Origin: Sialis fuliginosa
Taxonomy: Eukaryota > Arthropoda > Insecta > Megaloptera > Sialidae
Length of the DNA stretch: 64,000 bases
Assembly: GCA_961205875.1 (NCBI GenBank)
Contig: OY540821.1
Location: forward strand, 9,858,001 to 9,922,000
Direction: 5' to 3'
In this document: positions 1 to 64,000 of the stretch, piece after piece
How the letters are laid out: every line of letters begins with the position of its first letter
Position numbering within the stretch: the stretch's first letter is position 1
Program-made: the position numbers and the translations under genes
The notes under the pieces: model-generated
Seen by the model: the letters and a program-made list of their open reading frames with translations, nothing else
Database searches by the model: none
What the model was told of the DNA's origin: nothing

Positions 1-10
1 TTTATATTCT

Positions 11-1730
11 CGAGTAACACCGGGTCCAATTCTCTAGTAACTAAATATTTATTATATAGACAACCTGTTATGCAGTATAAATTCACACTTATGAAACATA
101 ATTTCACATTAACGAAAACTGATTTCACACAAATGAAAACATTAAATAAAAGTTAGGTTAAGCCTGTTAGAATTTTCATTTTAACATCAAAATGCACGTT
201 TTTTATTGCAGTAATTTTAAACAGCATTCAACAACACATTAACCATAAGGCTTTTCACCTGTTTATTTTCGATTTCACCTGTACGTATCGATTAGAATCA
301 AAAGCATACAATGTGTCTTACTCGATTTGTAGTTGTTGGTAGCTTTCATTGTTCATATTCGTCATTGTCTTTATGTCGGAAATAAACTCTCTCTATCTCT
401 TTCTTTTATGTACCAACATACGCACAAAAACACACGAGCTTTCAGATCGCATTACGTTAGCCAGGGTTGGTATTACAAATGGTTGCGTGAGTAGCTTTTG
501 CTAGGGCTACATGTCGAAACGGCACAGGCTTAACTTTTTTTGAAGATGACATATACATATAACCTCAAAATTTTACATTTTAGATTTTATAGAAAATTAC
601 GTGAAAATTTGAAATTTTCAAATCGCAAATTTGGAGAACAATTCAGATGGTTAACACTACAAATATACATTATTTTATTTTATTGTATTAAATTGATTTT
701 TCTATGAATTTTTCAATTGAAATTTGATACATGAAATTTAACTTTTTTTTTCCATTTTGTTAAAAATATATTTATAATCAAGAAAACTATGTGAAAAGTT
801 GAAGATCTGTATCTCAAACCGTTCTCGAGATAAAGCAATTTAAAGTTTTAGTTTTTTCAAAATTTTGGAGAAAAATGGCCGTAACTTTTAAAGAAGTGAT
901 CGGATTTGAAATCAGCGTGTCAAAATCTATATAATGACATGTATAATAAATACTTCAAAATTTGACAAAAAAAAATATTCGATATTGGAATTATTTTTCA
1001 ATTTTCGGCCAAAAACTTATCGAATTTTTAAGTATTATGTATGCCATCAGGTAGATATTGAGACGCTGATTACAAATCCGCTAACTAAAATCAAATCCGA
1101 TCACCCGTTTAAAAGTTATTGCCATTTTTCTCAATTCTTTTATTATTTTGAGGAGCCATATCACGAGAATGGTTTGAGATACAGTACTACTGAAAATTGG
1201 TGAATTATTATTTTGATACGTTGATTTCAAATCCGCTAACTAAAATCAAATCCAATCACCCGTTCAAAAGTTATAGCCATTTTTCTCAAATTTTTTATTA
1301 TTTGAATTATTACTAATCTGATTTTTGCAAGATTTTCAATATAACACAATTTGAAATTGAATAATTCACGGGATTAGGTAAGTTTTATACATTTTTCGAT
1401 ATTATTTGTTTGGATGTTTGTACTTTATTTAGTTATCTACTTAGTTCAATGCCAGCAACTTTCCATCATGTTAAAATAAACACAGTACTATAATAAATGT
1501 ACTTGTTTTAAAACAACTTTGGTTATTGTTATTACGTGCGAACGCAACTGTCAGAAGTTTTGAATAAATATAGACTAACTTACAGAACATGATTGTCGGA
1601 ACGTGAAGTAAGGTTATGTTAAATATAGCATAGCTATTAATTACGTATGTTTTCGAGATTAAATAGTAAAATATTATCTGGCGTGACCTTTATAAAATAC
1701 TATCTGATAGATCCCGGTGTTACCCGTGAC
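11..1730. repeat. Possible decayed TIR element
   Basis: The window start carries CGAGTAACACCGGGTCC (11-27) and positions 1711-1730 carry its inverse, ATCCCGGTGTTACCCGTGAC. Thirteen of about fourteen central bases match as inverted repeats, so 11-1730 may be one TIR element of about 1.7 kb. I see no coding frame and no convincing target-site duplication, since the left flank is nearly cut off by the window edge. The interior contains the foldback copy listed separately. Chance pairing of two short decayed ends is possible. Confidence 0.3.
560..1330. repeat. Foldback element, diverged copy 1
   Basis: This stretch is related to the 720-bp foldback at 44159-44878. Shared landmarks are ATCTCAAACCGTTCTCGAGA (left half), CAGCGTGTCAAAATCTATAT, and, in the right half, inverted versions around 1063-1150 and 1150-1190. 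Part of the right arm (about 1063-1150) is repeated at about 1218-1300, 155 bp further on. The 89-residue open frame at 934-1203 comes from this arm sequence and has no protein-like features; I do not call it a gene. Confidence 0.7.
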
Positions 1731-1734
1731 TTAA

Positions 1735-2190
1735 AAAACATTAATAATTAATTTAATTTCATACATTTAGTCAAAACATTCGTTTTTAAGAATTCACAAA
1801 CCCTATAAGGGGCTTTACAAAAATTGACTTTTCGAATTTTATAAATTAATTTAATATAAATAATTAATTAAATTTCTCTAAATTACCAACTACTTCTATT
1901 CATGGGCCTATATACAGAAGGATCTTTTTTTACGCGGTAAATACGTTCTACAGAAAACCGCATATAAAAAATCGCAGAAAAAAGGACATTGCTTACATTG
2001 TAATTTTTTTCTAATACCGCGTAAAACAAAATTAATCAATTAAAATAGGTAAAAATCGCATAAAAAAGTACATGTACAGAATGTCTAAAAAAAAAAACAC
2101 AAACAAAACTATATACCTAGTTCTTAAATCTGAAAATTAATATAAAACTTAAAATTAAATAAGATTGTTTTACAATTTTATTTGGTTAAT
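1735..2190. other. AT-rich non-coding stretch
   Basis: No exon, RNA gene or recognisable repeat end seen. Composition is A/T-dominated with short homopolymers, as in the surrounding presumed intron. Confidence 0.5.
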
Positions 2191-2196
2191 TATATT

Positions 2197-2485
2197 TAGA
2201 GATTGGAAAAATAGTTTCTCAACTATTGGGTAAAAATGCATTTATTGTAATTTTTATTACATATCTCCACCGTTTTCAGAAAACTGGTTTGATTGAACAC
2301 AATTTGAAATCAACTATTTGCAAGGTATACCTTTCGAACTATTTTTAAACTATTTTCGACACTTTACTGCTTCGTTTGCACTAATTATTATTAAATCGTA
2401 AAAAAAACAATTTATCAACTATTTTCCGAAAAAATTCATTTAGTAACTATTTCATTGAAAATACCAACTATTTTTTCAATCTCTA
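2197..2485. mobile_element. hAT-type MITE (TAGAGATTGG family), copy 1
   Basis: The ends are TAGAGATTGGAAAAATAGTT and its inverse ...TTTTTTCAATCTCTA. Flanking octamers are ATTATATT (2189-2196) and ATTAAATT (2486-2493), seven of eight identical, which fits the 8-bp target duplication of hAT transposons. The interior is nearly the same as the copy at 15140-15420, including a GCATTTATTGTAATTTTTAT block. No coding capacity, so a non-autonomous element. Confidence 0.8.
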
Positions 2486-2493
2486 ATTAAATT

Positions 2494-3160
2494 GGAAAGT
2501 AACTATATTTTTCTTCATCAGAATTATCGTCACTATCTGAAAATATGACTCAGAACCGTTTGTGAACTGGTGCGAAATCTTGTTAAACGAAAATTTTTAA
2601 AATAACAAAACTTTTACATATTTAAATTTCTTGAATTGTCAGTTTTCATTTGATACCCCATTCACCGAAACGGGAAAATCTGAATTTGCATGAAAAATAA
2701 CTTCAAATCCGCGTAAAAAGAGACCTAATTGTACTGTATTATCACTTTATTTAGAATAAAGGTAGAGTAAGATAAAGATTTATAAAAAAAGTAATTTTAA
2801 CCTTTTGAGTACGCTCCTGATATCATATATCAAATATATTTGAGAAATTAATTTAATCTGATAAGATCCCAATAAAAAACAAATAAAATAAAGTACGAAC
2901 TAGTAAAAGAAATTTTTCCTCAAAGTCAACAAATAAAACTTCTTTTTACTTTTTATATCCAAACAAAGTGAGAAGTATTTTGACGCAGCTGATAAAATTC
3001 GAACTAAATAAAAAAAACTAAAAGAACACTTCTCTTGTAGACAAATCTTGTTGGGTTTGTCCAGACACTTTACTAAATCCGATTTCTTGTATATAATGTA
3101 TGTATACACTCATAGTTACACTTTTTTTTTAGAAAAGTTTATTTATATTTATCTGTTGTA
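2494..3160. other. AT-rich non-coding stretch
   Basis: Nothing supportable beyond AT-rich DNA. The minus-strand open frame at 2900-3109 is lysine/phenylalanine-rich, low in complexity and shows no domain or splice context, so I leave it as a chance ORF. Confidence 0.5.
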
Positions 3161-3164
3161 TACA

Positions 3165-3640
3165 TAAGGTACTGGTACCAGTCTTGGCCGCTTTAAGAGC
3201 CAGGTATACTTTTTTGTAATTCTCATGAAATCATGTTACTAATTAAACAAGTACTTCTTGATTAAATTAATGTCCGCAAATATAGCTTTTTAATTTTGTT
3301 TATGTTTTTTCTTCAGTAATAGACACTTGCTAATGATTAAAAAATGATAAGTACTACGAAACAAAAGTTATAAAATAAAGAATCGTAAAATTAGAAACAA
3401 TGTAAAGCAGATGATATGATAATATAATAATTAATGAATAGATTACACTAATAATTAGTTTTTTGACATCCATTGGCCGATTGTAATCAAATTAAGCTGT
3501 TTTACTGTTAAATGTCTATAGATTATGATTCAGTTATGGCAGTATGTAATCAAATATCAACAAATATTTCTAATTTAGTACATTTAATTAAACAAGAGTT
3601 CAACACTGGGGTATGATCCAATACTGGTGCAAGTACCTTA
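3165..3640. mobile_element. AAGGTACTGG-family MITE, copy A
   Basis: The left end TAAGGTACTGGTACCAGTCT is mirrored at the right by GGTGCAAGTACCTTA. Internal blocks (CCGCTTTAAGAGC, TAATGATTAAAAAATGATAAG, AAATTAAGCTGTTTTAC, TTTAGTACATTTAATTAAAC, CCAACACTGG-like) recur in the same order in copies at 53301, 58953 and 61102. The flanking TA suggests a TA target, as for Tc1/mariner-type elements, but the family is not identified. No ORF. Confidence 0.8.
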
Positions 3641-3713
3641 TGTATAAAAATATATAGGTAGTAGGTACATTTAAAGTTATCTGTTGTCTAATAATATAAT
3701 AGACGAACAATTA

Positions 3714-3721
3714 ATTATAAC
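3714..3721. repeat. Left 8-bp target-site duplication (ATTATAAC)
   Basis: ATTATAAC directly precedes the left hAT terminus CAGAGCCGGCC. The identical octamer follows the far-right terminus at 9861-9868, 6.1 kb away. An 8-bp duplication is the hAT hallmark. Confidence 0.85.
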
Positions 3722-4423
3722 CAGAGCCGGCCTTTGCGATTCTGGCGCCCCAGGCGAGATTTTTTTTTGACGCCCCCCCCACCCCCCTCCACCGCCACAG
3801 TGACGATCATTAAAAATTATCCGCACAAAAAAAAAAAAAAAAGCGTGAGAAAATTATCTTGTTATTAATTCATTAGTGTAATATAATAATATAATATAAC
3901 ATATAATTGATAAATAATATATAATATAACTAAAATTATATAAAAGATTTCTTCCTGGCTTTCATATCTGCAAAATTATCGATTGCTGTCTCAAAATTGA
4001 GGTTTGCTACAACCTTATTTTCAATTGAAAGAATAGCCAAATTATTCAACCTATCTTCTATCATAGCCGATTGCAAATAAGTTTTTATGAATTATTTTAA
4101 TTTACTAAAACTTCTTTCACCACTAGCTACACTAACCGGAATTGTTACAAGAATTAGCAAAGCCACCCACAGATTTGGCACTGTGCTTTTCAAGTTTTGT
4201 AAAAAAATGTTTAATAAATAATTTATTTTTGATATTAAGCATTTTATTAAGTAAAATGAATTATTTTGCAGAAAAAATCAAAACTATTATTCAAAAAATA
4301 TATATAGCTTAAATTTGGCGCCCTAGAACAGAACATAGAAAAAAAGTTTAAAATAATTGGCGCCCCCACGAAATTAGCGCCCCAGGCTGTCGCCTGGGTC
4401 GCCTGGCCGTTCGGCCGGCCCTG
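3722..4423 (-). mobile_element. hAT element fragment, left copy
   Basis: This is a non-autonomous hAT remnant with both termini (CAGAGCCGGCC...GGCCGGCCCTG). Subterminal GC-rich blocks such as GGCGCCCCAGGCGAG and TCGCCTGGGTCGCCTGG are imperfect inverted repeats. The AT-rich core holds the 3' end of a transposase gene read on the minus strand (separate entry). The right flank is a T-run (TTTTTTTTTACTTATCC), not ATTATAAC, so its right border differs from that of the composite as a whole. Confidence 0.85.
3936..4199 (-). pseudogene. hAT transposase C-terminal remnant (copy 1)
   Basis: Read on the minus strand, the frame gives ...STVPNLWVALLILVTIPVS, VASGERSFSKLK, a stop, FIKTYLQSAMIEDRLNNLAI, LSIENKVVANLNFETAID and ends ...MKARKKSFI. 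This matches the hAT C-terminal dimerisation region of the group that includes ZMYM1-like host proteins: the ILxTIPVxVAS-ERSFSKLK block and the RLNNLAILSIE block are diagnostic. The in-frame TAA after SFSKLK is shared with copy 2, so the element was already dead before the two copies separated. The DDE catalytic part is missing. Confidence 0.85.
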
Positions 4424-5414
4424 TTTTTTTTTACTTATCCAAGTATTAAACCAATCTATAGATTCTAATAAATTGAAAATTTATCAATAATGATGAACGG
4501 ATGGCATATTAAAAAAAATATATTGTTACATTCATCAGAGTAACCGTTTTTTTAAATTAGAGCGAATTGTCGCTGAAGAAGTATCGACTATCGTCTAATT
4601 TTTATAATACGCGTGATTTTGCTAATTAACTTTTTGTGTAGTGTTTACCAGGTATGTACATTGTGATTCATATTATTTATTTGATTTTTTTGTTTCGGTT
4701 CTGATATTTATGTAATGGTTTTTATTTGTTAACGTATGTTTACATCATGCACTTGTCGAAAGAGCAATAAAACTAAGTTTTGTTAACGAATGTACATATC
4801 CTCATTGTTTATAGTTAATAATAATTATATAATTTATAAAAATATAATTTTAATAATAAAAAAAAGGTAATATTATTCTCTCCATTATATAACAAGTGAT
4901 TTTTTTTAACGTAATAACTGAAATCAGATGTTTACTCTTGTAAATTTTTGAATTAACGAATTATTTTTGAATTAAGAAAAAATGTTTTAGATAAAAAATG
5001 TCGAGTATGTTATTATCTATAATTTATTCCCTATACATTTTTTTCCAACATTTATAATTTAGCCAGAAAGAAATTTTTTATGTAATTATTTAGATTCACC
5101 TACACTGTTCACTATCAGTATTACGTATAAGAAAGTCCCATGGTACCTATGGCAAACAAGCACACTGTTTAATCTCTGTACTACGTATAAGAAAGTCCCA
5201 TGACACTCATGGCAGATATTTCTCCTCTGTTATGAACCATTTGAATTATAATAAAATTGCATGACGTTAACATTTGTTTACAAAGTCAAAAAAATGAAAT
5301 AAACTTTTAATTTCAAAAAAAGATATTTTTTACTATTTTTCCCTTAAATCTAGCCTACTTCTGCTTCAAAAAATTAATATTTCGTTAAAATAAAAAAAAT
5401 CATGCAATTAAGGG
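4424..5414. repeat. Inner left DNA ending in a piggyBac-like terminus
   Basis: This 990-bp stretch lies between the left hAT copy and the satellite. It ends TGCAATTAAGGG directly before TTAA, the signature of the end of a TTAA-specific piggyBac-like element. Positions 4890-5130 are paralogous to about 14900-15480. No coding frame is seen. A single weak possibility, a donor-like CAG-GTATGTAC at about 4650, is unsupported. Confidence 0.55.
5101..5220. repeat. 60-bp tandem dimer
   Basis: Two direct copies with a 60-bp period share ACGTATAAGAAAGTCCCATG (5123 and 5183) and a CACTGTT start. Related inverted pieces occur near 25850-25890 and 39510-39545 (ACGGGACTTTCTTATAC), so this belongs to a dispersed repeat. 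Confidence 0.7.
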
Positions 5415-8400
5415 TTAAAGATAATAGTGTAAGCTACATTTAAAAAAAAAACTGGAGTCTCCTCGATCGCGCCAAGTTGAGATATTAACTATTCAATTTA
5501 CTTCTTTGTTAGCGTATGAGTTTTAATTTGTTTTTTTAGTTTTAACTTGTTTTTAAAAAGGGAAGGAGCACGCGAAGGTCTTTAAGTGTGTGATGCTCTT
5601 AAAGATAATAGTGTAAGCTACATTTTAAAAAAAAACTGGAGTCTCCTCGATCGCACCATGCTGAGATATTAACTATTCAATTTACTTCTTTGTTAGCGTA
5701 TGAGTTTTAATTTGTTTTTTTAGTTTTAACTTGTTTTAAAAAAGGGAAGGAGCACGCGAAGGTCTTTAAGTGCGTGATGCTCTTAAAGATAATAGTGTAA
5801 GCTACATTTTAAAAAAAAACTGGAGTCTCTTCGATCGCGCCAAGCTGAGATATTAACTATTCAATTTACTTCTTTGTTAGCGTATGAGTTTTAATTTGTT
5901 TTTTTAGTTTTAACTTGTTTTTAAAAAGGGAAGGAGCACGCGAAGGTCTTTAAGTGCGTGATGCTCTTAAAGATAATAGTGTAAGCTACATTTAAAAAAA
6001 AAACTGGAGTCTCTTCGATCGCGCCAAGCTGAGATATTAACTATTCAATTTACTTCTTTGTTAGCGTTTGAGTTTTAATTTGTTTTTTTAGTTTTAACTT
6101 GTTTTTAAAAAGGGAAGGAGCACGCGAAGGTCTTTAAGTGCGTGATGCTCTTAAAGATAATAGTGTAAGCTACATTTTAAAAAAAAACTGGAGTCTCTTC
6201 GATCGCGCCAAGCTGAGATATTAACTATTCAATTTACTTCTTTGTTAGCGTATGAGTTTTAATTTGTTTTTTTAGTTTTAACTTGTTTTTAAAAAGGGAA
6301 GGAGCACGCGAAGGTCTTTAAGTGCGTGATGCTCTTAAAGATAATAGTGTAAGCTACATTTAAAAAAAAAACTGGAGTCTCTTCGATCGCGCCAAGCTGA
6401 GATATTAACTATTCAATTTACTTCTTTGTTAGCGTATGAGTTTTAATTTGTTTTTTTAGTTTTAACTTGTTTTTAAAAAGGGAAGGAGCGCGCGAAGGTC
6501 TTTAAGTGCGTGATGCTCTTAAAGATAATAGTGTAAGCTACATTTTAAAAAAAAACTGGAGTCTCTTCGATCGCGCCAAGCTGAGATATTAACTATTCAA
6601 TTTACTTCTTTGTTAGCGTATGAGTTTTAATTTGTTTTTTTAGTTTTAACTTGTTTTTAAAAAGGGAAGGAGCACGCGAAGGTCTTAGGTGCGTGATGCT
6701 CTTAAAGATAATAGTGTAAGCTACATTTAAAAAAAAAACTGGAGTCTCTTCGATCGCGCCAAGCTGAGATATTAACTATTCAATTTACTTCTTTGTTAGC
6801 GTATGAGTTTTAATTTGTTTTTTTAGTTTTAACTTGTTTTTAAAAAGGGAAGGAGCACGCGAAGGTCTTTAAGTGCGTGATGCTCTTAAAGATAATAGTG
6901 TAAGCTACATTTTAAAAAAAAACTGGAGTCTCTTCGATCGCGCCAAGCTGAGATATTAACTATTCAATTTACTTCTTTGTTAGCGTATGAGTTTTAATTT
7001 GTTTTTTTAGTTTTAACTTGTTTTTAAAAAGGGAAGGAGCACGCGAAGGTCTTTAAGTGCGTGATGCTCTTAAAGATAATAGTGTAAGCTACATTTTAAA
7101 AAAAAACTGGAGTCTCTTCGATCGCGCCAAGCTGAGATATTAACTATTCAATTTACTTCTTTGTTAGCGTATGAGTTTTAATTTGTTTTTTTAGTTTTAA
7201 CTTGTTTTTAAAAAGGGAAGGAGCACGCGAAGGTCTTTAAGTGCGTGATGCTCTTAAAGATAATAGTGTAAGCTACATTTAAAAAAAAAACTGGAATCTC
7301 TTCGATCGCGCCAAGCTGAGATATAAACTATTCAATTTACTTCTTTGTTAGCGTATGAGTTTTAATTTGTTTTTTTAGTTTTAACTTGTTTTTAAAAAGG
7401 GAAGGAGCACGCGAAGGTCTTTAAGTGCGTGATGCTCTTAAAGATAATAGTGTAAGCTACATTTTAAAAAAAAACTGGAGTCTCTTCGATCGCGCCAAGC
7501 TGAGATATTAACTATTCAATTTACTTCTTTGTTAGCGTATGAGTTTTAATTTGTTTTTTTAGTTTTAACTTGTTTTTAAAAAGGGAAGGAGCACGCGAAG
7601 GTCTTTAAGTGCGTGATGCTCTTAAAGATAATAGTGTAAGCTACATTTTAAAAAAAAACTGGAGTCTCTTCGATCGCGCCAAGCTGAGATATTAACTATT
7701 CAATTTACTTCTTTGTTAGCGTATGAGTTTTAATTTGTTTTTTTAGTTTTAACTTGTTTTAAAAAAGGGAAGGAGCACGCGAAGGTCTTTAAGTGCGTGA
7801 TGCTCTTAAAGATAATAGTGTAAGCTACATTTTAAAAAAAAACTGGAGTCTCTTCGATCGCGCCAAGCTGAGATATTAACTATTCAATTTACTTCTTTGT
7901 TAGCGTATGAGTTTTAATTTGTTTTTTTAGTTTTAACTTGTTTTTAAAAAGGGAAGGAGCACGCGAAGGTCTTTAAGTGCGTGATGCTCTTAAAGATAAT
8001 AGTGTAAGCTACATTTAAAAAAAAAAACTGGAGTCTCTTCGATCGCGCCAAGCTGAGATATTAACTATTCAATTTACTTCTTTGTTAGCGTATGAGTTTT
8101 AATTTGTTTTTTTTAGTTTTAACTTGTTTTTAAAAAGGGAAGGAGCACGCGAAGGTCTTTAAGTGCGTGATGCTCTTAAAGATAATAGTGTAAGCTACAT
8201 TTTAAAAAAAAACTGGAGTCTCTTCGATCGCGCCAAGCTGAGATATTAACTATTCAATTTACTTCTTTGTTAGCGTTTGAGTTTTAATTTGTTTTTTTAG
8301 TTTTAACTTGTTTTTAAAAAGGGAAGGAGCACGCGAAGGTCTTTAAGTGCGTGATGCTCTTAAAGATAATAGTGTAAGCTACATTTAAAAAAAAAACTGG

Positions 8401-9098
8401 AGTCTCTTCGATCGCGCCAAGCTGAGATATTAACTATTCAATTTACTTCTTTGTTAGCGTATGAGTTTTAATTTGTTTTTTTTAGTTTTAACTTGTTTTT
8501 AAAAAGGGAAGGAGCACGCGAAGGTCTTTAAGTGCGTGATGCTCTTAAAGATAATAGTGTAAGCTACATTTTAAAAAAAAACTGGAGTCTCTTCGATCGC
8601 GCCAAGCTGAGATATTAACTATTCAATTTACTTCTTTGTTAGCGTATGAGTTTTAATTTGTTTTTTTAGTTTTAACTTGTTTTTAAAAAGGGAAGGAGCA
8701 CGCGAAGGTCTTAAGTGCGTGATGCTCTTAAAGATAATAGTGTAAACTACATTTTTAAAAAAAACTGGAGTCTCTTCGATCGCGCCAAGCTGAGATATTA
8801 ACTATTCAATTTATTTCTTTGTTAGCGTATGAGTTTTAATTTGTTTTTTTAGTTTTAACTTGTTTTTAAAAAGGGAAGGAGCACGCGAAGGTCTTAGGTG
8901 CGTGATGCTCTTAAAGATAATAGTGTAAGCTACATTTAAAAAAAAAACTGGAGTCTCCTCGATCGCACCAAGCTGAGATATTAACTATTCAATTTACTTC
9001 TTTGTTAGCGTATGAGTTTTAATTTGTTTTTTTAGTTTTAACTTGTTTTTAAAAAGGGAAGTAGCACGCGAAGGTCTTTAAGTGCGTGATGCTCTTAA
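5415..9098. repeat. 184-bp satellite, 20 tandem copies
   Basis: The period is 184 bp (unit starts TTAAAGATAATAG at 5415, 5599, 5783 and so on, the last at 8911). The length of 3684 bp gives 20.0 units, with whole units at both edges. Each monomer contains CTGGAGTCTCTTCGATCGCG, CTTCTTTGTTAGCGTATGAG, a T/A-rich stretch and GGGAAGGAGCACGCGAAGG. An imperfect hairpin GAGCACGC...GCGTGATGCTC closes each monomer. Copies differ by only a few substitutions and A-run length changes. Units 1, 2 and 20 carry CTCCTCG where all inner units have CTCTTCG. No ORF is conserved. Confidence 0.97.
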
Positions 9099-9177
9099 CC
9101 CTTAATTGCATCTTGTTAACATTCGTGAACAATGTTTTCAGAGGTATCTATTAGCAAAAATGTACAATATTTTTTAG
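9095..9177. repeat. piggyBac-like terminus, right of the satellite
   Basis: TTAACCCTTAATTGCA (9095-9110) is the exact inverse of TGCAATTAAGGGTTAA at 5403-5418. CCC next to TTAA is the usual start of a piggyBac-family element. Only about 80 bp of this element remain before the right hAT copy. The two termini point away from the satellite, so the satellite is outside both ends rather than inside one element. Confidence 0.6.
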
Positions 9178-9860
9178 CCTTTGCGATTCTGGCGCCCAGG
9201 CGAGATTTCTTTTGACGCCCCCCCCTTTCCACCGCCACAGTGACGATCATTAAAAATTATCCGCACAAAAAAAAAAAAAGCGTGAGAAAATTATCTTGTT
9301 ATTAATTCATTAGTGTAATATAATAATATAATATAACATATAATTGATAAATAATATATAATATAACTAAAATTATATAAAAGATTTCTTCCTGGCTTTC
9401 ATATCTGCAAAATTATCGATTGCTGTCTCAAAATTGAGGTTTGCTACAACCTTATTTTCAATTGAAAGAATAGCCAAATTATTCAACCTATCTTCTATCA
9501 TAGCCGATTGCAAATAAGTTTTTATGAATTATTTTAATTTACAAAAACTTCTTTCACCACTGGCTACACTAACCGGAATTGTTACAAGAATTAGCAAAGC
9601 CACCCACAGATTTGGCACTGTGCTTTTCAAGTTTTGTAAAAAAATGTTTAATAAATAATTTATTTTTGATATTAAGCATTTTATTAAGTAAAATGAATTA
9701 TTTTGCAGAAAAAATCAAAACTATTATTCAAAAAATATATATAGCTTAAATTTGGCGCCCTAGAACAGAACATAGAAAAAAAGTTTAAAATAATTGGCGC
9801 TCCCACGAAATTAGCGCCCCAGGCTGTCGCCTGGGTCGCCTGGCCGTTCGGCCGGCCCTG
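9178..9860 (-). mobile_element. hAT element fragment, right copy
   Basis: Nearly identical to 3731-4423, but it lacks the first nine bases of the left terminus (CAGAGCCGG is replaced by the end of TATTTTTTAG). Its right end, GGCCGGCCCTG, is intact and followed by ATTATAAC (9861-9868), the partner of the octamer at 3714-3721. The differences from copy 1 are a few substitutions and homopolymer length changes, so the copies are recent or were homogenised. Confidence 0.88.
9373..9636 (-). pseudogene. hAT transposase C-terminal remnant (copy 2)
   Basis: Same reading as copy 1 at an offset of 5437 bp: an hATC-type dimerisation region with ERSF and RLNNLAILSIE blocks and the same in-frame TAA after SF-K-LK. 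Only the last ~90 codons are present, so it cannot encode a working transposase. Confidence 0.85.
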
Positions 9861-9868
9861 ATTATAAC

Positions 9869-12320
9869 TGTTAATTAATTATTTTGCTAAAATTTAACTA
9901 AATTGAAAAACTATACGGTAGAATACAAATAGACGAGGCTCGACTGGTATTTGACAATTAATTAAAAATTTTATTTCCTATTTTTTTCACATATGACATC
10001 ACACACCGATTCAAAACTGTTGTCAAAAAGCAGGACTAAATACAAAATTATATATAATTTAACGAAAAAAATAGTCGTTTATGGATAAACAAAAAGCATT
10101 TTAAAGTTGATAATCACCACTTTTCAATGCATTTCACAGATTGAATTTTCATTCATTTTCCCTGTGATAATGGGATTATACAACAAACAAAAAAATGTAT
10201 AATATTTTTTAATATTTTTTTAAAGCGATAATAGCACGCTTTTTAATCTCATGCCCCCCAAAAAGAATTGATTTTATTTGCTTGTTTGATAATCTACTAT
10301 TGATAAACTACATATATGAATTAAATTTATTTTGAACCTCATATTTTATTAATTAAAATATAGATTTTTTGTTACCAACTGAATATTTACATGCTAGTTT
10401 AATTTTTGATCTAGAAACCCTATTTTTTCATTATAAAATATAATTAATACTTCTACCTCAGAAAACTCTGAGTTCAAAAACTCGTTAATTAAATTTATGG
10501 ATGAATACAAAAAAATCTTTCAAAATCCACTGACGATTTTTTTTTTAAATGGAACGAACGAGTTTTGGAATTCACCGCCTCATATATACCTTGAATTTAA
10601 ACACAAACATTTGCTGTCAATCGAAACAAATAATACAAAGTACTTACTTACATATAAATCAAAAAAGTAATTCACTTAATTAATAAAAATCTACAATTAA
10701 ATTAACACTCGTACAAAACTAATTATAATTATAACTTTAATAAAAACGTAAATTATTCTAATCTTAATATCGCACTGACTCGAATTTGTAAAAACTCAAA
10801 AACACTGCAATGACACATAACTGTTTAGTATTAACTAACTTAATTTCAGACATGCTGTAACTTCCACATAGAGCCGGTATTCGCTTTGTCTGCCCTCTAC
10901 CGTTAAGTACTTGCGTTAAGCGCGTAATTTAAATTTTAGTTTACATTTTTATATAATTTTTAGAAGAGGGGGGAGGGGATATATTAGCTTCTGCGTTTTA
11001 AAAATCAGTTCAGTTAGATATATAATATATAATATTAGAAATATTATTTTAATAAAAATATAATATCTATATAAAAGGCAGACATTTTCATACTTTTTAA
11101 GATTTTTGTATTTTTACCTATTTATAGTTTTATTGAATCTGACATATGTTAAAAACATATTTTACTTTTTACTTATGTTACAATATGTTCAATTTTACAA
11201 ATACAAAAGAATATTTTTGTATATAGAAAGGTATTTTGTTTTTTGACCCATTTATTGCAAATTTTATTATAGATTAAATAGAAAAAAATCTATATATTTC
11301 TTATATAATAATTTCACATGCCTCGGAATATTTAGACATTTATTTATGTGATGCTGTGACTACAGACCGTGGCTTCACTCGTGTTCTATTCATTTTATAT
11401 AATTTAATGTTTAGTCTGGAAAAATTTTTTACTTCAACTTTAGAAAAATGCGATTATTTTGTTTGAAATTAATCTTTATAATATAATGAATTATGCAGAG
11501 AAACTTATCTAAATAAAAAATGCTTAACACGCTTACCCCTCCCCTTGGGGAGTTTAATTTTATAAAATCCTTTTTTAGTGGTTGCTTATGTTATAAACCA
11601 TGCAATTTCACTTTTATAAGTGCAAGGGTTTGAGCTGAGCGTTGATGAGTAATCACTCAGGATTTTTTCCCTTTAAATAAATAGATGTAAATCTTCGTTG
11701 AATATTAATTTAATTTAGGGAGCGTCCATTAATTACTTTTGAAAATTTTGTGAGCTCCCCACCACTTTTTTCATTAAAAGTGTCCTATTTTTTACTTATA
11801 CTTATTTATACAGAAAAAGTAGTGTACCTATTTGTAATTATCTATCTGTCTTTATAAGCTTCTAGCAAGAGAATTACTGAACCGATTTTAATAAAGTTTT
11901 TAAAATAATATTTGGTATTTTCCCGAATAGGTTAATAGCTATGTATCACTAAGATACGACTTCATAGTGCTAAGCATTTACGTTAAATATACAAAAAATT
12001 ATAACAAAAAAAATTAGTAACAATCATATCTTTAATATTATTTATGCATGTATAAGAAATATCTGCCTATGAATGGGTTAATATCGTTTATGTATTCATA
12101 TTATTATAAAATGGCGGCTTCAATAACATACACATAACTTGACATGCAATGAAAATTTTAAATTGATATTTGACGACAGTTTTTCATAAGTGAATAACGA
12201 TTTTCTACTGACTTGATTTTTCATAATATTCTAAAGATACTATATTTCAATATTATAAAATTGAAACAAAAAAGGATTCCTGGAATTTTCTCTTGGGAAT
12301 AAGAACTCCCACAGGAACCT
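9869..12320. other. AT-rich stretch without recognised features
   Basis: About 2.4 kb of AT-rich DNA. I found no exon-like GC rise, no RNA gene and no paired TIRs. A phrase with ACTGAACCGATTTTAATAAA near 11876 belongs to a dispersed repeat vocabulary also seen at 26560, 33700, 46900 and 62740. A short GAGCCGG motif at 10870 may be a hAT end relic but has no partner. Confidence 0.5.
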
Positions 12321-12329
12321 CTTTCCAGT

Positions 12330-12525
12330 TATATTTCTTTAAAAATTTCATCAGAATTTCGTGAACGGTTATTTAAATAAAAATATGAAAGTATTAAAAA
12401 AATGTCTTTTTGTTATTTGTACTCATAACCAGAAGCCAAAGATCCATATCATTTGTTTTGTTTTATTTAATAAATATCAATTGAACTATGTTGAACTACA
12501 TCTGAAGTTAGACCGCCTACGTTGT
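12330..12525. repeat. Dispersed repeat, first copy of a pair
   Basis: Shares with 13205-13390 the blocks ATCAGAATTTCGTGAA, AAATATCAATTGAACTATGT and CTACATCTGAAGTTAGACCG in the same order. Direct orientation, about 870 bp apart. The element type is not identified; it looks like the 3' part of a retroposon or a degraded DNA transposon. Confidence 0.7.
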
Positions 12526-13204
12526 TTTTGACGTTTATAACGTCTAGTGTTTCACGCTAGCCAGATAGTGGGAGGGAGGGGGTATTTCAGAAACTTGCTG
12601 TAATGTTTTCAGGGTGATCTAAAACCATTGAATAATTCAGAAATGAAAAGTCGGACTAGAATGATTTTGGCATTATTCTAGCCGGCGTATTGGTCTGTAC
12701 CCCCGCAGAAATGTGGTGCGTAGGAGGACTAAACGCGCAGCGATCATTTTGCACGCTAGTGTAAATTTACAATCAGTATAGTTTGACACTCAGAGTAACT
12801 ATCACGCTGATTTTGGTCTTAAGTTATAGATCTCGATAAAATCTACGAGGTGCAAGTACAAATGAAAACATTTAATCAGTTTTAGTGGGCGAAAAACTTT
12901 ATATAATAATAAAAATAAAAAATAAATTATAATGTCGGAAAAAACGCGCAAAAACCTGTATGAAATATAAAAGACGCACATCATTGGAAAAAGCGACTCA
13001 GCAGCTATCGGAAAATATACCATTACTAGTACTTAGCTGAAAGGGTCAAGAGGTTCAGAGCACGCCAAAATGCGAAAATCTGCGACTTGGTCAACGACGG
13101 CGCTAGCACATCATAAATCTGAGTTTTATTTAACCCCACGACCTTGGATTTGGAACGTATTCACGTCAATCCCTCGACTGTGCATCCCGACACAGTCACA
13201 CCCA

Positions 13205-13390
13205 TTTTTCTTTAAAGTTTCATTAGAATTTCGTGAAAAGTTAATTAAATAAAAATGTGATAATATTAAAAATGTTTTTTTTTGGGATTTGTACTTATAA
13301 CTATGTAGAAGTCCGGATCCAAATTATTTGTTCTATATTTAATAAATACCAATTGAACTATGTCGAACTACATCTGAAGTTAGACCGCCC
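13205..13390. repeat. Dispersed repeat, second copy of the pair
   Basis: Direct relative of 12330-12525. The interval between them (12526-13204) has more GC-rich patches than its surroundings (for example around 12700 and 13080-13190), but no conserved protein reading. Short frames here (12802-13023 minus, 13070-13252 plus) are chance ORFs. Confidence 0.7.
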
Positions 13391-13454
13391 ACGACCGCGT
13401 TATACCTATATTAATATTGTGAAAGAATTCGCAGATAGAATTGTATGGTATTGA

Positions 13455-14390
13455 TTATCAATTGGTATATATAAATTCAATCCATTTAATATTCGCGCAA
13501 AAAATGTTCGAAATATTTGAATTTTAAAAAGAGCAAATATAGAATGGGTACGGCTTAGCGATCATTAAGCGATTATAACACTTGCGTTTGTTGGTAAAAA
13601 AGTGTTGTTTTGACACTTTGTCGTGAAAAACAACAGCACTCGGAATTACATAAAAACAAAAACCGAAAAAATACTAACAGCGTCAGCGGCGCGGCCGTAA
13701 CTAATGAAATTTCTTACAAAATTGCTTTATATTTATTTAGGATAAATTATTTTTTAAGTCATTTTATATTTTATATATCTACTAAATATTAATTTAAAAA
13801 AATACAATAATTAGTAATTTATAAAATAAAATAAAAGAGTAATCAAAAAAATATGCGCTTAACTATGGACTTGTTTATAAAAATTAGGATTTAAAAATAT
13901 TTTGAGTGTCACGAAATCAAAGAAAGGAATTTTCATTTGGTTACAAAATTATCAAAATCAATGTTTCAGGTACTGAATTAATAGCTAATGTAGGATATGA
14001 CCAGCACGTTCCTTTGAGATGCCTATGGTGTTAGCTAGCTCACTCAGGTCAAAGACTTTTCAGCCCATGTAGTATTAGTACTTGGTATATGTACAGTCAC
14101 CTGCATTAATGGTCTTGCAGTTTGTATTCATTTTCGTTTATCACAAACTTAGTAGGCTCCTCCCATTTGATTATTATAATATTTAAATCATTTCTCCATG
14201 TACCAAACAAAGACAGATATTTAGAAATTCATTTGCTAGATAAAGAACTACTCTTCGTTTATAGTACTCATATATATTTGTGCAATTAAATTATTATGTA
14301 ATCTATTGAAAATTGTATACGTAAATTTTGTGGCAATAAATATTTGATATTCCGAATTTTAGTGTTTAAATATATTAAACTTGATAGAAA
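13455..14390. other. AT-rich stretch without recognised features
   Basis: No gene, RNA or clear transposon terminus seen. The region is unique-looking AT-rich DNA apart from short low-complexity runs. Confidence 0.45.
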
Positions 14391-14490
14391 AAGATAACCG
14401 ATGATGTTTGTCTTTAAATTTGGAATCTGTTGTAAGTGATTCTAGCCTTTAGGGTGCCAGACGAGTTCTGCAGGCGACTGTACATACTTC
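14391..14490. repeat. Dispersed repeat pair member (with 30245-30350)
   Basis: Shares GATGTTTGTCT, AATCTGTTGTAAG-GATTCT and CCAGACGA/GCAGACGA blocks with 30245-30350 in the same orientation. No coding potential is visible. Confidence 0.6.
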
Positions 14491-14879
14491 AAGTACTTGC
14501 AACAGTTCTCCTCCAGGATTAAAATATCATATCAATATTAAAAATCATTTAAAGGTGGATTTGTAGCTTTGGTCAGGGAACGACACTGGACGAATAATAT
14601 CGCTTGTATTGGTAAAAACACATTTATTGATTAAAAATTCCTGGTTTTAATGTTACACAAATACCAATGGATCTATATCTGTTTTAAACTGGTGTATAAT
14701 TCCACGGATATGAAAGCAAAACGCGGATAAAAAATAATGTATTTTAGGAACTAATGAGATAAAATAATACCGCATTGTGAAGAACATTATCTGAACGCCT
14801 CTGGATGTGCCTAAGTTTTATGTTTATTGTGGTTAAATTAAGAAAATGCAAAATGTAAAATTTTTTTTATAATGAAAAT

Positions 14880-15480
14880 ATCTGTCATGAGAGTGAACAG
14901 TGTATATCTACGTGATTCTAATTTTCTTTTAAAAATTCTGACATATTAATAAAAGATTGATTAAAATAAATGGGACATAATTTTTAAAGATAATAATATT
15001 TTCTACAATATGTACCAAATGATTTTTAAAAGTAATTACTTAACCGGAAACGGATGTTTACTCTTGTCAATTTTTGAATTTTCGAATTATTTTTGAAATA
15101 AGAAAATATATTTCAGATAAAAATTGAGTATGTTATTATTAGAGATTGGAAAAATAGTTTTCCAACTATTGCGTAAAAATGCATTTATTGTAATTTTTAT
15201 TACATATCTCCACCGTTTTCAGAAAACTGGTTTGATTGAACACAATTTGAAATCAACTATTTGCAACTACCTTTCCAACTATTTTCAAACTATTTGCGAC
15301 ACTTTTTACTGCTTCATTGCACTAATTATTATTAAATCGTAAAAAAAATTATTTATCAACTATTCAACTAGTAACTAGTAACTATTTCATTGAAAATAAC
15401 AACTATTTTTCTAATCTCTAGTTATTATCTGTAATTTATTTTCCAACATTTATGATTTAACCATGCAGCAAGAATGCGTA
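14880..15480. repeat. Paralogue of 4890-5130 containing a hAT MITE
   Basis: GGATGTTTACTCTTGTCAAT, TTTTTGAATT..CGAATTATTTTTGAA, TTTCAGATAAAAA-TTGAGTATGTTATTAT and TAATTTATT...CCAACATTTAT match 4920-5060 in order. The difference is one block of 289 bp: the MITE at 15140-15420 plus one duplicated octamer. Confidence 0.8.
15140..15420. mobile_element. hAT-type MITE (TAGAGATTGG family), copy 2
   Basis: The ends are TAGAGATTGGAAAAATAGTT and AACTATTTTTCTAATCTCTA. It is flanked by perfect GTTATTAT octamers (15132-15139 and 15421-15428). The paralogous repeat at 5009-5016 has a single GTTATTAT and no insert, so the empty site is preserved and the borders are exact. Internally the copy closely matches 2197-2485. 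Confidence 0.93.
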
Positions 15481-15942
15481 TCGCGAAGTAATTAATTGAA
15501 TATAGAGGGTAAAATTAATACGTACTTTTTAAATTTTACTTACAATTACAATTGATAAAATGAGTGAGACATGGTTACTAAAATCAGTCAGAAATCGATT
15601 CAGGCTGTCAGAACTCTTACTACGAGTATCTTTATACCAGACTAGACACATAACAGTAAAAAATATAAGTCTGAAATAAGTATGCATGCTCATACGTCAA
15701 GTATGCTTTTTATTACGAAATAAATCCATAAAATTTAAACATAACGTTTTAAAATAAATAGCATTTATACTCATGCAAACAAGCAATTACAGAAAAACCG
15801 TATTTTATATCTTAAATGGATTACAGACCATACATATAGGGGCGTTTTTATATATCTGACCGTATAAATTTTAATGTAGATGAAAAATACGAATATAATT
15901 TTTTTAAGGTCCATTATATGTATTAATAAAGATTACATACAT

Positions 15943-16260
15943 TAATTTGCTACAGTTTAAACTGATTTTTTTTTATTATAGAGTTTTTTACGGTCTTTAG
16001 TTTATGGGGTTCTCGAATTAAAATACAGTTTCTTCCTCTCATTAGTTATTTTTTAAACGTGTCGAGGTTATTCCATCCAATTCACTACTTTCGCCAAAGA
16101 AGTTTCACTTCAAAAAACTGTATTTTAATTTGCTACAGTTTAAACTGATTTTTTTATTATAGATATTTTAACGGTTTTTTAGTTTCTGGGTTTCTTGAAT
16201 TATAGTTTTTTGAAGTGATTTTTTTTAGCAAGAGTAGTGAATTGAAATGAAGTTGACACG
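15943..16260. repeat. Repeat with internal duplication and inverted arms
   Basis: TAATTTGCTACAGTTTAAAC occurs at 15943 and again at 16126, a 183-bp direct duplication. In addition, about 16059-16119 and 16204-16260 are imperfect inverted arms (AATTCACTACT against AGTAGTGAATT, and CACTTCAAAAAACT against AGTTTTTTGAAGTG). It looks like a rearranged foldback-type element; family unknown. Confidence 0.6.
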
Positions 16261-17139
16261 TTTTAAAATATCATGAAACGTTAATGAGAGAGAAAGTGAA
16301 ATGCCAATGTGTGTGCATATATGAGAGAGCGATGAGTAGATGTATAGGAGAAAATGGATAAGTTTAGGTTGTATACGGTTTATACATTAATATTATACAT
16401 TTGATTATGAAAACAAAATAAGTTTCTCTTCAATACACCATTTTTTTTATACCTAGATCGTACGTAAGAAAATAGAAAGTGGGAAATACTTGAAACTATT
16501 TTTGTGCCCATCTTTTTAACTTCCCGACCCTTAAAAATCATAAATTTATTTCGATAAAAAAAAATCTACCCGCATAAGAAAAATGTGAAAATAATTTTTA
16601 GCTTATTATTTAAGAAAATTACATTAGCAATAATATCTTTCACAGCCTGCCTGTGATTCTTCAGAGGACGTTTTTTTTTGTTTCTGTTCTATTTTCGAAA
16701 TGCATTAAACTAATTAAAAACTTTCCTGTGCTCTTAAATTAGCGTCATTGCAACATGGATACATACAGGGTCTGTTACTGACTGAAATACGTATTTGTAA
16801 TTTTAATTTATCTTTTTAAACCTGAAATGTCTGTGAGCTTTTTTTCCTTAAAAGAAAAAGTAAACATATAAGTTTTGTAAAATGAGCAGAGCCAGAATTA
16901 GGTAAAATTAAGATGATTAAAGTTTATGGATACATAACAAGCCATCTAGTATAGTTTTTTTTTCAAAATATTTATACAAGGTAAGATTGACAGCTGTGAT
17001 CTTGAATTTTGTGACGTCATCTCGAGTACTGAATTCATGTTGTCTTAGAAATAAATGCAACTAAATTCAAAGTGTCAAATTAGTTATTTATTATTATTAT
17101 TTATTTTTCTTAAATGATTTATCCTATAATAAATGATCA

Positions 17140-17430
17140 AAGAATATTTTTGTGTGTTTTATGTCACATAATCTTATATAAGTGTCCAACTCAGGAAAAA
17201 ATTAAAGAACAAAAAATACTAGATAAAAATCAATGGGCCCACAGACTCCATACAGCACTGTTCTAAATTATAATTTATTAATACTAGAAATCGATAACAC
17301 TTATTAATACTAAATTAGTTATCAAATTTCATAACTGTATCATAATAAGTTCTCAAGATATTAAATAAAAACTAATTTTGGGTAAAATCTTTGGAGGGCT
17401 GTAGCTCCCTCACGAAAAATTTCCGGACAC
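17140..17430. repeat. Repeat related to the 24.5-25.4 kb inverted repeat
   Basis: CCAACTCAGGAAAAAATT, GAACAAAAAATACT, GATAAAAATC, GGAAATC/AGAAATCGATAA, ATTAATAC and CCTCACGAAAAATTTCCGGA match the right arm of the later inverted repeat in the same order. It is a third, single-armed copy. Confidence 0.75.
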
Positions 17431-17840
17431 ATGTTTGTATAAAGTTTTTTGTTTAGAATATTTTTCTCAATTTACTGTTCAATTTTGGCACGACAGTGTT
17501 GAATCAACCTGTATATTTTCTGTAAAGTAATTAATTTTTGTCTATTTGTAAATATGCCAGTCATGTTATAAAATCATGAAGTGTAAAATTAGGTAGATAT
17601 ATAAATATATATATTTAATGAATGGTTTGTTTCCCAATTAATTAATTTAAAATGCATTGGCATGATTTATGTAATTTTAATTAACTTACAATTGCAGGTA
17701 ATGCTCAATTATTTATTTAATTCAAATAATTATATTTTACTTGATTATTTTAAATTAAAAAGACAGTGGTGGTACGTCAGTTATTTATTTTAAAGATTTT
17801 TGCTATAGCAAACAACAGACAAAAATTATGGTTATGACTT

Positions 17841-17983
17841 ATCAAATACAAATTCCCTAACTATAAAAATTGTAAGAATTTAGACTTACACGTGTTTCAA
17901 TAGCAATGCTATCATCATCAGAGTCCTAAAGACACTGTGTCTAAACTCTTACAATTTTTATGGTTAGGGAATTTGTATTTGAT
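17841..17983 (-). ncRNA. Hammerhead-ribozyme-like motif inside a 45-bp-arm inverted repeat
   Basis: Minus-strand reading: CTGATGA (17921-17915), then T, a 6-bp stem GATAGC/GCTATT, GAAA (17898-17895), then CAC-GTG-T as a minimal stem III and a UA cleavage position (17888/17887). Sequence after the cleavage site (AGTC...) pairs with GGACT just before CTGATGA as stem I. The 45-nt arms (17841-17885 with 17939-17983) extend stem I. This is the type I layout with a near loop-less stem III known from Penelope-like retroelements. One extra base lies between CTGATGA and stem II. Activity is untested. Confidence 0.6.
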
Positions 17984-18629
17984 TTTTGCTATGTTTTCTT
18001 GCATTAAGAACTAAAAAACCGTTTATTTATTTATTTATTGTGAATTAAAAAAAATGTTTTTCATTCATTGGCAAACAGAAGTGGTTATGCGTTTGAACCG
18101 TATGTTTTGTAAGTTCCCCAAAAGCTCCATAAAGCTAGTAATTACATATTTATTTGAACCAGATGGTAATCTTCAAAAATTCATAAAGTTATTAGTGACA
18201 GCCCCTCCCCTCCACACACAGACTTCAAAAAGGTACAAATTAATGCCGATCAGTATTTTTGATCGTGTTTTATTTTAATTTTATATGTTATACGCAATTT
18301 TTTTTTTGATGAATAAATAATGTTTTTTTTTTGTGTAACTTCGTGAGCACGAATGCAAAGAAATATATCACACTTTGAAAGTTTATATCTCTGGAACTAA
18401 TAATCGTGGAATAATAAATAATACACCGATAGAAAGATTTTATAGGCCCATTTGTATTAAAATGAGTTATAATCCTTCACCCTTCAGCTTTTAAATACAG
18501 TAGTCATAAGTTTTTCTACATATAGCCTATAATAGTGTGATAATAGAAGTATTTTTGAACATAGACTTTCGCGGTTATTCAATTGTATAAACATTTGATT
18601 ATTGGGTTGTATACCGCGTTGCACTATAT

Positions 18630-18680
18630 TGTTACTTGACGTTTCGACCAACATCTCGTGGTCTTCTTCAGAAGTGAAGT
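18630..18680 (-). ncRNA. Hammerhead-like motif, CUGAAGA core
   Basis: Minus-strand reading: CTGAAGA (18671-18665, consistent with the CUGANGA core), one extra A, stem II GACCA...TGGTC, GAAA (18645-18642), CGT as a two-pair stem III, and C17 at 18638. AAGT after the site pairs with ACTT before the core. Stem I is short (4 bp), so this is a weaker candidate or a decayed copy. Confidence 0.45.
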
Positions 18681-18689
18681 GTTGAGTAC

Positions 18690-19430
18690 AGAAGGTGTAG
18701 CTGCTTAATTAAATAAGCGTTGACGTTTACTAGAATTAGTTTTATATATATACGTTTTTAGTTTGCTACTGTGTCCCTAAAACTAAATAAAATGATTTTT
18801 CAATTAGTGATTCCAATTGTATTTTAGAAAAAATAGACAAAGGATCTAAAAATACTGCAATGTTTCAGCTATCATATGATTTTTTTGTTATACATATAAT
18901 GAAGTAAACATGAAAACCTACATGGTATCACTAAAACTATACACGGTTGATTTTTGAAACAATGGCCATTGTTGAAACAGTAGTGTTAATGGCACAAAGC
19001 TAGAGGTCATAACACAGCCCAGTTTCATTTGGTTCTAATTCATCTAAAGGTTCATAAAAATAGCACCGAATCAGAGGCGTTTCCTGAAAATTATCCATAA
19101 AAAAAAATTCTGACCAAAAAATTTTGATATTATTTTCTAGAATTTTTTTTTAATACCAGCTTCTATAGTTCATAAGAGCTAAATTTGGGACAGTAGGATA
19201 AGGTAATGTGTCGTATGATACTAAACTGTTTCAGAAACACTTCTGAAATAAACTCCGGCATGAGAGTCGAAACGACAACGTGGACAACAGCCCTTATGAT
19301 TTGAATTCCAAATGGAAGAGCATATTTTTGTAAAATTAATATAACTACACGCATAAAAAAGGTTACTTAAAACAAGAGAAAATATTGTTTTCGTCCGTCA
19401 ATATCGCTCTTTAAATAGAAACAATAATAT
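18690..19430. other. AT-rich stretch without recognised features
   Basis: No exon or structured repeat supported. The minus-strand frame at 19163-19354 has no family resemblance and no splice context. Confidence 0.4.
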
Positions 19431-19432
19431 AG

Positions 19433-19705
19433 TTAGACTAGCTTTTACTCGCTACATCGTTCGTGTGAAATTTAGGTAATTTATGCTATGATCGTCGATA
19501 AAATAGCTCGTACAAATGTCCCACATTTTTTTATCTAAAGTAATTATAAAATTTTTCGGGATACAAAGTTTCATATGTCCATCTTCAGGATGCAAGCTAT
19601 CTTCTTATCAAACTTCATAAAGATCGATTCAGCGGTTTAGCCGTGAAAAAATAACAAACAGACATACAGATAACACACTTTCGTATTTATAATATTAGAT
19701 TAGAA
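19433..19705 (+). mobile_element. Retroposon 3' tail, copy a
   Basis: Contains TTTTTCGGGATACAAAGT, GATGCAAGCTATCT, AAGATCGATTCAGCGG, AACAAACAGACATACAGA and the TTTATAATATTAG end. This word order recurs at 34530, 49487 (minus), 52308, 54580, 56600, 57030 and 63612. It resembles the truncated 3' tail of an insect non-LTR element or a derived SINE; no reverse-transcriptase sequence is present. Confidence 0.75.
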
Positions 19706-20103
19706 GTTTGGATTAAAACAAAATTTTTTTCTGTGTACGCCACTGGAAATACATATGTGACAGTTCCCTGTACATACAATCTTTCAGATATCAATAATGA
19801 AAAATGATGTGTATTGAATGTTTCCAACAGTTGTTTGATGTTCAGTTGTCGCATCAGATTTTTGATGTGTCGATTATAATCAAAAAACTAAAAAATGTAT
19901 GAGGCGAACGTCAAAAAAATACATTCATTTTTGAATACCTTACACCAAAATACATTTAAAAAATATGCCATAATACAGCAACTTTTGACGTAGAAATACG
20001 TCTTCCCCAGAGGGTGTGACTTAGGGAGCACGAATGCAACTATGTCATATCATAACATATGTATATCAATATTATAGACCGGGAGCCGTCAACCCCCAAA
20101 ACA

Positions 20104-20325
20104 CATCATCGAGTTTCGAGCTAAATTATATGCCAAATTAAAGCTATAACAATGTACTTTTTAAATCTTTCGGCCAGCTCATATCTTGGCAGGTAATGCA
20201 GTCCGACCAAAAGAGGGGTGATTTTAAGGGCACTTTTACGTCATCGAGTTTCGGGCTGAATTATATGCCTAATTAAAGCTATAACAATAACAATCATATC
20301 TTGGCAGTTTTGTCAGTCCGACCAA
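20104..20325. repeat. Direct duplication of about 135 bp
   Basis: TCATCGAGTTTCG-GCT-AATTATATGCC, AATTAAAGCTATAACAAT, ATATCTTGGCAG and CAGTCCGACCAAA occur twice in order, starting near 20106 and 20242. The copies differ by substitutions and a 40-bp length difference. Confidence 0.75.
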
Positions 20326-20449
20326 ATTTATCTTTAAAAAAGTCTAATAACTCGCGAGGTGACCCTCGTCGATTTTGTTGCAGTTTCGTATACTAATAGT
20401 CCAATCAATTCTAAGGGACACGTATTTTTTTATATGTATGATAACGACC

Positions 20450-20800
20450 ATTTAAGGGGTGAAAATCTCCTTCAAAATTTTACGATTTTTTTTTGACTAT
20501 ACCATTGAAAAAATATATATACTATTGAATTCGTACTTCAATAAGCTTTTATTTGACACCCTACACGATGCCCTTGATTTTTTTCCATTTCGCAACTTAC
20601 CCCCAGAATCAAAATTTAACTTTTTATACTTCACGTCTAAAATTGGGACACCACACTCTATCTCTGTGCTAAATTTCAAATTTTTACGTCTAATAGTTTC
20701 AGAGAAAATCACCTGTCACAGACGGATAGACGGACGAACGGACAACGAAATGTTTGGCACGGAACAATAAAAAGATACTTTATACCAAAAAGTGACTCTA
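20450..20800 (+). repeat. Dispersed repeat with ACGGACGAACGGACAACGAA tail
   Basis: The tail (CACAGACGGATAGACGGACG ... GGCACGGAACAATAAAAAGA) resembles the 'acagacggacagacaac...ggttcc' tail common in insect retroposons. A partial copy of the upstream part (GAATTCGTACTTCAATAAGC, TTGACACCCTAC) lies at 22770-22870. Open frames on both strands (20459-20770 plus, 20497-20712 minus) fall in this repeat and are not considered genes. Confidence 0.65.
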
Positions 20801-21310
20801 TAACCAACCATTACGTAGATATACCAACTTTAAAACACCTTTAGAATATTCAAATACATAACATAATATAATTGTCGATTAAATTCCGCTTTTAAGAGTT
20901 TATAAAACATTTCTCAAATATACATAACGACCTTTTCACTGTTCTATCGATCGCTATGGGTGAGAGAGAGTGAGAGAGTATGGGAAAGGGGGCTTGGAAG
21001 GGGGGGGAGGTTTTGTAACGCGACCGCGACTAATTTTCTCGCTAATTCACGTCGAATTATTGACCAGTTCCTCTGTTATCACTGAATTTATTCAACCGAA
21101 TAACATGTAAGAACGCAATTATTTCTGCGATAGGAATGCAATGCCTATGTATTAAATATAATATGTATAGTCGGACCTATAGAAAGTGAACTGTTTTTTT
21201 AATATCGTAATATATTCATAGCTATAGCTACCATCATGGGTAGATTGCTTTTCAAAACTGTTGTGAAGACAGAAGGTACCGATAGAAATTATTTATTTAA
21301 ACTGAAAATA

Positions 21311-21420
21311 TATACCTTAGACATTTACCACAATAAAACAATGTCACTCGACACGTGTTTCGATTTGACAAGAAGTTCTCATCAGTGACATTGTTTTATT
21401 GTGGTTAAGGTGTATATTTT
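21311..21420 (-). ncRNA. Hammerhead-ribozyme-like motif, second CUGAUGA copy
   Basis: Minus-strand reading: CTGATGA (21385-21379), a G/C-closed but weak stem II region, GAAA (21361-21358), CAC-GTG-T stem III and GUC with C17 at 21350. Stem I is long, because CAATAAAACAATGTCA before the core pairs with TGACATTGTTTTATTG after the site, though GAG separates the stem from C17. GAAACACGTGT is identical to the 17.9-kb motif. Flanking inverted arms continue to ACCTTA/TAAGGT with a 7-base insertion on one side. Confidence 0.5.
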
Positions 21421-21916
21421 TAAGTAACTAAGAAGCCACAGTTTCTCAGTTTTTCAATAGACAGAAAATTTAGTTTATACAGGATGTTCTATTTTTATCA
21501 TGTCCGGCTAATATTTGAAAAACAAAGCAATATATTTAGGAAAATATAATTAAAGAAAGTGTTCTTCATTTATTTAAATAGGGAGACTCTACTTTGTAAT
21601 TATGTAAAAAAAATACGAAATATTCAGACATATTTGAACGAGATTTTAGAGAAAAAGTACAAAATAAAAAAAATATTTTTTAAACAGTTTTAAAACAAAA
21701 ATTTTTTTTTGCTTGAGTAAAAAAAATAACAAACATTAAATATTTACCTACTGAAAAAAGTTTTATAAGTACGAAATAAACATTTTATTACTTTATTTAA
21801 ATTTGGTGGTTTCCAAGTAAAAATTTTTTGAATGCTCAAAAAAATATATTTTGTTAAAAGTAAAAAAAAATATTCAACAGATTCTGTAATGAAAAATAAA
21901 TAATTATCATCAAAAA

Positions 21917-21995
21917 TTATTATGATAGCACCATTTGATGTCCCTTTTTAAACCCATCAACTTTTGTCCGAAACATTTATCTGTATCATGCTTTG
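21917..21995. repeat. Fragment of the 27.1-kb TIR element
   Basis: CAACTTTTGTCCGAAACATT and a preceding ATGATAGCACCATTTGATGT match the right subterminal part of 27116-27412. No left partner is found nearby. Confidence 0.6.
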
Positions 21996-22244
21996 TTTTT
22001 GAAAAATTACCTCGGAGGCGTTTAAAATTGATAAAAATAAAATTAAAAACTATAAATACACACAGTCAAACATAAGTTTCTCTCAAAAAAAAACAACTCT
22101 AATATAAAACAGCAATTCCCAATACCATATCCATGATTCTCTAAGCCCACTCGATCATATTTACATTGCAAATATGTTGAATTGTATAAGAATAGAAATA
22201 CATTTGAATTGAAATTTGGTTTTCGATTTAGTAGCGTCTTAGAA

Positions 22245-22315
22245 CATATATACGTACTTATGTACATATATATACACATATATATGTACATAAGTATATA
22301 CACATACATATATCA
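22245..22315. repeat. AT/AC microsatellite, partly palindromic
   Basis: Alternating ACATATATAC/TATATGTACATA words, including the local palindrome TATATGTACATA. The overlapping minus-strand frame (22043-22309), rich in Y, I and C, is produced by this simple sequence. Confidence 0.8.
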
Positions 22316-22439
22316 GAATATCAAATTCGTACGAAATCCTTAGCTTCGGTATCATCCCAGACATAGAGAGAGATTGAAATTGAAGTCTTGCTTGTATCAG
22401 GTAACTTAATATACTTTAACAATAAGTGTAATAATATGT

Positions 22440-24490
22440 AGAGTCGAGCGGGGTAAATATGAACCACCAAAAAAATGGGGTAAAAGTGAAACAAGCTTGC
22501 AACTAAAAAAACTAATTTGTTTATAGGAGAATTATAAAAACTGACATCATCATTAAAGGTTTGTTAAAGCGACCTAATAAGTGATGTGTAACCCCTAAAG
22601 ATTTCCCTGTTAGGCGATGTCAAAACGTGTGAATTAAATTTTAATTTTTTACACATAACTTTCTGTATAGCTCAGATATTAATTAAAGTTACAATTTCAC
22701 ATTTGTTGTAGGGGACAGCAATTTTTAAGCGTTTTATTTTATTTTTTAAATACATCATAATATATTGTTGAATTCGTACTTCAATAAGCTTTCATTTGAC
22801 ACCCTACAATTTTCTTCCTGAAATTAACCTCTAGAATGAAAATTCGACTTTTTATACTCCACGTCTATAACAGTAATGGGGTAAACAGTATGGGGTAGAA
22901 AGAGGTGTTTTTGAAAGGGAAAATTTTAATACAATACTAATTTATTTATAATTTATCTTTTCAAATCAATCAATTACAGATAATCCGAAATGTATAATAA
23001 TGTTAATAAATACCTCATTCCAAATAGTTCAATTTACTTCATCAAATAGATAGATAGATGTAACGGCAGTATACAGTGAGTCGATTGCAACGGTCCATTT
23101 TAGAATTAATCATACGAGGATGTTATTAAATGCAATGATTACGATGTGTGCATCCCTCTAGCTAAATGCAAAATTGAATATCTAACTTCAGCTATTACAC
23201 AATATTGTAAATTGTAATTGAAGATATTAATTAATAAAGGAATAAATTATGATTGGTGGATTGAATATTATTAGTTATAAATGTTATAGTCAAGAAAATT
23301 ACATGAAATGCAAACCCCTTTAACTTAAAATAAAAATGAATAAAAAATGTTTTTTTTTTAAACAAGTTTTTTAAAAATGCACTAAAAGTTTAAAAAATTT
23401 TCCTTCTACTTTAAGAATCTTTTAGAAAATGTTATTTTCATTCACATTGTAAAAAATTACAGGCTAATAAAAGGGGTTCCAAAAATTGACATTTTTCGGA
23501 GCACCATTTATTGGCTTCTAATATGTCAAGAAGAAAATTAAAATAATTTTTTTTATAGGAAACATAAAGTACATATTTCAAGCATTCATTTTCTTTTCAA
23601 AAAACGATGATTTTTATATCGGATAATTTTTTTTATTTTTTACGAGTATGTTTTTTTTAATATAAAAAAAAACTAGTGTACAAATTCACGGGGGGGGGAG
23701 GTCCTCGTGGAATCACGCCTTCTCCTCTTCTATGTATACAGTACAGTGTACATACACAAATAAATTGAATTTTTTTTAACCATTTTGTAATTAACAATAA
23801 ATAGCTATATACACATATTTAGTTTCTATTATAGTACGTGTTCAAAAGTACAAAGAAATATTAATTTGTTTTCATCCCATTTATCAAAATTTAAACTATA
23901 ATTTATACGAAATAAACAAAGTTCAATCATACGAATGATTTACTCTGCGCCACAATATTGATTACATAAATTAATTTATTAACATTGTCACAATAAAATT
24001 CAAAGCTCTTTTGCGGTCACCATAAATTCTGATTAATACTTGCAGATAATTTTCTGTATCACAAACAATATGAACCAAGCAGATATTATATAAATAATTG
24101 ACATTATTTATGAACAAGGAGCAAGTGATAAATATTATTTATTTATATTTTATTAAAACGGTAGTTTTAGGGGTACACATAAATTGAGTTTTATTTCATA
24201 AAGATAATATGTTTTATTTGTTTGTTGTTTTTATTCTTTTTAAATTGGTTTTGTCTTGGATGATTTGGTATCATCTACCTAGTCTATTTAGAAACAAAGA
24301 AACTAGAAGCTAACAAAGCTATATACCGGGTGTTCCAGACCACCCGTCCACTATGTTTTTCGCCCAAACTATTGAAGATAGAGTTTTATGATAAAAAATT
24401 TATTATTACAGGCTGATTTACAACTAGTGTAAAAAAATTTAACAGTAGATCGAGGATGTAATTTTAAGCAAAAAACCTTATGTGAACCTA
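22440..24490. other. Non-coding stretch with scattered fragments
   Basis: Apart from the partial repeat at 22770-22870 and GGGGTAAA words near 22450-22480 and 22875-22905, no feature is supportable. A poly-G tract (23691-23699) and long A/T runs are present. A TE-like end TATACCGGGTGTTCCAGACC lies at 24326 without an identified partner. Confidence 0.45.
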
Positions 24491-24492
24491 TG

Positions 24493-25357
24493 TCCGGAAA
24501 TTCTTCCTGAGAGAACTACAGTCTTTTACACAAAATTAGTGTTTATTTAATATCTAGAGAACCCATTGCGCTACAATTATGCAATTTGATGCAAGGATTG
24601 GTATTAATAAGTATTATCGATTTCCAGTATCAAATAATAATAATTTAGACCAGGAGTGTATTGGGCCAGTGGGCCCGACGATTATTATCAAGTATATTTT
24701 TGTTCTTTAATTTTTTCCTGAGTTGAGTACTGTCGAAGATTATATGATATTCTTGTTCTATAATTAAAAATAAGATAAAAAGTTAATATAAATATACCTC
24801 CTAATACTTATCATCGTAGAATTATAGCCAGCTGTATTACTGTTACACGTATTTTACTAACATGATTAAAAAACGAAAGTATAAATTATGGCTGTTTGTT
24901 GTTAAAAATGCAGTTTTGAAGGTATATTTATATTAACTTTTCATCTTATTTTTAAATTATATAACAAGAATATAAACTTATTTAGTGTAATTTGAAGCAT
25001 CCGTATTAAGCAAAATTCTACAGTACTTTCTTTTTTTCGATATTTTTCGAAAACGATTGATCATATAACAAATGAACAAATTATATTTTTGTGTATTCTG
25101 TATCATATAATCTTCCATAAGAACCCAACTCAGGAAAAAATTCAGGAACAAAAAATACTTGATAAAAATCGGCGGGCCCACTGGCCCCATATACCCCTGA
25201 TCTAAATTATTATTAATTGATATTGGAAATCGATAATACTTATTAATACCAAACCCTGTATTAAATTTCATAACTGTACCACAATGGGTTTTTTAGATAT
25301 TAAATAAACACTAATTTTGGTCAAAAGACTGTAGCTCCCCCACGAAGAATTTCCGGA
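24493..25357. repeat. Long imperfect inverted repeat, 865 bp
   Basis: The left arm (24493-24802) and right arm (24919-25357) are inverted copies. TCCGGAAATTCTTC pairs with GAAGAATTTCCGGA, GGGCCAGTGGGCCCG with CGGGCCCACTGGCCCC, TTCCTGAGTTG with CAACTCAGGAA, and TTAATATAAATATACCT with AGGTATATTTATATTAA. The right arm carries about 110 bp extra (24973-25084). The spacer is about 116 bp. A transcript would fold into several hundred base pairs of duplex. The minus-strand frame at 24978-25271 is arm sequence, not a gene. Confidence 0.88.
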
Positions 25358-27110
25358 TATTTACCCTCCCCTGGGTACGCTACTGACGTCTACTTAAGTG
25401 GATCATTCGGAATTATGTAAAAGTATTTAACAATAAGTTATATTATTAGATCCTGAGTCCAGACCTGTACGATTGCCCCTGTATTGTAAGTATTTTAATT
25501 ACAGTACATTGGCGTTAATCGCCCCGCAATTCCTACCAGCTAGCGTAGGTATATTAAAGATTCAGTTGATACGCGGGAATACCTTAAAAAGAAACAAACA
25601 AAAACTTAATTTGCCCGCACTCTTTGTTGATTTTCAACACAGGATTTTCAGATAATCTCTAGCAAAAGTTTTTAATTATAACTTCTCTTGTTGAAGTTCC
25701 AAATCATGTAATTATTAATCATAAATTGTTGACAATTTAATCACCAGAATAAATAATTTGTTTTATTTAAATATTATTGCGGTTTTTCACATGCAAAAAC
25801 AAAAAAAATAATCCTTTGTTGCTTTAATCAATGTTAAAACTGAAAAAAAACTGCCATGCTACGGGACTTTCTTATACATAACATGGTAAAAATTACTTTT
25901 TTACTTATGCGTGAATACCTCGTTGAAAAATGTATTTATTTTAATTTCTTACAGCAGCATATTATAGAGTATTAAATTTCCTACAAAAAAGATCTCAAGT
26001 GCTCAATTCATAAATCGAGTATTTTTAACGCTATGTTCGTTTAAACATTATCATAAAAAGTAAAATTGGATGTCAATATTTAGCCTCTTTGAAACCACGA
26101 AACTTTTCTTTGAAAATTCGTGAGAAACATCCGGTATGTTATTTCAAAATCAACAATGGAATTCTAGTAGGTAACTACTGAAGCAATGATACAAAATACA
26201 TAGATATTTATTTAACAACCTAGATCTCAAAGTTTCATAGCCATCCTGTACCAAACTATTTCCAATCTAATCTTTCATCAGTGCACAAACACTATAACTA
26301 ACCCCGCGAGCCGTAACGTTAAATCTATTATACTATAGCGGGCCGATCGGGGCCTCCGCAACGACCTGATTTACGGTTTGACAGAATTAACCCTTTCCCT
26401 GCTGACGAAATTGCATCTAACACATTCTGAATGCGTCGCCAATCAGGTAAATAAATCTTTAACAGAAGACTGCTGTTTTATATATTTTTATATTAACCCA
26501 TTAACGCCCATTGGAAAATCATAAATATGCTTTATTTATTTTTCACTTAAGAACTACTGAACCGATTTTGATGAAACCTGTTCGTTGATATTTTAAAAGT
26601 AGTGAATAAATTAACTGCTTAAATCAAGCGCACGGACAGTTTAACCCATTCTCTCTCTCAAACTTAAATTATTTGTAGATGATTTAAAGAATTTAATTAG
26701 TCCTACATGAAAGTCTACGAGAACATTTACCTAACTTTAATATTTAAGTCGTTGCAGACGTTTAGAAAGATTAGATCTATAATGTTTGGCTATAATGGGT
26801 TAATAAATGTGAACGAGTCATTGAGAGATTTAAAAATTCTGCTCGTGTTACAGATGCATGTGTCACCCGCATTGTATGCTCGAATAGTGTGTTTATTGAG
26901 GGGTAGGCAAGTGGTCGGGAATGGGTTAATCGAGTGCGAGTATGTGATGTGTGTATGATAGAACCAGGCCAAATAATCAAACGGTTGATTAGTGGTGCAA
27001 ATCAGCCATGCTAGATTGAACCAGGCGCGTGTCGGTTAGCTAGATATAACATATAATAGTTATGTGAATTTGTCTTAGGGGATTTCTCGTATCCTAGCTA
27101 TTATTTTATC
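25358..27110. other. AT-rich stretch, mostly unrecognised
   Basis: No exon found. A CAGTAGCGTACCCAGGGG-type hAT end appears in inverse at 25369-25386 without a left partner. A dispersed fragment with ACGGGACTTTCTTATACA lies near 25861. Overlapping frames at 26707-26980 on both strands show no family resemblance. Confidence 0.4.
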
Positions 27111-27115
27111 GTATA

Positions 27116-27412
27116 AGGCAAAAATGTTTCGGACAAAAGTTGAAGAGTTTGAAAGAGGACGTCATATGACACTATCAAAATTTTTTTGGTGGGTTTGGAC
27201 TATATAGATGATATCCATTTTTTTTTTAATGGGAACCCATATTTTTTTATTACAGAATTGTAATATCTGTAAAAAATTATTTCGTTGAAATTTTTTTTGC
27301 GAATTCAATTTTCCCTAATTTTTGAGACAATATTTATAAATATTGATAGCGTCATCTGACGTTCCCCTCCCCCCCTTAAATTATTCAACTTTTGTCCGAA
27401 ACATTTTTGCCT
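27116..27412. mobile_element. Small TIR element, 297 bp
   Basis: Perfect 29-bp terminal inverted repeats: AGGCAAAAATGTTTCGGACA onward at 27116-27144 and the inverse at 27384-27412. Subterminal blocks (GACGTCATATGACACTATCA against TTGATAGCGTCATCTGACGT, inverted) extend the symmetry. Flanking ATA/TATA suggests a TA-rich target. No ORF. A related fragment lies at 21917-21995 and a weaker one near 54240. Confidence 0.8.
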
Positions 27413-30240
27413 ATATCTTCAAAGTTCTGAAGCCAATACGATTAAATATTTTCATCATCTATTTTAAAAAAAAAACTTAAAATATTGCATTTATAATGAC
27501 ATAAATAGACTCAAAAATACTTAAAATATATACATTGTATAGACAGATTATAAGAATTTATAATTTATAATTTTGTACAATGAAATTTGAATCAATTTTT
27601 TGTTCCCCACTTGGTTTTATTTTATGAAATTTCGGTTACCAATTTTTGATATGTTAATTATTTCTTTTGCCAAGTTGTAAAAATAAAAGTGGGCGTCGCA
27701 GAAGGAAATAAAAATTGCAGAATTATAATTTTTTTTAAAAGATAATAAAATATATATTAATTTTCATTGTTACGATTTAAAGTTCGATAATATTCAATAT
27801 GTATCCTAATTATTATTGTTCTGCTTACATAAAAGGGTATATTATATGAATGCTCGAGCAAAAGATATTTAAATTAAGAATTCCTTACGAATTCTTTGTT
27901 CTCTTCCAATATTTGTTATATTGAAATTCCACTTATTCCAAATATTATGCATTTAAAACTTTCAATTTGATTAAAAAATAAAACAAGTATTAAAAAAATA
28001 AATTCTCTACAAGGAAACATAATGAATTTTGATGCCTATTAATATATTTTCCAAAATTTTCTCTATCCCGTTTTCAAATAATTAATAATCGAATTATATA
28101 TGTATATAAAACTATCATAATTAATTATGTTCAGTACTATTATTAAAATACTCTTACTGTTTTATAGCTGTGTGATTCATACATTATGAACTAATTATCC
28201 ATAAAAAAATCGTCTTATTTTGAAGTATTTGACAAGTTTTTCGTTCGCGCGGTAAGTAAACATCAATGGTATTAAAATAGTGCTGATATTATGAAAATTA
28301 TCTCGTACGGTCACCAGCTCTGTTATAATAAGTTGAAGTTTCATGAGTATTCTAGATTTTTAGAAAGAGTTTAAGACACTCTAGTACGCAGGTCTTTGAA
28401 AAATCGAAAAAACACGTGTATTGGGAAAATCACCCCCCTCTGCTAATAGCCATTTTTAAGATAGAGGGCTAAAACTTTTTTTCACATTCTTTTTGAATTA
28501 TTTGGAGCTGATTTGGGGGGCGGCCCGGTCAAAATTCGTCCTAACCCATATAAGGACATATGTTTAAGCGAATTTACAGAAGAATTTAATAATTTTTTTT
28601 CTCATTTGTTTATGAGTTTTCCGTCAAACGGCTTTGAGTTTAGGTTTGTCTATGCCACTACCACAACCCTAATTTTTTTGAAACAAATTGGTGCGACAAG
28701 GGTCTGGTGGTTCCCTTCTAATATAATGTTACGTTTTCATAATTTTTATGTTAAATACATTCATTTATCTTTGAAATAAAAATAAAAATTGGGATATAAT
28801 ATGTAATTTATATTAGACTGGAGTTCTAATGACATGTTTTACTGAATAATAATTTTTTCACGTCTCCACTGCCGGGTTAAATAAATAAAAATCCGAAACG
28901 AAACTAACAAATAAATTCTCACACGTTCTGATATAATTTAAGAAACTTTTTCACCACCGAAATAAAAGGAACGACCACCGTCTAAGAGACAACAAAGTTT
29001 ACGGCTCATTTGTATTCAAGCTATACCATGATTAAATCGCCACCAAGCTCTATTATATATAATGCCCTTTTTGTACTAACAGCAATTAAGTATGCATGAA
29101 AAATATATGTACACAGGCGCAATCCACCTTGACATTTTTTTTCGTTCGGTCGTTTTTTAAAAACATAAACACCATTTAATTCCTTTGGGATTATTACCCT
29201 TGCCTCACAGATCTGTACCCCTCCCCTCCCCTCCCACGCTCAGCCCCCTCTATAACCCGTACTTTTTACGCGCAAATAAACATTATTTACTTTTCTGAAA
29301 TGGTTGTAATTTAGTAGCCATATAATAACAGATTTAATTCTTTGGTTTTTATTTATACTTATGTGTAATATATAGAATGGGTGGTTTCGTAGTATTTTTT
29401 TAGAATGTTGTTCTTCACGATTAATTAATACTTTTTTATTGTATGTGGAGAAAGGATGGATAATTTGCGTGTTTGAACATGAGAGGCGTTACCAGTGAAA
29501 TTAATGCTTTTTTGTTTCGTGATGTGTTTAGAAATTTAATACATTGAGATGGAATTTTATATTTTTGGTTTAAAATATTCTTAAAAAGTCCTGAGTGACT
29601 GACTCATCAACGCCTAGTTCAAACCTCTGGACCTAGAATAATGAAAATTTTAGTGTTTCTTCTATATAACTCAAGCACCCACTAAGAAAGAGTTATCTGA
29701 AAGGGGGAAAATTAAAAAGAAAATAACACGTTTCTGCATGATTAAAATTTAAAAAAAATCTGCTTTGGGTGCTACGGAAGTGAATAGTGTACGTGTTTCT
29801 AATTTTTGGTTATTGATAAAATATAGAATAAAATGAATAGAACATAAAATGTGGAAAATAATAGTCTTTATAACTTTTATCTAAATAATTTTTCTCTAAT
29901 TGGCAACGTTTCAAAAATAATTATAAAAATTCAAGAATTGACAAGAATAAACATTTGTTTTTGGATGAGCTACAAGTGTAGATATAATGGAGAATAATCA
30001 AAATATACAAAATTACAGTAGAACCTCTATATCTCCAATCCCAAGAGAAGACACAAACTGTAAACTGAAAATTCGGCATGTTTTTATTTTTTTCATATAT
30101 CTTTATATTTTCTAGATCTATGAACAGTAATTTAAAATTCACAAAATTAACTAATTAAATATGTTAAACTTGATATAAAATTAATTAATGAAATGAAAAT
30201 GGACGTATATTTGCGTTTTTATTTAAAATGATGTAACTAA
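27413..30240. other. AT-rich stretch without recognised features
   Basis: About 2.8 kb with no convincing gene, RNA or paired repeat. The frame at 28513-28779 (88 codons) lacks any recognisable motif and has AT-driven composition. A C-rich patch (29219-29252) is low complexity. Confidence 0.4.
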
Positions 30241-30244
30241 ATAA

Positions 30245-30350
30245 GCTCGGCCCTAGAAAAAGATGTTTGTCTCAATATTTTCGAATCTGTTGTAAGCGAT
30301 TCTGACCTTTACAGTAGCAGACGACTTTTGAAACCCATAGTACATGTCTA
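30245..30350. repeat. Dispersed repeat pair member (with 14391-14490)
   Basis: Same word order as the copy at 14391: GATGTTTGTCT, GAATCTGTTGTAAGCGATTC, GCAGACGA and a following GTACAT. Function unknown. Confidence 0.6.
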
Positions 30351-32155
30351 CTTTATTTCAAAACGCCAACATAATTTCTTGTTTTCAATTTTACACAAAA
30401 GGTACATTTTAAATCAAATTACCAACCCCCTTGATTTTTCATTACGCGCCACCACTGTAAGAGATATTATATAATTTTACCTTAATTGTGGGTAAAGTCA
30501 AATGACGAGAAATACGAATTTAATCAAAACAATTTACGTATTCTAGAACATTTTCGTTTTGCTGAAATTACATCCCACAATTCTGTTTTGAATAAAAGGA
30601 ACAACACTTGTCAAGCTCGAATGTAAATCAGTTTGGGGGCTTTTGGCCAACAATATCATAATGTAGATGGTATATATGTACTTCTAGATTGCTGTGTTAT
30701 GATTGTAACGAGGGACGGATTTACCATTTTGCTGGAACTTTATGGTCGCCCCTTGGTTTATTAGTTTTAAAGTTTCAAGTTTTTTTCACTCAGGAATATT
30801 GGATATTACGTGTCTAGGTTTAGAAAATATATACAGTAGAAACTCATTATTGTCCGCCAGTCGGGGCATCCCTACCATACCTCTATAAGTCTCTCACTTT
30901 GTATTTTTGAGTTTTTCCCCTTACGCGCATAGGTGCATACGAATACATATATTTCAAAATTTCATTTTCTATAATTTAGAGAGAGGGTTGAAGCCAAGGG
31001 GTATGATTTTTTTCTTCGAAAATACGCTTTAAAATAAAAATTGTAAGCCCATGACGATCGTAAGGCAACAATTATTATTAATTTATTATTTAAGGGGGGA
31101 GGGGGGGGGGAGAGGAAGTAAAATAAAGTTATTTTGTTAAAATTTTCTGAAATGATACGAAATTTATGAAATTCTCTATCATGTGAAATAATTTCAATAT
31201 CAAAATCATGTTAAGTGAAAATTTCATTATTTTAAAAACGAGTAGATATAATAAAAATCAATTTTATTTACCAAGAAAGTCGTTTTTTATTCACACAAAA
31301 TTGGTTTGTTGATAACAAACATATTAATAAAGTATGCATTTTTTTCTATCCTGAGATTTTAACATATTTATGCCCAAAAAAAGTTTTATGATACTTTATA
31401 GACGTTTTTTTTTTCAACCATTTACTAAATTATTCTGCGACTTTTTCAGATGAGAATTGATTAAATACATTACATAAAAATAACAAGGTATTTTTTATAA
31501 AAGTACCTACAGTAAAATATCGATGTGTTGAAAAGGAAGAAAATAAAAAATAAAGTATAGAGGAGATCGGGGCTAGCAGGTCTGTTAGTCTGTTTTAACT
31601 GTTCGATTAAATAAAATACGTGAGAGAAATATTAGCTAAATATGATGATTATTAACATATTTGAATGTTTTTCTCACACATTCTATGCTGGAATGAGAAA
31701 ACGTTATTTGTAGCTTGAACCAGCGGTACTAAAAATTAATTTAAATAACCTTTATGGACCCAAATCTAATTAATGACTTTTCTCTTCGATTTGATTTTTT
31801 TGTATCGCTGTACGACCATTTTTGACCGAGATATTTGCAATCAAAGCAAAAACCACACTACTAATTTTTAATACCTATGTATAAGGCACAAAATTTAAAA
31901 AAATCTGATTTGGAAAGTTAAAAGTATTTAAAGTAAAATGATCGTACAACGATACAAAAAAAAGTAAATTGAATAGTCTGCTCTAAAAAAGACATTCATT
32001 AGATTCGGTCAAAAAAAACTGTTAAAGCCCGTAAAGGCTCTCAAAATTCCGATGCGATATTTTGGGGTCAGTTTTTTTATTATCAAATTCATTTAACAAT
32101 TGAAAAATATGGCCAGCAATCTAGATGTTATATATACATAAAAAATACTAGCCTA
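30351..32155. other. AT-rich stretch with a poly-G tract
   Basis: No feature supported except low-complexity purine tracts such as the G-run at 31094-31115. ACAGTAGAAACTCATTATTG at 30834 resembles a pogo-like terminus but has no partner. Confidence 0.4.
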
Positions 32156-32159
32156 CTAC

Positions 32160-32380
32160 AATCCATTGGGGTAAACAGACGTTGGTGGTTACAAGCACAG
32201 GTGGCGTAGTGGGGTAAACACGGGTAATAGAGGGGGGGGGTGAGGTTTAGAGGAAATTGTGGCAAATATGTGGACAAGAGGGTGTAGGGGCGATACGGGT
32301 ACTAAAAATGGGTAAATAGTAGTAGGGTGAGGAAAGTATGTGGCTGAAACTGACATGATCGTTCTACTGGGAACCAATTA
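32160..32380. repeat. G/T-skewed degenerate repeat patch
   Basis: The plus strand is unusually rich in G, with irregular repeats of GGGTAAAC/GGGTAAT/GGGTGAGG-like words (32169, 32211, 32223, 32310). Similar GGGGTAAA words occur near 22450 and 22880. The minus frame at 32189-32377 (Pro/Ser/His-rich) is a by-product of the skew. Confidence 0.5.
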
Positions 32381-32384
32381 AACG

Positions 32385-33485
32385 TTATATTTTTTATTTC
32401 GTACTTGTTATGCATATAAATATGGCAATGTCACACACGCAAGTAACGTTTTGTTATATGTATTAGACTTGGAGGACTGGATTGCTCCAGGCAAAGGTGT
32501 GTGAGGGAATCAACAATGATCAAAGTTGGCAAAATTTTAATTTTGTTTGTTTATTACAATGTGCATTTATGTTTTATTATAACTAGCCTCAAAAAAAAAT
32601 GTTGACAAATGAAATAAATAAAAATATTAATTAAAAAAAATGATTTATAAATCTACCAAAAAGATTTTATTTCACCATATACAAATTAAAATTGTACAAC
32701 CAGCTGCCCGCTAGCGGCGTATATGTCAGTTACTCTTCTTTGTCTATACAAATAAGACACTGCTCTAATTCAGAAACTCACTTGCAATCCAAAATCTTTT
32801 GTTCTCTCGTAAGAGAATATATTTTTTATCTAAGTTTACAGCAAGTTTTGTAAGAATACAGACTAGACACATTAATCAAATTTAAATATTGTAGAGATAC
32901 TTATAGTTAGTATTAAATATAATCCAGGTTTTAGTTTTCTCAACGAACTGTTATTACCTAATAATAAAACTACTATAATTTATATAAGTACCAATTACAT
33001 GTTCAAGATTATTTCAAAAAAATATTCATTTTCACAATTACCAAAAAAGTTTCTTTCGTTAATGTTATTTATAGACTGTTTTTTTGAAAGATAATAAGTA
33101 ATTTGTATATGTCAAAGAATATTTTTCAGTAATATTATCTCTATGCATATACGTATGGCTTAAAATCTATACTTACGACAGTTATTATAAGGAATTTGCT
33201 ATGGAGCAAAAGCTAAACGCAATCTGCGAAGCATTAAATATAAATGACAGCCCACTGACAGTTTTAATTAATGGTCTGGTTTAAATGAATGACATAAATA
33301 GAAATCAGCGATCTAAAAGCAGTAGTGATAAATGTACCTCATAAAATTTACATTATTACTATTTATTGCTACTGTTCTAAAATTTCGATTTGACACATGG
33401 CAGATAGCGTTAGCTTAGCTTTTGGTCTATAGCAAATTTTATATAGTACCCGACATTAGTTAATAAAATCTATTTTAAGACCTTT
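32385..33485. other. AT-rich stretch without recognised features
   Basis: Nothing supportable seen on either strand. Confidence 0.4.
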
Positions 33486-33490
33486 TATAT

Positions 33491-33639
33491 ACTAGCGACC
33501 TAGTCGCGCGATTTTTAGCAGCGCGATAGTCGCGTACATTAATTTTACATTGTTTTATATGTAAATCGCGCGACTATCGCCATAGTGTGTACGTATGGCG
33601 ATAGTCGCGCGACTATCGCGCTACTAAAAATCGCTAGTG
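33491..33639. mobile_element. CpG-dense palindromic MITE
   Basis: ACTAGCG...ATTTTTAGCAGCGCGATAGTCGCG at the left is mirrored by GCGCTACTAAAAATCGCTAGT at the right. GCGCGACTATCGC-type words occur several times, including the perfect palindrome ATAGTCGCGCGACTAT (33601-33616). CpG density is far above the AT-rich surroundings. No ORF; family not identified. Confidence 0.7.
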
Positions 33640-34529
33640 TGTAAATGGTAGATGTCCATTTTGTCACTTCTTAAAAATTTTGTTTTGTTGACATGAAAAC
33701 TACTGAACCGATTTTGGTGGGATTTTCACTGTTAAAAATCCTAAGAACCTAGAATAAGTTATAAGTATACGATAACTGATTTACGGTAGGCCCGTATTAG
33801 GACAATTTACAATTAAATACACGCGGTTCGTTCCATAACATTCGAATAAGTTATGAATACTATATCATGTGTGTTAAAAATGAAAAAAAAGTGTTATGAT
33901 GTGAAGGGTTAAAAAAACTATTCACAGTAATGTTTTCGGTGAAATTCAAATGCGATGGTATCGGGACAAAAACACACAGATAAAATATACCGCAGTGACG
34001 AAACCAAATTGCCCTGTAAATCATGCCGATGTCTTAAATTGGCTGTGAAGAATCCCCCCACAGACATTCCATACTTTTACGAAATAACTGTTAAGTTATG
34101 TCATAAAATTGAACTTTCAACTAACAAAACTTACCGTTGTCTACTGAACACGATAGTAACTTTAACCACAGTGTTTTTAAAATGTTTGAATATTTCGACT
34201 TACGTAACTATGCGGTTATTATACAGGATGAACATGAAATTCCACTTTTTCATTGATTAGTTTTCCAGACGATAAAGAATTTTATTTTAGTATTTATTAA
34301 TTTCAATGAGTGTTTTTAAAATATTTGAATATTTCGACTTTACGTATATGAAATTACACATTTTGATAAAAATCAAAATTTAATTTTAGTTTTTATTAAT
34401 TTGTTTGCATATATTATTAATGATCCATACCGAAATCGGAAAGAGTGTCTGTCTGTCACAGCCTTCTAACTTCTAACGACTGAACTATTTGACCTATACA
34501 ACTAAGGTTTGGTATAATTATAGTAAAAT

Positions 34530-34871
34530 AGTTACCAGCGACTTCGTTCGTGTCATACATATATATATATATATATACATAGTAAGATGTATTGTAAATG
34601 GTTCGTGTGGAATTTAGGTTAAGTAGGAACTGTCATCCCATGAAGAAGAAGAAGGTAAGGTAATACATATTTCTGTTATGATAGTTGATAAAATTGGTCG
34701 CGCATAAAAATGTCACACACTAATTTTTTTATCTAATAAATTTTTCGGGATATAAAGTAGCCTATGTGCAAGCTATCTCCATGCCAAATTTCATCAAGTT
34801 CAGTTAAGAGATTTAGCTTTGAAAAGATAACAAACAGACAGAGAGACATACTTTCGCATTTATAATATACG
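34530..34871 (+). mobile_element. Retroposon 3' tail, copy b
   Basis: Same word order as copy a, with a longer 5' part (AATTTAGGTTAAGTAGGAAC, TTCTGTTATGATAGTTGATA) and an internal (TA)n tract at 34558-34576. Ends AACAAACAGACAGAGAGACA ... TTTATAATATACG. Confidence 0.75.
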
Positions 34872-34874
34872 TAA

Positions 34875-37800
34875 GATATAAAATTAAATTTTAAATTTTT
34901 GGCGCCGTTGGCGCTTTCTAAGCGTTTTTAACGCACCATGGCCGCACCATGACCATAGCACGGTCGTTTTTTTTTTTAATTCGGGTTGTCCACTTCAGAA
35001 GTACAATAGTATTATTTATCTTGTTATTAAGTCAAAATTTCAACATCTGTGAGAGATATAATGAAGTAAATGGATAAATAAATAAATAAATAAAATAATT
35101 AACCCCCTCAAATATGTTAAATCAATAAAAAAGATTAAAATATATCTAAAGAAAAATATTTATTTTGTATCGTTTACAAATACATAAGCGAATATAATTT
35201 CCAGAAAATTTTAAAGATAAATAAAAGAATTTCCCAATAAATATCACTTAGACATCTATAAAAACGTAGAGAATATCATGTTTTTCCTTTTTCTTTGAAC
35301 CTCGATAAAAATCCCCTTGTTTTATTACCATTCTGTTAAATTTATTTGAAAATCAAATTGGACCTATGTATAGATAAAATATCTCATCTATAAATCTTGT
35401 TGTATTAATCAATACATATATTTAAATTATTTACTACAATAAAGGAAATGGGCCAAACATTTTATCTTTAATATTGTATAAATAAATTATACAGAGCGGC
35501 ATTATAGAACAAAGAATACAAATATCGTTTATTTTTAATTTGTTAATATTTTTTTGACTGACTGAAATTTTATAAATTAATTATTATAAAATAAAATGCT
35601 TTAGTATTTAATTAATAAGTATATACCCTTTATGCATAATATATATATGGAGCGTGTGGAAGATATATGAATAGAAAAATAGCAGGGCCATCAATTCTAA
35701 CAAAATTTGATAAAAAAATAGCTACATAGAAAATGCGGATAAAGCATGAATATATTAATATAAGGTAAAACCTCTCAAAAACTATACACTAGGAACTTGA
35801 AAACCTCTCTAAAATTATATATTTATTTAGTAAAAGTTAATTTCTCATGAAATTTAAATTTGAATATTTTTAAAACTTATATGACAGTTTCAATCTTAAA
35901 ACAAAGTTAAACATAATCTTAAAGTAACGTCTACAGCTAGGAGAAAAGAACAAGAAGTAGATTTTATACATTAAGATAGGTTAAATACGTTTTTACAATT
36001 CAAATCGTTAAAACTTGAACAGTATTTGATTTGAAATTTCAGAAGAATAAATAAACTAGAAAAAAAACGTCGACTCTGATATTCATAGTACACCCCCCTC
36101 CTTCTCCTTCCTCTTTCCCCCTTAAGATTGCGTGTTTTTCTTTCAGTGAATAAATAAGAGTCAGAAAAATCAAACGTAGTAATTTAAAACAAATAATCTT
36201 ACGCAGTTATCTGAAATTTACCATTAAATCTGAAATCGTCTACCATTTCTTTTGTCCCCCTATCACCCCCTTCTCAAACGCCCATTCATTATTATAATCA
36301 ATAGTGTAATTTTACTCACTTTGGATTTTATTTCCATTGTCATAAATATAATATATTAGTATTGCTGGTTCAGGCCCGTATTCAGGATCATTTCAATTTG
36401 TGATCTAAAATCTAAATGACTCACATTCGGATATTTTGCAGGCATCCTTATTTTATCGATTAATTACTTTTTATTACGCCAATTTTAATAAAATATTAAA
36501 AATGAGATTAAAAAAAAAAATTAAATATTACTTCAATCGGCGATGCAGCGAAAACGATGTAAAATAGAACAAAAATGAGCACGAACATTTTACGTACATC
36601 GATCTGTCACAAAAGAATAAATAAATACAAACACTGAAAAAAGTATTCCACAAATGTGCAGCCCTGATAATATTGTAGAGTTTTTATAATATGACTCTTT
36701 AAAATACCTTAGTCCGGTTCTGTTTGTTTGAAAACATTCCCGACATTTTCTTAATAATGTATTAGAAGTATTAAAAATGAGTTTCATTTTTTCCTGAAAT
36801 TCAGATACGATGTTATTAATGAGGCGTTACACCAAATGTGTGTTGTGAATTCTTAAAACATTATTTCAGAGCTGAAGAGATAAAGCATGCTTTCGTTTAT
36901 TACAAGTCATCTGTAATTTTTTTTTTTAAAACAACAAAATATAATTAGACTATTTTTTTAAAGTTATATTTTATTGAATTTTTATTTAATTAAAATGTGG
37001 GCCATTTGGCACTCAAGCAGATGAATTTAATAGTTTATATATATGTATATATACAGTTATACAAGCTGTTCCGTCTTTGAATGATTAGAAGGAAAAATAT
37101 TGTAGTTTTTTTTGTACCCCGTTTGATAAAAAAATTGTTTCACAGCTTATCAATATTTTTTTTTCAAATGTAATTTTTAATGTAATATTCCATAGAAGTC
37201 CGTGAGTTGAAAATTTAAAATATATATTCAAATATGCTTTTAATTACAAATTTGGTTTGAAAGAGAGATGATGGTTAAAAATAGACGTTTCTCTGTTAAT
37301 GATACTTCATGGAACTTCAAAAGAACTGTCATATAGGTTTGACACCTCATTTGAATTTTTGTAATACTTTTTTTCAAAAATCAATCGAAATCTAAAAAAA
37401 ATATTATCTGCTATGAAACTTATGATATATAAATAAATTACTATTACCAAAATGAATTTTAAATAATTTATTGAAAATAATAATATGGACAATGGACATT
37501 GTCTATAATTATCACATATAAACTAATTGGATTAAAGTAATGGCTACAGACAGACAGACAGTATGTTCCCGATAGAGTACTTGGGAATATGTGTGTGTGA
37601 GAGAGATACAAGGTATACTTAGGTGGTAACAATCCGACAATTTGCCCAGATTAGCTTCAATTTACATGTCTGTTGGTTAAATACCTAACACCAACTGCAT
37701 AGTTTGAGATTTGACATGCATGACTATCTTTGATTAAGTATTATATATTAATTAAATAATCTAAATGATATGTTATTGATTGTGAAAAGGTTGTATGTAA

Positions 37801-40615
37801 ACAAATATTTTGTTCAAAACATCACAAAAAAATGTATACAAAATTAAATTAATATTTGGCTTTGTGCTATCGCCGCCAAGAAGAGATTGGCATGAATATA
37901 CGAACTAGAGATACTCATAGTAAGAGTTATGACAGCGTCGCCATTTTTTAGCCAAATCAAAAATTCATTGAATGTATTAATTTTAGCAAGCATTAAAAAA
38001 TTAAACATAAACATAATAATTTGGATATACTTAATGATATTGATTGATAAAATCAGAAATTACGTCTCGACCTTCAGGGACGGAGGTACGTGCGTGTAAA
38101 GGGCCGGCTGGCCCCCACGATTTTCAGTAGGGGCCGCAAATACCCCACGATACCAGTTACGTTTGTAAAATTTACTATACCAGTTCAGGGTTAAACATTT
38201 ATGATTCAATGACGTCATATATTTTTTATTTATTGGTTTCAAATTAATTTATTTTTGAAGAAAAAATGTTTTTTTTGGGTAAATTTCCTCATAATATATA
38301 ATACATAACAACGTATTTTCTGGTGTCAAAACAAAATAAAATACGATATCCATATACAAAGGGCGAGTTAATTCTGTGGAACGAAAAAAGAGACAACAAG
38401 GATTAAAGAGTAAATAAAACAAAATACATAAATAATAGGGGGGAGGGGGTGTCATTTGTAAAGTTCGCGCCTCACTGATTCAGTGGCCATTGATTGGGTT
38501 AAACTGTTGTTATGTTATAGTACTATGTTATATAAATGAAAATCACAACAAATTTGTCGAACAATGGTTCGATAATTTTAAAGGATTATTTTTGAAAATT
38601 TTGTGAAAATAATATGTTATGAAAATGATAAATTTTTAGAAATATACCGGGTGGATAAAAAAATGGGTTTGTTAATTTTCGGATCATTTTGAAATACATT
38701 TAAACTCCTTGATTAGTCAAAAAAGCGTTTTAATTTTTATTATTACTCTATAATTATACCAAATCTCAGCTGTGAAGATCAAACAGTTCAATATCTAGAA
38801 AGTTTTATTATTATTATAGCCAAGCCAACGAAATTTGCTAGCTTACAAGCACTTTCAAACGGGGTATAAAACTTACATGCCAGTTCTGTTTCAGTTTTTG
38901 ACAGATAGTTGCATGCATAGTAAGTAAAAGCAAGTTATGTAAAGCATATTACTACCCTTGAGTAAAAACGGTAAAAACTTACTGCGCATACAATCAAAAA
39001 CTCCAAGAGAACATATAAGTTTGACACCCCATTTGAAAGTGTTTGTAAGCTAGCAAAGTGTTATTTTTCCAATTTCGGTACAGAAAATTAAAAACCGCCT
39101 TGGGGAAGGGAGGGGGGTGCTTTTGAACACTTAGTCTCTTCTGAACTTAAAGCAAAACTTGTTAAGTAGCACATAATCCCTATATCCTTAAATATATAAA
39201 AACACTTTCTACAGAGGTCCTAATTTCTACTGTGACAAATTAATCTAAACAAAACAACGCAAAAAATCCTAGAGATTAAATTATAACAATAATAATAATT
39301 AATTACTAGCCCGAACACTTAGCGCGTATCTAAACTGCCACAAGCTGTCTGTTAATTACCACTATTGTTTGTTAAAACCTTTGTACCGTCCCTTCTATTT
39401 ACGGGGGCTCAATAAATTCTACCTCGGCAAAAACATACAAGGTAACTGTTAAATCTAGACATGAGAATATACAGTGCAGCACAGACTTACGCTAATTAAT
39501 TTATCAATTAAAAAGCTGCCATAGGTACCACGGGACTTTCTTATACGTATTACTAAGAGTGACCAATACGTGTTTGTAATTTTATAAAAATAATAATTCT
39601 GGCAAACTGATAAATGTTAGATTCATTACAATTCTTAACTACAACATTTTTTTCTAGTTCGTACAGTTTTAAAAAAAATCCGGTTGTTTCTTCCCAGACG
39701 AAAATTAATCTCAAAATATAAAATTTCACTTTATTTACGATTTGTTGTCTTTGAGTTATAGCGTCTACATACAAACATTATGGCGAAAAAGTCAGAATGA
39801 ATAAATTCATCGAAATCCGGAATTTTCAAAAAAATATTATAAAGCAAGCAAAAAAAACTTTGTCAGAGTAAAAAAATGTTTATGTTATCCAAACTACTTT
39901 TTTAGATTCGAGTTCACATCAGTGGAAAAAATCAGAGATCGAATATAAAAAAAAATATTTTGAAGCTGAAACTACCCATTTCAAAATTTGCTTCAAATTT
40001 TTTTTTAATCTAAAAACAGGCAATTTCTCCCATACGATTTTTTGCATATTTTGTAAATAATCAAAAAATTACCATTTATAATTTGTTCTGTATACCTTAT
40101 TTTGCACTACCCTATATTTTGTAATATTGTATGTAAACCTACTACCTACTAATAAATTTTATTATTCTTTGAATTTTAAAGATCCAAAAAATAACATAAC
40201 ACCCCATATAAATGTTTCAAGTTATATTTTACTTGTGAAAATTCTACCATAAACAAAATAGAACCAAGAAAATGCGACTGCTGAGAACCTTGCTTTTTCC
40301 ATATCATTTTATTTGTACAAAAAACAAAGACATAACTAACAATGATACAAATGTGACGGAGGTTTATAGACACAAATGTTGACGGCAAAAATTTAAAACA
40401 GTTTCCGTGTAATTCTCTACTGTCTATAAAAAACCTTCAGCATTAAGAGGGCTGTATTTAGACGCGGCGTTGCTTATTGATTTGTTTTTCTTTTTGCTTT
40501 GAATTTTAATACGTTATTATTATCTGATGTATGAATATTTCTTGTTCTGTCGTTAATGTAAAAAGCTCTGATTTTTTTGTACAGCATAAAAAATTTAAAT
40601 ATGTGTAGTATAAAT
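34875..40615. other. Repeat-poor AT-rich region, about 5.7 kb
   Basis: I see no exon, RNA gene or paired TIR. Small items only: an (AAAT)n run at 35074-35095, a GC-richer patch with GGGCCGGCTGGCC at 38101 that looks like a decayed hAT-type end, and ACGGGACTTTCTTATACG at 39530 from the repeat seen at 5123. Short frames (36590-36787, 38060-38455, 39553-39774, 40176-40388, all minus) have no motif or splice support. Confidence 0.45.
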
Positions 40616-40621
40616 ATTATA

Positions 40622-41035
40622 CAGGGTGCGCGCGATATATTAGCAAACTTTTACTAAAACTGGCCTCATCTAAGAACATATTATGATCTGTATCTTGCGA
40701 ACCGTTTCATCCGACATCTGCAGTTTTCTTGCTATGGAGCGACTTGGTTTTCCTGGATCTTCATTGATAATTCCTGGATTATGTATACTTTTTTTCTGTG
40801 TACTCTGGATTTAAGTAAATTGTACGTAAAGAGATGTTATTAGAAGTTCGCCCTGCGCGCAGTCCAGAAATTATTGTTGCTCTAACATCGTATTTCTTCG
40901 ACATGATGGTTGCTCTCAGAATTTAATACTTAATATCTGAAGCAACGACGTTTAATCATAAATTTCATAAAATTAATAAGAAACACGTGAAATAAGGAGA
41001 TGCAAGTTTATTGCCAATTTATCGCGCACACCCTG
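40622..41035 (-). mobile_element. Internally deleted mariner-like element
   Basis: Termini CAGGGTGCGCGCGATA...TTTATCGCGCACACCCTG are inverted repeats bounded by TA on both sides (40620-40621, 41036-41037), as expected for Tc1/mariner. The 414-bp length is about a third of a full mariner (~1.3 kb). Minus-strand coding remnants of the transposase are present (separate entry); the catalytic centre is deleted. Confidence 0.9.
40660..40904 (-). pseudogene. Mariner transposase N-terminal remnant
   Basis: From ATG at 40904 the minus strand reads MSKKYDVRATIISGLRAGRT, SNNISLRTIYLNPEYTEKKYT and stops at 40776. In another frame INEDPGKPSRSIARKLQMSD then ETVRKI follows, the second helix-turn-helix block of mariner transposases. 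Near the right end DEASFSKSLLIYRAH resembles the end of the protein. The frameshift and the missing D,D(34)D region make it non-functional. Confidence 0.85.
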
Positions 41036-41370
41036 TATATAGGACATTTCGTGTGAAGCGAATTAGAGCCAAGGCCAAAAATTGTGCGGATGAAAATATT
41101 TATAGAATTAAAAAAAATTTTATAGAAAATTATAAAGGTAATTTATATTCTATTTTTTGGCAGGTTCTAAGCATTTTTAACTTAAAAAAAGTTGGTTCTT
41201 TATAAAAATAAAAATTAACATAAAATTCACAAAAATTGTAAATATCCAAATTTTTGAATATTTCCCAAAACACAGGAATACATATAAAACTTTTAAAACT
41301 TATTTTGTTTTGATTAACCATGCGAATTAAGTAAGTAAAGTTAAACGTATTAAATAAATAAGAAGTTTCA

Positions 41371-41530
41371 TTTCAAAAAATTACATCATTTTGTATGTTT
41401 TATTCTTACTTGAAAATAGACTATACAAAATTATTATTATTAATTAACTATTTCAAAAAATTACATCATTTTGTATGTTTTATTCTTACTTGAAAATAGA
41501 CTATACAAAATTATTATTATTAATTAACTA
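41371..41530. repeat. Perfect 80-bp tandem duplication
   Basis: 41371-41450 and 41451-41530 appear identical, each starting TTTCAAAAAATTACATCATT and ending TTAATTAACTA. A third TTTCA follows and then diverges. It is a recent duplication or an assembly artefact. Confidence 0.92.
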
Positions 41531-44045
41531 TTTCAGCCCAATTTTTAAGCCCTCACCATATTGAATCATATAAAAACTAATAAACCTCTCTCCCTAAGCT
41601 ACAATTAAAGCCACATAAAATAATTTTTATCCACACAATTTTTGGCCCTAGTTCATAACGTCCCATATGTCAAAAAATTATCAAGTGCAAGTAGAGCCTC
41701 GTGCGTTAGTGTCCCGTACCATAGTTTAAAAAAAATATTTATTATTGTAACACAAACTTTCCTTATGGATTATGATCCTTCAGGTTACAAAATAATCAAT
41801 TTTAAGAAAATAAAGAAAAATAACTACAACAAACTATCTTATAAATATAATAAAAACAACAAAAAACTTTGTAAAACCGTCAGTTTTGATACCCGGCAAG
41901 TATCTGGAGCAAGCAGTAATTTCTCACACCACATTTGCTTAATATAATATTTATAGAACGAGTCAGTGCTGTACAATCATTAATTCCCAAAATCGACTAC
42001 AGGCGGAAGTACCGACTTCCGGATTTGATTCAACAAGACACCACATCGTGGCGCTTCCAGCGTCTATACACTGTTAAAAATAACATTGTTCACTTTTCTT
42101 AGAAACCGTATTATCCGAAGATAATAGATTTATTTTATTATTCAGTCGTCTATATAACCCAGAACGAAATATTCGATTTTATTAACACTTATTACTATGA
42201 ATAGTCAGTTATTATATGCTAGCTAGGACATTTTTTATACCTATTCCCGATATTATCAAATTTAAAAAAAAGTAAATTTGGTATATTAGCAACGTCACTT
42301 AAATGTTATATTTAAAATACTTTTAAATGTATTATGCATGTGTATAATATGATAAACAAAATTTAAAAGAGCAATTAGTAAAACGCTATTGATATCAAAA
42401 TTTATAGTATTATCAGAATAAATTGACATTTTTTTTACTAAGAATGGCGTAAGCAAGGGGCTCGAAAATCTTTTCAAATAACCCTCTCCGCACCCCCATG
42501 CATTGACTTAAAATTTTTTAAATATGCATTGTAGTAGGCTTTGGTGATATTTTTAAGGCAAATAATATCATTTCAAATAAAGTATTTTTATATTCAAAAA
42601 ATCATAAATGGTTAAAATAAGATTAACTTAACTCTCCGTTTTGAAAATATTCGCGAAAAAAACAGTTTTTCGCCCCTTTCATCCCTTGCTCAACTACGCT
42701 CATTAATATCTTAAAGTGTGTAGGTATAAAACTATCTCAATTATAGTTAAATTCTTAAAAAATTAAAATAAGGGTGTTTCAATAAAATTTTTATTTCTAA
42801 CCGAGTGTAATCATTATCTAAGTCCTGCAATAAAATTCAATGATCATTTTTTATCGAAATACCATGAATTCTGTTTTGGGGAAAATAATCTAATCATGAA
42901 AAAAAACTGTGCTCGTAATTTTTAACTGGTGTGACAGTCACAGTGTTAATTTATTGACAAACTGTAGGGTCTGTTTTAATTAATTACACGAATTTGCATA
43001 TAAATATACAGTAGAACCTCTTATGTACGACCTACAGTTACAATTAAATATTTAAAACGTTGCGGTTTTTTTTGACAGTAGTTGAAGAAATTAAAATTAG
43101 CTTCCCACTAGATACCTCTTATATAGTATTACTAAAGTTAAGTAAAAGGCAGTAATATAATTTTTTCAAAATTTTTGGTACTGTTAGATTTTATAAACGT
43201 TACTGGGGAAAAAAAGCAATAAAATATGGTTTAATAACAAGATACAAGCCTTGTAATTTGGCTGCTCATTCAAAGTGAGAAGGCAGTGAATACTCTTTTC
43301 AAAACATTAAGTGGGACCTGATAGAGCTGAAACCATTTTTTCCAATTTTTATATTTTTCTTACTTTTTTTACTGCCTTTTACCTAAACCAGGTATCAGAC
43401 TCAAAAACTTGCTTTGAAAATGTGACCACAAAAACTGAAGGAATTTTTTTTTATTTCCTGACTTGAGAACAAAATAAGAAAAATCAGTTTGACATCATGT
43501 TGTTTTTGATTTCCAAGTTCAATATTATCAGTTGCTTTCAACTGCGTCCTTATAACGAAGTTTAGACGGTAGCCGTTGAATTTATGTTCTTTATTTTGGA
43601 GTTATATTCCACCCAGGTGCAAAACTTTTCACATTTAATGTATTCCCTTCAAGCTATTTTCAAAACAGCTATGAATTATATATCAGAAGGCAGACCGCCC
43701 TAAATTTACCTACATTTCTTCTTTATTTCTCCCTCTAGCGGGAGTTAACGGGTAAAATTTAGATACCATAATCGTGTTTACGTTTTAAAATTTCCTACTG
43801 GTGAAAAACTGGCATAACGATGAAAATCTGGGGAGAAAATGTCTATATATATATACACACAAATATATGTCTTATTTATGGCATTTTGTTTATGCATAAT
43901 TCATAACTCTATATGTTATACCCTTTTAACCCTTTATTGTATACCTTTTTGCATTTATGATATCCTGGATAAGATAAAAAAGGTTCATATATTAGTTCAC
44001 ATATTAGCCGGGCATTCTTACTGTGATATGTAAACATCTGTTTCG
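41531..44045. other. AT-rich stretch, mostly unrecognised
   Basis: No exon supported. The frame at 41642-41947 (101 codons) has an unusual but unrecognised sequence and no splice context. ACAGTAGAACCTCTTATGTA at 43010 resembles a pogo/Tigger-type terminus without a partner. The patch with CTAGCGGGAGTTAACGGG at 43736 is unexplained. Confidence 0.4.
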
Positions 44046-44051
44046 CACAAA

Positions 44052-44150
44052 TAAGGTACTGGTACCAGACTTGGCCGCTCTAAAAGCAAAACATTTTAAC
44101 CAAAAATAGCATTTAATATTAATTTAAACGCTGAGTTATAAAACTATAAT
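44052..44150. mobile_element. AAGGTACTGG-family MITE, truncated copy E
   Basis: TAAGGTACTGGTACCAGACT followed by TGGCCGCTCTAAAAGC matches the left end of copies A and B. The match fades just before the foldback that starts at 44159, so the foldback probably interrupted or replaced the rest. Confidence 0.7.
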
Positions 44151-44158
44151 ACCTCTAC

Positions 44159-44878
44159 GTCTTATTTTCTTGTATTTTTGTCGATATTTGTATGACGAGT
44201 TGAAGTTCACTGCAGAAAATTTCACTAAAAAATTTCGAATTTTTGATTTCGTTAAAAGTATGTTTATTGTATAGAAAATGACGTGAAAAGTTGTTTGTTT
44301 CAAACCGCAGGTCTGTATCTCAAACCGTTCTCGAGATATAGCCTTTCAAAGTTTCAGTTTTTTTAAAATTTTGAAGAAAAATGGCTCTAACTTTTGAACG
44401 CGTTGTCGGAATTGATTTTAGTTGACGGATTTGGAATCAGCGTGTCAAAATCTATATAATGACATGTATAATACCTAAAACTCGAAGAAAAAAAATTTCA
44501 CGAAAAATCGAAAAAATTCAAAATGTCGATTTTTGGCCAAAATTTTTTTGTCGGATTTTAAAGTATTATACATGTCATTATATAGATTTTGACACGCTGA
44601 TTTCAAATCCGTCAACTAAAATCAATTCCGACCACGCGTTCAAAAGTTACGACCTTTTTTCTCCAAAAATTTGAAAAAACTAAAACTTTGAGAGGCTATA
44701 TCTCGAGAACGGTTTGAGATACAGACCTGCGGTTTGAAACAAACAACTTTTAACGTAATTTTCTATACAATAAACATACTTTTAACGAAATAAAAAATTC
44801 GAAATTTTTTAGTGAAATTTCCTGCAGTGAACTTCAACTCGTCATACAAATATCGACTAAAATACAAGAAAATAAGAC
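44159..44878. mobile_element. Foldback element with 316-bp arms
   Basis: The left arm 44159-44474 and right arm 44563-44878 are inverted copies of equal length, about 95% alike by eye, around an 88-bp loop. Landmarks: GTCTTATTTTCTTGTATTTT at the outer edge, GTATGACGAGTTGAAGTTCA, CTCAAACCGTTCTCGAGATA and GACATGTATAATAC at the inner edge. The frame at 44459-44674 is arm plus loop, not a gene. Diverged relatives lie at 560-1330 and 51740-52095. A transcript would form a very long hairpin. Confidence 0.95.
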
Positions 44879-45199
44879 CTAGAATCATTTAGTCACTATA
44901 TAAATATCTATATAAGAATTTAAAAAAGTAAAAGCTTGAATTTAAGGTGTTTCATAACTATTTTTTTTGTTAATATGAGGGAGAGGATTGACAAAATATG
45001 CTTCCCTTATTAAAAATTTCACGCCTCGCCACTGATATACATACTTGCTTAAATTATGATTACCTATATAAAATTTTGTTAAAATGCTGAAATGTTAAAA
45101 TGATTATATTTTTACAACTGTTTTTTTTAAATCAAAAATTTTAAACTGTTGGCGAGAATCCTAAATACTTCCTTTACGGTTACATAGCACTACAGTTGT

Positions 45200-45720
45200 A
45201 CAGGAGTGAACATTAAACAAAGAAATTTTTTCAATCAACTTGGGTTCCAAAAAAAAATTAGGGGGGCCGTGGGTTACCAATTTGAGTTGCAGGGAAGCCT
45301 CGACATCAAAAACTTTAAGAAGCGCTGCCCTATAACACTCGTTATTCCAAAATTCGTTCGCGACAAAATATTAAAAATGTAAAATACATTTTTAGTTAAT
45401 TATATTCCACCGATTCTAATAACCAGTTACAATAACATATTGAATACCCCCCATAACCCCCCCCCCCCCCCAACCGATTAATGAAAATCCGAGTAAAAAG
45501 TTCACGATCTCTTCGTTTTGTTCTGTTCGCTGCTTCCAGCGGATGTTTAAAAATATTTTTTCCCCGAATCCGGTAAATATGCAAATCAACCGAACTGATC
45601 TCCGATGTTTACGAAGTCCCGACTCGTCGCAGCCTACGGGATATCGATTTTATAATAATGTATACGTATTGCATCTCAAAATAACAATACGACATAGCAT
45701 ATAGATGCCCTAGCGCACGA
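45200..45720. other. Non-coding stretch with a long C-run
   Basis: Contains C homopolymer tracts (around 45448-45471) and no supported gene. The minus frame at 45396-45584 crosses the C-run, which gives its glycine stretch, and is spurious. Confidence 0.5.
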
Positions 45721-45864
45721 ATCACCGCTATTGTGTGTACTTAGTTTTTTTCAGTTGATAATGAAAACAATTTTTGACGTAACTACTAGCAAAAAAGAGT
45801 AGGGGCACAACAGCAACTATGTATGGATCTTGGCTTCTGAGTATAAGCCGCGTCGGTTGTGTCG

Positions 45865-45925
45865 TGTTATCGGCCAACGTTTCGTCACACATTGCAGTGG
45901 ACATCTTCAGGGCTCTTCTCAAAGC
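45865..45925 (-). ncRNA. Hammerhead-like motif, CUGAAGA core, second copy
   Basis: Minus-strand reading: CTGAAGA (45910-45904), one extra T, stem II GTCCAC...GTGTGAC with the GTC/GAC and CAC/GTG pairs, GAAA (45883-45880), CG-U stem III and H17 at 45876 (U). GGC after the site pairs with GCC before the core. Stem I is only 3 bp before mismatches. It lies within an open minus frame (45728-45976) that I do not recognise; the motif may instead be part of a longer retroelement sequence. Confidence 0.4.
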
Positions 45926-46194
45926 ACTTTGACAATAGACAAGGAAAAATAAAGCGTTGTTACCATATCGCTTCACGAGTCATTGGCGTATCATTCAGAT
46001 TTTAAAAAAAATATCAATTGTTTTGAATTATAAAATTAATTAATATTAAATGTTTTATATTGTCTTTTTATCATTATATTTCAGTGATAATTGATTAACA
46101 GAGAAATGTCTTTTTGGAACAATGATTTCTCATACATACCAAAATTTAATTGTAATTTAAAGCATATTTGCATATTATAAATTTTTCAGTTTGA

Positions 46195-46340
46195 CATAAG
46201 ACGGCCAGTGACGTCACACGCACTTCCCTCACCCAAATGCTTAGTTATGAGACAACCTGTCTAGGGCTGTGATTTACACAAAACAGACAGACGGACAGAC
46301 CGAAACTATAAGGGTTCCTATTTTTCTATAGAACCCTAAA
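46195..46340 (+). mobile_element. Retroposon tail (ACAGACAGACGGACAG type)
   Basis: Includes GACGTCACACGCACTTCC, AACAGACAGACGGACAGAC, AAGGGTTCCTATTTTTC and AGAACCCTAAA, the familiar 'ggttcc...ggaaccctaa' ending of insect dispersed repeats. No coding sequence. Confidence 0.65.
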
Positions 46341-46852
46341 CATTGAATTTCGCTCCAGCATATTATACAGTATATTTAATGTAGGTAAATGTGAAAAAAT
46401 AAAAATAGGTTTTATATATTCCATCCAACTAAGTTTATACATAAAATATGTATTTTCTCGATAGTGGATATAGTCATCTAGCCTTTTGAATGACTCGCAT
46501 GCACGCCACTATTTTCTTATACATACAATACTTTAGGACGGACCATAACAAATGTAAATAAAAAACAACCTCGAAGACCGAATCTGTAACATTTACATAT
46601 ATTGTTTAAAATTTCTGCACGTTTGCAAAATGTAACATATGATTCGAAATGTCTTTATTTTCCTGTACATTTATTCCGTACAAAGTGCTTCCTTTGAATG
46701 TTTAAATTCGCCCAAGTAAATTATTTCGTAGAGGTTATTGTAGTGAATATAATAAAGCCATTTTTGGATTTAATTTTGAACATAATATTTATGTATATAG
46801 CGCATGAAAAATATTACAACCAGTTTTCTTTTAATTGAAAACCATTGAAATC

Positions 46853-47145
46853 TCTATATATAAAAATGAATGTTCGTTTGTATGAGGCTTATAGACTCGG
46901 GAATTTCTGAACCGATTTCAATGCGGTTTTCACCAATAGCTCTTAATATTTTATGAAAACCTAAGATTTAACATCAAAAGACTAAAAAAATCTTTATCAA
47001 GTCGTGTTTTGTTTCCACGATGTCACAGAATACAACTGTCATTTAGATACATAAAAAGGTTATCTCATAAACATAGTATATATTCATTGAAAATAATTTT
47101 TTTTGAAATAAAATTTCCTAACGTTTCATTTGGAACATCCTGTAT
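46853..47145. repeat. Dispersed repeat (TATATATAAAAATGAATG type)
   Basis: Begins CTATATATAAAAATGAATGT, includes TTTCTGAACCGATTTCAATG and GCGGTTTTCACCAATAG, and ends near CATCCTGTATAAT. The core ACTGAACCGATTTT also occurs at 11876, 26560, 33700 and 62730. Likely transposon-derived; class not resolved. Confidence 0.55.
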
Positions 47146-47149
47146 AATA

Positions 47150-48440
47150 ATTGTTTTATTTATTTATAATTAACATTTAATACCATTTCAACCAAGATAT
47201 ATATATGCGAAATAATTTTTGTATTAAAAATCTCAAGGGTAAGCATTATTAATAAAAATGTTAAACATATAATTTTTTTATTACATAGTATAAATAAAAT
47301 AAAATAAATAAAAGAAAAATAACATTTATTTATCTTATTCTCTCGTTTCTAAATAATTGCCAACCTTAAAAAAAAACACACATTTTTTACGAGGAAGTAA
47401 AAACGTAAAATTCCGGAGGCAAAATAAAGATAATAAAGAAATATATATGTATTGAGTGAGATATATGAATTATAGTAGAATAATTATAAACAATGTAAAT
47501 AATTGCGGTGGAAAATTAACAATGTACTTTTTTTTAATTTAGGTTGTATGAGAAAAAAACTGTATGCATATAGAATTATAAATATGTTCATTAATAAAGT
47601 TCATTTTGAAGACAATAGAGTAGTAAGCTTTAGCTCAAATATCTGGAAGGATTATACACTATTATACAGGTGTCCCTAAAGTCCGAAACCGGTCAAAAAT
47701 TTTGAAGGTGTTAAGTTTCTATTAAAAAAGTTGCAAGGTTTAAAAAATCATTTTTATTTAACCTTGTCAAAGACAATACCTATTTTTTTTAAATGGAAAC
47801 CTATATTTTTTATTATGGTATAAATTGTCTGAATTTTTTTCGACTTCAATGTTTCCGTTTCGAAAATAATAAAAAAAATTGAAAGGAGTAAACATCCGTT
47901 TCTGGTTTAATAACATTCTTAAAAAAAAGAAAATGCATATAAATTTTATCAGAATCTGACAATTGACTTCAAAGATACGTCACTCAAAAGTGAAAAATAA
48001 AAAAATTTAACCGACTTCAAAAAAATCCTGAAAATACTAAAAAGTATATAATAATTAAAAACAGTTTTTGAAGTCTGTGTCAAGCCAATAAAAAATTTTT
48101 TTAAGAAAGAAAAAAAATTCAATCGATTTCAAAAACCGTTGTTTTTTTTAAGTCGATTTTCTTTTCTCGTTTCACAAATTCCAAAACTGCTGAATTTTTT
48201 CGCCGCCGCTTTATACAATATATAGAATTTATGTTAATGAGGAAACCAAAAACGTAATTAATTTTAAACACACGCGTTCAGATATTAATTTTTCAAGGCA
48301 TGCACACGAGCCGATTTTAATCTTAATTAATGCATTAACTTAAACTACAGATTGAATTTTAAGATTAATTCCTGCTCATATCCCAAAAGATTGTTTAAAA
48401 TCAATCACTCTTACCGTCGACATGGCTAAGGTTACCTTTA
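47150..48440. other. AT-rich stretch without recognised features
   Basis: Only short fragments of dispersed repeats (GAGTAAACATCCGTTTCTGG at 47886; a TE-like TATACAGGTGTCCC at 47663). No exon or RNA gene supported. Confidence 0.4.
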
Positions 48441-48444
48441 TTTT

Positions 48445-48478
48445 TCTCTCTCTCTCTCTCTGTCTCTCCCTCTCCCTA
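48445..48478. repeat. CT microsatellite
   Basis: A (TC)n run followed by TGTCTCTCCCTCTCCC. Simple repeat. Confidence 0.9.
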
Positions 48479-48869
48479 CTCTAACCTAGTCTTTACATTT
48501 TCGCTAAAATCAGTGGCGAATTATATTTTAGTTTATTCAATATTAGAATTTAATTTTATCACATTTTTAATAACCACTAAAATAAAAATAAAAATCCCCT
48601 ATCTATATGTTCTGTATGTAAATAACCTCAATGATTCCTTATATAAATCCTATTATTCCAGTCACCATGTTCGTTTCTCTTGCTATGATTGGCTCATCAA
48701 CAACTTCCCAGTCCATATTATGTCACTAACAAATGCACACGTACAAATACACTTACAACGCAGTCTCAAAGAAAAAAAACAGCCGTCTGAAAAGGCTAAG
48801 CCAGCAGACAAGAATGCATGAAGCAGAAGAAAAATCTAATTGAATACATTGCGTTTTTAGTTGGCTGTG

Positions 48870-48910
48870 TAACACAGTGCTTCTCAAAATGTCTGTGTTC
48901 AAGGACTGCC
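48870..48910. mobile_element. hAT-type terminus relic
   Basis: CAGTGCTTCTCAAAATGTCT resembles the CAGTG-TTCTCAAA terminus common in hAT families. Similar words in inverse lie at 52775-52797, and at 62503-62520 (CAGAGGTTCTCAAAGTGTGG). None has a clear partner, so these are treated as separate relics. Confidence 0.45.
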
Positions 48911-49486
48911 ATCAACAGCATGGACTACTCTTGCTCAAAAGTGTATCATATGGAAAGTGTTTATTTTTATAAACTAAATTGAAAGTACAAATTGTGCATT
49001 TATATTTCCAAAAAAGATAAAATTTTGATTTCTCTATATGCCCGCTATTTGAAGTTTTCAAAATGTCTGAAAACTCTATCCTAATATTTGATTGTTATTG
49101 TTACACTATTTATATTTTTAGTTTATTTATTTTTAACTACAAAACTATAAAATAACTCCGTACAAAATAATCTAAATTCGAATCTATAAAAAAGCATTTT
49201 AAAGCTGAAACTATACACTATACAGATTTGTTTTAATCCCATGCACTTTCATAAATATTATCTTTTAGTAGAATTAAAATTTAAAAAATTGATACTAACG
49301 CTTTAAGCGCTAGTCTACTATTCGCGCGGTTATAACTTATCGGTCGAAAAATCGCCGAATCGGTTTCAGCATGTCACCATCGATATGGACATTGTTTTTC
49401 TCGCCATACCTCCCCCCCCACACTGATGCTAGTTTGAGTTATGATTAACGATGTAGCTGCTAAATAAGTTGAAATATCCAAACTAT

Positions 49487-49760
49487 TATCTATTATAAAT
49501 GCGAGTGTGTCAGTCTGTCTGTTTGTTAACTTTTCATGACTTAACCGATCTTGATGAAATTTGGCAGGAAGATAGCTTGCATCCTTAGGAAGGACATAGG
49601 CTACTTTGTATCCAATTTTATTAGATAAAAAATTACCAGTTTTATTGACTAACACAACAGAAATCTGTATTACCTAACCTTCTTCTTCATGGATTTTATG
49701 TCTGACAGCTTCTACCTAACTTAAATTCCATTCGAACAAAGTCGCGAGTATCAGTTAGTT
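49487..49760 (-). mobile_element. Retroposon 3' tail, copy c (inverted)
   Basis: Inverse word order: TTATAAATGCGAGTGTGTCA, GTCTGTTTGTTAAC, ACCGATCTTGATGAAATTTG, GCTTGCATCC, AGGCTACTTTGTATCC, then AACAGAAATCTGTATTACCT and CTTAAATTCCATTCGAAC. The minus-strand frame over 49374-49655 is repeat sequence. Confidence 0.8.
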
Positions 49761-50261
49761 TTTAAATAAAAAATTGACAAGAGTAAACATCCGTTTCCAG
49801 GTTGCATATCATGTTTGTAAATTTCAGCGTTCACCGATAGACACACAGACATGTAATTTCCGTAAACTACATATAAACGTATGTAAGAAAAAGTAAAATT
49901 TAAACAGTATAGTTTATTTTATCACTACAAATAACAAGAAAATGTAGAACGTACGAATATTACCCTATAACACATGTAACGCTACTGATTTCAGTACAAT
50001 CTCCGTCTCACTCTGGTACACGCAACGTTCAAAACAAAGCAGAATTATTCCCGAGTGTGTAATGAATTAATTTAACTCGGATAGAGTTGTGTAACCTAAA
50101 TAAGGGCCAGATTTACCACCCCTTAACTCTAATCTTGGTTAACTAATCGACGTGAGTATACACAGTTCAGAGGTTTAGAGATCATCTTCGTCGCTAAATG
50201 TCTGATACAAACTGATAGTTACAGAACTAGAGAAAGGAAGCTATTTTTACTTTCTAATTCT

Positions 50262-50775
50262 AAAAGAAATGGAAGTATTGAGATAAGAGTAAATTCTGAT
50301 TTTACTACCTTCAAAACGTAAAGAAAATTTGATTTCCGCATGGGGACTGTGCGTGAGTCTGTAGAGTTTTCTTTCGTTCACGATAACTACTGTAAAAATG
50401 CTCCAAATATTTTTGGACAAAATCTTTGTCTCAACGAGTACTTAAGACTTATTGATTTTGGTGCTAATCTGTTCAGGGGTATTGGAAATATTGAAAATTT
50501 TGAAACTATTTTTAATTCCATGTTCTAAAAGAAATGGAAGTATTGAGATAAGAGTAAATTCTGATTGTACTACCTTCAAAACGAAAAGAAAAGTTGTACG
50601 TGTGTCTGTAGAATTTTCTTTCGTTCACGGTAACTACTGTAAAAATGCTCCGAATATAATTATTATGGGGGAAAATCTTGATCTCAGTGAGTACTCCAGA
50701 TCTATTGAATTTGGTGCTAATCGGATCAGTGATTTTTGAAATATTCGAAATTTTGTATCTATTATCGTCTAAAAA
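50262..50775. repeat. 265-bp tandem duplication
   Basis: AAAAGAAATGGAAGTATTGA starts both units (50262 and 50527). Shared blocks follow: GATAAGAGTAAATTCTGATT, TAGA(G/A)TTTTCTTTCGTTCAC, TAACTACTGTAAAAATGCTCC, GAGTACT, TTTGGTGCTAATC. The units have diverged by substitutions and small indels. Open frames in both units come from the repeat and show no known domain. Confidence 0.85.
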
Positions 50776-51276
50776 GATAACGTTGCGAGTATTATCTTAC
50801 CAATTTTGATAAGACTTAGTACATTTGTAGTTTAATCCAACCTAAGTGACACTTAATTTTTATACGTGTCTAAACAGTCGTTAAAGGGGTGAAAACCAAC
50901 CTCAAAATTTTAATTTTAAATGCTAATAAATACATATAAATAAACTACTTCATGTTTTGCCTTGGTAATAAATGCAACTAAATTCAAATTGTCAGATTAG
51001 TTATTCTACAAATGTGTATTATATAATTGAAATTAGGATGTTAGAAAACTAATATTTATAATGAAAAGGTGAGTTTTATTTCTGAAAAATCCCATTGAAA
51101 TTTTTCAGATATTAAAAATATATTAAAGAACATGGTTCTCCATACCGTTAATTTTTACATTCGTTGTAAATCATCCTATAGAATATACATTTTAGGTTAA
51201 ATTCGACCCCAAAATACATTCGATACCTTCAAGAACATGAAATCGAATCACGTATATATAATATAATATAAAGGAG
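50776..51276. other. Intron sequence downstream of the Beat exon
   Basis: AT-rich, no conserved reading on the minus strand after the splice donor. ATACATTTTAGGTTAAATTC and similar words look like repeat relics only. Confidence 0.5.
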
Positions 51277-51282
51277 ACTTAC
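51277..51282 (-). other. Splice donor of the Beat-like exon
   Basis: Minus strand GAT|GTAAGT: the consensus donor follows the codon for Asp in GIHVD, leaving the exon in phase 0 at its 3' end. Confidence 0.85.
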
Positions 51283-51491
51283 ATCAACATGTATTCCTGG
51301 CACCTCGAACACCCTGGTTGGCGGTTCCTCCTTAGGGACGTACCGATAGAACTCATCGTCCTGCCGGTACCATTTGACTGAGTATAGCGGTGAATCGTCC
51401 AGCTTGTAGTCGCATACTAGCGTCACCGAGTGCCCACTACGGACTGCCCGGGGAATGACCACCTTTACCTCGCGTAACGACTCGCTCGTGC
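51283..51491 (-). CDS. Internal exon of a Beaten-path-like Ig-domain protein
   Basis: Seen: a 209-bp minus-strand exon with GC far above its surroundings, between acceptor TTGTCCCACAG and donor GTAAGT. It begins with two bases of a split codon and encodes 69 residues: TSESLREVKVVIPRAV, RSGHSVTLVCDYKLDDSPLY, SVKWYRQDDEFYRYVPKEEP, PTRVFEVPGIHVD. Known: this matches the first Ig domain of the arthropod Beat family. The B-strand Cys (in LVCDY), the C-strand Trp (VKWYR), the EFYRYxPKExPP block and FxVPGIxVD are its signatures. Beat proteins are secreted or membrane Ig proteins that bind Side-family receptors and guide axons. The partner Cys must lie in the next exon, not found here. Inference: partial gene on the minus strand, paralogue not assignable from one exon; an in-frame GTG inside is not a start. 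Confidence 0.93.
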
Positions 51492-51540
51492 CTGTGGGAC
51501 AAAGGTTCCACCATTAGAAATGTTGTAAGGGTACATTGAT
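51492..51540 (-). other. Splice acceptor region of the Beat-like exon
   Basis: Minus strand reads ...TTTCTAATGGTGGAACCTTTGTCCCACAG up to the exon (given in two parts: branch-like TTCTAAT, then the pyrimidine-rich CCTTTGTCCCACAG). The AG is at 51493-51492. Confidence 0.8.
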
Positions 51541-51739
51541 AATAAACTTGCAATACCTTAATTGTCTCGTATTTTGGTTAAAAGATTTACCTTTTTATAC
51601 GTTGAAAGGTAAAAAGATTTTGGAGAAAAATGACCTTTTTTACACATTGGTTAATCAATAATAGATTCATGATTCTACAATAACTACACTACAAATAAAT
51701 ATTGTTTTAGATTAGTTTTACTAATTTTTAGGTATTAGA

Positions 51740-52095
51740 GTTAATATTTCTTTGACAAATTGAAATTGAAGCATGAAATTTTACTAAAAAAGATTGTGCT
51801 TTTGATTTCGTTAAAAGTACGTTTCTTTTATAGAAAATAGCGTGAAAAGTTGAAATTTTCAAACTGCAGGTCTGTATCTAAAACTGTTCTCGTAACTTTT
51901 GAACGGGTGGACGGATTTGAAAACAGTGCATCAAAATCTATCTGATGATGTGTATTATACTTTAAAATTCAACAAAAAAAATAATCAAAAATTGACTTTT
52001 TTTTCAATTTTCGGCAAAAGTTTTATTGACGAATTTTAAAGTATTAGACATGTTATCAGATAGATTTTGACACGCTGATTTCAAACCCGTCAAAG
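51740..52095. repeat. Foldback element, diverged copy 3
   Basis: Shares ATTTCGTTAAAAGTACGTTT, CTGCAGGTCTGTATCT, GAACGGGTGGACGGATTTGA, CAAAATCTATCTGATGATGT and the inverse AGATTTTGACACGCTGATTT with the 44.16-kb foldback. The right arm is truncated after about 60 bp. Confidence 0.75.
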
Positions 52096-52307
52096 ATACA
52101 TTCAAATACGTGAATAACCATTGAGAACATATTAGAACAGTCAAACAGAAATTAACTTTTAGAAATAAATACTAGATTTTTTAAACATTTGCAATACGTT
52201 AATAATATATTTCAAGGACATTGATACAAAATTTAATTTGAATTGAAAATAATAAATTGAAATTAAAAAATATATAAAATACATTTTTAAATCATTGTAA
52301 TTTGCAT

Positions 52308-52460
52308 TTTTTTTATCTAATAAATTTTTCTGGATACAAAGTAGCTTATATCCTTCTCAAGATGCAAGCTATCTCCCCGCCAAATTTCATCGAGATTGGT
52401 TAAGCAGTTTATCCATGAAAAGTTAACAAACAGACATACACAATTTCGCATTTAATTTTC
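52308..52460 (+). mobile_element. Retroposon 3' tail, copy d
   Basis: TTTTTATCTAATAAATTTTT, GGATACAAAGTAGC, GATGCAAGCTATCTCC, AATTTCATCGAGATTGGTT, AACAAACAGACATACA. 5'-truncated, and the end is diverged. Confidence 0.75.
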
Positions 52461-52734
52461 TTATCAAAAGATACCAAAAACTAGTTAATAATTCAATATT
52501 ATAATGTACTGTTATAAATGTATTGTGCATTATTGATGTTCAATATAGGTCAAATAGCTATATGAGTTTTAAATTAAACTGTTTTTGAACTATGACAAAT
52601 CATAAGAGATAAAAATAAATAAAACACCAGACAAATTGTAATGGGTACATAATGAAGAAGTTAAAAAAATACATTATTTAATAAATGTATTCATATCAAA
52701 CGAAAAAATAAATAAATACTTATAAAAGCATTAG

Positions 52735-52797
52735 CAATATTCCGCGGTGCTCTTGTAAAGACGCCGCGCCGCGGCGCACACTTTGGGAACCACTGGT
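52735..52797. mobile_element. hAT-type terminus relic, GC-rich
   Basis: GCGCACACTTTGGGAACCACTGG reads in inverse (in parts) as CCAGTGGTTCCCAAAG, a typical hAT terminus. It is preceded by the GC-rich palindromic run CCGCGCCGCGG. No partner terminus identified. Confidence 0.55.
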
Positions 52798-53300
52798 TTA
52801 GTGGATTTGTATATGATAACAGAGCATTTTCTTCATAACAATTTCAATAACAAAAGTGTCCACGTAAGACATACGAGAGACAAACTGCATATTTTAAAAA
52901 CAACAATCTTGCAAAGTTTTAAATACAAAGGGATAATCCTTTTTTCTTACTTTGTGACCTTTTTTATCAAGACATGAGTTTAACGTTGTTACAAAGAACA
53001 CAAAAGCTTCTTTGTTTGGTAAATAAGTTACAGACGAGGTAAAACATGAAGAAGTGACTTTAAATTTCCTAAATAGATAGTCCTTTGTTTGTGACACTAA
53101 CGTCTTTCAAAATAATTGCGGTTTAATAAATTATTAGACAAGTTTCATAGTTCCACATTGCTGAGAAAATGCGGCAATATAAATAACGAATGTAAGTTTC
53201 TCTTTTGTTTCACACAAACAATTCGTTTTTAAATGGATAAATCCAATAAGGTATTTCAGAAGTTATATACGAGTAATTAACACATTTTAAATTTCTTATA

Positions 53301-53779
53301 TAAGGTACTGGTACCAGTCTTGACCGCTTTAAGAGCAACGTATACTGTTTGTAATTCCCACGCACTTTTATTACTAATAAAACAAGTAACTCTTTATTAA
53401 TTCAATTTAATTACTAAAGTCCGCAAATATAGTTTTTTTGTTGTAATTATAGCCTTTTATTTCGTTTCAGTAATGGATGAAGTAAAATCAGTAATGGGCA
53501 TTCAGTGATGGACATTTGCTAATGATTACAAAATGATAAGTACCACGATACAAAAGTGTAAAGCAGTTGCTATGATAATATTATAATTAATAAATAGATT
53601 ACACTTATAATTAATTTAAATGTCCACCATTTTCACACCCGATTGTACTCAAATTAAGCTGTTTTAAAGTTAAGATTATGATTCAGAAATGGCAATAATA
53701 AAAATTTTGTAATTTAGTACATTTAATTAAACAAGTGTCCAACACTGGGGTATTATCCAAGATTGGTGCCAGTACCTTA
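53301..53779. mobile_element. AAGGTACTGG-family MITE, copy B
   Basis: Full-length copy: TAAGGTACTGGTACCAGTCT at the left and GATTGGTGCCAGTACCTTA at the right. Internal order follows copy A, with a short duplicated phrase (AGTAATGGATGAAGTAAAAT, CAGTAATGGGCA) that copy A lacks. Confidence 0.85.
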
Positions 53780-54575
53780 CCTACAATTAATCACTAATTA
53801 TTAGGAGTACATAATATGCCATGATGTATAAATTACAAGTCATTAGTGGGTTAAAGAAATATCAAATGTAAGACCAACAAAACTGAATCCATGATTACCT
53901 ACTAGCCTCCTCTCTAGAATACAATTACCCTGTCACGGATTCTAAATTAACCCATCAAGTTCATAAATGTACTTCATTATCTGCTGACTGCAGTTTAATA
54001 TTCTGGAAAACCGATTTATGTATTATATAAAACGTCACACAAACTATCCTATAAACTAAAATTTGCATGCAAGGAGTTGGCTTTGTCCAAGTATATAGAA
54101 TATTTATGAATTAAATATTGTTGCTGGTTATCCATGTGCGCCAATAGGAAGGGGAAAGTGAGGTATTTAAATTAGTAACAAATTACGATAATCGGTCAAC
54201 AAATATTAAAAGAAAAAATTATAAAATAATCTCCTAATTGAATAACTTTTGTCTGAAAAGTTTTGGTACATAAAAAACGCTCTAATTTTTGATTGGAGTA
54301 TGCCACTTTCTATGGTCATAAATAAGGTCAAAATAATGATTTTCAGATAAGGAGCCATATTAAAATCCGTGTAGAACATCATCAGATTTCAATTTTCTTT
54401 TGTTTATTTTAAAGTTCTTTTTGAGAAAATTATTTTTTCCCTACAAAATCTAAAAATTTCACTGTTCTTACAAACTTAATTGTTATATAACTTTTTTATT
54501 GTGCAAAATATCATTTTTTAGCAATCCATTGATAACACGATAATACTGTTTTAATGAACAACTTCTTTGGAAATT
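53780..54575. other. AT-rich stretch with one repeat fragment
   Basis: No exon. AACTTTTGTCTGAAAAGTTT at 54245 is a weak relative of the 27.1-kb TIR element terminus. Confidence 0.4.
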
Positions 54576-54730
54576 GCGAGACAAACTTCTTCTACGTGGA
54601 ATGTTATGATAGTCAATAAAACAAGTTTTTATGTTTCGTTTTTGCACGCTAGATGTCAATATAATTTATCGCGCGTGCAAAAGTACATCAATTTTTCGGG
54701 ATACATATATATGTAGTAGCCTATTGGGTC

Positions 54731-54804
54731 GATTACATTGAGCGAGTTTACAAGCTACAAGCCGGCGAGTTTACTAGCTGCTAGTAAACTCGCTCAGTGT
54801 AATC
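54731..54804. mobile_element. Hairpin MITE inside the retroposon tail
   Basis: Inverted arms GATTACATTGAGCGAGTTTA+C (54731-54751) and its inverse at 54784-54804 differ at one position; the inner part includes GCGAGTTTACTAGCTGCTAG. The whole insert relative to other tails spans about 54724-54848, so extra sequence with TAACTAGCAG lies outside the hairpin. No duplication is clear. Confidence 0.75.
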
Positions 54805-54951
54805 ATGTTCACTAGCTAACTAGCAGATTGTAAACAATGAAATGAAATGTCCTATCTCAGGATGCAAGCTATCTCCCTGCCAAATTTTATCAAGATCGGT
54901 TCAGTGGTTAAGCCGTGGAAATGTTACAGAGTTACTTTCGAATTTATAATA

Positions 54952-55380
54952 CAGTGTAACCTTCATATAACGAGCCTCAATATAACGATTTCCTCGATTT
55001 AACAAATTCTTCGAAATCCCCTAGAACTGCCCGTAAGAGCTAATGCAAAATATACCTTTATATTACGAATACATTTGTCAACAACCTCTTTATAACGAAT
55101 TTTTCGACAGGTTCAGACACGTAAAATTTTTCGTAAGACAATCATTATTGTTTTTTTGCTGTTTGTCACTGTTGCTAGTTTTAAAGTTACAATTGTTGAA
55201 AAACAAAAAAGGTGTTCCTTAACCGTCGCAAAGAAAAATAGACATCGCTACATTCTTACCTAGTTATTACGAATTGTAGACCAACCTAACCTTTATATAA
55301 CAAACCTCACTGTAACAAATTACTTGGTATAACGAATATTTTCTACATCCCTTCAGTTTTGTTATATCGAGGTTGCACTG
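54952..55380 (+). mobile_element. Pogo/Tigger-like MITE
   Basis: Termini CAGTGTAACCTTCATATAAC and GTTATATCGAGGTTGCACTG are inverted repeats of the CAGTG-AACCTCGATATAAC type found in pogo/Tigger elements. Both sides have TA (54950-54951 and 55381-55382). The host sequence TTTATAATATTAGTATGG is restored on removal. A short frame at 55192-55275 (EKQKRCSLTVAKK, then frameshift to KIDIATFL) may be the transposase N-terminus. Confidence 0.88.
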
Positions 55381-55395
55381 TATTAGTATGGAAAA

Positions 55396-56595
55396 AAACT
55401 CTCATGGAAAAGAATTGCAGATTTTTTTAACAGTTATTTTTGATTTGTTGTCTCCACTGTGCGCCGGTATGTTCACAAAATCAAATATGTAGAATGTAGG
55501 TATTATAAATACGTATAAGTTAACGGTGAATGAACACCGATAGATCCCCCATGCGACCCCCCCGTTTGCGCACCACTGAATCACTCGAACGAACCTATTT
55601 CAAACGTTGACATTTTAATTAATAGTGTATATTCAATGTGGTTCCTATCCGACCGCAACAATTTGTAATTTCACTAGTTGATTACTAATTTATAAAATCA
55701 AACCTTGGGACGGGAAATTCTTAATCATAGCCTACTAGTCTCCATGTGTCATCCTCGAACATGCAATCTTGTCTCTTGTTAATAATTTATATGTTTACAG
55801 TTTCGTTGTTTTGCCAACGAAGTCGCTGATTTTGTTTCCACTAGATGTTACAGTACAAGCTCTGCTTGTTGAAACCAGCATTTCTCTCAAGTAAATCTCA
55901 CAATTAACCCGTTGGACGGGACCATGTAGCGAAACACGAATTCCTAAACATGTGCTTATTTTCCGATAAAAATAAGTGGTCTGATTTTTTATTTTATTTA
56001 CATTGTCTTTTTATGATGTCAACATTGCATGAAATTGCATATAATTGATATTCGTGTAGGTATAGTATATTAAGTATTAATTTTTTAATAAACAAAAATT
56101 TTTTTTTAATAAGTATGTATAATTTTTTATTTTATATAAATAGGTATAAAATTTACGTACAAAAATGAGTAAACAAAGAGTGAGGTGAAAGATTTTACTG
56201 AATATTTCACTGACATAAATTTTTTTTTAATAAATAAAAGTCGGTTTTTTCGAGTCGTAAACTATAATCGATTTTCGCATCGAAGGGAAAAAAATACAAT
56301 CAACTTTCGCGTCGAAAGGGTTAAAGTATATTTTCTAGAAAAATTCTAGGGGGGGGGGGAGCACGTACTAACGAGAAAAACGTACTAACGAAACATTTGG
56401 GGCCTTAAGAATGCCGAGACCTAAAAAAACGTAGATACTATGGCGAAAAACGTACTAACGAGTATAATATGATATACACTGTATATGATTGACAACAAAT
56501 GTAAAAAAAAACCCAGTGAATAGAGGATATTAGTTTCTTATGAATGTCCAAAGAATTACAGCTCCTCAAAAATTAATAGTTTTTATTTAGTTTTT
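55396..56595. other. AT-rich stretch with hAT-like relics
   Basis: An inverse hAT-like end, CAGTGGTGCGCAAACGGGGG, reads leftward from 55578, and CCACTGTGCGCCGG at 55454 could be a partner, giving a 125-bp element; support is weak. G-run at 56350-56360. Repeated ACGTACTAACGA words at 56365, 56382 and 56450. No exon. Confidence 0.4.
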
Positions 56596-56599
56596 AAAG

Positions 56600-56880
56600 A
56601 ATTTAGGTCAGGTAATACATATTTCTGTTATGATAGTCGATAAAACAGGTTTTTAATTTCGAATTTACACGTTAGATGTCACTTTACCAAAAAGTATAAA
56701 CTATCGCGCATATAAAAATACACATCCATTTTTTTAATCCAAACAAAATAACCTATGTCCTTCCTCAGGATACAAGATATTTCCCTACCAAATTTTATCA
56801 AGATCGGTTCAGTTGTTTAGCCATGAAAAGGTAACAAATAGACAGACAGAGATACTTTCATATTTATAATAAGTATTAGT
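56600..56880 (+). mobile_element. Retroposon 3' tail, copy f
   Basis: ATACATATTTCTGTTATGAT, GCTTTCCTCAGG-like block (CCTTCCTCAGGATACAAG), CAAGATCGGTTCAGTTG, GGTAACAAATAGACAGACAG, TTTATAATAAG. Near full-length compared with copy b. Confidence 0.78.
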
Positions 56881-57029
56881 ATACATATATAGTTTTGCTT
56901 AAAATAACATACTCAATTTTCTGTAATTTTAAGTTGTAAATCATCCTGTATAGTAAAAAAATATTAAAATAAAACTTTCGAAAATTTAATAGTACATAAA
57001 TTATAGACAACTAGCTGTTTATTTTATTT

Positions 57030-57185
57030 ATTTAATCAATTTTTTGGATACAAAGTAGCCTATGTCCTTCCTCAGGAGGCAATCTATCTCCCTACCAAAT
57101 TTCATCAAGATCGGTTCAGCGGTGAAAGGTAACAAACAGACAGACAGACAGAGTTACTTTAGCATTTATAATATTAGTATGAATA
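57030..57185 (+). mobile_element. Retroposon 3' tail, copy g
   Basis: 5'-truncated: TTTTTTGGATACAAAGTAGC, CCTCAGGAGGCAATCTATCT, AAGATCGGTTCAGCGG, AACAAACAGACAGACAGACA, TTTATAATATTAG. Confidence 0.8.
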
Positions 57186-57189
57186 ATAT

Positions 57190-57945
57190 TATCTACGACA
57201 TTTTTTCTAATTTTCACTGTCATTTCAAAAATGAATTATGAAATTGAAAAATAACAACAGCAAAAATTCGTTTCTGAATGTAAGGTCATTATTTTTATTT
57301 AGATTTTCAAAAACATTATTTACTTATACTACAAATATGTATTCCATACATGTAAAATATGATATAAAAACTATTACAAAAACTTTTAAATGGATATTTG
57401 TTGTATTTAAATAACAAAAATATATTCATACATATTATAAATCAAATTCGTAGACAATGTAAATGATACAACTTTCAACGTAGATGACGTTGGTCTTGTT
57501 TCAAGAAAACTATTTTAGGATACGAAGTTAATCTACAAAATTCAACATATTCGTATATGTACTACAGACTACATTATAACATGTTATTAAATTTTACTAC
57601 AAACATTAATTTGTTAAAAGCCTAACTTGATATTGTTAAGACATAAAGTAGGCCATGTACCTGCAATTTGCATTAGGAAACAATTCTGAAAAAAACTTGT
57701 GTATTTTGTTTAATTAACAATTTGATTTTAATCAGGGGTATTTAAACTTTTAATTAGTGATATATGTTTAACCTTTTTAAATTGTACTGTAATGTGTTAA
57801 CTTGTTTTACGTTATCGTGGAGAACGATTTCTAGTTATAACGTAATTAAAAAATATCTATACTATTTCATCAAATATCTTTTGAATTAGATTATTTATTG
57901 TAGAACCTAGGAAATTTATTTATTTATTAATTTTTGAGTAACTGA
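57190..57945. other. AT-rich stretch without recognised features
   Basis: No gene, RNA or repeat pair supported. Confidence 0.45.
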
Positions 57946-57949
57946 AAAA

Positions 57950-58530
57950 GTTTTGGTCTTGAATGGGTTAATATTACATTATGGATGTGGAAATTATATC
58001 AATTACATTGCTTTTATATAAAATATCTGAAAAAAAATTGATCTTTCATGGGTTTATGTGAATGTAGAAATAATATCAAAAAAATCTATGTAAATAACAT
58101 TTTTTCAAACATCATAATTTTTCTTAGAATTTTGGTCTTGAATGGGTTAATGTTACACTGTTAATGCTTAAATGATATTAATAATATCCTTTTTGTATAG
58201 TATAATTGAAAAGATAGCATGACAAAATCTAAGAAAATAACCTTTTTGTAAACAAAACTACAATTTTCTTAGAATTTTGTTTTTGAATGGGTTAATGCTA
58301 CATTATGAATGTTTGAAAAATAGTAATTATATTATTATTATTATTATTGTAAAGTACATCTAATTGAAAAGATAGCATCAAAAAATCTAACGAAAAAAAT
58401 TATTTCGTAGAAATTCGGTCTTTAATGGGTTAATATATCATTACGAATGCAGAAATGATATGTATTACATCAGTAATAAGTAGATGTGATTGAAAAGATG
58501 TCAAAGAAAAATCTTGCACAGAATCATTTT
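57950..58530. repeat. Degenerate tandem repeat, period about 140 bp
   Basis: The phrase TTGGTCTTGAATGGGTTAAT and variants recurs at about 57952, 58131, 58272 and 58416. Each is followed by CATTA-GAATG, an AT-rich stretch, ATTGAAAAGAT and AAAATCT. A (ATT)n run sits in the third unit. A more decayed unit may follow near 58750-58815. The minus frame at 58536-58736 is next to it and has no known domain. Confidence 0.75.
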
Positions 58531-58952
58531 CCTTTTTAATGATATTTATTAATTAAAAATACATATCTGATTAAAATGAACATGGTAAGAAGTGTATTGA
58601 AAAGAAACATTTTCTCAACTGCTGTATATACCAGTAAAAATAATATCATAGCCAGAAAATCGAGCAACGAATCTTGGAGAGAATATTTCGTCTGGTTTCT
58701 TGCGATGCAATTTGGATAAAGAAAATAAAATGTCACAAGCAGAAATAATTTTCAAAAAAATCTAAATTGTGAACTTTGCTAAAGTGATATTTTAACATTG
58801 GGTCAATGAATTATTATGAAGAAATATGTATCGTATTTTTTCGTATATAGGCTATTTCTAACGATTTTTTACTTATACAGGCTGTAAAATAAATATTAAC
58901 TACATTAACTATTAATTTTTATCTTTTGTTTAATATTTTCAATTAATATTAG

Positions 58953-59312
58953 TAAGGTACTGGCTTTTTTGTTTATGTTTTGTCTCCAGTAATGAATAAA
59001 GTAAAACCAGTACTAGGTACCCAGTGATGGACATTTGCTAATGATTTCAAAATGATAAGTACTACGTAAAGCAGATGCTATGATAATATAATAATTAATA
59101 AATAGATTACACTAATGATTAGTTTAAATGTCCACCATTTTGTCACCCACTGGCCAATTGTCATCAAATTAAGCTGTTTTACATTTAAGTGCCTATAAAT
59201 TATGATTCAGTAATGGCAGTAAACAATATTAGCAAATATTTCTAATTTAGTACATTTAATTAAAACAGTGTCCAACACTGGAGTGTTGGTCAAGATTGGT
59301 ACCAATACCTTA
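58953..59312. mobile_element. AAGGTACTGG-family MITE, copy C
   Basis: TAAGGTACTGG at the left and GATTGGTACCAATACCTTA at the right. About 110 bp of the left interior present in copies A and B are deleted (the TIR runs directly into TTTTTTGTTTATGTTTTGTC). Confidence 0.85.
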
Positions 59313-59391
59313 TTATGTTTTGTAAAATATGTCAATTTTTTCCCTTGAAATATTAAAAAATCATACAGGTACAATAATATTTCAATATGGA

Positions 59392-59445
59392 CAGTGGCGT
59401 AGCTAAGGGTTAATAAAACCGGTTCCGACTGAGGGCGCCAAAATG
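59392..59445. mobile_element. hAT-type terminus relic
   Basis: CAGTGGCGTAGCTAAGGGTT is a widespread hAT-type start. No partner is found within reach. Confidence 0.4.
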
Positions 59446-59449
59446 AGTC

Positions 59450-60465
59450 AGGATTAAAAAGCAACATGAGAAGTAATAAAAAAAGCTAAAATTCACTTCA
59501 AAATCACTTTCATAAACATATAAAAATATAATATCTCACAAAATCTTAAACGTTCTACACGCCACCAAAGATATATAACATTCCGCGTGAATCTGACAGA
59601 GACAGCCATACGGCAATGCCAATGAAAGAGTGAGAGCGTTACGTATTTTAGTTGTTATTTTTAAATACGATATTTTTTAAATAAGGATATTGTATGTAAT
59701 ATTTGTAAGATTAATAAACAAAATATAATATGGTACGCCAAGGTCGAGCTTTTGGCCAAGGAAATGTCTTATATTTCCGTCAAAATGTCTCAATATTAGA
59801 AATTCTAACACTAACCTAACCTAACACCACAAAATATGCTATATATATTTTTTTATCTTTTTAAAACTCGCTGGGTAGGTTTTAAAGGTAATTTTGTCAT
59901 ACAAATGCGCACTTAAAATTATAATTTCAATTGGAGAAATTTCAGCACAAAAAACACAAAAAAAGACTCACCTTTTTCACTCAACACAACTCATATAAAA
60001 TGTTTATAATTAATTTGTTAACGTAATATTTATTTATAATTCACAAAACTAAGGAGTAGATACAAAATACAAACAACCGAACATTAAAATTGATGTTCGA
60101 TAATTAAAAAACACGTTTTTATTTCCTCGATAAGTTTTAGCGACTATCATATGTCAAAAACGCGCTAAGCTCTCTCTTATCCTAACATGTCTCGAGAACG
60201 TTCAGTAACGCCATCTACTATCTCTGTGGATAACTATATCAGGTCGTGTTGCGCCAAATACAAACATTAATAATAAGGTTATTTATTATTTTAACGAATT
60301 TATAACTGGATTTGAATACGAAAAAAAATCGAGTGGCTGAAAATAGATACTTTCGTATTTAATTAAATTTATATACATGACATATAAAGTAAATAAATAC
60401 ATATTACGTAAACGTACACATTGACATATAGATTGTCTCGTTTTAAAACTCTATATTTAAATTAT
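59450..60465. other. AT-rich stretch without recognised features
   Basis: No exon or paired repeat found. CTAACCTAACCTAACA at 59812-59827 is a short simple repeat, not a telomeric array. Confidence 0.45.
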
Positions 60466-60470
60466 ATGCA

Positions 60471-60837
60471 TAGAGGTGTACCGGAATTCCGGTCGGAATT
60501 CACGTGTCACTATTATTATAATTTAAATACATAGATTATTATCATAAATTAATATAACATTGTTCTATATGGTATTTCTTTAAGAAAATACATTAAATTA
60601 TTAAAATTGTGTTTTCTACTTATTCTGCAATTTTTACAGCTTCGTAAAACTATTTGTATAACTATAATTTCGTTAAATTATTTGTATAGCATACGTTCTT
60701 TTCGATCGAATGTAATTACATTTATAGTGTCAATAATAATATAATATAAAAATAATAATAAGATAATAGTAGGGACGTTAAAATATTCACTTTAAATCTA
60801 CATTGTGAGTTCCGGCCGGAATTTCGGTACACCTCTA
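60471..60837. mobile_element. hAT-type MITE (TAGAGGTGTACCG family)
   Basis: Termini TAGAGGTGTACCGGAATTCC and GGAATTTCGGTACACCTCTA are inverted repeats of about 33 bp with few mismatches. Flanking octamers TATATGCA and AATATGTA agree at six of eight positions, compatible with an old hAT target duplication. The interior is AT-rich with no ORF. Confidence 0.8.
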
Positions 60838-61101
60838 AATATGTACTAGAAAATATATTACATCTATATGTTTCACTTTATTTTATAAACTGTCAACTTG
60901 GTTAAGTCATACTCATAGGTATATATTTTATACCAATCTTGACTTATTTTAATGTATTCCTAAACGAAAATAAAGTTTTCAAACTGTTCACAAAGAAAAT
61001 GTAATAATTTCAAGTCGGAACGTAATTTATACATTTCATTCAAAAGTTTCAACAAACAAAATATTATAACACCTACAATAACCAGGGCTGGATTATTTTT
61101 A

Positions 61102-61594
61102 TAAGGTTATACTGACACTTGTCTTGCAGCTTTAAGAGTAAGGTTTACTGTTTTTGGGATTGATGGGCTTATTTTTTCTAATTCTTGTGAATCTTTATTA
61201 AATCAATTTAAATATCAAGTTTTAATTTATCAGTTTGTGTTTTTTCTCTAGTAACGGACAATCTAAAACCAGTAATGAGCATCCAGTGATGGACACTTGT
61301 TAATAACTACAAGTGATTATTAATTAATAGATTACACTAATTATTAATAAAATGCTCACCATTTTGACACCCATTGGCCGATTGTAGTCAAATCAAGCTG
61401 TTTTACAGTTAATTTTGCATAGATTACACAGCTATACAAAAAAGCGACCAAGATAGCATTGGTCGCTTTTTTGGCTCCGTATTTTTTTATTTTTTTGTGT
61501 AGTAATCAAATATCAACAAATATTACTGATTTAGTACATTTAATTAAACAAAAATCACTGTAGTAATTTCGAAGATTGGTGCCAGTATACCTTA
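61102..61594. mobile_element. AAGGTACTGG-family MITE, copy D, with hairpin insert
   Basis: The left end TAAGGTTATACTGACACTTG is diverged; the right end is GATTGGTGCCAGTATACCTTA (in parts). Interior order follows copy A. An extra segment around 61425-61495 containing a perfect hairpin separates two blocks that are adjacent in copy A. Confidence 0.8.
61438..61472. repeat. Perfect 14-bp-arm hairpin
   Basis: AAAAAAGCGACCAA (61438-61451), loop GATAGCA, TTGGTCGCTTTTTT (61459-61472). Shaped like an intrinsic terminator or a pol III-type U-tract hairpin, but it sits inside a MITE copy and no promoter is evident. Confidence 0.9.
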
Positions 61595-61734
61595 TATACT
61601 TTTTAAACAAAATATGAAATGAACCGTCAATATGAAAGAAATCTTAAAACATATGTATATGTTATGAATTTTAAACGGAAATATTTTTCCAATAAGAAAA
61701 TTAAAATAAATAAAGTGAACCGTGAATTAAAACT

Positions 61735-62060
61735 GAATTATGTATCGGTTATCAGAAACTGAACTAATTAACAAAAACTGAACCGGTTATTAGAAACTTG
61801 ATCAGTTTTTATAAAATAAACTGCAGAATTGAACCGAATCAATAATACATCTGAACAGAAACTGAACCGTGAATTAAAACTAAAATACCTGTCGGATTTG
61901 AACAGAAACTGAACCGGTTATAAGAAACTTGATCAGTTTTTATAAAATAAACAGCAGAATTGAACCGAATCAATAATACATCTGAACAGAAACTGAACCG
62001 TGAATTAAAACTAAAATACCTGTCGGATTTGAACAGAAACTGAGCCGGTTAATATAAACA
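61735..62060. repeat. 131-bp tandem repeat, about 2.4 copies
   Basis: GAACCGGTTAT-AGAAACTTGA recurs with a 131-bp period (61780, 61911, then GAGCCGG at 62042). Units also contain the internal phrases GAACAGAAACTGAACCG and TTGAACCGAATCAATAATAC. The two complete units are nearly identical. The sequence is built from irregular AAACTGAACCG sub-repeats. Confidence 0.88.
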
Positions 62061-62501
62061 AACCATTAGATCATAATTGAACCGATACTTCTGAAACCGG
62101 CCCTGTACACATGATAATCAAAAACAAAACATTTATTAAGACATTATTATTCATACACTCCCTTGGTACCACCCTCTCTCTCTATCTATCACAGCCTCCC
62201 CGTTCACTAAAACTTCAGTGACGTGTAAATAAAGACAAATATGAGATGTGACACTAAAATGTTTAACATCTAATGGAATTATCAGGCGCACACTCTGTAC
62301 ATTTTAATGGCGTTTATAAATTATGTATTCCAAGCAGGTATATACATTGTCACAGAATTAAGTCGTACGTTAAGTTTTGTGTATATATATGTATTATGTA
62401 TACATAGCAAGCAGCAGATAGCACAGTGGTATATTTGAGTGTTGATGTTATTTTATCGATAAAAATAAATGCTACGTTTTACGTTTTGTTGTATATTATC
62501 C

Positions 62502-62530
62502 AGAGGTTCTCAAAGTGTGGGTCTGCGACT
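62502..62530. mobile_element. hAT-type terminus relic
   Basis: CAGAGGTTCTCAAAGTGTGG is a classic hAT terminus sequence. No inverted partner recognised before the window ends. Confidence 0.5.
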
Positions 62531-62534
62531 TGTG

Positions 62535-63605
62535 GGTAACAATGAGAATGTGAACAAGAAACTACTCTGAAAAATTATTTATCTATTGGTGAAAACTGCA
62601 TTAAAATCGGTTCAGTAGTTAAAGATACAAAAATAATCTTCCTTTTATGTAAGTAGGTTCATTAAATGTATAAATAATCATTTTTCGTAAAAATTGTGTA
62701 GTGTGTAATATATATACAATAAATAACTCAATAATTACTGAACCGATTTTAATGCGGTTTTCAACAATAGATAAATAAGGTTTCGGAGCAGGTTTGTGGC
62801 TATTTTTTTTAAAAATATTACCAGTTCTATGAAACAATTGAATTGGTTTATAATAAAAAAAAACTCAACAATAAGATTTTAGGGCTATTTTAGGTATACT
62901 TAGCTTAAAAAAATCATGAAAATTTTGTATTATAGATTTAAAAAAATCTTCATTAGTTTCAAAGCTATTTGAAATAAATGATTATTTGGCACATTTCAAT
63001 AGGGGTATTTCACCCCATTTGACCGTTTTACTAACCCTGACCCCCTCTAACTATATTAAAAATTTAAAATTGATACGAATATGCAACTTGAAAAGGTTCC
63101 CATGTTAGAGAAAAAGTCTAACGCCTCAATTTAATAAACACATCTCGAAATATTGATCAAAGCTCTCTCGTGTGGGTTAATTTTTTTTAATAGAACAAAG
63201 GGAACCCTATTACCCTAACATAAAAAAATGATTTTTCGCTCGACTCTAATACATATATATACACAGTAAGCAGTTGGTCACTTTTAACACTTGTAGATAT
63301 TGATTTTATGTCAAACTAAAATGCCAGGGACCCGAAAAGATGATAACAAAACTTTATGAGAAAGATTAAAGAAAAAAATGTACAACGTCGAAATTCTTTA
63401 GATATTTCATGTTCTTTGTATGTATGGATAAAACTGCCTTGTTAAAATATCTGAATAGCGATTATGCTCGTATGAATTCTCAATTTGCAGTGAAACTGTA
63501 AGTGGCCTAACAGAAATCCGTTTTTTATTGAAGTCTATTGATTTTTATATTGTTAATTTTATTTAATAATACATTTTTCTCGTGTCTTCACTTGTATATC
63601 CTAAT
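62535..63605. other. AT-rich stretch with dispersed-repeat words
   Basis: TTACTGAACCGATTTTAATG and GCGGTTTTCAACAATAG (62735-62770) match the 46.85-kb repeat; a similar ATCGGTTCAGTAGTTAAAG lies at 62607. The minus frame at 62619-62837 is therefore repeat-derived. Nothing else is supportable. Confidence 0.5.
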
Positions 63606-63611
63606 TATCCA

Positions 63612-63735
63612 TACTGATATTATAAATTCAAAAGTAACTCTGTTTGTTACCTTTTCACGGCCAAACCGCTGAACCGATCGTGATGAAATTTGGCAGGAAG
63701 ATAGCTTGGATACTGAGGAAGAATATAGCCATCTT
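63612..63735 (-). mobile_element. Retroposon 3' tail, copy h (inverted)
   Basis: Inverse order: GATATTATAAATTCAAAAGT, GTTTGTTACC, CGCTGAACCGATCGTGATGA, GGCAGGAAGATAGCTTGGAT. Confidence 0.75.
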
Positions 63736-63831
63736 TACTTATTGTTAATTACGACTAACTTGATACATTTTATTTTATTAGAAAAGTTTTTTTCCTTAAT
63801 ACAGACAATCAGTTAAATTTCAAAATTTCTC

Positions 63832-64000
63832 AAATGACTTCGTTCGCTTAAAATTTAGGTTAGTGAAAACAACACCATGAAATAAGGTTAGGTAAATAAT
63901 ACAGATTTCTGTTATGATGATAGTCGATAAAACAGCTTTTAAGTTTTGCATTTGCACGCTAGATGTCTACGCCAAAAAGTATAACCTTCGCACGTATAAA
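63832..64000 (+). mobile_element. Retroposon tail, copy i (5' part, runs off the window)
   Basis: GACTTCGTTCGCTTAAAATT, AATACAGATTTCTGTTATGA, TAGTCGATAAAACAGC, TTGCACGCTAGATGTC match the 5' part of copies b, e and f. Cut by the window end. Confidence 0.7.

Follow-up and report, generated by a model that had tools for sequence, protein, structure and literature searches.

Composite transposons of bacteria consist of two copies of a mobile element, which together move the DNA located between them. In maize, a pair of nearby hAT elements of the Ac/Ds family can move the intervening DNA by use of its outer ends with formation of 8-bp target duplications (PMC4270019), and a Ds/Ac pair acting as a macrotransposon mobilised up to 100 kb (PMC3260210). 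Tandem repeats inside a transposon are known from the Tetris foldback transposon of Drosophila virilis, whose internal repeats (TIR-220) expand to up to 66 copies (PMC4079207). How satellite DNA spreads, by transposition or by reintegration of circles, is an old question, and both mechanisms were put forward for the dispersal of the TCAST satellite in Tribolium (PMC3411249). Moreover, circles of the hobo/Hermes type are able to reintegrate (PMC2803484).

The segment of Sialis DNA described here combines several of these features. Positions 3714 to 9868 of the window, i.e. the whole analysed stretch of 64,000 nucleotides (C13:9858001-9922000 in the host assembly of 392 Mb and 20 contigs), very probably arose by a single insertion of a composite hAT element that is non-autonomous and present in many copies, a macrotransposon with the order hAT, right part of a piggyBac-like element (PB), array of 184-bp satellite units, PB left part and hAT. 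As in the maize Ac/Ds pairs, two nearby hATs, the use of their outer ends and 8-bp duplications are involved. However, the maize cases are individual alleles as described in the relevant passages of these papers, whereas the Sialis composite forms a family with 109 plus 44 inner borders and carries a satellite array whose length varies. Tetris, which among the transposons compared comes closest as a maker of satellites, likewise holds tandem repeats in arrays; in the sections of the source that describe it, these repeats lie within its own terminal repeats, whereas the Sialis satellite was probably captured via PB and two hATs and moves as a block. TCAST and the Sialis element both concern the way in which a satellite gets to new sites, euchromatic ones for TCAST. 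The mechanisms in the respective parts of the Tribolium study were proposals, whereas whole-array transposition can be read in Sialis from the duplications at 41 readable copies, and a circle reintegration of the hobo/Hermes type, as outlined in the source, is not needed to explain the composite.

Compared to the bacterial composite transposons, the Sialis element differs by its eukaryotic hAT ends, the non-coding satellite cargo and the presence of only a transposase remnant. Macrotransposons and satellite-bearing transposons are already known; the Sialis element differs from them in having captured its satellite, in the nesting of three parts and in its copy number. In the open-licence literature, we found no hAT macrotransposon with satellite cargo.

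Structure of the composite element

The composite opens at 3714 with ATTATAAC-CAGAGCCGGCC and is closed at 9868 by GGCCGGCCCTG-ATTATAAC, which confirms the perfect 8-bp duplication outside two hAT copies of the same orientation given in the preliminary description. The two target duplications (3714..3721 and 9861..9868) were identified by sequence match. A match of 8/8 between two random 8-mers drawn from the window has a probability of 1.2e-4; ATTATAAC is present at 10 places on its plus strand. Between the duplications lie the hAT arms as same-strand direct repeats, the left one with 702 bp (3722..4423) and the right one with 684 bp (9177..9860), both annotated on the minus strand. The outer ends CAGAGCCGGCC and CAGGGCCGGCC correspond to short terminal inverted repeats starting with CAG, which match at 10/11 positions. 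In the alignment, the arms are distinguished by 7 substitutions, of which 4 fall in the first 66 bp, including one directly at the truncation, and by indels in homopolymer runs. The left arm has both its ends and encodes the C-terminal remnant of a transposase on the minus strand, in which a 56-aa piece matches the hAT dimerisation region PF05699 (E 1.6e-6, 28.2 bits, Pfam cut-off 21.4); in its other parts, too, the arm is a remnant. In the right arm, hAT bases 1-8 were lost through a 9-bp deletion.

The region between the arms indeed contains the 20-copy satellite and the piggyBac-like pieces that had been reported for it. The PB right part (4424..5414, plus strand) begins in the T-run of the inner hAT duplication and terminates with ATGCAATTAAGGG; a PB copy without hAT (locus L167) supports this assignment. 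It is followed on the plus strand by the satellite array (5415..9094), in which repeat analysis resolved 20 units of approximately 184 bp starting with TTAAAGATAATAG. Next come TTAA and the PB left part starting with CCCTTAATTGCAT (together 9095..9176, plus strand), and the end TTTTTTA is a remnant of the TTTTTTAC duplication. The 17-bp PB ends form a perfect inverted pair, ATGCAATTAAGGG-TTAA (5402-5418) versus TTAA-CCCTTAATTGCAT (9095-9111). The satellite-TTAA-CCCTTAATTGCAT and ATGCAATTAAGGG-TTAA-satellite borders display the piggyBac-like hallmarks, a TTAA target duplication and CCC...GGG ends. Both ends of the array correspond to one point of the monomer, GATGCTC-TTAA-AGATAATAG, as expected if PB had entered that TTAA and the order is read circularly. 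The circular order of the parts proposed earlier is correct, with hAT inside PB and PB inside the satellite. The PB parts at 4424-5414 and 9099-9176 are overlapped by no stop-to-stop frame of at least 100 aa. The window contains no tRNAs and no Rfam match to a ribozyme-like or otherwise structured RNA, and the satellite monomer folds no better than its shuffles (z +1.08).

Copies in the genome and their target duplications

The 702-bp hAT sequence occurs in many copies, which showed 98-100% identity among the 40 of 637 candidates that were scored. Genome searches allowing up to one mismatch detected 178 satellite/PB-left and 157 PB-right/satellite junctions, and the reversed-pattern controls for both junctions gave 0 matches. 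A second composite on C2 consists of two hATs approximately 5.1 kb apart with 18 satellite units, the same inner truncation and CCAATATG at both outer sides.

Altogether, 71 candidate copies were examined by pairing of left and right ends, and both outer ends were readable in 41 of them, the window copy included. All 41 are flanked by target duplications of 8 bp, the length that is a hallmark of hAT elements, 39 perfect ones and 2 with 7/8 matching bases. The perfect duplications comprise 35 distinct 8-mers, i.e. the same block is found at several unrelated sites. The preliminary description had named unrelated duplications around the middle part at related loci as evidence against its main proposal, and this is close to what we found. 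In the first batch of 9 candidates, 7 had perfect duplications and 2 a broken right arm; the second batch of 13 gave 11 perfect ones, 1 at 7/8 and 1 copy without readable right end. The third batch of 49, which together with 19 earlier candidates makes up 68 paired arrays, included 14 copies readable in short stretches (11 perfect and one 7/8 by script, two perfect by eye), and 10 of the remaining 35 were refetched with longer stretches, resulting in 8 perfect duplications and 2 copies without left hAT. One or both ends were unreadable in the stretches fetched for 30 of the 71 candidates, among them L178 and L184, which are devoid of the left hAT. The readable composites range in size from approximately 3.7 kb (7 units, L018/L062) to approximately 21 kb (101 units, L012/L069), the 101-unit composite being flanked on both sides by GATATGTA. 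As far as one assembly shows, the two-hAT composite structure appears to be real and more general than one locus.

CCAATATG supplies 5 of the 39 perfect duplications, because those copies sit within one larger repeat. Beside L035, there is a palindrome whose other arm crosses a single, empty CCAATATG without any hAT between the flanks (left 190 bp at 99.5% and right 574 bp at 96.9% identity). Among the targets, a hAT-free state was seen for CCAATATG alone, in this sister arm. In the window, the repeat copies of the left flank of our locus (at approximately 53.3, 59.0 and 61.1 kb) stop before the junction, so that they gave no empty site for ATTATAAC.

Satellite arrays

The 68 paired arrays comprise 6-101 units (median 17), and the unit count is a whole number within 0.1 in 67 of them, the exception being 59.34. 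Of the 83 right junctions taken for pairing, 15 had no partner within 40 kb. Among 258 units from 33 loci, the mean distance is 1.29% within loci compared to 1.34% between loci, and 91 of 500 permutations gave values as low. These nearly equal distances favour the transport of ready-made arrays. The nearest neighbour of a unit comes from the same array in 11.3% of cases compared to 3.2% expected, and therefore some local copying occurred. Apart from such local copying, the distances within and between loci do not support the idea that every array grew from a single unit once it had been inserted. The last unit, which adjoins PB-left, has the variant C48 in 20/30 and A57 in 19/30 loci, whereas the penultimate unit has them in 0/30 and 1/30 loci and all non-last units in 33/228 and 22/228 cases, respectively. 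In the window array, C48 is found in units 1, 2 and 20.

The satellite core has 4,875 matches genome-wide. Of the first nine C1 arrays, six adjoin PB junctions of the above listing, another two belong to composites that have lost internal parts and still end with hAT, and one is diverged (C1:3625-3630 kb), with units of 88-94% identity and fetched flanks without PB or hAT match. Satellite monomers hence occur outside the mobile element as well, in this array and at L166 and L167, which have PB and no hAT. We also considered whether the satellite is itself a TTAA element whose ends point outward; this was rejected because these ends do not form an inverted pair and PB lies inside an array at L167. 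In the other sequence collections searched, the satellite was absent from viral and genome contigs and the PB end from viral contigs, and none of 301 pattern matches of the hAT piece in other genome contigs was confirmed.

Inner borders and order of the insertions

The preliminary description had stated that the right copy is missing its first nine bases. The loss of 9 bp is correct, but it is one deletion (CCAGAGCCG) that removed hAT bases 1-8 together with the last base of the adjacent duplication. Likewise, the T-run reported at the inner border of the left copy is present, and it turned out to be the TTTTTTAC duplication, in which the run of T has expanded. Four PB copies lacking hAT read straight through ATATTTTTTACTTATCC, the empty TTTTTTAC site, and therefore it was the hAT in PB that duplicated TTTTTTAC. 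At L167, the order is satellite-PB-satellite, hAT is absent and the left TTAA reads TTTA; L166 is similar, with PB within satellite and no hAT. These two loci indicate that the entry of PB into the satellite preceded that of hAT.

Genome-wide, the right arm has the deleted form of its inner left border at 109 places and the intact form (TTTTTTAC-CAGAGCC) at 44 places. The composites with intact border include 11 with perfect outer duplications and 1 at 7/8; since perfect outer duplications accompany the intact as well as the deleted border, both versions moved. Hat bases 65-66 read TT in 25/30 right-arm rows (one locus is counted double, as L035 and L060) and in 0/25 left-arm rows, the latter number being biased by the choice of rows according to their likeness to the left arm of the window. 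Right arms with intact border have TT in 6/8 cases, which suggests that this change is older than the 9-bp deletion. A precursor in which PB contains a single complete hAT and is bordered by satellite on both sides was found in broken form only, at L046; among 100 of the 178 left and 83 of the 157 right junctions, no intact one was seen.

Mode of movement and rival explanations

Movement is read here from insertion structures in one assembly. Each locus has its own duplication, the CCAATATG target survives empty in a sister arm and the 9-bp deletion is shared by 109 inner borders, and therefore the whole block most likely moves as a unit. The alternative that the preliminary description had mentioned, two hAT copies moving everything as a composite transposon, is thus the one that the duplications at multiple loci support. 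As the structures show, PB inserted at a TTAA of the satellite and hAT at TTTTTTAC of PB. The second PB(hAT) of the founder may originate from an unequal exchange, or from a joining of the satellite DNA flanking a single PB(hAT) copy. A hAT transposase from elsewhere would then act on the two ends that face outwards, the left one of the left hAT and the right one of the right hAT, and the whole block between them would be pasted into a new 8-bp target, while the array length may later shift through gain or loss of units. Among the 150 of 555 hAT candidates that were scored, no autonomous copy was found, the longest open frame having 167 aa.

The preliminary description had preferred a single event at ATTATAAC, the recombination of a circle with a hAT standing alone there. 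The local anatomy by itself fits such a one-off event, but the same structure including the inner truncation is present at many loci with other duplications, which rules out this explanation for practical purposes. Hardly more credible is an assembly artefact, in which a graph loop at the repeated hAT node would have put the satellite block between the halves of a lone hAT. Assemblers do err at near-identical repeats and tandem arrays; however, the two arms differ in identical manner across many loci (CC versus TT at bases 65-66, the 9-bp deletion), the array lengths differ between loci, and deletion derivatives as well as losses of the left arm are specific to their locus. A further alternative is restricted to the founding step. 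The founder could have arisen via alternative transposition, unequal exchange in the satellite, or a circle. In the first of these routes, alternative transposition of hAT with re-replication would resemble the Composite Insertions at maize Ac/fAc, the satellite arrays around one PB(hAT) would recombine and thereby join the re-replicated ends, and ordinary macrotransposition would follow; this route is rather unlikely, though it deserves consideration. The passages on Composite Insertions in PMC4270019 describe transposon termini outside, flanking DNA inside and 8-bp duplications, and the ends of one such structure were joined through recombination between flanking repeats (PMC4270019). But in Sialis this founding would be indistinguishable from unequal exchange in the satellite, and we saw no donor whose hAT ends are reversed.

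More serious than the one-off event or the artefact, yet still improbable, is the assumption that homologous recombination brought circles or segments of arrays into numerous lone hATs that were already in place, each with its own duplication. It yields the identical end structure with a duplication per site, the scored hAT copies are with 98-100% identity alike enough for exchange, and reintegration of satellite circles through homologous recombination is among the proposals in the Tribolium study (PMC3411249, in the part on dispersal). The evidence on it is mixed. Among 117 hAT copies with the same 79-aa piece on C1-C8, drawn from the scored candidates, 102 have a PB/satellite junction or an inner border at a distance of up to 3 kb. 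Only 5 of the other 15 look like lone copies (7 if a pair on C4, 7 kb apart, is not a composite), and the rest are probably arms of composites or of a deleted composite, as judged by distance. One lone copy (L022) has TATATCAG at both sides, and another (L028) is flanked by ATATTACC and AATTATTACC, which match only roughly. A 19-base search found the hAT right end at 406 places. Of the first 100 listed, 63 have a listed junction at no more than 3 kb and another 6 at no more than 15 kb, 4 form part of the two deleted composites, and 27 are not tied to any composite. The latter may be lone hATs or relatives, so that lone hATs may be commoner than the near-identical set suggests. However, the regions C1 10-44 Mb and C2 7-36 Mb contain 14 of the 27 and, among the matches listed, not one composite junction; composites are expected in these regions, because recombination into lone hATs should place some there. 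Furthermore, diversity is not clearly higher in the outer than in the inner halves of the arms, with 0.54, 0.28, 0.64 and 0.68% for right arms and 0.23, 0.16, 0.32 and 0.68% for left arms across four windows that cover bases 111 to 702, which is a weak test at a diversity of 0.2-0.7%. The empty CCAATATG and the one-ended right arm at 109 places fit the transposition of the entire block.

Returning to the macrotransposon, we tentatively suggest, with somewhat more doubt than confidence, that the 9-bp loss improved the composite, since the right hAT could no longer leave alone, that its larger expansion came afterwards (109 versus 44 places), and that the satellite spread mostly by macrotransposition rather than by circles. 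If true, the 9-bp loss coupled the block of satellite to the ends of hAT, and arrays of 6-101 units were spread over the chromosomes. Irrespective of this, transport as cargo between two hATs, which appear to have carried the block as a unit to many sites, is one concrete route by which satellite DNA can disperse. The findings also suggest that hAT macrotransposition, known from maize, can found a large family in an animal, an origin of the DNA that a beat-like Ig exon indicates as well. The stages are kept in one genome, i.e. PB in satellite, the composite with intact inner end and the composite with deleted inner end. Deletion derivatives of the composite survive alongside these earlier stages.

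Damaged, rearranged and parental-order copies

Deletions in the left hAT arm of the composite start recurrently at hAT bases 46-55, i.e. at the T-run preceding the long C-run, and reach varying far endpoints in the hAT or in the piggyBac-like element (PB). Such deletions occur in the left arms of loci L170, L175, L177 and L179-L183 of the host assembly, and they possibly represent failed gap repair at the G-rich strand. The composites L178 and L184 have no left hAT; the T-run of the PB directly adjoins a copy of the outer target duplication in L178 and a remnant of it in L184, as though the whole left hAT had excised by itself. At locus L065, the left part of the PB continues into non-hAT sequence. 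Moreover, the locus L007 (C10:16894247-16897947) is a rearranged composite, in which 280 bp of the CCAATATG repeat separate a hAT from a fragment of a hAT (bases 561-702) that is followed by PB.

The hAT-carrying PB in its parental order is found at L046 (C1:44913995-44917015), where the satellite is followed by the left part of the PB, the full hAT and the right part of the PB, the latter being cut off after 112 bp. The satellite also occurs apart from composites, namely as a diverged array (88-94%) at C1:3624551-3630850 (stretches L173 and L174), in the fetched flanks of which neither PB nor hAT was found. The sequence in front of this array is repeated behind it, which resembles a direct repeat of approximately 200 bp around the array.

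Outer repeat and chromosomal distribution

Several composite copies are situated at CCAATATG within a single larger repeat, which probably carried the composite further. The stretches in question are L035 (positions 1-2000 and 7784-8352) and L189, and also L008, L020, L029, L030, L045, L058, L059, L061 and L063. The left part of the outer repeat is a 2-kb palindrome (94%), and its end, ...CCCTTCATTGCCTGTACTA, lies approximately 569 bp rightward.

On the contigs C1 and C2, the listed composite junctions were located only in the outer parts (below 10 Mb and above 44 Mb on C1, below 7 Mb and above 36 Mb on C2), whereas 14 of the first 100 of 406 hAT right ends are unattached to a composite and lie in the middle parts of these two contigs.

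Other features of the window

To its left, the insertion is flanked by a copy of a dispersed repeat (window 3161-3670), which is also present at 53297-53812, 58967-59313 and 61101-61598. Three stretches, at 14943-15139, 29803-29961 and 39510-39621, are diverged versions of sequence from inside the PB (69-76%), and the one at 39.5 kb contains the shared motif ACGTATAAGAAAGTCCC. On the minus strand, an open stretch at 51232-51513 resembles an immunoglobulin exon of the V-set type (E 6e-5, below the Pfam cut-off); we take it to be beat-like, and this suggests that the host is an insect. Furthermore, the window contains a perfect 80-bp tandem repeat with 2.1 copies (41370-41535) and a 131-bp repeat with 2.2 copies (61770-62051).
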